Shown in pieces: positions 1-64,000 of a stretch of 64,000 nt of DNA. The notes under the pieces were generated by a model, which was given only the letters and a program-made list of their open reading frames with translations, was not told the origin of the DNA and did no database searches. The DNA is taken from the NCBI GenBank assembly GCA_903813345.2, contig CAIIXF020000007.1, positions 18,091,564-18,155,563 on the forward strand, in the 5' to 3' direction. The position numbers were made by a program, and so were the translations under genes. The DNA is from Owenia fusiformis. Its lineage: Eukaryota; Annelida; Polychaeta; Sabellida; Oweniidae. Each line of letters opens with the position of its first letter. Within the stretch, counting starts at the first letter, position 1.

Positions 1-490
1 AGTTATAGTAAAAAACATAAAAATGGTGACCATTTTTCAAAATGGCCACCTACTACCCAAAGTGTCATTAGACAGTGTGCCATGCTTATAGTATTCACAT
101 ATGAAATATAAAACATACCAAATATGAACAAAATCGCTTCACTACTTTTCGAGTTATAGTAAAATACGTTAAAATGGCGGCCATTTTTCACATTTTTTTT
201 CAAAATGGCCGCATTCTACCAAAAGTGTCATAGGACGGTGTGCCATGCTTATAGTATTCACATACCAAATATGAACAAAATCGCTCCACTACTTTTCGAG
301 TTATAGTAATATACATTAAAATGGCAGCCATTTTGAAAAATGGCCGCCTTCTACCAAAAGTGTCTTTAGGCAGTATGCAATGCTTATAGTATTCACATAC
401 CAAATATGAACAAAATCGCTCCACTACTTTTCGAGTTATAGCAAAAATCGTAAAATAACGAATAAAGGCCGCCATTTTTCAAGATGGCTG
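1..490. repeat. Tandem satellite, about 140 bp unit
   Basis: About three and a half diverged copies of a unit of roughly 140 bp. Each unit holds a near-palindrome of the type aaaatggcggccatttt, followed by text ending in ttcgagttatag. Unit starts recur near 30, 170 and 311. Reading frames in it are repeat artefacts, because the same peptide recurs in each unit. It lies beyond the last visible exon of the minus-strand gene at 1665-6316 and may be intronic to that gene. Confidence 0.85.
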
Positions 491-595
491 CCATGTGCTT
501 CTTTAATGTCTACATTTATAGTTTTATTAATGTCCTTCATAATTTTTTTACATTTAAAACACATTGCTATTACAGTTTTACATATTGCACCTAAA

Positions 596-880
596 TTACT
601 GTAAAATCGGCACTAAAATGGCCGCCATTTTGAATTGAGTGGCCATTTTGAAAATCGGCTTTTGAGCAGAACTTCTACCCCCATAGGGTATATGTGTACA
701 AAATATGAACAAAATCGGGCCAACGGTATTTGAGTTATCGCCCGGACGGACGGACGGACGGATGGACGGACGGAGGCGTTCCCTATATCCCTCCGAACTT
801 CGTTCGATGGGATAATAATGGTGCCAAAAGGAGCCTATCGTCCTGAAAGGTATTACATTATATTGCTCCATATGGAGCCT
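596..880. repeat. Repeat with ATGGCCGCCAT core and (GGAC)n tract
   Basis: A second repeat type. It starts with an ATGGCCGCCAT palindrome at about 618, runs through text related to the 1-490 satellite (aaatatgaacaaaatcg), and ends in a ggac/ggat microsatellite at about 733-775. The flanking motif ggagcctatc occurs twice just downstream. No gene is visible between 880 and 1660. Confidence 0.7.
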
Positions 881-1664
881 ATCATCGTGAAAGGGTTAAA
901 TAGGAATGCTGTGCTTCCCGTTAGTTGCCAGCTCTCGCCCAAAAAGCAATTGCTGACCTAAATAACAATTTAATCTGGCTATTAAAGCACCAACTAACAC
1001 TGACTATAGAGGTGTTCGAAATTGTAAATAGCAGGAGTACATTTGGCACATGCGCATACATATTAGATGGAAGACACGTTTTAAATGTATTTGATCATGT
1101 GACAATTGCATAAAAATCACATGATCACTGTTAGTTGACAAACGGGTTGTTCGTAAATTACAACTTCAAACTAATGGATAAATTTATGCAACTTGATAGG
1201 GTAATCCGGTAGCCGTTAGTTGCATTTGCCAATACGAGCTTAAACAAAACATACATTCTTTCCTCATCATGATAATACAAGCAAAATATAAGTAATACAG
1301 GTCTTATACATACATACAGCAGTATCCATCTAGGCCTTGCTTTTTTGATTTGCCATCTATATCAGAAGATCATTGAAAATATCAGGTATGGTCTGCATAA
1401 TTCTATGATGATTAACAATTCCAGACGGGTTTGTTGAATGGTATTACACAAAAGCTTGAAATGGGGTTTTATTTTTGAGTCCACATTTTTATTTTTTCTT
1501 AAAATTTCATGGTTCTTTAAGAAGCGCAGTTTTCAAGATTGTTTGCGAGCTTACAGTCACAGAGGTAAGAACTGCGGGTCATGGTTGACTGTTTGACTCC
1601 TATCTCTATATGCATTTCATTTTGCCTTATAGGATATTGCAAGGGAGGGTCAAGATTTACTTAC

Positions 1665-4600
1665 CGCTAGAAAATACACCTCATAGCGAATTTTTTTATA
1701 GTTCCCATATGCAGACTCGTCAGTAGTTCCTGCTGGTGAAAATGAGACTATCCAGATGTCACATAATACACTTCTGTATTGCCTCTAAAATAAACACATT
1801 TTAAATTGTTCTACAATTTCAAACAAGGCACATGACATAAACGAGATCACACCATCGAAAAACCTTCAAAATGGCCACCAGAACACGAGATTGATGTCCA
1901 AAAGTTAATTATCAGCTATAGAACTTGATATCCTCTATCAAGTGCGCAAATTTGGAGAAAATCTGATGAGTGGTTTTCCTGAAATGGCCATGACAAGATT
2001 TATTGAAAAACCTTCAAAGTGGCCACCAGAAAACAAGATGGCCACCGAAAGGTTAATCAGCTCTAGAACTTGATATCCTCTATCAAGTGTGCAAATTTGG
2101 AGAAAATCTGATGAGCTGTTTTCCTGAAATGGCGATGACAGGATTCATCAAACCTTCAAAATGAAAATTTTGATATTAACTGTTGAAAATTTGACAAATA
2201 TTTCAATTATTAAAAACACACTTACCTGGCCAGCATAACTGAAAGTGTACATATTAAGATTGAATAACTCATAGCCAGCTTTCATACTGACGAGTAAAGG
2301 ATTGGACGAGCTCTTATGAACATCTTCACCATCTGTGATGTTGCGGATGGTACAATTCTCTAACACCTGGTCAATAATGTACTCATGACCTGCAAAACAA
2401 AATCAAAGCATCGTTTGTTGAGTAGTACGTTACATAAATAATTCACTTATGGAATGGCTGCAAATCCAAAACTGTGTTTTGTGCAATGCTGAATTTACAT
2501 AATATATTTTTTTAATTGGTTTTAACAGTTGATATGGGGACAGGATCAAGACATAATTTCCTTACCTAAAAATGCATAAAAACATGAACATGTACCTCAT
2601 ACCTCAATTACACTTCTTTGCAATGAAAAGTGTTCACAGCGGACCCTGATTTCAGGTTGATGATGCGAAATTTCCAAAAACTTCATCGGCAAATTAAGTG
2701 CATTATCAGAACTACATATGTATATCCTGAGACCATTTGTACCGTTTTGTCCAATTCTGGAATATTTTTGGACCTTGACACCTCTAATCATAATGGACAC
2801 CCTAAAGCCCGGTTTACAATGACAGGTCTTTTCACCAGACTTTTTAAGTCCTCTAAAGACTGGTGATGACGAAAGTCTATTTTCACGTTAGCCCAATGTG
2901 TCCTCCTGAGACCTGCGGAGTCCTGTCGAGACCGATCGAGAAAGGTGGAGTTCTGACGAGACCGATCGAGAAAGGTGGAGTTCTGTCGAGTCCGATGAAA
3001 CCCCCTCTGACCGTGTGACGTCATGTATGAAGGCCTCAGTTACCATGGAAGTATTACGTGATCAGATTTTAACAAAAAAAGACCGATGAAGATCGGTGAA
3101 AGAATGAAACTGCTCATTCCAATCAGACTTCACCGGACTCAACCGGATTCCATCGGATTTTTAAAAAGAATGGCAAAAGTCCCTTGAAGTCCGACTTAAA
3201 AATCCTGTCAAGACCAGCAAAAGACCACCGGTCTTTTCTCCCATTGGAAATACACAGGGGATCAAAAAGGACCGGTCAGTGTAAACGGGGTTTAAGGCTC
3301 CTTACCTGTATTATAATCATGTATAATTGACAGTCTGTCACTGTTATTAAATTCCTTGTAATATTTCTCTCCATAGTATTTTGATGGTCGCTCATCCATC
3401 CTCATGAGTTGATTTTTGAAGTCAAAGAAATACTGAAAATTTGAAAGGATATTGAGTTTATATATTGGAAGGAACATCATTCATTTGCATTATAAAAAGA
3501 TATATGAGAGTGTTTGTAGAAATGTACTATTTGCTACAAAATACAAAAGCATACCTGTCTGTTCAAGACAACCACTGGACCAGCCTCATAGGAGTCTATC
3601 TGTTCAATCTCCAAACTGAAGCCTGCTGGTAAAATTGGGCGTGGCTTGCTTCTCTTTCTTACACATATTACACCTTCAGGAGGCTATAAATATGCAAGTT
3701 CAAACATTAGTATCAAACCATTTGCCTAATAGCTTAGAAAAGTATTTTGTCATATTCTTCCGATCAATGTATTGTTGATGTATTAGCTGAAACAGAAAGT
3801 AAGTTTTTTTGGTGATCAAAATGAATTCATACATGTACAGTATACTGACTTCCAAAAATATCACTATTATATGAATGAAGACAAAACGATAAACACCTTT
3901 ATTCTTGGGTTAGTGATTTTCCCTTGAAAATTCCCCCTTCCTTCCCTCCTATTCAATATCTATAATATATCTATATATACATGTATTTATAAAATAGTAA
4001 ATACATACACCAGGGACAAACTTTATAATTAAGGTCTGATATGACAAGTTTCATTCTAATCAGGTAACGGGAGAAAATGCCGTTCTTTAAACTGAACCTC
4101 TTGTGTTTAGGAGCTGACAGTATACTCTGTTCAAATTTCCTTAATTTTTCCCATTGCTTTTTAATGTTAAGCCTGCTGTCTATTCAAAACCTGAAGGTAA
4201 GATGACATCATACCTGAAACACCTCTTCATAACGATCGATTGGTCCAGCCTTAAAGTTCACAAATTCATAGACATGAGTAAAGTTGTGACGTGTTGTCTC
4301 CCCTTCAGTCAATGCTATAAAATGGAGATATTCATGTGTTAACATTCAGGCCTTGAATATGAATGCTTTCTATCATTTTGTTTAGTGCAATATGAATTGC
4401 ATGGGATTTTCATTCTACTGAATACTGTCATCTTGAAAAAAACAAATATGCAAAATGAAATGTTTTTGGGACCTCCCAAAAAAAACTGTTTAACAATAAA
4501 GCTACATTGATAAGGATGATTATCTAACAAATTGTCAATTCCGCAGTAACATTCAAGATTCTGCAAATCAGTGGACAATACAATACAATGCACATTCTTT

Positions 4601-6316
4601 GTGCACTCTCTGGAAGAAAACTGAAGGAAACTGGAAAGAGTGATAAACAAGTACAAATGCATCACATAATCCCTCACTAATGTGAACTACTCATTCCAGC
4701 TTATATTGCAATAATGATTTCAAAAGTGAGAGTTGCAGTTTTTTAAAGCACCACAGATGTATTATTTGCCCTCTGTGCTGTCTCAGTCTCTGACTCTCGT
4801 TCTATATATGTTAATATAACGTATAGGATGGTATAATTAAATGAGTATACTTACAATCGCCTTCAATTGTGGCCCTAACAGGAATTTGGCCCTTAAACGC
4901 ATGTGGACCATGGTAGCCTTCCTTGGTAAAGTAATAGTCAAGCTTAAAATGAGCATCCCCTTTTATCCATGTCACACAAGATGCCCAATGGTCTACTGGA
5001 ATGCCTCGTACCTACACATAAAAGATCATACCTTGGTTTGGAATAAAGTTATAATAAGAAAATCATTTTACTGAAATGACAAATGCTCTCACACAAGCAC
5101 AGAAAGAAGATTTTCAAAACTACCAACTTATTCATATTAAGGATGGCTTTCATGAATCTAAAGTCAGATACTGTAATAAGAATTACTCACCACAGTTTCA
5201 CCCATATATGTTTCATTGTAAGCGTCCCCAAAGTTGAAGAGATCGCTGACACTTTTAACATATGATGTATTCCCAGTCACAGTGAAGTTAAATACATTGA
5301 ATCCCATCTGCTCCTCCCTTGTCAAGTCTGATGTTTCACATGTCTTTTCTTCTGGAAGAGCCACATTCAATATAATCCATCAGATGTACCTCAGAAAATA
5401 TCATCTTGTTTATACTACAAGAGTAGATAGCTAGCAGTACAATATAAATAGTAAAATCAAAAAAAAATTAAAAATTATATATATACTAAGAACAAGCCAC
5501 TGAGGCCAGCTCACCAGAAAAATGGAACTGCAATATCAAGGAATTTTGAAAGATGAGTGGATCTCATTTAGTTTAATAGTCTAATAATAGTCTTTTAATG
5601 AACAAGGAACCTTCTCATGAATTTCAGTAAATGAAACACAATCAATTTTGAGAACTAGGTGGGTTGTCCATAAAGAAAATTCTTTTTCATTAATAGAAAA
5701 CTCTTCAAATGGAGTTGAGTGGGTGGTCTAGCAGTCAACATAAAAGTTTACTTTACATGCAAACCTTTTAGATTACCCAAACTGATAAATAAATCTTACC
5801 TTTTATTTTATACAGCTCTTTTTGCTGAAAGTTGTAGATATAAATAAGCTTTTTTCCCCCTCTAATGATATGTACAGCTGCTTTGTTGTTGGCATAGTCA
5901 TAATATTCATGAGCAATCATTTGCTCATCACCCTATAAGGAAAAAAGTGATATGGATAAACACTAGTCAGTTAAGATTGCTGAGTGACACCTAGCAGGGC
6001 TTAATGATGTCAGGAGTTGCTGCATGCAGAGGATACCCATCATTTATCAGCAAATCATATGGTTTTTACAGTATGCTGTTGTTTACAAATCATGTTTACT
6101 TTAACATTCATAAATTCATACCCCTTTCTTCCTAAAGTTAGCTTCCACTGTTACTTCAAACTTTGTTCCTATGATGGGGATTGATTTATTTATATTCTGA
6201 ACCTCAGGTGGAACAATCAGGTCACAGACAAATTTGGCAGCAGTAGCAGGATCGGCAGCCATCACCATGGTTACTGACAACAATAAGGCACACACTGCAG
6301 CTTGATTCACAGCCAT
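1665..6316 (-). CDS. Secreted two-module protein of unknown function (3'-partial, nine exons)
   Basis: Nine consecutive exons on the minus strand keep one open frame with matching intron phases: 6316-6122, 5932-5800, 5351-5191, 5011-4855, 4314-4214, 3683-3555, 3432-3306, 2389-2226 and 1784-1665. They give about 429 residues, and the last exon ends in phase 0 at a donor, so the gene continues leftward. Residues 1 to about 20 are a hydrophobic signal peptide (MAVNQAAVCALLL). The rest is soluble, with several N-x-S/T sites. Exons 3-4 read through YNETYMGETV into RGIPVDHWASC. Exons 8-9 carry a similar stretch ending RQYRSVLCDIW, so the protein looks like two copies of one module of about 200 residues. 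I recall similar RGIP-x-x-x-W proteins in invertebrates, possibly LolA-like, but I cannot name the family. An acceptor just 5' of the ATG suggests an upstream non-coding exon. Confidence 0.82.
1858..2160. repeat. Tandem duplication inside an intron
   Basis: Two copies of a unit of about 145 bp and the start of a third lie between exons 1784-1665 and 2389-2226 of the minus-strand secreted-protein gene. Each copy begins with aaaaccttcaaa-atggcc (at 1858, 2006 and 2149) and contains tagaacttgatatcctctat. It is another repeat built around an ATGGCC motif, like those at 1-490 and 8.2-9.8 kb. Confidence 0.8.
2800..3297. mobile_element. MITE-like element with GTTTACA terminal inverted repeats
   Basis: The left end (taaagcccggtttacaatga) and the reverse complement of the right end (taaaccccgtttacactga) match as imperfect terminal inverted repeats of about 20 bp, enclosing about 500 bp inside an intron. 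The interior holds short internal repeats of gaccgatcgagaaaggtgga. There is no transposase. The class is not certain; GTTTACAC-type ends suggest a PIF/Harbinger- or hAT-derived MITE. Confidence 0.6.
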
Positions 6317-6518
6317 TATAACAAGCTGGAAACATAATTCAATTCAATTTATTTGATTTTCATTGTTATATCGTAACTGTTGTATAATAGAAAATAATAT
6401 ACCTAAACCTAGACTAAACCTGTTTTAATGAAAGCACATATTATCACAAGTATCAGTGTATTCATTATCAATTATTACTTACAATCAATAACATATCAAC
6501 AAATCCATTTTATAACCA

Positions 6519-7632
6519 GTCTGAAAATATAATATTTCTGAATTTCTATCATCAATACTAAACTGCAACAATGCCCTCCCCCCCTCCTTTTACTTTCTGA
6601 GAAAAACACTCTCTCTCCTTTTTGGTATAGACTCCCTAGAGAAAGACTCAATACCACTCCAAAATTATCAAAAAGGAAATAAACATGTACCTCACATTTT
6701 TGTCGCTGAAAACCATACCATAGTGTTTAAAAATAATAATGATTCACAAAATGTGCCTAAGGTTAGAAATCTCTAGCACTTCATGTCACATAAAGTTTAA
6801 TAAGCAATTTATATTCAATATGCAAATTAAAGAAACATTTTTCAAACTGTAAACCATGTGCAATTTAAAATAAACAACCTAAATTATAACAGCCTGAGAG
6901 ACAAGTGCAAAAACCAATGCAAATCAACTATATTCTTATAGCTACTGAGTGTGTCCAAGATAGATGGGATAGAGTCGGTGTTAACAAACAAAATAAAAAA
7001 AGTCATTGAAGATCTAAGAAGTAGAAACTTTTTAGAAAATAGGCATTGAAGTTTTGATTTTGAGCACACATGCAATCTGTGCGAAATTTGTTTTTTCTAG
7101 TTCTAGTTCTAGCACATATAACAAAGATATCCTTCCCATCATTCTTGTTGTTACATATTCAACTGTATTTCGATGCTAAATAATGCTCTTTTTTCATTTT
7201 CATTTCTGGACTCATCAATTTAAAATTTAAAATTGCATACCCTATCTATATTTACTTTACTGTGCATAATTCAGACACAGACACATACAATTTGTGTCAA
7301 AAATGAATAATTTGTCTCACGTATAATCAAATATTGCACCGCCATCTATTGGCATCTAAATGTGAAAATATAGTTTAAAGTGACCAAGGTGTTTGCATGC
7401 ATGGTTAAAATAAAGTGTCCATTTTTAACCATTATACTGAAAATGTAATATTTCTGAATTTCTATCATCAATACTTAACTGCAACAATGCCCCCCCCCCC
7501 CCTCCACACTCAGTAGCTATTAGAATATAGTTGATTTGCATTGGTTTTTGCACTTGTCTCTCAGGCTGTTATTATTTAGGTTGTTTATTTTAAATTGCAC
7601 ATGGTATACAGTTTGAAAAATGTTTCTTTAAT
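6519..7632. repeat. Direct and inverted duplication 5' of the secreted-protein gene
   Basis: The segment at 6521-6590 (ataatatttctgaatttcta) recurs in direct orientation at 7437-7502, both ending in C-rich tracts. The segment at 6825-6955 is the reverse complement of about 7505-7632, which is the start of a LINE fragment. So the 5' flank of the minus-strand gene contains one direct and one inverted copy around a spacer of about 480 bp. No separate gene is seen here. Confidence 0.7.
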
Positions 7633-8128
7633 GGTGTGCTTGCTCAAAACTGAAAAGTATTTGACATTGAATTTAAGTAAATATGAACGGTCACTTTTAG
7701 CACAATTGCGTATGGGTATTTTACCATTAAGAATAGAAACGGGTCGTTTTAAGAATGAAAAACTAGAAGAAAGATTATGCAATTTATGTGAACAAAATTG
7801 TGTGGAAGATGAGATACATTTTGTGTTTCATTGCCATTTTTATAATGAAATTAGACAGAGGTATTTTAACAATTTTAAATGTATTGACACAAATGTAAAA
7901 AAGTTAAAGTACCTGTTTGAGAAAATGACAAGACAATTTGCTCATTTTGTAAGGGAGTGCTTTGTCAAAAGACGTAACCATATGTATAACACAGATTGAT
8001 ATTTATTTCACTAATTGTATAATTTAAAATGTTTAAACTTGTTAAGTGGTTGATAAGCCCAGGTGGGCTGGGTTGATTTGTGTAACCTACCACTATAAAG
8101 AACAATAAACTTATCTTATCTTATCAAT
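7570..8128 (+). mobile_element. 3' end of a non-LTR retrotransposon (CR1/L2-like)
   Basis: A 5'-truncated LINE copy. The open frame 7595-7999 encodes the extreme C-terminal part of an ORF2-type protein. It includes LLAQLRMGILPLRIETGRF, then a putative zinc-binding cluster CNLCEQNC...HFVFHCHFY, and stops at TGA 7999. The segment ends in a 3' UTR closing with aataaacttatcttatcttatc, a short tandem tail typical of CR1/L2-type elements. No reverse transcriptase catalytic motif is present, because the copy is truncated upstream of it. An inverted fragment of its 5' part lies at 6825-6955. The ORF is intact only by virtue of being short, so this is a dead copy. Confidence 0.85.
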
Positions 8129-8149
8129 GGTTGATGAAAGGTTATCTAC

Positions 8150-9830
8150 AGTCAGATTCATAAATAAGCCACACGGTGAACAGAATCGCACCCTTGAACA
8201 GAATACACTATTCGGGTAGAAACATCCCTGAAAATTTCAAATGAATCCCTCGAACGGTTTGGCTGGAAACCTGTAGACAAGCCTTCACAGACACGATTTT
8301 AGGATGAAAAATCCAAAATGGCCACCTTAACATTTACCAAGAATGCCGAAAAAATAATCAGTTCTAAACTTTTATAGGTAGAAACATCCCTGAGAATTTC
8401 AAATAAATCCCTCAAAGGTTTGGCTGGAAACCTGTAGACAAGCCTTGACAGACACGATTTTAGGACAGAAAATCCCAAATGGCCGTCTTAACATTTATCC
8501 ATAATGTTGAAAAACTAATCAGTTCTAAACTTTCATAGGTAGAAACATCCCTGAGAATTTCAAATGAATCCCTCAAACAGTTTGGCTGGAAACCTGTAGA
8601 CAAGCCTGGACAGACAAGATTTTAGGACGGAAAATCCAAAATGGCTGCCTTACCCTTTACCTAGAATGCCGAAAAAACTTATCATTTCTAAACTTTCATA
8701 GGTAAAAACATCCCTGAGAATTTAAAATGATTCCCTCAAATGGTTTGGCTGGAAACCTGTAGACAAGCCTTGACAGACAAGATTTTAGGACGGAAAATCC
8801 AAAATGGCCGCCTTAACATTTACACAGAATGGCGAAAAACTAATCAGTTCTAAACTTTCATAGGTAGAAACAACCCTGAGAATTTCAAATGAATCCCTCT
8901 AACGGTTTGGCTGGAAACCTGTAGACAAGCCTTGACAGACAAGATTTTAGGTCAGTAAATAAGCCACACGGTGAACAGAATCGCACCCTTGAACAGAATA
9001 CACTATTCGGGTAGAAACATCCCTGAAAATTTCAAATGAATCCCTCGAACAGTTTGGCTGGAAACCTGTAGACAAGCCTTCACAGACACGATTTTAGGAT
9101 GAAAAATCCAAAATGGCCACCTTAACATTTACCAAGAATGCCGAAAAAATAATCAGTTCTAAACTTTTATAGGTAGAAACATCCCTGAGAATTTCAATTA
9201 AATCCCTCAAAGGTTTGGCTGGAAACCTGTAGACAAGCCTTGACAGACAAGATTTTAGGACAGAAAATCCCAAATGGCCGTCTTAACATTTATCCATAAT
9301 GTTGAAAAACTAATCAGTTCTAAACTTTCATAGGTAGAAACATCCCTGAGAATTTCAAATGAATCCCTCAAACAGTTTGGCTGGAAACCTGTAGACAAGC
9401 CTGGACAGACAAGATTTTAGGACGGAAAATCCAAAATGGCTGCCTTACCCTTTACCTAGAATGCCGAAAAACTTATCATTTCTAAACTTTCATAGGTAGA
9501 AACATCCCTGAGAATTTAAAATGATTCCCTCAAATGGTTTGGCTGGAAACCTGTAGACAAGCCTTGACAGACAAGATTTTAGGACGGAAGATCCAAAATG
9601 GCCACCTTAACATTAACCAAGAATGCCGAAAAACTAATCAGTTCTAAACATTTTGACAGACAAGATTTTAGGACGGAAAATCCCAAATGGCCGAATTAAC
9701 ATATACCCAGAATGCCGAAAAACTAATCAGTTCTAAACTTTCATAGGTAGAATCATCCCTAAGAATTTCAAATGAATCCCTCAAACAGTTTGGCTGGAAA
9801 CCTGTAGACAAGATTATTCAGGACGCCCGC
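8150..9830. repeat. Higher-order satellite array
   Basis: Around ten diverged copies of a unit of about 160-180 bp. Each contains ggtagaaacatccctgagaa, then tttggctggaaacctgtaga, and a block with aaaatggccgcctta. On top of this is a longer period of about 800 bp: the unique-looking phrase aagccacacggtgaacagaa occurs at about 8167 and again at about 8960, each followed by the same order of unit variants. This is a higher-order repeat, so the array expanded in multi-unit steps. Confidence 0.9.
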
Positions 9831-10057
9831 CCAACCGCCCAGCAAACTGATTACAATATAGCACCTTTCAAAATGCCGTTCCACCATTTTGAAACCTGTC
9901 ATGTGTAAATAACGTTAAAGGTCACAATAGCATATGGGGCAGAATATCGATGTTGCATTCTGGGAGCCAATCCTCCTAGGATTACAACAATGGCAATCTA
10001 TGAAGACATGCATTTGAGTTTGTAGGAATTTATCAATCATTTGCAGGTATGAAGATA

Positions 10058-13000
10058 TACGAGGGTTGATCATAAAGTTCTCATAATATCTCTCTAATTT
10101 CTTTATTTTTCAATATTTTCCTATGAAATTTTCACAGAATGTGCACAATGGAATGTTCTATTAATCCAGCAAAAAATATTTAGAATAACAAAAACATTAT
10201 ATAAGAAATGGTTGCTATAGTAACTTGAAATCAAGGCACCCGGGCAAATAAAAAAACTAGCTAGAATAGCCCCCATTAACCATGTTTAAATACATTATAA
10301 GTTGTCAAATAAGCCATCAAACACATTAAATTGTCAAATAATATGTGCTCTTGACTGTTGTGAACTATTATAATGGTCATGTAATTGTGTGATCTTATAA
10401 TGGATGATTGTTATGCTTCATTAGAAGTGACTGTTAGACCACATGACTGTTTTGTCAAATATCCTGAGGAAAATTGATTTTGCCCCTTTAGTTCATTTTT
10501 AACATGTAAAACCACACACAGGGTGTAATTTTGTTGATATCTTAGCCAGCGGTGGCGGTAGGCATATATTTTTGTGAGTCATCATGACTCAGGTAGTTTC
10601 AAAAAAGTGAGTCACAAGAAAAAAAGTTGAGTCAAAGCTATAAAAGTGTTTTTCTTGAGTAAAAATGCATACAAAATGTAGAAACCACATACAAAATCTA
10701 TTTTTTGATTTTGTGCATACCTTTTATTGTACTCTTATAGCACATTAACAACTAACAATTAATTAATTAGGCAATTGCAAGAAAAATGTCACTATCATAG
10801 GCCAAGGGAAAAGTAATAGTAAGCTGTATATAGAAGAGACAGGTAAACAATTAGGATTGAACATTTTTTCAAAAACTTGCCGTCTTGGTACGAGTTCTCC
10901 TTACTGGTATCGAGTCGTACCACCAAATCTCCCAAGAATCTTCTCCAAAGTGTTTTCGAAACGTATATTGTTGAATATTTCAAATCTATATCCTAACTCT
11001 TCGATAAGACTGCATAAAAAAACACCAACTGTACGTACCTGCAATTGCCCGGCAAGTTGAAACTTCCGGATACATGGAAAGATTGAATCTTGTAACGATT
11101 GATTTGATTGGTTGTAATTAGAAGTTTAAAATTCCAAGAAAACTGTTAATTTCACCATTTAAATTTGGTTTAAAAAGATATTATATGAAACAGATGTTTT
11201 GATAAATAATTATTAAGTACACCTTTTATAGTTTTGTACACTTTAATTGATTGTTATTTCTAGAATATGAATTACATTTTAGAGAACCAGATAGGTGTCA
11301 CTGGCGGCGGTTATCAGGAACCAATCAAATTCCTTGTTTCAAACTTCCATTTACACGGAAATCCGGGTAACTTGCCAGACAATTGTAGGTTTTCAGAATA
11401 TCTCACCTCAAGACGGCTTTATTCACTCTATATCACTTGAATGGGGTTGATTCATAGGTAAGAATTGTGAACTATCAATTTTGGATCAACTCTGCATTGT
11501 TTTTTGAAAATTATACACAAATAATGTTAAAATCGCCATGTTAACAAGTGGCCTAAATCCTAGTTGTTCACCTGTCTCTTCTATATACGGCTTACTATTA
11601 CTTTACCCTTGGCCTATGGTAACTATTAATCATCTGATTATCTGGTCCAGCGAGTCATGGGTGTGAATGGAGTGGGAGAGGAGTTTCTCCCTGTGTGGAG
11701 TTACACAAATTGGGGTCAAAGCGTTTCATGTTGAAATTAAACATTTTTGCAATCATTCCAAAGTCTAAAACGGCAATATAAGTCCGACCACAATACTGGG
11801 CATCATTTAAATTGAATACGGTAGAATCTTGTAATTATAGCTGATCAAATGAAACCGAAAGTAGATTTGTTTTCATACCTAATTTATCATCATTACCCCC
11901 CTTAATGTGCGATCGACTGGATTTTCATGTGCCCATTATCTATCTTCATAGGATCAGCTTTAGATCTAGTGAATCGAAGATCTTAACTTGAGGGAGTTAA
12001 TTGAAAATACTTGGTGAAAACTTACGATAGATCGGTCACTGTGAGCACCATTGATAAACCTACTGCGCATTACATCTGCGCATGCTGATGAAGGGGACGG
12101 CTCAAGGAAACTTGCTAACTTAGCGAAGGAATTTTGCGAACTTGCGAAGGAAACTAAAGGTTCGTAAATCTAGCGTGTGAACATTCAAGGGAAGATTTTA
12201 TGCGGTAATTTAGATAAATATACGATCACTAAAATCCTTAGAAGGGAGTATAAACTCAATAAATTATTGTTCAATGTTATGTTCGTTTTATTGCATTTTT
12301 GATACGCCCCCTAGCAACGTGCTTCACGAGATAAACAAATCGAGGGATCGATCAATGTTTTCAAGTTTATCATTGAATCTGAATCACAGGGCTTTAGAAA
12401 TTATATGAAATACCGAAATGAGAAAATGATCGGTAGGAAGGAGGCTCGATTGCGCTGAACGAAATGTTAGATTTCCGGAATTAGCAAAATTATAAATTTG
12501 ACGTATAGGGATCAATTTAACCAAGTACCAAGCGGGGATTTTGCATGTGAAACAAACGTGCGTCAGAAAGACTCGGTAGACAATGAATATTTGCGTCAGA
12601 GTTGCAAAAATGTGAGTAAAAAACGTAAAAAATTGCGTTAACGCCACCTCTGTTAGCAATATACATGTATTTGTTTTAGATCATGTTTAGTCTGACCAAA
12701 GGATCTTACAAACTTAACATAACATTTTATCAGTATGAATTTTATTTTTCTGAAGATCTCTGCATCTATTGCATTCTCTTACTCAGTCATTTCTGATCAT
12801 TAGCTTTGAGTCTCGGAGTCTGGTATCACATCTAATGAAGCATGTTAACATCCCTTATGACATCACACAATCCACTTGATCATTTTTTTCAATAGTAAAA
12901 GCACTTAACAACATATTCAAGTTAACATTTTAACGTGTTTGGTAATTTATGAGAGGTAATTATGTATTTTAACATGGTTAATTAGAGCCATTTTCTGAAT

Positions 13001-13200
13001 TACTTTTAATTGCCCCGGGTGCCTGGATTTCCAGTTACTATGGCAACCATTTCTTATTTAATATTTCTGTTAAACTAGATATTTCTTGCTGAATTAATAA
13101 GACATTCTATGCTGCACATTCTGTGAAACTTTCATTAGAATATATTGAAAAATAAAGAAATTAGAGAGATATTATGAGAACTTTATGATCAACCCTCGTA
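10058..13200. mobile_element. Mariner-like foldback element with a 2.1 kb insertion
   Basis: Ends tacgagggttgatcataaag (left) and its reverse complement (right, ending 13200) begin terminal inverted repeats of about 200 bp. A second copy of the family lies at 30523-31549. Aligning the two shows that this one is in the opposite orientation and is split: homology runs 10058 to about 10548 and resumes at about 12670. The 2.1 kb between is inserted DNA carrying another foldback (10794-11618). No transposase frame is evident, so it was presumably mobilised in trans. Confidence 0.85.
10794..11618. mobile_element. Nested foldback MITE, 0.8 kb
   Basis: The left arm begins ataggccaagggaaaagtaa and the right arm is its reverse complement ending at about 11618, giving near-perfect inverted repeats of about 70 bp. 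A weaker inner pair exists around 11040 and 11345-11390 (caattgcccggcaagtt against its complement), so the arms are longer but degraded. It sits within the insertion splitting the element at 10058-13200. There is no coding capacity. Confidence 0.75.
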
Positions 13201-13826
13201 TATATAAAGTCTTGGATTCATTTATTGTGCTACCATGGGCTTTCAAGAGAGTGAATGGGAATTTTTTTATCAACCGGTTGGGAGAGTTTGAGACATAAAA
13301 CTTTGAATTTAGGTCATTGTGACAACTTTTGATAGATGAGGCTTATTAAGTTTTCCAGTTTATACATGTATCCCTGAAGAAGGAATAGTCTAGTAAGTAG
13401 ATCTTCTGTTAGGTTGAATGTTTTACTAACTTCTGGTAGGTCACAGTATCAAGCTAAGTGGAGTTGGGGCAATCTGCGCTAGGTTCAATTTTTACTTGGT
13501 TCGGTTTTTCACTAACGGAGATACTTCATTCCCATGATTCAAATTTGTTTTCTGGGATCAGTTTGGTTTGAATTTGTACATCAAGAGTCCACAAATTGGG
13601 GGTCTGTTCATATTCTGTTATTACATTTCTGTTCGGTACATGCTTTTTGTTTTTATACAAAACAAATATATTCCCGCAATTAAATATGCATTGTGGGTAG
13701 GGACTGCTGTGAAATTATGAACGCAAGTGACATCTATCTAAAATGATAATCCAGTTATTGATTGTGCATGCGTTATAATAATTTGAACCAATTAAATCGC
13801 TGGATTCAATAAGCTTGTGCTAAAAA
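13201..13826. other. No feature recognised
   Basis: AT-rich sequence between a mariner-like end and a tandem duplication. I see no exon-like frame, RNA gene or clear repeat on either strand. Confidence 0.5.
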
Positions 13827-14275
13827 TGGACGGAACCTTAAGATGGAACCTCGCGCAGGTTGCCCCTAGTGGCTAAGTCTTATTTTACACAATCAATAGT
13901 CAGAAAAGCAAGAAAAATCATGTGGAAGACGGTAGATCTAACTCAATAAATTGAAAATAAAGAATTCCTTGAAAAATGCACAGGGGTTTGTATGGAAGAT
14001 CGGGCAGAGCCCTCTATACCTTAAATCTTAAGTCTTATTTTACACGATCAATGTAGTGTAATATAGTCTAAAAAGGACGGAACCTTAAGATGGAACCTTG
14101 CGCAGGTTGCCCCTAGTGGCTAAGTCTCATTTTACACAATCAATGTAGTCAGAAAAGCTAGAAAAATCATGTGGAAGACTGTAGATCTAATTCAATAAAT
14201 TGAAAACAAAAAAATTCCTTGAAAAATGCACAGGGGTATGGAAGATCGGGCAGAGTCCTCGTTAGTCTTAAATCT
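13827..14275. repeat. Two-copy tandem duplication, 248 bp period
   Basis: The phrase ggacggaaccttaagatgga starts at 13827 and again at 14075. The following text (gcgcaggttgcccctagtgg, then aaaatcatgtggaagac, then a gatcgggcagag block) is repeated with few changes. The second copy ends where the next inverted-repeat element begins. Confidence 0.85.
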
Positions 14276-14284
14276 TTAGGTTTC

Positions 14285-14945
14285 CCTTTCTAAAGATTGA
14301 AGAATGAGGAATAGGAGGCACAGATATTGGCCAGATCGTTTTGTAGTAGGATCTCATATGCTCAAAGAATAATTCACAAGATACGACACTAAATTGGAAA
14401 ATTTCAAAAAAATATGACCACCTTTTAAAAGTGTTCCTTATACAAAATGGTACCTGCTTCCCCATGACAGATTTTGCACTTATTTTATAGCTGAGATCTT
14501 CATCTTTCTATTTCTACTTGTTTGGTTCGAGTAAATAACCTATGGATGCAGTTATTTGACTTTTAATACGGCAAATATTTTTCACGAGATCCGGACTCTT
14601 ATGTGTCCAAATATCATTGTACTGATGACGTCACATTTCTGGAACCACGGAGCACCATTCAGATTTGGACAGACAAGAGTCCGACGATAAAATATCAATG
14701 TTTTGGCCTCTTATTGATGCAGCATTGCTTGAATAACGGTCATTGATGATAAATAAGTTAAAGAATAACGAGATGCTTCGAATGAGGTATGATTTGTCTC
14801 ATATTTTTCAGAAATGGCTCCATAATCGTCATTTTAAAATTGGAAATTTTCTGAGGTGTCTCATCTTGAGGAATATTTATTGAGCTACTGATCCTACTAC
14901 AAAAGAATCTGGCCGGGATCTATGATAGGAGGCCTAAGCACGGTT
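14285..14945. mobile_element. Degraded foldback element, 0.66 kb
   Basis: About 14300-14440 (including ttttgtagtaggatc) is the imperfect reverse complement of about 14800-14940, leaving a spacer of about 360 bp. The arms share taggaggc, tttgtagtaggat and ggaaaatttc in the correct reversed order. There is no coding capacity and the target-site duplication is not clear. Confidence 0.6.
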
Positions 14946-15237
14946 ATGGGAACTCCTCCATATATTACTTATATTATTTGTCAGGTTACGCAGCTTCCAT
15001 ACAAAATAAAAAATATGTATTTTTAAAATAAATTATTTGTCTAGTTTTCGTTAAACAAATATCCTGAGACACATAGGGCCTGTAGAAAAAACTAAACAGA
15101 AAAATAAAAAAAATATTCATACCTCCAAATCTGCTTTATTGGTCAGATAATGCACCAAATCATAATGGTTCTTCAAAATAAAAATTTAAGGGGACGGAGC
15201 GCCTTATCTCGTGAGTATAAAGCAAATCAGGCAAAGG

Positions 15238-15249
15238 TGCGCATGCGCA
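15238..15249. promoter_or_regulatory. Perfect palindromic NRF-1-type site
   Basis: The sequence tgcgcatgcgca is a perfect match to the consensus YGCGCAYGCGCR bound by NRF-1 in animals. It lies three bases before the ATG of the helicase-like exon, the position expected for a housekeeping-type promoter core. Function here is inferred from the motif only. Confidence 0.5.
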
Positions 15250-15251
15250 CA

Positions 15252-15414
15252 ATGGTACCCGGAAACATGGCTCAGTTTGTGAAGTTACCACAGGAAAATG
15301 TCAATGATTTAGTTGCCGCTGGTCATAATGTTTGCATTGTAGGTCAAGCAGGAACTGCTAAGACAACTCTTTTTCGAGAATTACTTTATGATGCCAAAAA
15401 TGCCGGAAAAAAAG
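15252..15414 (+). pseudogene. First exon of a PIF1-like helicase (fragment)
   Basis: From ATG 15252 the frame reads MVPGNMAQFVKLPQENVNDL, then a Walker A loop GQAGTAKTTL (about 15342-15371) preceded by AAGHNVCIV. This spacing and context are those of PIF1/RecD-like superfamily 1 helicases, which use the loop to bind ATP. A donor (aaaaaaag|gtagaa) at 15415 follows AGKK, where the family usually continues toward motif Ia. No later helicase motif is present, so only a 54-residue start is retained. The frame stays open to 15563 if unspliced. It sits in one arm of a foldback element and has no counterpart in the other arm, which suggests a captured or retained host fragment. A Helitron helicase origin is an alternative. 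Confidence 0.6.
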
Positions 15415-16483
15415 GTAGAAAACGCAATAGTGTTCCCAAAAATTTTCGCGGGGTTTTTATGACACATGCGCAGTGTCAATTTACTGAGCGGACCTTTCAG
15501 GTCTCATGGAAGTTAACAGGAAATGACAAAACAGGAAGTGACAATTTTTTTGGCATTTTTTGACATTTTTTGAACAAAGATAACAGATTCACTTTTGACC
15601 TCCAGTCAATTCAACTAGTTCCAGATACCATTTACAGGTCCAGGATCACAATGTTTATGGTCAGAATGACCCTAAATATCATGAAATAACCTTTTCAGCC
15701 CTATGAAAATGTGACTGAAAAATAGCTAAAAGAAGGAGGTAGGAAAGGTCACTGAACAGAATCTTTTGAATTTTTCAGAAAATGTGCCCAACATATTGCT
15801 CTAAATGGTACAATCTTTGAAAATTTGATATCATTCATAGAAAGAGAAAAAAAATGAAAAAACTGATTTGAAAAGCGATCTATTTTCCTTTTTATGACCG
15901 CCATTTTTGTTTACGACAATTTTCTAAAATTTCAAAGATTGTATCAGTTAGAGCATTATATTGGGCACATTTTCTGAAAAATTCAAAAGATTCTGTTCAG
16001 TGACCTTCCCTAGCTCCTACTTTTAGCTTTTTTTCAGTCACACTTTCAAGGGACTAAAAAGGTTATTTCATCATGTTTAGGGTCATTCTGACCATGCACA
16101 TTGTGATCCTGGTCATGTAGATGATATGTGGAAACAGTTAAATTGACTGGAGGTCAAACCAGAACTCTGTTATCTTTGTTCAAAAAATGTCTAAAAATGC
16201 CCAAAAAATTGTCACTTCCTGTTTTGTCATTTCCTGTTAACTTCCATGAGACCTTAAATGGCCTGGAGAAATTTTACTCACGAGAATTGATGATTACTGA
16301 ACACATATAGGCATAAGAGGTGAGCGACCCAGTTATTTTTGCGTATAAATGTTTCAAGAATAGCATGATATCAAATAATCTGTACATTATGCTACGATTC
16401 ATTCAAAAATTGAATCTAGAGGACAGGTGACCATATTTTTCATATTTCTTTTTTAATTTTTAGTCGCATTGTGTATATACCTC

Positions 16484-16766
16484 CTAGATGGAGGACTTCC
16501 CACTATCCGTGGGCCTAAGATCTTCCACTGTGGCTCCTGTGGAAAAATGAAAAATTTAGACAGGAAGAGCCTTCTAACAAACATTTATAAGATATAATAG
16601 AAAATATATCGTTATTTGGTTCCATAGTTTGAAACACATACATATTAAAAGTTTGAGATGGCTTTTTCAAATTATGATCGAGCTGAGGAAGCCTTATCTT
16701 CTTACCTTTAGAATCCAGAGTTGTGTTTTCACTATTTTGGAAATCGGAAACAGCACGACTGCGCAT
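16484..16766 (-). CDS. Small two-exon open frame, unknown (low confidence)
   Basis: ATG at 16766 opens a 20-codon exon (MRSRAVSDFQNSENTTLDSK) ending at 16706 with a good donor gtaaga in phase 1. A pyrimidine-rich acceptor (ttccacag) at 16537 starts a second exon whose in-phase reading ATVEDLRPTDSGKSSI ends in TAG at 16484. The product would be about 37 residues, with no recognisable domain. A near NRF-1-type motif (ctgcgcatgcgtg) overlaps the start codon region. It may be a real short gene, the 5' end of a longer one with another splice pattern, or chance. Confidence 0.25.
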
Positions 16767-17169
16767 GCGTGATCTTTAACCACACAAGAACATAATTACA
16801 TCCAGATTCTAAGTAGCTTTAGCGAAAAATAACAGGGTGCCTCTGGCCCCAGGGCAGGCTCCTTGGTTACAAGTGCCCGGGGGTAAGTGTCTGGCAAGTG
16901 TCTGGGCAAGTGTCTGGGTGTTTATATTTTGCTCACACAGTGCAATTAAATAGGTGTTTTTTTTAATATAGATCTATTTTACCCACATCACTGACTCATT
17001 ATTTTCAAATAATGATGGGCAAAAATTATCCCGTGCCAGGACAGGATAAGGTAAAAGATCTATATTTATCCTTTCCGTAGGCCTATGGGTTTTCTATTGA
17101 ATCCCATGGCGTAACAAACATGAATTCGAACTTCAAAACGAGCGTTACATGTACCATGTTTCTTGTAAC

Positions 17170-17182
17170 CTCCCCCCCCCCC
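17170..17182. repeat. Poly-C tract
   Basis: A homopolymer C run. Similar runs of 8-16 C or G occur at about 7491, 23576, 24881, 46210, 46575, 48925 and 52605, most of them inside repeats. They are likely assembly- and length-unstable sites. Confidence 0.8.
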
Positions 17183-17285
17183 CGGCTTTGCATGCTTTAA
17201 ACTCTGTAAAACAAATTTAGGAAAAATGACCGATGAAAAGAAAAGAAAGGGTATTAATCCAAAATCTGCTTCTCCTTGCTCCTCG

Positions 17286-17780
17286 CAAATTAGGCAATCC
17301 GGTAGGCAATTTAGGTTGCATGATATTACGCGTGGATATAGGGATTAATTAGAGTAGATTTCGCGGCACGTAGGCCCACACTCACTCATTCCAAGGCCTA
17401 AAGATCAGCGCCATGGCGCGAATGGTGGACGTTACACACTGAACTTATTTTAGTACATTCTATCACTAATTCCCAGTCGGTAGGACTATCTGATCCGAAG
17501 AAAATGATATGAGTAATCTTATTTGCCTGATACTATATACACAAATTAGGCAATCCCGGGTAGGCAATTTAGGTTGGCATGATATTACGCGTGGACTTTA
17601 GGGCCTATATAGAGTAGATTTCGCGGCACGTAGGCCCACTCACTCATACGTATATATGTAAGGCCTAAAGATCGGCGAATGGTGGACGTTACACACTGAA
17701 CTTATTTTAGTACATTGTATCACTAATTCCCTGTATCTGATCCGAAGAAAATGATATGAGAAATCTTATTTGCCTTATAC
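17286..17780. repeat. Two-copy tandem duplication, about 250 bp
   Basis: The phrase caaattaggcaatcc starts at 17286 and 17542. The shared text that follows includes catgatattacgcgtgga, agagtagatttcgcggcacg and aatggtggacgttacacact. The second copy has lost short pieces (for example the gcgccatggc segment). Confidence 0.85.
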
Positions 17781-17896
17781 TAGTCTATATACGTTGAAAT
17801 ATTTATCTTTTTGTTTTGATGATGTGATGATAAAAGTCAGATGATAAAAGTCATGTGTTCAAGAATATATAAGTATTAGCCGGGAAGCCATTAAAA

Positions 17897-20800
17897 GGAT
17901 AGGTATCGATATGGTGAACTGAATTCAACAATGTTTTTCTCTTAAACCAATTACTGAAAACATTCTGTAAAAAACAGTCCTTTGTGTAATGTTGACTGAT
18001 TGGCTACAATTTAATGCAAAAAATTATTCATATATATATTATATAACTGTTTTTGTTAACATTTTTTGTTTTTTAGTGCAATTGTTTTTTGTTCCTTTCT
18101 ACCAATTCTTGAGAATGAAATAAAATGTCTTTCCGAACCTTGTTGGAACAAATTAGCATATATAACATTTTCTTAGACCTCTCAATATCATAGTTATACA
18201 AAGGACATTTTGGTTGATTTAACAAAAAGTATGCAAAAACTTAAAACAAAACCCCCCAAAATGGTAGAGATTAAAAGGTGGATTGGATCGAGTGGACTGG
18301 ATTCATGTAAAAGGTGGATTGGATCGGGAATCTTCAAAATGTCGAATTTCTTATAAAAATAATTCTGTTGATCTCCCTCTTAACAATTTCGCTCTACAGT
18401 ATTACAGGTCCCTTTTGAGAAATCAGAAAAAAGCAATGACAAATACATACTCCAATTAGTTCATGGACACTCTTAAGTATTTAACTGCTTTCCTTGTAAA
18501 TCAACTTTTGTAAGACATAGATCTTTAGAAAAAGAAAACCTGCCATTCAAATTGATGTGTGAATGTTCACAAAGCATTTCTGGCACGTTCAGTTTGGATT
18601 GAAAACGGATGATATGGATCTTCAAACCAGTCTGCCTTATGATTTATGAAATGTCTCAAATTACACTTGGAATGAATAAGATGGTATATCAGAAAGCGGG
18701 TACCAGGTCATCCTTCTAGCCCACCCAAGCAAAATAATATTACATCTATTATTTGACATTGTGCAAGTGAAGAGAGCACCAATCTTCCTAGAGGGAGATC
18801 AATAGAATTTTTTTAAAGGAAAATCCATATTTTGAAGATAGCCAATCCAATCCACCTTTTACATGAATCCAATCCACTCGATCCAATCCACCTTTTAATC
18901 TTTACCCCCAAAATAGATAAAAATTAAGATAACCCTTTTATTTCATAAACAAGATACTTTTTACTTTTTTTAAATCAACCAAACTTTCCTTTGTACAATT
19001 ACAATATTGAGAGACCTAAACACGTTGTGTTTATGTCGTTTTGTTCCAATGAGGTTCGAATAGATGTGTCATTTTAATCCAAACATATGATACCAAGAAC
19101 AAAAGAAGTGTCTGATGTGTTTTCTAAAACAATAGAGAAAAGTATATACAGGGTGGTCCAAAAAAAGTGAACCCTTGCAACCGGCTATATTTCCCTTATT
19201 ACCCACGGAATCCTTTCATAGTTTCACATGTTGTAGAGGAAGGTCTAAAATTTTTGTTGGTACTATACATTTTTCTTAGTATTGACATCACTGAAAATGG
19301 GTAAAATGTGAACTTCAATATCTGCGATTCTTCAACCCTTCAACAATCTTCCCATGGAAATCTTTTAAGCCGGAGTCTGGGAAACCTAATGTTTTCTGAC
19401 TTTGTTTGGTTTTGAATCCCACACAATATGATGTAAAAATTAGCATCCTACCTCTGTCAGTTGCCAAGTTATTGTGATCAAAAGAAGTGTTCAATGTTTC
19501 CAAAGACGAGAACATCTTCCAGTGAAATCGCAACATAACCCTATGGTCTTAAAATGCCAATATCTGGACCAACTGTTATGAAATATGGCTCAAAACACAG
19601 AATATTAGATTTCCTTTTGATTTTTGTAACATTTTATATGAAGGGCTTCTCAGATTTTGGGTCACAAGGGGTAACTTTGCCCCCCTCTACCCGTTTGTGT
19701 AGGTAACATGCCTCTAAACTGTTGAATGGTTAAAACAGCTTCAAAATGGTCAATAAAAGTGTGAAATGTGTTTTCTTCTCAAATAGTGTCCCATTTGTCA
19801 TATGGTTGGGTTTAAACTTATAATCTCTCACTGAAAGCTTTTTTAAGATCATCTAATGTGTATCAACAATTTCCGTCAATCACATTGGTAAAATTTTGCA
19901 CAAAATCTAATTTGAGGCATGTTTGTTTAAGTCTTGTAATTTGTTCGAAATTTAAGACTGAGAATAAATGATGGTGTCAACAAAAGTTTTAGACCTTTCT
20001 CTACAAGATGTGATAATATGAGCAAATTCATGCATGTATTTGTTGTATGGGGTTTTCTTCTTAGATTCAGCCCCACCCTGAATGAAATAATATTTTGCCC
20101 CGGGGATCGTGGTGCAATCGATTACTCACAACAGACCATTATGTTCCCCAATATTCTAACTTGTATTCCATGATTCCCAAATAATTGTAACGGACTTGTT
20201 AATTATAATTAAAACAAATATTTTTATTTCAAGCTTTACAGTTCTCTAATTAATGCAATAAGTACATTTATCTCAATGGATCAAATGCTTTACCAAGTGT
20301 ATGTCTCTTCATAAATATTTCCTAAGTGAACATCAATCATTTCAAATCTTAAATTCTTAACTTTCAATTCTAGATTCTCAACTTCATAAACTTCTCAAAC
20401 TCCTCAAACTCCTCAAACTCGCTTGGCCTGTGATAATTATATAAAATAATCTTGGTTGGTAAAGTATGTTTTTACATTTTACGAAAATATATGTTTCATG
20501 TCAAAATGCAGATCCTTGTTGAATGATTTAATTCTTATAATATATTCGCGCTTATAAATACAAGAACTTCTCATACAAACATACAAATAATGAATAATAA
20601 ATATTAATTGAAAATGCTTCGTTAATCGTTCTATTTCTCTCAAATTGCCTTATTCCGAGAGCCGCAAAAATTACCCGTATCAAATTTGTTTCCCCTTTCT
20701 CCCTCTTTCCATGTTTCCAATCCATTCACAGATCCCCTCAAGATTCCCCATTTCAAGTCCGTTCCCTGTTCCGAGTTTGTTTCGAGTTCCCCGTTGGTTC

Positions 20801-21265
20801 CGTGCTTTCGATCCGTTCCCAGTTCTCCGTTCTCCCTGAATCAAGTCTAAACTGCCATTTATATACCCGTAAGCGATGCTATTCTTAGCTAGGGGCTGCG
20901 TGACGTAATTTACGTATGAAAGTAGAATTGATACAAGAATGAATCATAATCGGAAATGATTCCATTTATGGTATTGACCGGAAATTATGCCTTATAAGGA
21001 AGGTGAGTAATAGTTCTTCTATTTGTGAGATCGGCGGTAATTTTGAATCAAAGAAAGTGTACAATGTTTGAATTTTGAGTTACAACATATTAAGGAAAAT
21101 ATAGCCTGTTGCAGGGGTTCACTTTTTGGACCACCCTGTATATATACTGTATATAGCAAATTATAATGTTACCATCCAAAAGATGACCATTAAATTGACG
21201 ATGTGAAAAATTTTCAGAATGTTTCAAAAGTGTTAAAAAAGTTCACCATATCGATACCACTCCTT
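17897..21265. mobile_element. Foldback element split by a mariner-like insertion
   Basis: Outer ends aggtatcgatatggtgaac (17901) and its complement (to about 21260) face each other. Inside, about 18100-18385 is the reverse complement of about 18783-19110, including a striking pair of purine-rich blocks (aaaggtggattggatcgagt and its complement). Without the inserted element at 19149-21138 the foldback is about 1.4 kb with arms near 490 bp. It lies directly upstream of the protease gene promoter. Confidence 0.8.
19149..21138. mobile_element. Composite mariner-like MITE (CAGGGTGGTCC ends)
   Basis: Left end cagggtggtccaaaaaaagt at 19149 and right end (complement, ending 21138) are flanked by TA on both sides, as expected for mariner-type target duplication. 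The first 45 bp of both ends match. A second right end of the same family stops at about 20080 and matches the subterminal part of the left end (aggtctaaaa-tttttgttg). So either two related MITEs are fused here or one inserted into the other. No intact transposase frame is seen. Confidence 0.75.
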
Positions 21266-21332
21266 TCTCAACAAATATGTCTTGGTTGGTATCAATAAGT
21301 ACAATGTCTTCCACCACACCTCAACTTTGTAT

Positions 21333-21340
21333 TATAAATA
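21333..21340 (+). promoter_or_regulatory. TATA-box candidate of the protease gene
   Basis: The octamer tataaata lies 87 bases before the first ATG of the trypsin-like gene, leaving room for a short 5' UTR. The transcription start cannot be placed from the sequence. Confidence 0.4.
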
Positions 21341-21426
21341 TAGGTTATCGATGAATCAAGATAAAGAATTCTGACAAAATATATATAACATATGTGCTTC
21401 TGCCATTTTCACACACTGACTGAACC

Positions 21427-24748
<3,322 letters not shown>

Positions 24749-24791
24749 TTTGAATTATAATACACCATGATGTACATGTAATAGCTATGCT

Positions 24792-24837
24792 AATAAAGGT
24801 ATCTTGAAAGTGTGCACACTGTTAATAATGGAATAAA
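24792..24837 (+). terminator. Polyadenylation signals of the protease gene
   Basis: AATAAA occurs at 24792-24797 and again at 24832-24837, 44 and 84 bases after the stop codon. Both are plausible cleavage signals. A C-rich tract follows at about 24881. Confidence 0.65.
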
Positions 24838-25002
24838 TATGTCTTCTTCTTCAATGCATCTACTTAGAGTTTGGCCAAGATCCCCCCCCCCCCATTTCAT
24901 TTATTCAAAGCTCGTATGAACAGGTTTCTCAACCTGCAGCTATAAAACTGAGGTTTTCTGTATTGTAAGTCCAACGTAGAATCCTCACGATAACCATCAT
25001 AA

Positions 25003-25697
25003 ATAAAAAGGTTCATGTGCAGTATGGCAAGTGATTCTAGACAGTCATATCTTTCACCATGAGTACTTTCTGTGCATTAATACAGTGGTTTTATTATAAC
25101 AATATGTTTTCGTTCAAGTGAAGTACGCATGATGATAAAAATATCAATATAACATTTCGAAAAATTATGAATAGGGATCCCATGTCAACAATTTTTTCAA
25201 AATGTTGAACCTATTTACTAAAAAGAGGATCTCCTTTTCCTCATTTTTATTCCATGAAAAGATTATTCAAAAAGGGGTCTAAAACTTCTTTAAAAGTAGA
25301 ATGGTATTGAAAGTCTAGTTTTGAAGATATCAATTTTCGATGACCAAAATTATGCTGAAAATAACATGGGATATGTGGTTTTTAACTTCATTTCAATACC
25401 AGTCACCTTTTCAGAAGTTGTAAATATAGTGTAAAAGAAACTTTAGATATGGTTAAATCGAGAAAAACAAAATCCTCTTTTTAGAAAATAAGCCTATCAT
25501 TTTCTAAAAAGTGCCCAGATGGGGTCCTAAACCATAATTTTTCAGAGAGTTGGATTGATATTTTACTATCACGGGAACTTCACTTGAAAGAAAACATATT
25601 GTTTTTATAAATACCACTGTGTTTATGGACAGAAAGTACCCATGGTGAAAGATATGACCGTCTAAAATCACTTGCCATACTGCACATGGACCTTTAC
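25003..25697. mobile_element. Foldback element, 0.7 kb
   Basis: The left arm begins aggttcatgtgcagtatggc and the right arm is its complement ending at about 25697. The arms of about 190 bp or more keep long shared blocks (agtcatatctttcaccatg, aacaatatgttttc). A diverged relative lies at 39630-40215. There is no coding capacity. Confidence 0.8.
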
Positions 25698-25961
25698 TCT
25701 TTACAGTTACCAACCAACGTTATAAAACCAACGGATCACTCAGATTGGGCCCCACGTGATTAGTGACGTCATACTAGGTATAGTTCTGGTTTACTGATTT
25801 CTTGGCAGTGGTAAATATTGCTTATCAAACATGAGCTAACATATATAGTGAAACGGTTGCCACATTTCGGATTAAATGACATGTCCAAAAATATACATTC
25901 ATCACATTAAATAAAATTGATTTTTTTAGGTAAAAACTAGGATGAATCCTAGGTAAAAATA

Positions 25962-26210
25962 AGTAATGCACTATATGCTCTAACTTTCTTTAATATTCTT
26001 CAATTCGGCTGAAATTTTGTGTATATAATGATTAAAGTTTTATCTATTATATCCTGAAGTTTCAGCATCAAGCATCAATATTAAGTGTTAATATGGTTGC
26101 TATAGCAACATGGGTGTAGGGGTTGGCGGGGCAGGTACCAATTTTTGTAATTATGAAAAGATCAAAAGTTTTAATTAATATTTCTTTCTTTTAAATGATC
26201 AAAATGTTTC
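25962..26210. mobile_element. Solo end of a mariner family
   Basis: The 250 bp starting agtaatgcactatatgctct are the reverse complement of 52150-52400, the right end of the mariner at 50420-52412, down to the shared ggttgctatagcaacatgggg block. The outermost ten bases of the terminal repeat and the other end are missing, so this is a broken copy. Confidence 0.75.
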
Positions 26211-26219
26211 GAAACTTAT

Positions 26220-26820
26220 ACAGTCACGTCAAAAGGAATAAAAAATTGAAAATATTTCATGTATCAATCAATTGAATTTATTCAAATCCTTTACAAAATA
26301 TATACATAAGCAATATTGAAAATAGTTCAATATAAAGGTGAATATTTTTACAAAAACGCCCTGTATGTAACAAGCTGCTAGACGCCAAGGGGGTTGTGTA
26401 ACGGTAAAAAATGTAATTTATAGTCTTTATTATCTTGTCTAGTGAACAATGTTCATTTGATATTCTTAAAGGCAGAATCAGATCCATAGGGGGTGACAAA
26501 ATTACAAGCAACGTGCATAATTGACCTACCAATCTATTCCTTACAATATCAAATTCAATATCTCCCAAAAGATTCACTATATATTATAAATTGGTGAAGT
26601 TATTAATGATTCAAAGTGCAAAAATGGGTAAAAAATGTTTAAATTCTCCCAAATAATAAGAATGGTAACCATTCTTATAGAAAAATAATACATTATTGTA
26701 AAAACATTTCGTTTTCCTTGAATAAAGTATGAACTTTTGTGATTTTTAGAAAATAAACATGACAAGGAATGACATGAGCCAAAAATATTCTAAAATTGAA
26801 ACAATTTTTTGTTTAGCCTG
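26220..26820. repeat. Dispersed repeat, second copy at 56640-57200
   Basis: Two blocks here, at about 26470-26575 (cagaatcagatcca...ccttacaatatcaa) and 26600-26650 (aagtgcaaaaatggg), are the reverse complement of 57105-57200 and 56680-56725, in the same order. A further piece (aaaatattctaaaattgaaac) recurs at 41895-41920. The phrase cagtcacgtcaaaaggaata at 26220 also occurs at 51560. No gene is seen in this stretch. Confidence 0.65.
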
Positions 26821-26899
26821 CTCGCTATCTCTGATTCTCTCTTTAACATTATGGTCTGATAATTGTCTGATAAAAGTATAGACTAGACTACAATAAAAT

Positions 26900-27586
26900 G
26901 TATTGTATACCTGACATTTATTTGACTTGCTTGACTTTGTAAACGATCAAAACCATTATGACCACTCCACCCTGAACAACAGGAGAGTGCTTCAAGATTA
27001 CACGTACTCCAACATGATGAATCGATAAAGTATTTACACTAGAACTTTTTACATGTTCATGCTATAGGTAGTATAGGGCCTGAACTATTTGTCATTTACA
27101 TATTATAAATAGTACATGTATGCAAAATGTATTTAACATTTTTTTAAATCAAAACAATTTGATTTCTTGTTGATCGTTGTAGAAAATGTAAAAATACATA
27201 AATCACAAACTATAAATCACAATAGCATGTTAATGATTACGAAAATATCAAATCAAATGATTAACTTAAACTTTATATACAAAAATAATACACAAATTAA
27301 TAAATTATTCTGAAGGTGCCTTAGATGGAAAGCAAAATACATTTTTTTAACATAAATGTTTGTGATTCCAATATAATGTTATGCTATATAATGAAAACAT
27401 CTGCAATGTCTTGTCAGCCATTCAAAAACTCTTGGCCTGCTTCTCCACAAAAATCGTCTTCCGGCCGAAACCAATCGCCGTGCTTGATGTCATATCATGG
27501 AAATGACTTAAACAGACTGTTTCATTGATCAGTCACTCTACAGTCAAAAAGTTGCCATAATGTCACGTGATATCTCGCCGGTATCC
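26900..27586. other. No feature recognised
   Basis: AT-rich DNA downstream of the mucin gene's last visible exon. It may hold that gene's 3' UTR, but I see no clear polyadenylation signal linked to either terminal exon and no further exon. Confidence 0.4.
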
Positions 27587-27649
27587 TCAGTATTGCTTGG
27601 ATGAATAATACCGTGGGAAATATCGCAGAATGGGTCTTTGTATCGAGTA
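27587..27649 (-). CDS. Alternative terminal exon of the mucin gene
   Basis: An acceptor (ttattttctag) opens a phase-0 exon reading YSIQRPILRYFPRYYSSKQY and TGA. Its first residues match the terminal exon at 27952-28008 (YSIKRP), and the DNA around both acceptors is alike (ttctagtactcgata against tttcagtactcgata). The two look like a duplicated last exon giving different cytoplasmic tails. An alternative frame here stays open longer but does not fit the phase. Confidence 0.5.
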   Translation of the reverse strand, partial: YSIQRPILRYFPRYYSSKQY

Positions 27650-27951
27650 CTAGAAAATAAGAGTGTATTACTTGAAATTAATATTATCTTAGGATGAGCA
27701 TTCATTATATTACAACTAATACTAGAAGAACCGCACCCCAAAAAGAAAGTGATTTTAGGAGCAGTATAATGAGCTCAGCAGATGTACTGAGATAAATATT
27801 AAATTAATACATGCGCGATTAGAAAACACCACTAGCTATAGCTCTATACTAGAGAAGCCCGATGAAAGAGAAAGTCTATAGAATCTAAAAACCATAATGA
27901 TAGAAACCTGTAGACAGTAGAGAAGCTGCAGAGTAGAATCCCAGAAAACTA

Positions 27952-30900
27952 TTACTTTCTATCGTATTGGTAATCATTATGCCTAAACGTAGGCCGCTTT
28001 ATCGAGTACTGAAAATACATGTATTTAAATTACACAAAATAGAAACTATGATTTTAGTACAGTATATGAATAAATCACGATTATTAATATAATTATTTAG
28101 AATTACAATTTATCATTATGCAAAGATTTGTAAATACAGCACTAAAAAGGGCATTTAAAAAGACACGATTTCCTCTTCGATGTACCCTTTTCAAATAAAC
28201 GCCCATGGGTATATTAGTGAGAAACTATGGTATCCATTGTTATTCAAATCAGGAAAATGCAAGATTATCCGATGTTGGAGTTTATAAAATAATCTAACAC
28301 TGTTCAAAACTATTCTTTGATATTAGCAGATATTTCTAAATTTAAATTCAATTCTACTTTTTCTAATACTGTTTTCATTAAGTTTTATAAATAAATGTAT
28401 AAGGATTGTGTACTAGGACTGGATGTGTTAGCTACGGGATTTATCCTGAGGGAATAATGTTTATCTCCCGAGGGACGACAATGGTTATAATTTGTCACGC
28501 TTGTGTAGGTTTGAATAATATAACCCCAAATCATATCTTAGAAGCGGCAAGGCTAGGGTGTTTGCTATATTTCCCGCCCGAGCTCAAGTAACAACTAAGC
28601 AGACTAAACAACTAGGGACTTGAACGCCCCATCTTGTAGAAAAACTCATGAAAACCCTCCAGTATATGAGATACATCAGTACAGGAACTTAACCCAACCC
28701 CAATATTCAAAAACCTCCCAGTATATAACACACGCGACTCACATCAACTGTTGGATCGACATGTTCCAGTTGTGGAAAGAAGTTCTTGTAGGCGTCTGTG
28801 TTCTGCAGTTCAGTATAAGTGTTGTCAGCTGGTGTTGCCATGCGCTCATTTCTCACATTTTGTGCTGGTAAATTCTACATTGTATAATTGATATTTTAGT
28901 TTTTAAAAATGTTTAATTCATGATTAGTCTTGTGTACGATTACCTTTTCTACCTTATGGGGACATTAACCGTTGGAAAGATGTCTCTGTCAGTAATGGGA
29001 AATGGATGGATTGGAAGTATGGTATTTCTTGGTTTGTTTACAATGGAATAATATATTTTTATATTCATATCACTTATCTCAAATTAAGAAGAAGTAGATA
29101 AATAATACAATTGCCAATAAATACCTAAATTTAATAGCTCTGTTATAGAGATACAAGGGACTTACGTCATCATATGTAGGTTGAACATAGTTCGGCTTTT
29201 CCATTTCATACGACTCTGTGGGATGACTAGTATAACCGTTGTTATCATATGACTTCAAATCTCGTTCGTGCCTATGCGAGAAATATGGTTATTATGCATG
29301 TTATGTAGGAAGACACTTGAAACAAAAGAATAGAGAGTCACAAAACTTATGATATAGACTTTAGTTAAACCAATCGTCAAAACGTTTGAGCTTATCCTGT
29401 CTGACGTTAAAAGTTATCATCATAATATTTTTGTTTTCTGTCAAATAGCCAACGCTTTTTATGACCTTATGTTATAATTCAAAATGTGATTTCTGTTACC
29501 TCAAAGACCGTTCCTCTTCGGATTGTTTAGGAGGGCTCCTCCTCCTACAGCAAACAGCGACGACGATGATAATAATGATGAGCAATACCACTAAGCCCGC
29601 GACCCCTCCAACTATATACCATTGATTTACACAAGTCTTAAAAAGGTAGATATGATCAGCGTTACATCTGAAAACAAAAATTCTCATCTACAGTACAAAC
29701 AAACAAGCGCATGTGGTTATGTGAGCATTTAGAAGCAGAGGTCGTGATGTGCAGCCTTTCTTTAACTGGTCTTCACATTAGTCATTACTACCACATTTCC
29801 AAATGGCCTAATTGATACTGAGGGAAAGATGTATTCACCTCAATAGAATGGAATATTTGGTGTTGGTGTATACTCACTTGCAAAACGGTTCATTCTTCTC
29901 ATAGTCCAGTGTACATGTACCCTGTCCCCCTTTACAGTCGTCCTCCAGGAATAGAGCACATTTGGACTCGCATGCTAAGGCAGATCCGGCATAAAGAGAG
30001 TTTGAGCGACATCTTTGAGTAGCGTTACAGAATTCTCCACATGGATCATTTACGATCTGACCAGCTAAAAAGCATTAAATTGATTTATAAATAACCAAGA
30101 GGTTCCAAAAAGGTTTGACTGACATTTATGATAAATTCAAGATGCGGGTGAGCTTTAAGTGGACATTTTTGTGTTCGCTCGATTATAGTCTGAAATAAAC
30201 AGCTACCGAACGGAAATCAAAGATTCACGCAAAAATCTCATATAATGAATGTTATATTCTATATGCTGTATAATTAAACAGAGCTTCATTAATTTTTCGA
30301 TGCTCACTCACCAACTCCTAGAGCAATATTTAGTTTGTCATCGTCAACACTTGCACTTGTTCCATTTGTAAATGTGACATTCTTTGCAGCTTCTCTGATG
30401 ACATTTCCCAACTCAGTGGTAAATGTCGAATTTCTATTGTTATTCTCTATCAAGGTTACAGCTGGGTATTCTACTTTACACATTAAACTATCGGTACTAA
30501 AACAAACAAAAATCACAATATATACGAGGGTATATCATAAACTTCTCATAATATCTCTCAAATTTTTTTATTTTTCAATATAATCTAATGAAATTTTCAT
30601 AGAATCTGCAGTATAGAATACTTTATTAATCTATCAAAAAATATTTAGTATAACAGAAATATTAGATAAGTAATGGTTGCCATAGTAACAGGAAATCAAG
30701 GCACCTGGGGCAAATAAAAATAATTGAGAGAATGAGCTTAATTAACTTTGTTTACATACATAATAAACTCTCATAATTACACATTAAAATGTTAACTGTA
30801 ATATGTTGTTAAATGCTTTTACTATAAAATAAATTGATCATGTGGATTGTTTGGTGTCATAGGGGATGCTTACATGCTTCATTGGATGTGATACCAGGCT

Positions 30901-33900
30901 CTGAGAATCAAAGCTTAATGATCAGAAATGACTGAGTAAGATAATGCATAGATGCAGGGATCATCAGAAAAATAATATTCACACTGATAAAAAGTTTAGT
31001 TTAGTTTAAAAAATCCTTGATGTCCTTTGCTCATACTAAAGATAATCTTAAACAAATATGTTGCAAAGATATCAACATAATTACACCCTATGCGGGGTCT
31101 ATTACTTATTTAAGATGAACTAAAGTGGAAAATCGACTTTCCTCGGAAAACTTGACAAAACAGTTGTAGTGTCTAACATCACTTCTAATGAAGCATTACA
31201 ATCATCCATTATGAGATCACACAATTCACATGCCCATTATAATAGTTTAAAACAGTCAAGAATACATGGTATTTAACAATTTGATGAGTTTCATAGCTTA
31301 TTTGATAACTTATTATGCATTTAAACATGGTTTGGACTATTCCTGCACGATCTTTTATTTGCCCCGGGTGCCTTGATTTCCGGTTACTATGGCAACCATT
31401 TCTTAAATAATATTTCTGTTATACCAAATATTTTTTGATAGATTAATACAGCAATCTATACTACACATTCTGTGAAAAATTCATCAGAATATATTGAAAA
31501 ATAAAAAAAATAGAGATACATTATGAGAACTTTATGATATACCCTCGTATAAGTGATTTTTCCATATTATCTGGAAAAATTCCTCATCGGATAAATATGA
31601 ATAGAGGTTAAATTTTGTCCGCAATAAACTTGACTATAACAGCTAATATAATATAATATAATATAATATAATATAATATAATATGGTGATATTTAGAAGA
31701 ACAATACACAGAGTCTGAATTTATTAAAATAGCAATTATATTACGATAGGTGAGTTTACATAGCTGTTGGAGGCAGGTATGAGTTGCTTACCTTGCTGAG
31801 CAATCCTCGCAAGTGACGGTTGCATTTGGTGTCGATGTTAACCCATCAGTTAACTAAAAAATGGAAAAAACAGTTATCAATTAGTTTGATTAATATCCAG
31901 TTTAGTTTTATCCGATCACGTACTCTTTCTACATTGCAACAGTACACAGATTAAGCATGTGTACACGTGGATTATCACACCTGTTCAAAACAGCGAATGC
32001 AATTTCCCGTACTTCCATTCTAGACAATGTATGTTTTAAAAACTATAATATAGAAATACAAATGTACAATTCGAAATATAATGTCATTTAACAATTCACA
32101 ATGATAATCAACCCTTTCATCCTTAAAATTGGACTGATCTGAATGAATATACACGTATATGTTTTGTTGTTTTAGGCCTACATTACTGCTCATTCTTTAC
32201 TCACCTGTTTTTGAAACGATTCTCTTTCTGTGGCACATCCTGAGCTATCTATATTTGTAAATACAACTGGGATCGCTATTTTCTCATTTGCTGGAATAAA
32301 TAAGGGTTATGTTCTGGGTGGGTTTGGATAAAATCCATTTCCAAACCGACCATATATTACTGCTTTATCCTATACCCAGTAGAGTTTTCTAAGTTTCTTC
32401 ATTTTTTCACATTTTTGGTTCCAATTTTTGGTTCAGCACCGGAAATGGAAGGATATACCCGAAGTGGGAGATATGGCGGGAGATATGGAAGTTCTGGACA
32501 TGGAAACCTCAAAATCAGGAAACAGGATATATCTTACCAACTTATCTCCCTAAAACTCTACAGGGCATAGGATAAAATATATCTTGATCATATCCCAAAG
32601 CATCTGCAATTCTCTCCATGTCATCTTCTTGGTTGTGTACATTATTTGCATTACAATGTGTTCGAAATTTTGCAATAAGGAAAGTATGCAAATCACTAGA
32701 TACGTTAATGATATCGCAAATGGGAATCAGCGTTCTTCATATATCAAAATTGTCAACACAATAATGAGTAGCGGTTTGATATTTCTACTTACATATATCA
32801 ACCGGTGTAGAATTCGGAGGGGTCGTTGTTGTTGTTTGTGTCGTGGTGCTTGTCACTGTGAGAGTAGTGGCCTCATCCGTTGTTTCATTTCCTGAAACAA
32901 AGTCACAGGAAAGTTTCATGAATCAGTAATAAATATTTAGTTATTCAGTTACGAGGGTATCGTATTGAAGATCACATGTGTGGGCCAAATCAACAAATAA
33001 TTGCACTAGATGGTTTTAACCAAAATTAACAAACAAATAATTCAATAAATAATGGGCTAGTGGTTGTCTACGTTAATGACTCGTAGAACTATGATTCATA
33101 GAACTGAGCGATAAACTATAAATCATAATTGATAAATTACACGCACGAGTCTTGACATCTTCAATAGTTCCTGCTATCTCGATGTTAATGTATTCTAAAA
33201 CAGTAGTACATGTTATACATTAATGTATGTTATTCTTAAGTAAAATACAAATATAATTCATTATAGTTATTGAATTGAAAACTATATGTTCATCTTATAT
33301 ATAGCCTAATTTTGGCTATTTATTTTGGTGGTTACTTTTATTTGGGGTAGATTACTAGCTCCATGGTCCAATGATAAAAGGCACGGCAACATTATTTTAA
33401 AGAGTGTCTATGATAGTTTATGATCACCAGTATGATCGACATATTAAAAGAGAAAATCGATCCTATAAAAATCATCAAATAGCAGTCAAATGTTACTATC
33501 ATGCTTCTGGAAGCTGGAATCATGTCATGGCAGTTACTATAAACAGAATGAAAGAAAAGAGAAAAAATATCTACAAGCTTGAAAAATCGATGTCGCTTTA
33601 AAAGGACTACAGCCCTGCAAAAACGCCATGGCTCTAGTGACAACTTCCAATTAGAGTACAACATACACTTGATAGTTTATGTGATGTGTTTTGGTTCGAG
33701 TAACTTACCCATTGATTGAGTGTTCGTAATACTTAAAACTGTTGATACTAATTGCGTTGTATTTGATCCTGACACTTTTGTTGTATTTGATTCTGACGAT
33801 GTTGTAATGGAATCTGACGCTGTTGTTGTAATTGATTCTGAAGCTGTTGATGTATTTGATGCAGTTGATTCTGACGCTACTGTTTGATTAATTGATTCTA

Positions 33901-34075
33901 AAGCTGTTGTTGTATTTGATGCAATTGTTTCTGACGCTATTGTTGTTATTGATTCTGTTGTTGTACTTGATGTGATTGGTACTGTTGTATCTGTGCTTTT
34001 TGCCCCCAGACACCTTGCCATTAGGGCCACCATTAATAAAACATGTCCAAGAAGTACCATCATTTTGCGAGCCAT
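27952..34075 (-). CDS. Transmembrane mucin-like protein with EGF-like module
   Basis: Ten exons in consistent phase: 34075-33709, 32891-32793, 32290-32205, 31853-31792, 30496-30312, 30064-29878, 29667-29500, 29271-29166, 28802-28743 and 28008-27952 (TAA), about 458 residues. Exon 1 has a signal peptide (MARKMMVLLGHVLLMVAL; an upstream ATG at 34114 is also in frame) and a Ser/Thr stalk of ASNTT/ASESIT repeats, followed by a Thr run in exon 2. Exons 3-5 form a cysteine-containing globular part of about 110 residues with several N-glycosylation sites, perhaps SEA-like but not proven. Exon 6 is a Cys-rich EGF-like module (CKGGQGTC...FCKC). Exon 7 is a transmembrane helix (IVGGVAGLVVLLIIIIIVV) followed by CCRRR. 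The tail has YTSHP, YVQP and YKNF tyrosines that could be phosphorylated. The exon 9 start is the least certain. Predicted at the cell surface. Confidence 0.85.
30523..31549. mobile_element. Mariner-like foldback element, complete copy
   Basis: Ends tacgagggtatatcataaac and its complement (ending 31549) start inverted repeats of about 200 bp. It is 1.03 kb in all and lies inside the intron between mucin exons 31853-31792 and 30496-30312. It is the uninterrupted relative of 10058-13200. There is no transposase frame. Confidence 0.85.
31642..31684. repeat. (AATAT)n microsatellite
   Basis: Eight to nine perfect repeats of taata inside a mucin intron. Confidence 0.9.
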
Positions 34076-34397
34076 AATAAATCGTAATATCAAGTGAATC
34101 TCACATTCAAGCAATAAATATACAAAAATATGAACTTTAACCTCCTAGTCATTTCTCATATGGTTTACAACATCTTGTTGAGTATGCTAAACATATCTTG
34201 ATCATTGGCATAACCCTTGCCCTACACGGTGACACGTCAATGTGTAGACACCTTGTCTTCTGGCTTCTCTAGTAAATAGCCTGCGTACGAGTTGTATATT
34301 TTACAATGATTCGGTGAAATCATCTCTGTAAGATGTCATTTCTTGAGATCCACATGAATATAATGTGTCATCCACGTGTATGTGTATTTACGTTGTA

Positions 34398-35353
34398 AAC
34401 GTGAAACATGAAACTTAATACTTTCTGAATTCAATAAAAATGAAAAGGTTTCCTTATTTTACAGTCCCACTAAATATTTTTAAAACACAATCGAAAGGTT
34501 GTCGAATAATTATCGGAGATACTGTTGAAGAATAAAAGAATGTTGATAAATCTTGCATAGAATGTATACCCAAGGGGGGCTATTCATGCACCCGGTGCTC
34601 ATTAACAAAATCACTTTTAAATAAGAGTAAGTACTAGTATATTTTAAAGATAAGTAAGTATATATAAAAAAACATTCGATACATATATTAGAAACATATA
34701 TATTAATGTATATGCAACGTTTTGAATTATGATACTTTCTGGACACTCTGTACATTACAACTGCCGTTGTTATCTTTTTTGAATTGAGCCTTGAACAATG
34801 TTTGCTTTTAAGGTAGTGTTAAGAACTAAATAGATTAGAATTATGATTATCGTGATAGTTTGGAATGCCATTACTCATTCAGGTCATTTCCTTATACGTG
34901 TATCTTATATTTACACACTATATTATTTTAACTATATGCTGAACAATTGTAATCTAAAACCTCGTGAGTTTTTTTCCTGATGTATTGTTAAAGTATAGCA
35001 ACATTTCGAGCCTCGTTGTTTAAGGTCACCCAGTTACATATTAACTCTTCGCAGTTTTGAGAGGTTATCCTTGTGCCTCAGTCTCCTTCCTTGTCACAAT
35101 GAAGACCTTATTGGACTGCATCTGTTTTTCACAACGTGAACGGGAAGGTTCACGTACACGATCAAGGCTTTGAAATGCGTTTCGTTTAAAACAATATATT
35201 CATACACATGAAAATTATAACCTTCTGAACGTGAAACATGAAACTTAATACTTTCTGAATTCAATAAAAATGAAAAGGTTTCTTTATTTTACAGTCCCAC
35301 TTAATAGTTTTAAAACACAATCGAAAGGTTGTCGAATAATTATCGGAGATACT
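34398..35353. repeat. 126-bp direct duplication upstream of the mucin gene
   Basis: 34398-34523 and 35228-35353 are near-identical and equal in length (aacgtgaaacatgaaactta to ttatcggagatact), with only a few substitutions and no gaps. They lie about 830 bp apart, 320 and 1150 bp upstream of the mucin start codon. Between and beyond them, from 34115 to 36900, I see no exon. Confidence 0.9.
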
Positions 35354-36449
35354 AGTGACTTTTTGCCTAGTTTTATTCATATCTTCATCTTGCCAATTTT
35401 TGAATGGACCAAACATATTGAATCCACTTGCATTGGTCACATATGACGACGTGGTTCTATTATAAATTACATAATGTTATATAACAATACTTTCAGATAG
35501 GACTAACAACCGCCAATAGCTGACTATGTAATTGTAACGTACAATATATTTAATTTATAATAAAACGTCATTATGTTACATAGCCAACAACAAACCTCTC
35601 TAGTTTTGTTCTCCTTATTTTTGCCTATCAAAGAGCGCATGTACCAGGAACACTACAGCTTCATAAAACTCATGTGCGAGGTATCAAAACATCATGCCAT
35701 TCTCATAGTTAATGAAACGCCCTAATGAAACTGTCATTCACTATTTATTAAGCAGTAAAAAAACTAATTTGCCACATGGGTGACAAAATGATCCTTATTT
35801 CCTACTTATGTGGAGTCTCGCATCATACGATTGTAATTTTAAGCGAATTGTACGCATGGGGTGGATTTGGACGATTAAAGCGCAATTGGACTAAATATAT
35901 TGAAAGTCCTCGTGAAATCTGTTTTCAGTATTATACTTATGAGCCTTATGTATTTAAAAAAATGTTTAGTAGCATATTTTTAGCTAGAACAATCGGCGAT
36001 GTGTGTAACCCAAAATGTATTCTACATATACTAGGCCGTCCAACTGTCCCGCAATTCGGGTATTTGTCATGCATTTACTGAAGAAATTCAAGTTACACCC
36101 GTTTTTTGCGTAATACGCATTTTTCTGATTATGGCAAGAAAAAATATTTCAGGAGCAGAACATCTAAAAATTTTCACAGGAAATTACGTATATGTCACGC
36201 CTTTGCTCCGACTTTCCTTGTTGAAAATTTGAGCCAATGTGTTCAAAATTTGGACCAAGGTGTTCAGATTTGGACCAAGGTGTTCACAATTTAGAGATTG
36301 GTCTTCAATATTGGTAAGTCACTCATTTTAGGTGTTCCAAGGTTGACAGGCCTGATATACTGTGCACACATTTACCAAGTAAGTGAGCAGTGTGCATTCC
36401 TTATATAGGGTTTAGCATTGCAGGTTGGGGTATCCGATGAAAGGTTTAA

Positions 36450-36600
36450 ACGCTGCCCATTGACAGATTTAAGCGTTGTAGTTTAGGGGACCCCGTGTTT
36501 AAGTGTTGCAGATTATAGGGGACCCAGTGTTTAGCGTTAGTTTAGGGGACCCCGTGTTCAAGCGTTGTAGTTAAGGGGACTCGGCGAGAGGCCTGAGCGC
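36450..36600. repeat. Short tandem repeat with ggggacccc cores
   Basis: Four to five copies of a unit of about 30-45 bp containing taggggaccccgtgtt and aagcgttgtag. Too degraded for an exact period. Confidence 0.6.
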
Positions 36601-36969
36601 TCCGTGTTATCAGGATGGGGCAATTACGCATTACATACTTACAATTTCAATACAACTGATAAAAACTAGTGACTTTTACGTACGTTATTGCATGTGGGTG
36701 CACCTTCTGTTATGTTTAAGCATTTCAGGCTAGGACATATATGATATAGTTTATAAAATGATAATTTATTTTGAAATAGAATGATAAAAACGGAATTTCA
36801 TTTTAGAATTTTACATACCTACTCACGAGAGGGATATAACATGCAATTCTTGCATTAAAGCTACACCTTGCGTTCAAGACCGATACCACACAGAAATATG
36901 AAAGTACTTTTCCGAACCTTTCTCAAGGGCTGTAACTAAAATATATGGGATAAGTAACGCGTGACTTAC

Positions 36970-37530
36970 TCGTTGCGTTAGATGGTGTAGTTCCATCCCC
37001 CGATGTAACTGTATTAGTTGTATCTGTATTGACTGAATTAGTAAGTCCATCTGTACTGGCTGAATTAGTTGTCATTCCATCTGAACTGGCTGAATTAGTT
37101 GTCATTCCATCTGTAATGGCTGAATTAGTTGTCATTCCATCTGAACTTGTCATTCCATCTGAACTTTCTGAATTAGTTGTCATTCCATCTGAACTGGCTG
37201 AATTAGTTGTCATTCCATCTGAACTGGCTGAATTAGTTGTCATTCCATCTGAACTGGCTGAATTAGTTGTCATTCCATCTGCACTGGCTGAATTAGTTGT
37301 CATTCCATCTGAACTGGCTGAATTAGTTGTCATTCCATCTGAACTGGCTGAATTAGTTGTCATTCCATCTGTACTGGCTGAATTAGTTGTCATTCCATCT
37401 GAACTGGCTGAATTAGTTGTCATTCCATCTGTGCTGGCTGAATTAGTTGTCAGTCCATCTGTCGTAACTGTATTTTCCGTTGTACTTTCATCTGTAGTAA
37501 CTGTATTTTCCGTTGTACTTTGCGATGCAC
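36970..37530 (-). CDS. Mucin-repeat cassette exon (10-residue repeats)
   Basis: An acceptor (aaattgttgcag) at 37531 and donor (gtaagt) at 36969 bound a 561-base exon, phase 1 at both ends, so it can be included or skipped without frame change. It encodes about 187 residues: TTENTVTTD repeats first, then about 13 copies of a 10-residue unit close to MTTNSASSDG, one copy shortened. The 30-bp DNA unit is very uniform, suggesting recent expansion or conversion. All residues suit O-glycosylation. The donor end (ctaacgcaacga) resembles those of the exons at 42021 and 33709. It has no signal peptide, so it needs an upstream first exon that I could not find. It may splice to mucin exon 32891, or belong to a second mucin gene. 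Confidence 0.75.
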
Positions 37531-37689
37531 CTGCAACAATTTATATGTATTTTATTTTTTATCAAATATGGTGTAACTGTATGTAGATAATTTTAAAATC
37601 ACGAGGATGAACTGTATTAAAGAATTGATCAAGTATGTGACTTAAACAATATGTAGAGAGAGAATTGACCTATATGCAGTACGGCAACT

Positions 37690-37928
37690 GGACAACTCGG
37701 ACAACTCGGACCCTGGACAACTTGGACCCAAAACATCTCGGACTCAAGACAACTCGGACCACTTTTTAAAATTATGATTTTTATCATTATGTGTGGTTTT
37801 ATTTTTTCATCTATGAAAATTAATACATATATTATATATTGTGGCTTCATATTTTGTATTAATTTGTTACTTGTCTTGAGTCCGAGATGTTTTGGGTCCC
37901 GAGTTGTCCAGGGTCCGAGTTGTCCGGA
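37690..37928. repeat. Short inverted repeat with ggacaactcgga motifs
   Basis: 37690-37760 (ggacaactcggaccctggac and onward) is the near-perfect reverse complement of 37870-37928, with a spacer of about 110 bp. It could form a hairpin. It is probably a small non-autonomous element. Confidence 0.8.
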
Positions 37929-38014
37929 AACCATATGCTACATTGCCTAGGCTAATCGAGTCACCTTTCATTAGGAGTTGAAGTACAATTAAATAATCTT
38001 GAGGATCTGTATAG

Positions 38015-39558
38015 CAGGGTGGGCCAAAAAACCACCCCCCTAGCCGATATCCTTGATAAAGATTCATTCATTAACGTGTACACCAACAATGATATATCAT
38101 TTTAAAGATAATTTAATTTGCAACAAAATGATATATAATAGAACAATTGTCAACAACCCTGGCTCGAGATATAATCATTTATGTGACATGGGGGTCAAAA
38201 AACACCTTTTCAATTTTCATCAATTTAGTGAACATTAGCCTATTTCTACCAAATTGTACTGTTCAGTTAGAAATTGCAACATTGTCATGAGTCTTCAATA
38301 ATTGGATGTTTTCATTCAGTTTTTGAACCATGCATGCTCAACAAACATGTGTATGCTTATAAAAAAATTCATTTCTTCAGTCTGTCCAAATATGGCTCAA
38401 TAGACCCACCCCCGGACTCCTCACCCTCTGATCGGAATTATTCGCTAAAGACGCAAAAACCATTGGTATAATTGATGGATCTCTGTGGAAGTACCATCAA
38501 ACTCCTAATTATTCATTCTTTTAGTTTGTATACATCCCTGATAGGCTAGTGATCTTCATAGACCAACTGTTCTAAATGCCCCAAGTACTATACATGTAAT
38601 CAACAGGATAGACTCTATATATCAGTCAGCAAAAATAGGGACATATGCCATAAAAGGCTACTCAAATCGAGGTGACATTTTTCTGAAAGGGTAGTGGTGT
38701 CCACTCCGTGTTTCCCAAAAAGGAAAGACTGTACAGGCCCTGTTTTGTTGAACCAGGAGCAAAAATATACTCTGAATATTAAAGACATGAGGTGTTAAAG
38801 AGGACTCCTCAAGGATATAAAAACATGTGAAAGGAATTTCATTATCTGATAGGAAGGTGCTTCATCACACAGGTCCAGTGCTACCCTGGAGTTTTTGGAG
38901 ATTCGAAATTACACCATCTCTAGCCCGGACAAATGCTTTCTGGCAGTCCAGATGCCAATAATGTTGATTACCATACCCGGTGGCATCTAGAACAGTTATT
39001 TAAAGATACCCAGCTTATCAGGGATGTGGAGGAACTAAAAGAAAGAATAACTAGCAGTTGAATGGTACTTCCGCATACATCCATCAATTATGCCATCAAC
39101 CAATGGCTTCCGCGTATTAAGCGAATAATCCCATCAGAGGATGGGCCCAGGTGGTGGGTCTATTGAGCCATATTTGGACAGACTGAGGAAGAAATGAATT
39201 TGTTTTATAAGCATCCACATGTTTATTGAGCATGCATGGTTCAAAAACTGAATGAAAACAATATATAATATCCGATTATGAAAGACTCATGACAATGTTG
39301 CAATGTTGTACTGAACAGTAAAATTTGGTAGAAATAGGCTATTGTTCGCAAAATCGATGGAATTATTGGAAAGGTGTTTTTTGACCCCCATGTCACATAA
39401 TTGGTTATATTTCTAAATGGGGTTGTTGAAAATAGTTCTATTATATATCATTTTGTTGCAAATTAAATTATCTTTAAAATGGTATATCATTGTAGGTGTA
39501 CATGTTAAAAAATAAATATTTATCAGAAATAATGGCTAGGGGGGGTTGGCCCACCCTG
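38015..39558. mobile_element. Mariner-like foldback element (CAGGGTGGGCC ends), 1.54 kb
   Basis: Left end cagggtgggccaaaaaacca and its complement at the right end begin inverted repeats of about 430 bp, the longest well-kept mariner-type arms in the window. The central 700 bp has scraps resembling the C-terminal end of a mariner transposase in one plus-strand frame (DVEELKERI at about 39029-39055, then NQWLPRIKRII), broken by stops. That reading is tentative. Confidence 0.85.
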
Positions 39559-39629
39559 TATATAGGTGATAATAAGAAATTTCAAAGAAATTGATTTTTA
39601 CTGTTACTGTCATGTAATGTGATATTCTT

Positions 39630-40215
39630 TTCGGGGCCAGGCGTGGTATGGGGAATGTTTAAGACAGTCATATTTTACCTTGACTATTTTCTCACGTTGA
39701 TTACGACAATCCTCATTAACATGATATGTTTTTCTCTGAGAAATGTCCCCATGATAATGAATGGACCCTACTTCAATGCATTTTTCAAAATGTCGGACTA
39801 ATTTTCTTAAAATAGAATATTGTCTTCCCAATTTCATTACATAAGTAGATAAAACAACAAACGATCTGTAACTTCTCCGAGGTAGAATGGCGTTGAAAAT
39901 CTCATATTGAAAATTTCAAATTTTGATGACCAAAATTGGGCTAAAAACTAGTATGGATATCTACAATGGACGTGTTTTAACTTTCGCATTTCAGCGCTGT
40001 TTCTTCATCCAGAAAATTACAAACGCAATGCAGTAGAATATTTTGAGATGAAGACCCAAACAATGGGGTTTTGGAGAGTTCTGTATTTCTAACATCTAAC
40101 ACCTTTACTTCGATGAAAACATACTATTATTGTGAAAAGGGTGGTGTTTATGGCAACAATAAAGTCATACATATGGTCAAAGATATGACTGTTTTAAATC
40201 ATTTACAATACCAAA
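39630..40215. mobile_element. Diverged copy of the 25.0 kb foldback family
   Basis: The left part (ggtatgg...gacagtcatattttacctt) and right part (gtgtttatggcaacaat...gatatgactgttttaaatca) match the two arms of 25003-25697 in order and in inverted relation. The copy is older, with many substitutions. Confidence 0.6.
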
Positions 40216-42007
40216 CCTGGCATTTAGGTTTACATTACCAAGACACATTTTTAACTACTAATGCAAAATTTTATCAAGGGGTACCAAAATGTTCCACTTA
40301 CCTAGGGTCAGCATACACATTCCGAGCACTAACATGTAACGTCGAGCATTCAGATCCATTTTATAGTTTCCAAACTTTGCAGGTATACAACTTAAGTTAC
40401 ACCAGGTTCTTGTCTATTTCCATATATTGAAGTTATCGCTGTTATTGAGCAATTGTATAAATTGTTGAACTTTGTTATATTGTTCTCCAATATTTGTTCA
40501 CACAAGTGATACGCAACTGAAAATTTCAAGATTACTCCAACACTTTATATCATCAAGTAACAAATAAGTCGTATGTTCCTTAACCTATTTCCTAATTCAT
40601 TATATATATATGTACGTATACCTGAATTGATAACAATTGCCTAATAAGTCGGTGATGAATAGTTCTTCCTGTTAGACACACCCAGAGCTAAGTCCTTCAT
40701 CTACAATCTTGATAACAATTGTTTGAACAAAATAAAAATCAAATAAAACTCACATATAAAGTATGTGAGAAGTGTGCAGTCCTATAATTTATGGGATTCT
40801 CAATTATTAGTAAACAAAACAAGTGTGTAGGGTAGAAACATTACAAAATGTGCATACCCGTGTTAGGTACGCGCATTGCAGTTCTTGCCTGGTACGGTTG
40901 AAATATCATAGGCTTACTCAATTTTATCAATGTTATGAATTTATTTAATTACGAATTTTGTAGTCTTATAAAAATAAAATGTTGTATCCATAAAACCACA
41001 GATGTTGCATCTTTGCATAAGGGAAAATGTACACTTTAGCGTATAACACTTTTGTGTTAAATAGAAATACGAAAATGCGTTAAAAATAAGCTTTGCATTA
41101 GGTCTATTAATGAAATTATTAGCATCCTCACTTTTGCCTCAGTGCCCGGATGAATTTTCGTCAGTTCAATGTATCGCTCCGTCATCTGTCCATGTTCACA
41201 GTTAACAGGTTAATGAACTTCTAACACCTCTTCTAAGCTATTCCCTTTACATTTTTATTTTTTGGGGGATACCTATAAGACAGGGCCGAGGCTAACGATT
41301 CCCAAATATTGATGTACTTAAGAATAACATTAAAGCGGAGCTAGAGATCAGGAGAATTTCATGTTGGGCAGGGTAATTACCAACTTCAATGTGTGAATAT
41401 CCACAGTGATAAAGCACAAAGCAGTTTGAATCAAGCAAACTATCGGGATGGATACACCAAATAGTTGTATATGAAAGAAAAACCTACACTACACAAAACT
41501 TTAAGTTTCTAAGACAGTTCTATAATAAAAACAAATTGTAAAATGTTCCTGTCAATAGAAGGTGGTACGTTATCAAAAGTGTGAATGAGTTTTGGATCAC
41601 CCTGTATTTTATGCACTAAGTTGTTCTATTTAACCGAATTCAGAATCAGATCTACAAGTGATAATTAAAATTGCAAGTAAAATGTACAGGTGGCCTAGCC
41701 CCCGAGACCTATCATTTTCCTAATTTTAATTTTTTAAGAAACTTCATTCCCATTGGATAACATTATGAAGACAATATTTCCGACATTTAATTTTCCGAAC
41801 CTGGCAAATTAATGATTAGCAAAAGTGCCACCTGTACGACATACAACTGGGGAATTTTTCAGAAAATAGGCATGACAAGGAAAGATATAAGCCCAAAATA
41901 TTCTAAAATTGAAACACTTTTTGTAAGAAATACTCCTCCTTGTGGCAACTTGGTTGCTTGCTAGAATTGATTCTACTTTTTAAAGTATTGAATGTATGGA
42001 ATGAATA
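40216..42007. other. No gene recognised
   Basis: AT-rich DNA between two mucin-repeat exons. A piece at 41895-41920 is shared with 26790-26815, and ttggatcaccctgtattt at about 41595 resembles a mariner end without a partner. No exon with flanking splice sites was found. Confidence 0.45.
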
Positions 42008-42020
42008 ATGCATTACTTAC

Positions 42021-43289
42021 TCATTGCGGTAGATGAAGTATTTACGCCCGAAGAAACTGGATTGGTTATCAGTCCACCTGTAGTTACTAAATTAGTTGTC
42101 AGTCCATCTGTTGTACCAGGTTTGGTCGCTGAATTAGTAACTGTACTAGTTGTCGGTCCATCTGTAGTTACTGACTTGGTTTTTGGCCCATCTGTAGTGA
42201 CTGGAATAGTTGTTGGCCCATCTGTAGTTACTGACTTGGTTGTCAGTTTAGATGTAGAAGCTGAATTAGTTGTCAATCGATCTGTAGTGACTGAGTTAGT
42301 TGTAAGTCCACCTGTTACTGAATCAGTTGTTGTAGCTGAATTAGTTGTTAGTCCGACTGTAGTGGCTGAATTGGTAGCCAGTTCATCTGTAGTAACTGAA
42401 TTAGTTGTCAGTCCACCTGTAGTAACTGAATTTGTTGTAGGTCCATCTGTAGCGACTGAATTTAATGTTAGTCCATCTGTAGTAACTGAATTTGTTGTCA
42501 GTCCATTTGTAGTTACTGAATCAGTTGTCACTCCATCTGTAGTAACTGAATCAGTTGTTGGCCGATCTGTAGTGACTGAATTGGTTGCCAGTCCATCTGT
42601 AGTAACTGAATTAATAGTTGTCAGTCCACCTGTAGTAGCTGAATTAGTTGTTAGTCCGACTGTAGTGACTGATTTGGTTATCAGTTCATCTGTAGTAACT
42701 GAATTAGTTGTCGGTCCATCTGAAGTAACTAAATTAGTTGTCAGTCCATCTGTAGTAACTGAATTAGTTGTCAGTCCACCTGTAGTAACTGAATTAGCTG
42801 TTAGTCCGACTGTAGTGACTGAATTGGTAGTCAGTCCTTCTGTAGTACCTGAATTAGTTGTCACTCCACCTGTAGTAGCTGAATTAGTTGTTAGTCCGAC
42901 TGTAGTGACTGAATTGGTAGTCAGTCCTTCTGAAGTAACTGAATAAGTTGTCACTCCACCTGTAGTAGCTGAATTAGTTGTCAGTCCACCTGTAGTGACT
43001 GAATTAGTTGCAAGTCCACCTGTAGTTACTGAATCAGCTGTCAGTCCATCTGTACTGACTGAATTAGTTGTTAGTCCATCTGTAGTGACTGAATTAGTTA
43101 CAAGTCCACCTGTAGTTACTGAATCAGTTGTCAGTCCATCTGTACTGGCTGAATTAGTTGTTAGTCCATCTGTACTGGCTGAATTAATTGTAAGTCCATC
43201 TGTAGTGACTGAATTAGTTGTCGGTCCATCTGAAGTAACTGGATTTGTTGTCAGTCCATCTGTAGTTGTTGAATTTGTTGCCACTGCAC
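42021..43289 (-). CDS. Large mucin-repeat cassette exon
   Basis: An acceptor (tctgactttag) at 43290 and donor (gtaagt) at 42020 bound a 1269-base exon, phase 1 at both ends. It reads 423 codons without a stop: about 40 copies of a 10-residue unit close to TTNSVTTDGL, with some shortened copies and one TTINSV insertion. It is rich in Thr, Ser and Asn and fits a dense O-glycan stalk. Start (GAVATNSTTTDG) and end (SSTAM) resemble the exon at 36970-37530, so the two arose by duplication. No signal peptide or transmembrane segment is present. Its membership is inferred from strand, phase and likeness to the downstream mucin gene, and an unseen upstream first exon is required. Confidence 0.75.
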
Positions 43290-43790
43290 CTAAAGTCAGA
43301 GCTTATCAAAATAATACCACGCATACATCATTATTTGGGAAAAGGATTTGTATAGGTGAGACCATACGTTTACCCCTTAACCCTTGATACAGAAACTCAA
43401 AATGAAGGTTGGCTCAGAGCTGTCATAGTGATTCCACAATGATTGAGTGTGTTATGTTTATGTTACAAAATGTACATGTAATTAAGGGTGGTACTTCTAG
43501 AAGTATTAACTGTATTGTACTTACATAAAAATAAACCGTTCAGAAGTAACGGTATAATTTTGGAGAGATGGTAGATATCCATTTTATCTAAAACATCAAA
43601 CAATAAAATGATAAATAGTACCGTGGGTACTGGGCTCACATGGCGTTGCTCAAAAGTGAATGATGGCTAAAATGGCAGAAAATAAAAAAAAAACGGATAT
43701 AGTTTTTGCCGATTTTTGTAACAAAATTATTTCATACAACTACTCTTTACAGTGACATGGCTTTTTACTCTGCAGGACACCTGAAATTAT
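43290..43790. other. No feature recognised
   Basis: Expected to hold an intron and possibly a first exon for the mucin cassettes. I found no signal-peptide exon with a phase-1 donor here on the minus strand. Confidence 0.4.
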
Positions 43791-44225
43791 TTGCAAAGCT
43801 AGGAATTAGGCCAAAAGTGAATTTTGCGAGACAAAAATGGCGACCATTTTGAAAATAGGCGAGCTTTTGAACCAGGAGTCATAGGGGAGTTTTCTGTATT
43901 GATGTTGATCAAAAATATCTTAAAATGGGAATCCTATCAACAGATGCTTTAAAGCAAATGGTCCAAAGGTGAATTTTGCGAGACAAAAATGGCGGCCATT
44001 TTGAAAACAGGTGAGTTTTTGAATCAGGAGTCATAGGGAGGTTTTCTATATGGATGTTAAACAAAAATAACTTAAAACGGGAATCCTAATGTAGAGGTTT
44101 TAAAACGGGCCAATTGTTGACAGACAGACGGACAGACAGACGGACAGACAGATGGACAGACGGGGAGACGAACGGCCATACAAACGGACAAGTGAGTGAT
44201 TGCAATAGCTCACCTTGTGAGCTAA
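43790..44225. repeat. Two-copy tandem repeat ending in (GACA)n
   Basis: Two copies of a unit of about 170 bp (gtgaattttgcgagacaaaaatggc at about 43817 and 43970) with an ATGGCGGCCAT core, then cagacagacggacagacaga at about 44120-44165. It has the same architecture as 596-880: ATGGC palindrome, then a purine-rich tetranucleotide tract. Confidence 0.8.
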
Positions 44226-45530
44226 AAAGCATGATACATTATTTACATACGTATATTGCGCAATATTCACCGACTACATTGAATTCATATACATTTTAAT
44301 TTGTATTTTCAATTCTTGGTTATTAACAATGCAGGTTTATTGTGACCCAAACTAAATGAAACTTCTGCCCTAAAAATCGTTTTATCCTTCCAAAATATCT
44401 AAGAAATGTATAAAATATACAAATACCTTTTCACTGACTTAGCTCCGTCGATCACATTCAAGTTATTCTAAATGTGTGGGAATAAAACACAATATTCTAG
44501 AAATACAGAAGTACCAAATACTGAGAAAAAAACGCCCAGGAATTTAATAATTAACCTCCTAAGTCTTTTTTATTTGAATAACAGAAATGCAAATAAAACC
44601 GCCATGCTACATAACCATATAATGTTTGGACAAAGTGTCAAAATTGACTTCAATAGTGGATGTATTATGATTCTACTTGAGGTTTAAGAATATGAAGAGA
44701 CGTGTCGCAAAAAGGTGGCGCATTTGTTTTTTAGGGGTATCGCGTGAATGTACTTTGATTCCCCGGATTATAAAATAATATTCTAATTAAAGTTGTATAT
44801 CATTTTAAAGCTGTTTCGATGAAGTTTTTAGATCAACTACAGTCCGTTCACAATTCTTGCGCGTTCTTTTTTAAAAAAGAGTTTTTTACCAAAACATCTG
44901 GCAAATATTCCCTGTTGACACGTTACATTTTGAATTATTTTTCGTCTTTAAACGCTCATAACTCAAACAATATATGACTATTATACTTATTTTTCGTCTT
45001 GATAAAGGTAGATAGAAGTTTTATTTCAAAGGATGAATTTTAGTAAGCGTCCCATATTGTGACGTCATAGAGTTTGAAAAATAGAATCTGTTGACAGCGA
45101 CCTTTTCTGCTCATTTTTTTGTTCCTTCAACTTTTCAGGTGTACATTAAACAAAAAATATGAGATCAATTTTTAATAAATCATACATGATTATTTTGCTC
45201 CTTAACTCTAGTTTATTAATAAATAGTTGATTTTGTTCGCAAAAGTATGTGTTTTCTGTTGTATGTGGAAAAGTGGAGGACGAAAGGTTTTCAAAACTCA
45301 TCAAAATAGGGCTAATTTGCGCCATTCGCCTATTTTGAAGCACAGCAACACGTATATTTATTTCACTTAAAATATCAATTGATTCGTGTTTTATGATGCT
45401 CCTAGCCCATTAACAATATATATATGATATCAGAGTTATTCGTCTAAAATGTTTTGAGATAGAGAGGTAAATGTGGAGGACGAAAGGATTTTCATTTGTG
45501 TACATTTTTCTCAAAAACGTCACATTTAGT
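44226..45530. other. No gene recognised
   Basis: AT-rich DNA. The phrase gtggaggacgaaagg occurs at about 45273 and 45474, a weak local duplication. Nothing coding is seen. Confidence 0.45.
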
Positions 45531-48500
45531 ATGTGAGGTAGCACCGAAAAATGTACCGGTGTCTGAACAAATTGAAATTACTTGTTTCCTATGTATTTTT
45601 ATGTGATACTTCAGAAAATTTATGTCTGACGCGCCGTATCCGGGGCGAAAGTGGTCAAAATGGGGTTTTTGACCCTAAAAAGGAAAATTACAGGGGGGTA
45701 CATTATCATCATTGAATAATTAATTCAGTTGATCTTCAATTATTATAATAATTTTATTGAGAGTTGATGAGATCAGTCTGAGGTAGTATGTAAAGTTTCA
45801 ATGGTCTGACACTCACGGTTGTCATGGAAACCACAATTTTTGATGAGAAGATCCATAATTTTGGTAAAACCTGTACCTGCACCTAATATAGAATGTGGAT
45901 TATTTTTCAAATCAACAGATATCAGAACATTTTAGCATTCTCAAAATTACCAGGGCAGTTCAAACATTTATTTACATATAAAGGATATTGCAATTTACAT
46001 AACTGGTAAGTGTCAAAGACCATACAATTACATTAGGGATCAAAAGTGGGCGTCGCCCTTATAGTAGTAGATGATTGCCATTCTCGATAAATACAGAATT
46101 TTAGTTGACTTTTGAGATACATTTATATTGAACTTCTTTGGTTATACTTGATATCAAGCATTTTAACATCTAAGTGTTATAGTTATTGCATGGGGATACA
46201 GGGGGGAAGAGGGGGAGGGGGGGGGGGGTAGTAACAGAATTGGGAGGGGGCAGAGCTTATCAGTCTTAAGTATAAATCTCATCTTCATGGTTCTAGATTT
46301 CATAGGGTACATCTTCTTGGTCTTATTATATTCATCTTAATATAGAAGATATTAGAATTTACATGGTTGGTAAGTGTCAAAGACCATAGAATAAAACATG
46401 TGATCAAAAGTGGGTGTCGCCCTAATCATAGTATATGGTTCATTCTCTTTAAATACAGAGTTTAACTTGACTTTTGAAGTATATTTACTTAAAAACATCT
46501 TTGATTTATACTTAATGTCAAGCATTTCTGGTAAGTTATATACATCTAATTGTAATAGTTATTGCCTGGGGGAGGGGGGGGGGGGGAGAGTAACAGAATT
46601 GGAAATGGGCAGAGCTAATAAGCCTTAAATATAAATCTAATTTACTTAGTTCTGGATTTCATTGGGTACATCTTCTGGGTCTTCTTCACGTCTTCTCAAT
46701 ATATGGGATATTCCAATTTACATGATTGGTAAGTGTCAAAGACCATTCAATTACGTAAGTGGGTGTTGCCCTCACAATAGTAGATAATTCATTCTCTATG
46801 AATATGGAGTTTAACTTTACTTTAAGATATATTTTTTACATTAAAACTTCTTTGATTACACTTAATATTGTAATAGGTATTCCCTGGGGGGGAGGCAAGG
46901 GGGGTAGTAGCAGAAATGGGAGGGGGCAGAGCCAATGGCCAGTCAGTCTTAAGTATTAATATCATAGTCTGATCATTTTCATATGGAAGAATATACCACT
47001 ACACTTGCAGACTTGAGAATCATTCAGTTGAATGTGTCTATATGGCGCCCCACTTTTGCCTTTTAAAAAGGTGCTCTTGCTATTGCCCTTTCTGCATGAC
47101 ACTTCATCTGTGAATGTATAAAGTGCTAGGAAGGCTGCATATATGTCAGGGTCTATATTGGAGGAAATACCACTGACATCAGTCTTCATTTGTTTCCAAC
47201 TCAAGTATCCAGCAGCACACTTTGCTGTATTTTGCTTCTTGTTTTCATCATCATACAAGAACTCATTCCAATCTTTAGGGACTCTTGTTTTTCAACCTTA
47301 AATAGGGCAAGGTGTCCCTCCCCTCTTTCAGGTTCCTTTATAGAATTTTTGATGTAATTATCACATACAAAAACTAATCAATCTGCAATTGTAGAATCTT
47401 CCTATTCATGCATAGGAATGGGTTTCTCTGTTCTTGCAAGAAGTCCAGTCAGTGTACCTAGAGCCCAAGGCACAGGGCTCAATAGGAACTGCAGGAGACA
47501 TTCTAGGCTAATTTTATGTTCCTAAGCAAGATCGAAGCTGTTCAAAGATGTTTCATTCAGAATCAGAATGAATTTGAACCATCTTATAAGCTTGTTCTGA
47601 GTACTTTTTTACTGTCACTGTTGCTGCTGTAGTTTGCTGCTGTAGTTTTCAATTTCATATGTTTTATTATATCGTGAACTCTTTTTTTCAACTAATCGCA
47701 AATTTTCCTTTTGACTAAAATTAGATGACAGCGACATCATTTGGCACAGATTCTCCTTATGATAGACCGTAGAGATGACCTTCATCCTCAATGGTAAATG
47801 GATCAAGAAACTCTATGTCTTTTTCTGTACTTGATATTTGTGCCTTTCCAAGGTCATAATGGGTGTCACACTCATCTCATCTCTAGATAATATTCCTAAG
47901 TTTGTCTTATGAAGGACCGCCTGATTGTTGTAACCATCTCATCCATAAAAAGCACTTATTGTCTGTATGGCCCATATTGCAAATCCTCATATTGAACCAC
48001 CAGATGGACTTGAATGGAAACAAGATGACTCCATCTTTATAATGGGTATTGACTGATATTCTCAGATAAGAGATTGGTGATATAGCAACACCAGGAGAGG
48101 AATCAGAAAACCCCAGAAGATGTACTCTATGCAATCCAGAATTAAGAAGATGAGATTTATACTTAAGGCAGATTAGATCTACACATTCTAATTCTGTTAC
48201 GACTCACCCCTCCTCCCTGCCCCAATGTAAAAACTATAATACTTACACAGATGTATTTACCAGAAATGCTTGACATAAATTAAAATAACAGCAGTTCAGT
48301 ATAACTATGAATGTATCTCAAAGTCAAGTTCAATTTTGTATTTATACAAAGAACCAATCATCTACTATTGTTAGGATGACACCCCCCTTTTGATCATTTA
48401 TTAATATGTAATTGTATGGTGTTTGACAAATCATGTAAATTGTCATATCCCATATATTGAGATGAATATGAAGAAGACCCAGACGATGTACCCCATGAAA

Positions 48501-49628
48501 TCCAGAACTATGCAGATGAGATTTATACTTAAGGCTGATTACCTCTGCCCTTTCCCAATTCTGTTACTACTCTCCCCCAATCTCCCCCAGGCAAGAACTA
48601 TTACAATTAGATGTGCATTACTTACCAGAAATGCTTGATATTAAGTATAATCAAAGAAGTTGTAATGAAAATGTATCTCAAAAGTCAAGTTAGACTGTAT
48701 TTATAGAGAATGAATCATTGACTTTGATAAGGGCGACGCCCACTTTTGATCAATTGAGTAATTCTATGGTCTTTATACTTACCAATCATGCAGAATTATA
48801 ATATCCTATATATTGAGATGAATGTGAAGAAGACCCGGACGATGTAACCCATGAAATTCAGAACTATGGAGATGAGATTTGTACTTAAGGGTGATTAGCT
48901 CTACCCTCTTTCAATTCTGTTACCCCCCCCCCCATCTACCCCCTCCCCCCATGCAATAAGTATAACACTTAGATGTACATTATTTAGCAAAAATGCTTGA
49001 TATGAAGTATAACCAAAGAACATCATTATAAATGTATCTCAAAAGTCAACTAAAATTCTGTATTTATAGAGATTGGCAATCATCTACTACTATAAGGGCG
49101 ACGCCCACTTTTGATCCCTAATGTAATTGTATGGTCTTTGACACTTACCAGTTATGTTAATTGCAATATCCTTTATATTTGAATAAATGTTTGAACTCCC
49201 CTGGTAATTTTGAGAATGCTAAAATGTTTTGATATCTGTTGATTTGAAAAATAATCCACATTCTATATTAGGTGAAGGTACAGATTTTACAAAAATTATG
49301 GATCTTCTCATCAAAAATTGTGGTTTCCATGACAACCATGAGTGTCAGACCATTGAAACTTTACATACTACCTCAGAATGATCTCATCAACTCTCAATAA
49401 AATTATTATAATGATTGAAGATCAACTGAATTAATTATTCAATGATGATAATGTACCCCCCTGTAATTTTCCTTTTTAGGGTCAAAAACCCCATTTTGAC
49501 CACTTTCGCCCCGGATACGGCGCGTCAGACATAAATTTTCTGAAGTATCACATAAAAATACATAGGAAACAAGTAATTTCAATTTGTTCAGACACCGGTA
49601 CATTTTTCGGTGCTACCTCACATACTAA
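45531..49628. mobile_element. Large foldback element, 4.1 kb
   Basis: Left end ttagtatgtgaggtagcacc (about 45529) is exactly mirrored by the right end (to about 49630). The outer 500 bp of the arms are nearly identical when inverted. Further in, each arm consists of three to four tandem units of about 360 bp, each with ggtaagtgtcaaagacca, a gatcaaaagtgggcgtcgcc block and a G- or C-rich tract. The arms total about 1.4 kb each around a unique centre of about 1.1 kb (46960-48100). This matches the layout of Foldback-type DNA transposons. No clear target-site duplication was found. Confidence 0.9.
46962..47258 (-). pseudogene. Decayed open frame in the centre of the 4.1 kb foldback
   Basis: A 98-codon frame starting MYDDENKKQNTAKCAAGYLS. 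Read 24 bases further upstream, it begins VPKDWNEFLYDDENK, a sequence style I associate with uncharacterised transposon-linked proteins of invertebrates, but I cannot name a family. The frame breaks at about 47282. The rest of the centre to 48130 has only short frames, so any element protein is dead here. Confidence 0.4.
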
Positions 49629-49630
49629 TT

Positions 49631-50419
49631 CTACCATGTTAAAAGCGAGGATCCTCTTGATTACGCCACAAAATGTGTAACAATGCGTGCGCGAGCTTTT
49701 TGCGATACATCAGAGCAAGACATCCGCATTAAGTTTTCATGTTTACACACTTGTATCCCTTGAAATGATGAAGATGGATCGTCGGTTTTCAGAAATGATC
49801 CCATGGATCCACCTTTAATAAACCACATAATCAGTCACGATATACTCAGAGATATCTAGACAACTGCTATGTGAGTGCAGGTCATGGTCTTATAACCATT
49901 TTCGACTTAATTAGTTCCTTGTTCATGAAATTCTCCATTTCAAGTAACTTTGGGTGATCATGATTAATAATGGTGCATGGCACAAGTCTCGACCGTCTGA
50001 ATATCACCAGGACCCATCATTGAGGGGAGAGCTTATAAAGTGGGCTTCTTGCATATTCAAAAATGATTACAAAAATGTTCTCTGTCTAGATGTTTTCAAA
50101 AGTGGTCGTTCGGAAATTTCAGATTACAAATCGTTTTAAGAGTTTAAAATTTATTTATCGAAGATGAAAAATTGTGTTGATTGGAAAAAATGTTTGGTTT
50201 TATATTTTCGAAAAAGCTTATCTCACAATTTCATATAATAAATGGTAAATACAAATATTCCATGTGTTTGGACAATGGGTTTATAGCTTGGGCCCAACAA
50301 TAAAGATCTAACAACGCAAATTGTTTCTGACATGTATTTGATAAAATCCAGTATTTTGCATATCTATTTTACATACAATAATTTGACGACAAATTCAAAT
50401 ACATTACATAACTATGATA
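49631..50419. other. No feature recognised
   Basis: Contains one 61-codon plus-strand frame (49954-50139, including IKWASCIFKNDYKNVLCLDV) with no flanking splice sites I trust and no recognised homology. Confidence 0.4.
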
Positions 50420-50767
50420 TACGAGGGTTGTCCCAGAAGTAATGCACTATATGCTCTAACTTTATCAATAATTGATTTTTTTTTAAACAATAGGTTTATT
50501 TCATTGATATATTTTTCATGGCATAATACACAATCATGCGGCAAATCGCCTTCTGGCATTTTATGTCCGCTTTCAATTACAATGTTACATATAGATATAC
50601 GAAAAATCTAAGAAAAATAAAACACACCCACTGTTTAGATGTGGCATGTTATAAATGAAGTGTACTGACGGGGACCTGCTGCAACATAGATGGGGCGACC
50701 AATTACACCTAGGGGTTGAGTAAGTGGGGTCTAAGGTAGTCAGATTATGTACAACCATGCACAACCA

Positions 50768-51372
50768 TTAACAGTTTTCTAAAAGAAATGTTGCTGTCAA
50801 CTGAAATAGATTGTCTAATTTATCATGGGTGAGTTCGGGATCACCAAAGATATATAAATCAATTTTATCCTGTTGGGTTTTATAACGTGATATATCATCC
50901 ACAATTAACTCAATGGCTTCATTGAATTGATGAAGTTTATTCATTCTCATGGGGCAGCTAAAAAATAAATGTCTAAAGGTCTCAGGGGACCCACACAGTT
51001 TGGAGAGTCAACATTATTCCAGTTGTGAGATATCAATTGGGTCTTCAAAATAAGGTCGACTCTGGCTTTGTTGAGGTACATCTCTTGCCTGCGATTTAGA
51101 ATATTAAGGGACACAGTAGATATAATCCCAGGGAACATTTCGATTTTTAGTCTCCTTTTAAAGGAGGCCAATGAGGGAAGGGACTTCAGATAAGGCTGAT
51201 CACGTTGTACATTGTTCCATATCTCGACCATCTTGTATATTGGTGATTTTCTGGGATAATTAATAGGCATGATATAATCTCTGTTAAAACGCGTATTTCT
51301 AATATTGACTCTTTTATAAGGAATGAATATGTCTGTTATATATGATGGAATGAGGGCATCGACTTTATACAT
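50768..51372 (-). pseudogene. C-terminal fragment of a LINE ORF2, frameshifted
   Basis: The minus-strand frame from 51372 reads YKVDALIPSYITDIFIPYKR, then YPRKSPIYKMVEIWNNV and SLASFKRRLKI, the typical tail of CR1/L2-like polyproteins. Near 51000 the frame shifts: the alternative frame gives CGSPETFRHLFFSCPMRMNK, the conserved zinc-binding end, and continues to TAA near 50770. So a small indel of about two bases (gtgtggg) disrupts it. It is truncated upstream, with no reverse transcriptase core. Confidence 0.85.
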
Positions 51373-51753
51373 AAGACTCTTAAAATGAAAATTTCTACGA
51401 TCAAGTAAGCAAGACCAATTTAAAATTTTGAAATTTTCAGTAAATGTTCCTTAGAGATATTTTGATTATTCTAAAAAATTTCATGTTGACTGATAAAACT
51501 ATATTGATGTTATAATAAAATAAAGTTGGTGAGTTTGGGTAGGGCGGGGCAGGTTATACAGTCACGTCAAAAGGAATAAAAATTGAAAATATGAAATAAT
51601 TAATCAACAAATACCATTTGTGTAGCTATAAGAAGTATGCTCAAAAAATGCATTTTAAGATACTAAATTACTTTGAGCCCATCATAGATTTAATGGATGT
51701 ATATTGCACAGTGTTCCATTTCACATTTTCTCAAAAATATTGCCTTTTGCATG

Positions 51754-51999
51754 TTATGTACATTTGATGCCTGTCAGGTCAAACACTCTTGGCAATTTCT
51801 TCCACTGTGACTTGTGGAGTTTTTGCCTCCCATGTTTGGAGTTGTCATCCAGGGTCAAATCGTCTCCTTTAAATCTCTCCTGCCACCCCATAATTGTAGT
51901 TCTATCTGCTATATACTCCTTATATACTTTCTTCATGGTAGCATTGTTTTGCGTGGCTGTGAGTCCAAGTGAAGTATGAAATAAGGCCACCAAACGCAA
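51754..51999 (-). pseudogene. Mariner transposase N-terminal remnant
   Basis: Reads MKKVYKEYIADRTTIMGWQE, then RFKGDDLTLDDNSKHGRQKL. This resembles the second helix-turn-helix of mariner transposases, where W-x-x-RF-x-x-G and D-x-x-R-x-GRP are conserved; here the GRP-like arm is altered to GRQ. The frame ends soon after, and no DDD catalytic motif follows. Confidence 0.7.
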
Positions 52000-52754
52000 G
52001 GCCTTCTGTTATCAGGTGAGAATTGCAGCCATTTTTGCAATTTATTGACTGTGCCTTTATTTGAATCTGTGACTATTGAAATGTGCTAAATGTCATTATT
52101 TGTACTTGGTTAACATCATGCTGAATAAATTTAACAATTTCCCAAACATTTGATCATTTAAAGGAAAGAAATATTAATAAAATAACACTTAAGATCTTTT
52201 CATAATTAGAAAAATCGGTACCTGCCCCGCCCACCCCTTCCCCCATGTTGTTATAGCAACCATATTAAGACTTAATATTATTGTTTGATGCCGACACTTC
52301 AGGATATAATAGATGAAACTTCAATTGTTATATACACAAAATTTCAGCTGAATTGAAGAATATTAAAGAAAGTTAGAGCATATAGTGCATTACTTCTGGG
52401 ACAACCCTCGTACAATATAAATGTGTACAATTATGTATCTATCTTTGAACGAAGGTGCGTCAACCTGTCTTACAGTGTTGCATGATAAATGTTTACTCAT
52501 AAAACACGTCTTAGATCCTTCTTTAGAATTATTAGTTGGTGATTCATATAACTGAATGCACATTGCACGCGTTTGATTTATTTCTAGTCTAGCTACAAGT
52601 CCTTAACCCCCCCCCCCCCCCTACTCATCCCAACATTTGTGCGAGAAAGTGTGTAGTCAAGTAGAAGGGGTCACAAAGGCTTGTAGCTAAACTCACATGT
52701 AAATATATCAGGAATTTTTAGAGTTGGTATTGTCATTGAACTTTAGACAACAAC

Positions 52755-55700
52755 TTATTGCGTCAAAGTCCCGGAACCATCTGGAGTAATTGTCTGCTTA
52801 TTGTTGAATAATTTCCAATGCATTTCTGGATAAGAAATTCTATCTAGGGGAACTCTCTTAATCGCTTTACTCTCACTGGTGAACGCCAAGAATATACTGG
52901 CAGTCAGCACGAACGGAAACGCTAACACAAGCCCACCAATCTAGAATCACATAATCACAGTACAAAATTCACAGATATCGTATGTAGTTGTTATGATATA
53001 TAGTAATACATTGTATCTGTTGCGTTGTTCTGCCAGACACATATGTTGCGTTGTACTTATACCCATATATATGTTACGTTGTTCTAATAGCCAGATATAT
53101 CTGTTACACCGTGCTTATACCCAGATATACCCGTTGCGTTGTGGTACAATAGCCAAATATATCTGTTACATTGTGCTTATACCCTGATACACCGGTTACA
53201 TAGTGCTAATAGCCAGATATGTCTGTACATAATAGCCAGATATATCTGTTACGTTGTGCTAATAGCCAGATATATGTGTTGCGTTGTGCTAATAGCCAGA
53301 TATATTTGTTGCGTTGTGCAAATAGCCAGATATACTCTGATACTGTATAAGTGGTAATTTTGCCTAATCATTTAATTTGCCCATTGCCACATTTTAGCCG
53401 GTGTGAAAGAAATGATGGTCCCCCAGGGATTATGGTCCCCTTTCTTAACGGCCCTTACTGGCCCTGATTGTGTATAAGATAATGAGGGAAAGAGTTGTAT
53501 CTAGGTCACCATATAAATCAATGGAGAGTAGGACCATAATTTGATAGGACCTCCTACCCTTTTACACCTGGTTCGGAAAATTAAGTGTCGAAAATCTTAT
53601 CTACATAAAGTTACCCGATGGGAAGTTTCTTGTCATTAGGAAAATTGAAATTAGGAAAATTATATAATTTGACCATTCGGCACATTAACCACTATGATTA
53701 AATACCATTTATATAGTATCTGTTACGTTGTGCTTATAGACAGATAGATATGTTGCGTTGTGCTAATAGCCAGATATATATGTTGCGTTGTGCTAAGAGC
53801 CAGATGCATATGTTGCCTGTGCTAATAGCCAGATATATCTGTTATGTCGTGCTTATAGCCAGAAATATCTGTTACGTTGTGCTTATAGCCAGATATATAT
53901 GCTACGTTGTGCTTATATTAGATAGCCAGATATATCTGTTGCGTTGTGCTAATAGCCAGATATATCTGTTACGTTGTGCTTATAGCCAGATATATCTGTT
54001 ACGTTGTGTTTATAGCCAGATATATTTGTAGCGTTGTTAGCTAGACACATCTCTTACGTTAATACTAGCCAGTCTAAGAAAGGGGTATTTGTCGTGAATA
54101 AATTTAAAAAGCAACATCGGGCAAATGATAATTTTGAAAGCGTGAAACAGTATTACTTACATTATTGTTTGAGAATGTGTTAAACATGGCTCCATAAACG
54201 ATGGTAGAAAATATGGCTGAAATGACAAAATTCTCAAATTGAGTACAATGCGTCGTGGTAGGCCACGCCCACGCCCTCTCCATCACTGTCCTTCTGGAGA
54301 GGTGCAACATGGAGAGAGATGCTATCAGTCTCAGAATGGCACAATGCGCTTAATGATAGATCTGATTAGTTATTTAATATCATATTTTTATATGTTTATT
54401 CAAAATTTGTTCAGTTGTATGCCCATGGGCGCATCGGTCAAATTATTCTCAATAATGTTGTATCTAATCAACGTGGTACCTGCTGACAGAACTAGAATGT
54501 ACTTATGTTTTACCTGCTGATAGGGCAAGAATATGAGTTTGTATTGAAAGAACCCAGAAGAAACCTCCGAGAGATGTCGCTGCCAGCATAGCGTTGTAAC
54601 TCCATTCACCAGTGTAGATTTGCTCTGGAGGGGCAGCCACACATAAAGCTGTAGGTAATGAGAGAAATGATTATAAATATTCTTGCGTAAAATTTATTAT
54701 GCTCAAATGCAGGTAGATTTTAAGATGGGTCAACTCGGACAAGATTTGGAACGCTATATCATTAACCATCATTCCATTTAAACTGAACATACAAATGAAC
54801 AAAAGCTGAAAAAATGACGAAGTGCGTAATCAGGTAGTCGGTGAGGTTTGGGACAGTGAAAATATCTTTTGCTTGGAACACGTTTGGACAACAGTTTGGA
54901 ACAGAACATCCAAAATGGCTAACTTCCTGTTACCCGGTCTTCCAGTTTAAAATAAAATCAGTGGTTTAAATTAAAGAAAATGCATTTCAACATTATGCCT
55001 TACTGCTTACCTGTAAATACGCTCATAAATGGTCCCAATATTGCATGTAGAAAGAGGATTGGGGATCCTATAAGTAGGCCTAATAATATCAACACCCCCA
55101 CTATCGCTTGATTTGATCCATAGATCTGGGCACAGCTACACGGTATCGCAAGGAAAATCTGAAATACACAACCTTCTTTAATACTGAACATAACCAATTC
55201 ATGGCTGAAAACTCAATAACCCGAACACTAGTGCCGAAATAGCAAACGATTCTGAGATCAATACCAGGGCTCCAAGAAAATACTGAATAGTAAAATGGGG
55301 AAAACTAGATAACAAATTTTTAAGCATTTTTGTAATTTGTTCCGCTCTTGTGACATAAGATGTATGAGCTCGAGTCACCCCATTTGTTAATAATAACACA
55401 ATGCATATTCGAAGAATTTGTACTTGGATAGTACAAGAATGAGCACAATTTGACCCAAACACGTCAAAAATTGAATCAAAAATACAAGCGAGTAATGAAC
55501 AATAGAGTAATTTGATGTTTCAGCAATATTCCGAGATTTGAGAAGTGTATACGACTGATAACAATGAGCTTCGAAGTAGGCAATTCAATATAATGCCAAC
55601 TCAAAGTGGCAATTTGACAATTCAAAAACAGATGTGCATTGTACTGTTGTATCATTGTATCGATCCGTACATAAAGGCCTCGTGGAAAACAACTCAGTGA

Positions 55701-58700
55701 CATGTGGAACTTCTGCTAAAGATTTCTAAATGTTGTTAATCAAATTTTGTCTATATTTGAAATTGAATAGACCAAGTACTTTTTCAATCATGAAAAATAT
55801 TTGGATCTTGAATAATTGAAGTTATTATTTTCTAATGCTGTTCATGCACTGCAGTAAGCTACAGAGTAAAACCTCTCTTTAGTGAACACCCTGATATCTA
55901 TTTTTGGCCTTTGGATAAAACGACAACCCGATGGGTTTATAATTATGAAAAACATATACTGACATTTCTTTTATAATTTCAGAAACCAAATTAATTGAAT
56001 TCAAGATTAATAACTCCTTCCAAGGTTGTATACAGAATTACAGATGCTGTAAATGTGCATTTGCCATTAATTGCATTGACCATGTTGATATTCAATTATA
56101 TTTCGATATTCACACCATTCATTCTTCTTCAGGTAAAAGATTCGAAAAAAGTCAGAGATCATACGTAAATGGTGGAATCGAATCTGATACACAATATTAT
56201 CAGGTCACCCCGACTTGATATTTATACTCGTAACCAACTAATGGTGCTTGGATGAATGATGTTATGCCAAAGAGACAAATGCCTTCGAAGAATCCTGAAT
56301 TATGTATAACATTTTAGTGAGAGATAATATAATTGTTTTTAGTTATTAGACCTGTATAGTTAGTTGCCTATATACAGCAATAATCAAATGATATAATGCC
56401 TCTGTTGCACCAGAACGCTCGGTGAATTAGGCTACATACTATACTAATAGCAGATCACCTCAAGAAGAAATGGGAAGGGATGTCAGTGGGGATGTAACCA
56501 TAAGTATTTCTCTATTCCCTGAATTAATTCTTCATCTGGGGGAGTAAAAGACATACACTGTTACATTAAGTGATTGAGTTTGTGTTTTTTCAAATGCAGC
56601 TACTCATATCACATTTTCAGCATTGTTCTAAGTTTTATTTTGTCCTAGCTTGCTACATTTTAATTGCTAACATTTAAACATTCCCCCATTTTCGCACTTT
56701 GATTCCTTAATAACTCTACCAATGGTCCAATAGCTTTGAAATCTTGTTAAAATCTCATGTTAATAAGATTTTAAGAGATCTGCATTTTTAACCATTAAAG
56801 ACTAACATTTTCTTCTATTTGATGGCATATTTGAATTCTGTGTGTAATTTTCTATCAAAACAGCTTTGATTTGCACCATTATTTACCTTTATTCAAATTC
56901 TAATGATTTTCTAGTTGGTCGGGCTAAATCCCCATTGACACAATGCTGAAAAAGCTTTAAAAGTTCATTAACTTTTACTATTAAGAATCACAAATCTAAT
57001 GTGAAATCACAATCTACATGTCAATACCCATGATGCCATCTATTTTCCATTTATATGGAAAAGGGTCAATTAATAATATATCCCGGATCTTTTGGCAGAT
57101 ATTACACTTGAGATTGTAAGGAATATATTGGTAAGTCAGCTGTACATGTTGCTTGCGCGTGAATTTTGTCACTCCCTATAGATCTGATTCTGCCTTTAAT
57201 ACCGCAATCTGTGCGGATTTTTAATACAAGACATTTTTCGAGCTTATACCTAGAGTATGATAATACATTAAAGCCATCGAAAATCCCCGACCCCACTTAT
57301 TTCAGCTCTAAATATAGACATTATAGGATACCTTTGATACAAGTATTCACTTTTCCAAACCAATCCAACCAATAGATTTTACATTTCATTTTGATTCACT
57401 TGTCCACGCGGAGATATGTTTTTAAATCACGCCTAACCATCGACAACGTACAGTGACAAAACACACCGTCGTACACTATAAAAATCTGCAATATTAGAAA
57501 ATTTCACATTGGACTTTTTGAGAAAAGGACACTTTAGCAATGCCATATTGATAGCCGTTTATAATGGCAGCCAATGGGGAATTTCCAAAAATTAAAACCT
57601 CAATATCTTTGGAATTAGGTAAAAGAAAAAATTTAACCCTTCTTATTTTGAAGATAGTCATGTTATTGTAATATACTAGGAGAATGAGCATTATTACTCT
57701 AAAAGTGTTCTGCAGGGAGTCTTTTGAAGATTGATAAATTAACATGCGGCTCAATATAGGTTCTTACAGTTTTTAACGGCTAAATATATCAAAAATAAGA
57801 AATTTTTAGAAATGTGCCTGTTTGATTTTTTTTAAATCAATATATCAACTATAGAAATCTGCAATATTATAAAATTTCACAGTGGACTTTTTGAGAAAAG
57901 GACACTTTAGCAAAGCCATATTGATAGCCGTTTATAATGGCAGCCAATGGGGAATTTCCAAAATCCAAACGTCAATATCTTTGGAATTAGGTAAAAGAAA
58001 AAAACTAACCCCTCTTATTTTGAAGATAATCATGTTATTGTAACATACTAGGAGAATGAGCATTATTCCTCTAAAACTGTTCTGCAAGGGGTCTTTTGAA
58101 GATTGATAAATTAACATGGGGCTCAATATAGGTTTTTATAGTTTTTAACGGCTAAATATATCAAAAATAAGAAATTTTCAGAAATGTACCTGTTTGATTA
58201 TTTTAAAATCGATATATCAACTATAGAAATCTGCAATATTAGAAAATTTCACATTGGGCTTTTTGAGAAAAGGACACTTTAGCAATGCCATATTGATAGC
58301 CGTTTATAATGGCAGCCAATGGGGAATTTCCAAAAATTAAAACCTCAATATCTTTGGAATTAGGTAAAAGAAAAAAATTAACCCCTCTTATTTTGAAGAT
58401 AATCATGTTATTGTAACATACTAGGAGAATGAGCATTATTCCTCTAAAACTGTTCTGCAAGGGGTCTTTTGAAGATTGATAAATTAACATGGGGCTCAAT
58501 ATAGGTTTTTATAGTTTTTAACGGCTAAATATATCAAAAATAAGAAATTTTCAGAAATGTACCTGATTGATTTTTTTAAAATCAATATATCAACTATAGA
58601 AATCTGCAATATTAAAAAAATTCACCGTGGACTTTTTGAGAAAAGGACATTTTAGCAAAGCCATATTGATAGCCGTTTATAATGGCAGCCAATGGGGAAT

Positions 58701-60887
58701 TTCCAAAATTCAAACGTCAATATCTTTGGAACTAGGTAAAAAAAAAAATTTAACCCTTCTTATTTTGTAGATAATCATGTTATTGTAACATACTAGGAGA
58801 ATGGGCATTATTTTTCAAAAACTGTTCTGCAGGGGGTCTTTTGAAGATTGATTAATTAACATAGCGCTCAATGTAAATGAGCAAAATTTTCGAGGCCTGC
58901 TATTTTCAACTGGGGCCACTTTTCAACACCACTTCGTTAGATATCAAAAATATATGTATTAATGATACTTATTTCAGGAAAATGTTGCTTTATATATAGC
59001 AAGTGCAGTTGAACAGCTAACTGACCCCACTATTATAAACGTTGAATACTGTCTTTATGCCGCCCCCGTTTAAACAATTATAAAAATAAACATTGAAAGC
59101 ATACGCCAAAACAAAACAAGCACGTTAGTTTTACAGAAAATACAAATTAAATCATTCATCATTTCAAATCGAAACTGAACAATAACAGTATTACTTCAAT
59201 TTTATTTAACCTAGAACCTTTGAACTTCAGCACTTTCCAGATATATATAGATATATTTATAAAACCTTCAACAGTCTTAAATTGCGTAGTAGTTAGAGAA
59301 ACATATTCTCATAAAAATATTCGGTACTCTTAGACGACGAGAGAAAACGATCAGAGGAAATGTGTAAAAAACACAATTTTCCAACCGACCAATTACTGTA
59401 CATGGGAAAGAAAGACTTTTTGTAATAAAAACCGATACTATAAAATTAATAGTTTGTGAAACGATAAAGCCCCACTGTTATGAAATCACAACTGACCAAG
59501 TTTCCATTGGAAAATGTATACACTTGAACGGCCTTGGTCCAGAGATAGCGTCCCTTGTCCAAAACAGCTTGTAATAAAATCAAACATGGCTTACCTGGCC
59601 CCAGTCTATACTGGCTTGAGCAAATGTCTCATTCGGAGCTGCTTTTATCCGTGGGGGAAAGTTTGGATTGTTCGGTGGGAGGGCGGCGAGAAACACGAAC
59701 GCTACCAAACAGAACGGGAGGTTGAAGGCGGGGATGTTCCACGAAGAAAATATTCCCCCTAAACCACTATTCACATAAACGCTAAAAAAAGTTTAAATGA
59801 ACTGTATCGAATCTGAAAGCAACAAGAATGATAACATGTATGATAATTAGAGAATTCGATTTGATCAAATGTCCGCATTATATTCTGGAAATCTGACAAA
59901 ATGCGACTCGCGAAAAAGCACATGGCTGATAGCTTAATCATTAGTATCAGTCATGTAATGTCAAACAAGATAAGAAAGAATATTGTTTTCTCGCTGAAGC
60001 AAGTGGCAGTGAACACGGAAATCCAACGGAATATTGAACCCGTTTATCCCTTGTCCCTCTTGGTTTTCATTGTTTTAAATGATGATATCATCTGGGTTAT
60101 TGTAGAATGGGCACTTTTATATTCATGGAGCCGTTCATGTATAATTTTTAGTTCCGACTATTCGCAATTAGTCAATAAAAAGCAATGAATTAGTTTTGAA
60201 GTTATTAATTTATAAAAATCAAGGACGTCTGTCATCATGAGAAACTATGACATCTCATTTCTTCTCAGCCCTAAGATGTTTCAGGTGAAACAGAAAGATG
60301 CTACGAGTATCAGAATGGACGTCTATATATAGACGTCCTGATAAAAGCAACCTTTTCAATTAGACATCAAAAACAGTTTCAACTTTTACTTTGTGCTGAA
60401 ATACATTGTACCGACCGATCGTTCAACTTCTATCCAAATCTGTGAAAATAGTCACGTTCTGGTTATTTGCTTCTGTTTACCTGAGCATGGCGAGGAAAAC
60501 CACGGGAAACACAGTCCAGGGGTACCAGTCTGGCTTATCAATCGACGCTGAAACTACGATCCCTACAAGCATTCCATGGAACGTACATCCACCGTTTGAA
60601 ATAGCTCCGTGGTCCTGGCCAAGGAGAAAGGCAGTCGCGATGGCTGATATAAGCCCCGTTATACCACATATTGCCACCCAAGGATTTGCGATGAACATAC
60701 CAATCAATATCAAAAGACCACTGATGGGGTTGTTGAGAAAGATCGGTGCTCCTATGGCACGTAGGATCCAACTTGGTACTGCCAGGACCCATGGTTTAGT
60801 TTTTAACCAGTCGGTTAATGCAGGGAGATCTCCCATAATGTACCGAAATAAAAACTTAAGAACTTTGTTGTTATAATCTTCTGACAT
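52755..60887 (-). CDS. Urea transporter (SLC14 family), complete
   Basis: Six exons: 60887-60481, 59781-59595, 55158-55011, 54648-54514, 54216-54161 and 52940-52755 (TAA). They join in phase to 372 residues, close to the usual SLC14 length. The family moves urea passively across the plasma membrane through a trimeric channel with two homologous halves. Exon 1 carries the first half's signatures: NPISGLLILIGMFIANPW, then a GQD and KPDWYPW segment. Exon 2 has NIPAFNLPF, the UT signature (LPxxTxPF-like), followed by an extracellular-loop region with N-glycosylation motif APNET. Exon 3 repeats the half-domain start (AQIYGSNQAIVGVLILLGLL), exon 4 has APPEQIYTGEWSYNAMLA, and exon 6 has a looser second signature (LVLAFPF). 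It ends RISYPE and a hydrophilic tail. An alternative N terminus may exist (see 63205-63347). Confidence 0.95.
52990..54062. repeat. 30-bp minisatellite in a urea transporter intron
   Basis: Units close to gtgctaatagccagatatat followed by ctgttgcgtt form two clusters, about 52990-53335 and 53715-54062, roughly ten to twelve units each, separated by about 380 bp of unrelated sequence. Both lie in the intron between exons 54216-54161 and 52940-52755. Since 30 is a multiple of three, long frames appear in it, but they are artefacts. Confidence 0.95.
54217..54513. other. Intron of the urea transporter
   Basis: It contains gtaggccacgcccacgccct with ctccatcactgtccttctgg, closely similar to 21840-21880 (gtaagccacaccctctccat, ctctatccttctggg). 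A fainter match (gaaagatgctacgagtatcagaatgg) is at 60290-60320. This is a small dispersed repeat with no other feature. Confidence 0.5.
56640..57200. repeat. Dispersed repeat related to 26.2-26.8 kb
   Basis: In reverse orientation to the copy at 26220-26820. Shared blocks are cccattttcgcactttgatt at about 56685 and agattgtaaggaatatattg to ctgattctgcctttaa at 57110-57200. The middle of this copy is expanded or replaced. It lies within the long urea transporter intron. Confidence 0.6.
57476..58875. repeat. Four-copy tandem repeat, about 372 bp unit
   Basis: The phrase aaatctgcaatatta recurs at about 57481, 57854, 58226 and 58600. Copies share long blocks such as ttttgagaaaaggac and ataatggcagccaatgggga with only scattered differences. 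It is located in the intron between urea transporter exons 59781-59595 and 55158-55011. The ~86-codon minus frames repeated in it are artefacts of the repeat. Confidence 0.95.
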
Positions 60888-60935
60888 TATGGCAGGTATT
60901 TGTTGATTGTGAAACTTGGTTGTGCTTCTATTTCG

Positions 60936-63204
60936 CCTGCCAAAAACCTTTGCACATCTCCAAAACTTCTTCGGGCTGCATCAGTTTACCGATCGACTGT
61001 CACTTTGTTACTCTAACATCACCTCGTTCATTCGTATTATATTCGCATATATATACGGTAAGCGGTATTAGTATCTGATCCTTGGTCTCCTGGGATACTA
61101 TCTATTTACCGAAAAAGCAATAAAAACACAAAGTCAAAGGTCCGATGTTTCCTAACATTCGTCGTTTGATCCAATCTATTTCATTGCCGCGTAATATACA
61201 TTTAGTAATATTTTATATGTCCAATGCCGGTGACCATGAATGTGGCAATTGTTCTTGGCTTCGATCCCTCACACCAAAATGTCTAATTGTTGATTAGAGA
61301 TTACCAATAAACATCAGCTAGGGTTCTTTCATGATTGTAACATATCCATGATCAAGGGAATGTATACATAATGTAATACGTATACAGCAATTAATTGCTC
61401 GCAATGTTTAACAATATAAGTAGTGTCAATATCAGCTGATCCTTGTCATAAAGTAGGTGTGTTCCCACTAATCTGTTCATATATTCCAACCTCCTTCATC
61501 ATGGTCACTGGCTTGGAGGAAAAATTCACCAATAGTCAGTCTGATCTATTACTATTATCGACGGCAAGCAATGTTACTACTGCACTGTTAATTTGTAAGA
61601 CTTGCGGCACTATCTGCAATTTCCGATGTCTTTTAGCTTTCTAAGATCTACAGATACATGTAAATCGACAGTAAAAGGGTAGTCAGAGACTTAAGGCTTG
61701 GAATACATGCCTAACAACGAGAATGTATAAAAATTGTTCGATACGTTATATTAGTAACAATCTCGAATTACTTTATTATTGTTAATGAAAAATGTTAGTA
61801 GTTAGCGAGGCAATATGACAAAAACACAACCAGGGAATTACCAGACTGTCGTTATATTATTGTGCACATCCCATCCCATTATAAGGGCGGCATTGATTAA
61901 ATTATGTACCGTGATCTTCTGGCATGTATTGTATGAATATATTCATTATACAACAGTAGTATGTCAGACGTAAGCATAAATACTATATGTTATATACATG
62001 CCTTCCTGTTGAAATTGAAGTGAAGTGAGGCGTGAGATTAAACTAGGCATTAACATCCAACATGTCACCATCTGCCATTTGTTACAGACGCCGTCATTTG
62101 TTAAAGACGCCGTGTCACAGACGCCGAACCCCGAACCCCATCCACAAAAAAGTTGTGGAGACATAAAACTGGTTACAACCCTATTGACTACTGTATCTAA
62201 ATACAAATAAGTGTTAAAAATTGACATTTTTCATGTAATTGAACATAGCTGAAACTTAACCTATTTTTGCTCATCATTTTATGTATTCTAAAATATAATG
62301 CCTTTATATGAACTACGTCAGCATACTTTTTTGATCGTTCCGATTGTAAGTAGCTTTGATATCTGGCTTCAAAATTGTGAATTTCGTGAAATTGTCAATG
62401 TAACAGGACAACACGCTTTTGAAAACATGTCATATCTCAATAATAAATGGTCGCATCTTTTAATTTTGGTTATGCTGGCATAGAGAACATTCATTCAGAG
62501 TGTGATGAGAGCACTGTATTTGATCTCAACCTATTACCGAGTATATAGACCAAATAAAGTAAATGTAAAATTTATTCTGTGAAAATCGACATGGTCGTTT
62601 AAACACACCCACACGGCATTAGGGGAATCCGAGAAAAATAAGTTATATGTGGTTAGCAAGTCCTTGATTCAGTTTATCAGACCAGCATGTTCCAAATCGT
62701 GATAATAATTGTGATTGAATTATAATGAACATTATCTGAAAATTTCTGAAAATTCTCCAAGATGTAATTCACACATGGCCAGCATTCTAGTGTAAAGACG
62801 GACACTATTCAAGAAAACAATATATCCACTCTGTTTTAACGAAAACATTTTACGAAATGACCAGCACGACCCCATCTATGAGCGAATATGGTGTGAAACT
62901 GTGACAATCGACATGCGTGAAAATCGACATGGTTATACCATTGAACTCAAAGCAGTGAATTAGTCATTTCTATATATCACAAATGGATTGATAAGATTTT
63001 ATGTGATTACCAATACACTGATAACACATGCGTAAGAGTTTTCTGAGAATTACGCATTAAGATCAATTGATAGACAATGAAAAGATAACAGCTAAAGAGT
63101 TTTCTCTTTGTTCAGCGTACCTTTTCCATTTTATACGTCTTTGCAAAAATACGTTACATGTAAGCAGATGATAAGTTTTTGGAACTTCCATAAGCATAAT
63201 TTAC
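60936..63204. other. Upstream region of the urea transporter
   Basis: No exon, RNA gene or clear repeat was recognised apart from a short direct duplication of acgccg phrases near 62090-62125. It is either intergenic promoter DNA or the first intron of a longer transporter transcript starting at 63347. Confidence 0.4.
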
Positions 63205-63347
63205 CGAAAGATTTTCACTACAAAAATCATTATGAAGACCATTATAGCCCAAAATGTGCCAACCGCTGTAAATAACGTTTCGTTCAGTGCATTCCCGGGG
63301 ATTGCATTAACGTTTGGGTTCAGTTTCTTTTTCAATGAATGCATCAT
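63205..63347 (-). CDS. Membrane-anchor exon, possible alternative N terminus of the urea transporter
   Basis: ATG at 63347 (followed by a second ATG) opens 47 codons ending at a donor (gtaaat) in phase 2. It reads MMHSLKKKLNPNVNAIPGNA and then an N-glycosylation site (NETL) and a hydrophobic helix (VGTFWAIMVFIMIFVVKIF). The phase and strand fit the urea transporter: a good acceptor (tttttggcag) at 60937 would join it in frame through 16 stop-free codons (RNRSTTKFHNQQIPAI) to that gene's ATG at 60887. Alternatively it is the first exon of another small membrane protein whose other exons I did not find. Confidence 0.45.
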
Positions 63348-64000
63348 TCTCAATGGTGAACAGCATAAACCTGCAGATATCTAGATCTGAAATGTCCCTT
63401 TAACATATTTCAAATCAAGAACCCGATTGGGTTAAAAGTGCAGATCTGAACTGTTTTTCGAAATACCGTTTCTGTAACTTAAGTGAGGAATTAAATCGAT
63501 GATTCTGTTGTCTTCTGAACTCTTTGTTCGCAAATGTGTACATTTTCTAAAACATATGATACTGATATACGTTTGTATTAAAAATGTCGTGAGAATTCTG
63601 CCTACAACGTTTGAAATAAGGAAAAAAGAAAAATCGTAGCTTCGACATTCCGACATTTACCGTTTCGGTAACCAGCGTAATCGAGTGGATCACTAGTGAA
63701 CAGGAGAGTAGTCTGAACGGATTTATTTCAGGCGATGGTCAAGCTAATTGTCTAGCAACGAATTCATCAGTTCCCTGATTAAACATTGAAGATTGAATAT
63801 ACTTTACACAAGCATTGAAACAATATCATGGCTTTTTTACATTATTAGTACTCCAACGGGCTGATGAATTTGTTTTCTTAATATGTCAACTCTACGACAA
63901 TGGTGGAATATTTATTCAAAATATAAAATTGATGCATGTTGTTTGTACTTTTGTAACCCCTATAGACTTGAGTCTGTCTTCAGCTGTCTAGCTTTAAACA
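63348..64000. other. No feature recognised
   Basis: AT-rich DNA at the right edge. A 74-codon minus-strand frame at 63432-63656 has no recognisable domain or convincing splice context. Confidence 0.4.

Follow-up and report, generated by a model that had tools for sequence, protein, structure and literature searches.

The locus examined here raises the question of whether a foldback DNA element has taken up the start of a helicase gene or has come to lie next to one. The initial annotation had proposed that one arm of the foldback contains an extra segment of about 250 bp, bearing a promoter-type palindrome, a start codon, a PIF1-like first exon and a splice donor, and that the element could disperse this unit. 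Within the 64-kb stretch of DNA that we analyzed (the window; GC 35%), our best reading is an orphan helicase exon fragment that lies beside an ordinary non-autonomous foldback or may be nested in it. The features in question are the following:

15207–15220, plus strand: left outer match, identical at 13 of 14 positions to 16272–16285; the sole link that would place the exon inside the left arm
15221–15488, plus strand: segment without a counterpart beside the right arm; it counts as an insert if the 14-bp match reflects homology, and as plain flank if not
15238–15249, no strand: perfect palindrome TGCGCATGCGCA, an NRF-1-type motif
15252–15414, plus strand: putative first coding exon of 163 nt (54 codons and one base) with a PIF1-like N-terminus and the Walker A string GQAGTAKT
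15489–15826, plus strand: left arm of the foldback, with continuous homology to the right arm
15827–15925, no strand: loop of ~99 nt between the arms
15926–16265, minus strand: right arm of the foldback, the inverted partner of the left arm
16272–16285, minus strand: right outer match, partner of 15207–15220, just beyond the right arm

Alignment showed that the foldback at 15.5 kb is real, with two inverted arms of ~330 bp each separated by a loop of ~100 nt. Ungapped, the arms pair over 233 nt at 89% complementarity (15594–15826 with 15926–16158) and over 98 nt at 95% (15490–15587 with 16166–16263); in a gapped alignment, the homology gives out at ~15489 at the left end and at ~16265 at the right. 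An alternative alignment that extended the arms to ~15440 was set aside, as its local score was matched in 1,608 of 2,000 shuffles and was thus no better than chance. Folded as single-stranded DNA, 15480–16290 reaches −306.7 kcal/mol, as compared to a shuffle mean of −80.9 (sd 5.3, n = 20). Long, near-perfect inverted arms and a short loop are the marks of a foldback or long-TIR non-autonomous DNA element, and the CpG observed/expected ratio within the foldback is 0.14. No further copy of the foldback was detected within the 64-kb window, the best other match to 15150–16380 being 37 bp long (E 0.002), and a scan of viral_contigs with the outer 29-mer of the arm returned 0 hits. Neither the inner boundaries (15489/16265) nor the outer ends (15207/16285) are flanked by a clean target-site duplication. 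Exact candidates came to 7 bp at best for the inner ends, after 5,022 boundary pairs had been tried, and to 5 bp for the outer ends; none falls at matching TIR ends.

The window also possesses a second inverted-repeat family with mariner-like ends (TATACGAGGGT..., TATACGAGGGTTGATCATAAAGTTCTC). Two copies are present:

10052–13205: copy of ~3.15 kb, arms 10055–10254 and 13004–13203
30508–31561: copy of ~1.03 kb, arms 30521–30719 and 31353–31551

With these two copies, foldback-like elements are seen to vary in length within the window. The ~2.1 kb of additional interior in the longer copy gave no Pfam match in six frames. Positions 15765–15790 of the foldback arm share a 20–28-nt TGAATTTTTCAGAAAATGTGC-like stretch with second-family arms (10124–10148 and 31464–31483); because local matches of 20–28 nt are the only ones to its arms, we consider the second family distinct from the foldback at 15.5 kb.

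Upstream of the left arm, between TCTCGTGAGTA and the arm itself, stands the helicase segment. As initially annotated, it carries a perfect palindrome followed three bases on by an ATG, and both elements are present: TGCGCATGCGCA occupies 15238–15249, and the ATG starts three positions past its end, at 15252, with A at −3 and G at +4. We presume TGCGCATGCGCA to be an NRF-1-type motif. The motif is unique in the window at up to one mismatch (shuffle mean 0.03; 3 of 100 shuffles contained one), and it sits within a 14-bp perfect palindrome (15237–15250), one of 34 perfect palindromes of at least 12 bp in the window. A related sequence, GCGCATGCG, is found at 16761, and the longest palindrome of the window is the 22-bp perfect GGACGTCTATATATAGACGTCC at 60317–60338.

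The frame that holds the ATG is open from stop to stop over 15108–15563 (151 aa). Simulated windows contained on average 0.325 ORFs of at least this length (n = 40) versus nine in the real window, several of which lie in tandem repeats. Two Ser/Thr-rich ORFs on the minus strand (36923–37540 and 42013–43302) share the same 30-bp (10-aa) tandem repeat, and the latter matches the Pfam family GLTT (E 2.5e-7). A donor-like site is likewise there, AAG|GTAGAA at 15414/15415 (GT at 15415–15416), the sole AGGT between the Walker A string and the arm, though it matches poorly at +4 to +6. A codon split after its first base at this donor would let the protein continue as GKK-V, in the manner of PIF1 proteins. 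Over the 54 codons of the exon frame, GC by codon position (0.57/0.35/0.26) follows a coding-like pattern, with a third-position value that is low relative to window exons of a trypsin-like gene (0.46) and a urea transporter (0.50). The trypsin-like gene, for a serine protease, has its exons on the plus strand (23136–24740); the urea-transporter exon lies on the minus strand at 60477–60980 (Pfam UT, E 6.5e-25). Exons of these two kinds give the window an animal-like character.

The most fitting reading of the exon peptide, held with reasonable confidence, is the N-terminal end of a PIF1-type helicase. In a phmmer search of PDB sequences, yeast Pif1 ranked at the top (E 0.024), ungapped over 35 residues, with ABC ATPases close behind (E 0.039 and up); over 32 aligned residues, the peptide shares 14 identities with yeast Pif1, 12 with chain 7otj and 10 with human PIF1. 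Of the 2,087 frames in the window, a profile built from five PIF1 P-loop segments scored the exon frame best (E 0.0004, with the runner-up at 0.45). The upstream Q and the Walker A string align with PIF1 without gaps, as do the spacing between them and the GxAGTxK[ST] pattern of the yeast and human PIF1 proteins. The annotated PIF1-like context of the Walker A loop is supported, while the loop itself departs from the GxAGTGK[ST] form, with Ala in place of Gly before the Lys; also unlike PIF1-family helicases, the exon offers just 54 codons and no other helicase motif. General family searches were less discriminating. Pfam returned many P-loop families at E 0.001–0.2, with PIF1 (E 0.064 and 0.057) behind several of them and below the curated PF05970 cut-off (13.3 and 13.4 bits versus 25.9), and PHROGs and NCBIfam searches with the peptide likewise gave scores below cut-offs or mixed families. 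No relative of the peptide was found in viral_contigs (13 pattern stretches); in genome_contigs, tblastn singled out one from 158 stretches, prokaryotic and, by its sequence, apparently an ABC-F-type ATPase. Phages contributed four weak places matching the peptide (E 0.1–0.9).

The remainder of a helicase gene was sought throughout the window. Search patterns for motifs II, III, V and VI of helicases, which recover four of four motifs in one PIF1 protein (L006) and two of four in another (L007), matched nowhere in the six frames of the 64 kb; thus, the helicase is at most a fragment here. With stricter patterns, the sole match was a loose one of TIH type at 36389, which lies between stops and was rejected. 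Pfam searches of the three plus-strand frames of 15.0–24.9 and 24.9–34.8 kb recovered the trypsin and no PIF1 continuation. Two viral-contig PIF1 proteins, used as tblastn queries, matched four weak places (E 2.9–7.6), none at the exon; this is itself a weak test, since the exon went unmatched even with E allowed up to 10. Within the reach of these tests, which divergent or short exons could have escaped, the exon appears to be an orphan within the window and at most a fragment.

Whether the exon segment lies inside the left arm, as the initial annotation had it, depends on one 14-bp match, and the asymmetry of the arms is accordingly suggestive, not established. The match is rare by chance. 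With both flanks shuffled, its score was reached in 35 of 2,000 trials, and an exact 11-mer common to both flanks arose in 25 of 2,000; when the sequence just outside the right arm was kept fixed and the left shuffled, the score was reached in 1 to 38 of 3,000 across nine settings; and of 1,116 pieces taken from other parts of the window, none attained it. Depending on the test, the chance of such a match is therefore 0.03–1.8%. If the match is homologous, the extra segment measures ~265 bp. Against a position within the arm, continuous arm homology stops at 15489/16265 with no clean target-site duplication, sequence comparison of the arm flanks detected no outer similarity beyond the 14 bp, and the 11-mer recurs at 36820 in a different context without further similarity. 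Composition offers a separate view: 15221–15489 has a GC content of 0.42 and a CpG observed/expected ratio of 0.85, close to the 0.84 of the upstream flank and far from the value of the foldback, which makes it less likely that the segment is an old part of the element. This composition is compatible with capture and with plain flank alike and does not separate the two.

Taken together, we put at about even the chance that an orphan PIF1-type exon fragment was already in place and an ordinary non-autonomous foldback inserted just downstream of it. Here, 15252–15414 would be what duplication or decay has left of a PIF1-type helicase gene, namely a fragment of its first coding exon; the foldback, a non-autonomous long-inverted-repeat DNA element spanning ~15489–16265 and mobile only if a transposase encoded elsewhere recognizes its ends, would most likely have landed ~75 bp downstream of the exon donor, in a former intron 1; and the 14-bp match would be coincidental. 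The arms, the motif, the frame and the donor-like site are observed; the helicase identity, exon status and order of these events are what we infer. Consistent with this insertion, continuous arm homology ends past the donor at 15415, the segment shares its CpG ratio with the upstream flank and not with the foldback, codon-position GC is coding-like, the Pif1 identities and PIF1 profile favor a helicase, and the missing motifs and Pfam continuation on the plus strand (15.0–34.8 kb) fit an orphan. Against it count the rarity of the match just outside the right arm, which favors a nested or captured segment; the lack of a target-site duplication at 15489/16265; and a thin helicase identity, with a weak Pfam PIF1 score, an ABC-F-type relative in genome_contigs and an exon missed by tblastn with phage PIF1. 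A smaller, though substantial, share of our expectation goes to a foldback whose true ends lie at ~15207 and 16285, with a ~265-bp piece comprising palindrome, start, exon and donor copied into its left arm by Pack-TIR-type gap filling or template switching. The 13/14-bp match adjoining the right arm, the lack of a helicase remainder in the window and the known foldback and TIR captures in animals, including Ssk-FB4 of Drosophila melanogaster (PMC8277862), speak for such a capture; the end of all similarity past 14 bp, an outer target-site duplication candidate of just 5 bp, the recurrence of the 11-mer and the single copy in the window speak against it. What stands of the initial interpretation is thus a PIF1-like N-terminal exon with a donor beside a foldback, while capture finds neither a second copy in the window nor a clean target-site duplication. 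That the foldback captured a putative promoter, start codon, first exon and donor of a PIF1-type gene in one arm and, in addition, can disperse the unit appears unlikely to us.

Two further explanations receive even less credence. It is quite improbable that a larger autonomous element, with a helicase first exon of its own, gave rise to the foldback and that one arm lost this exon. Transposons encoding helicases do exist, and AcademH, KolobokH and Helitron are named as such (PMC10799480); a pearl oyster study lists a PIF1-like helicase among transposon-related domains (PMC9646362). The segment, at a CpG ratio of 0.85 versus 0.14, is nevertheless far from the arms in composition, and no transposase or further helicase motif lies between or beside them. 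Moreover, counted from the ATG, the Walker A lysine of the exon frame stands at residue 37, as compared to K1068 in the Helraiser Helitron protein (PMC4778049), which speaks against the start of a Helitron RepHel. Least probable among the explanations weighed is that the frame is open by chance, holds a P-loop-like string and is no helicase fragment at all: weak family scores, the non-canonical Walker A and the ABC-F-type relative would suit it, and it is opposed by the wide margin with which the PIF1 profile puts this frame ahead of the other window frames, by the ungapped 14/32 identity to yeast Pif1 with its upstream Q aligned, and by the scarcity of ORFs this long in simulated windows.

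The significance of the locus follows from where the segment lies. If it is not inside the element, the arrangement amounts to a routine transposon insertion next to a gene fragment. If it is inside and is copied along, foldbacks join Helitrons as carriers of promoter, exon and donor; a captured unit in a foldback that is still mobile would move as promoter plus exon, and exon-trap gene birth would become testable in a marine-invertebrate-like genome. Mobile elements are already known to capture the starts of genes, and a captured segment, if true, would join the kind represented by Pack-TIRs and HelibatN3. Pack-TIRs are gene-derived DNA tied to inverted-repeat transposons, usually single copy and fragmentary (PMC8277862). 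The arrangement here resembles them, and Ssk-FB4 with its foldback FB4 in particular, in joining gene-derived DNA to an inverted-repeat transposon; it differs in that parental copies and TIR elements were identified there (PMC8277862), whereas here one foldback copy is present in the window. In HelibatN3 Helitrons, the unit described as having been spread consists of the NUBPL promoter together with six codons and a splice donor (PMC4778049), which parallels the function proposed here, in that promoter, coding start and donor are spread by an element. HelibatN3 is, however, a rolling-circle Helitron with many copies and documented transcripts (PMC4778049), in contrast to the one foldback copy, known from its sequence, that we describe. 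A dispersing exon-trap foldback, if true, would be the foldback counterpart of the HelibatN3/NUBPL case.
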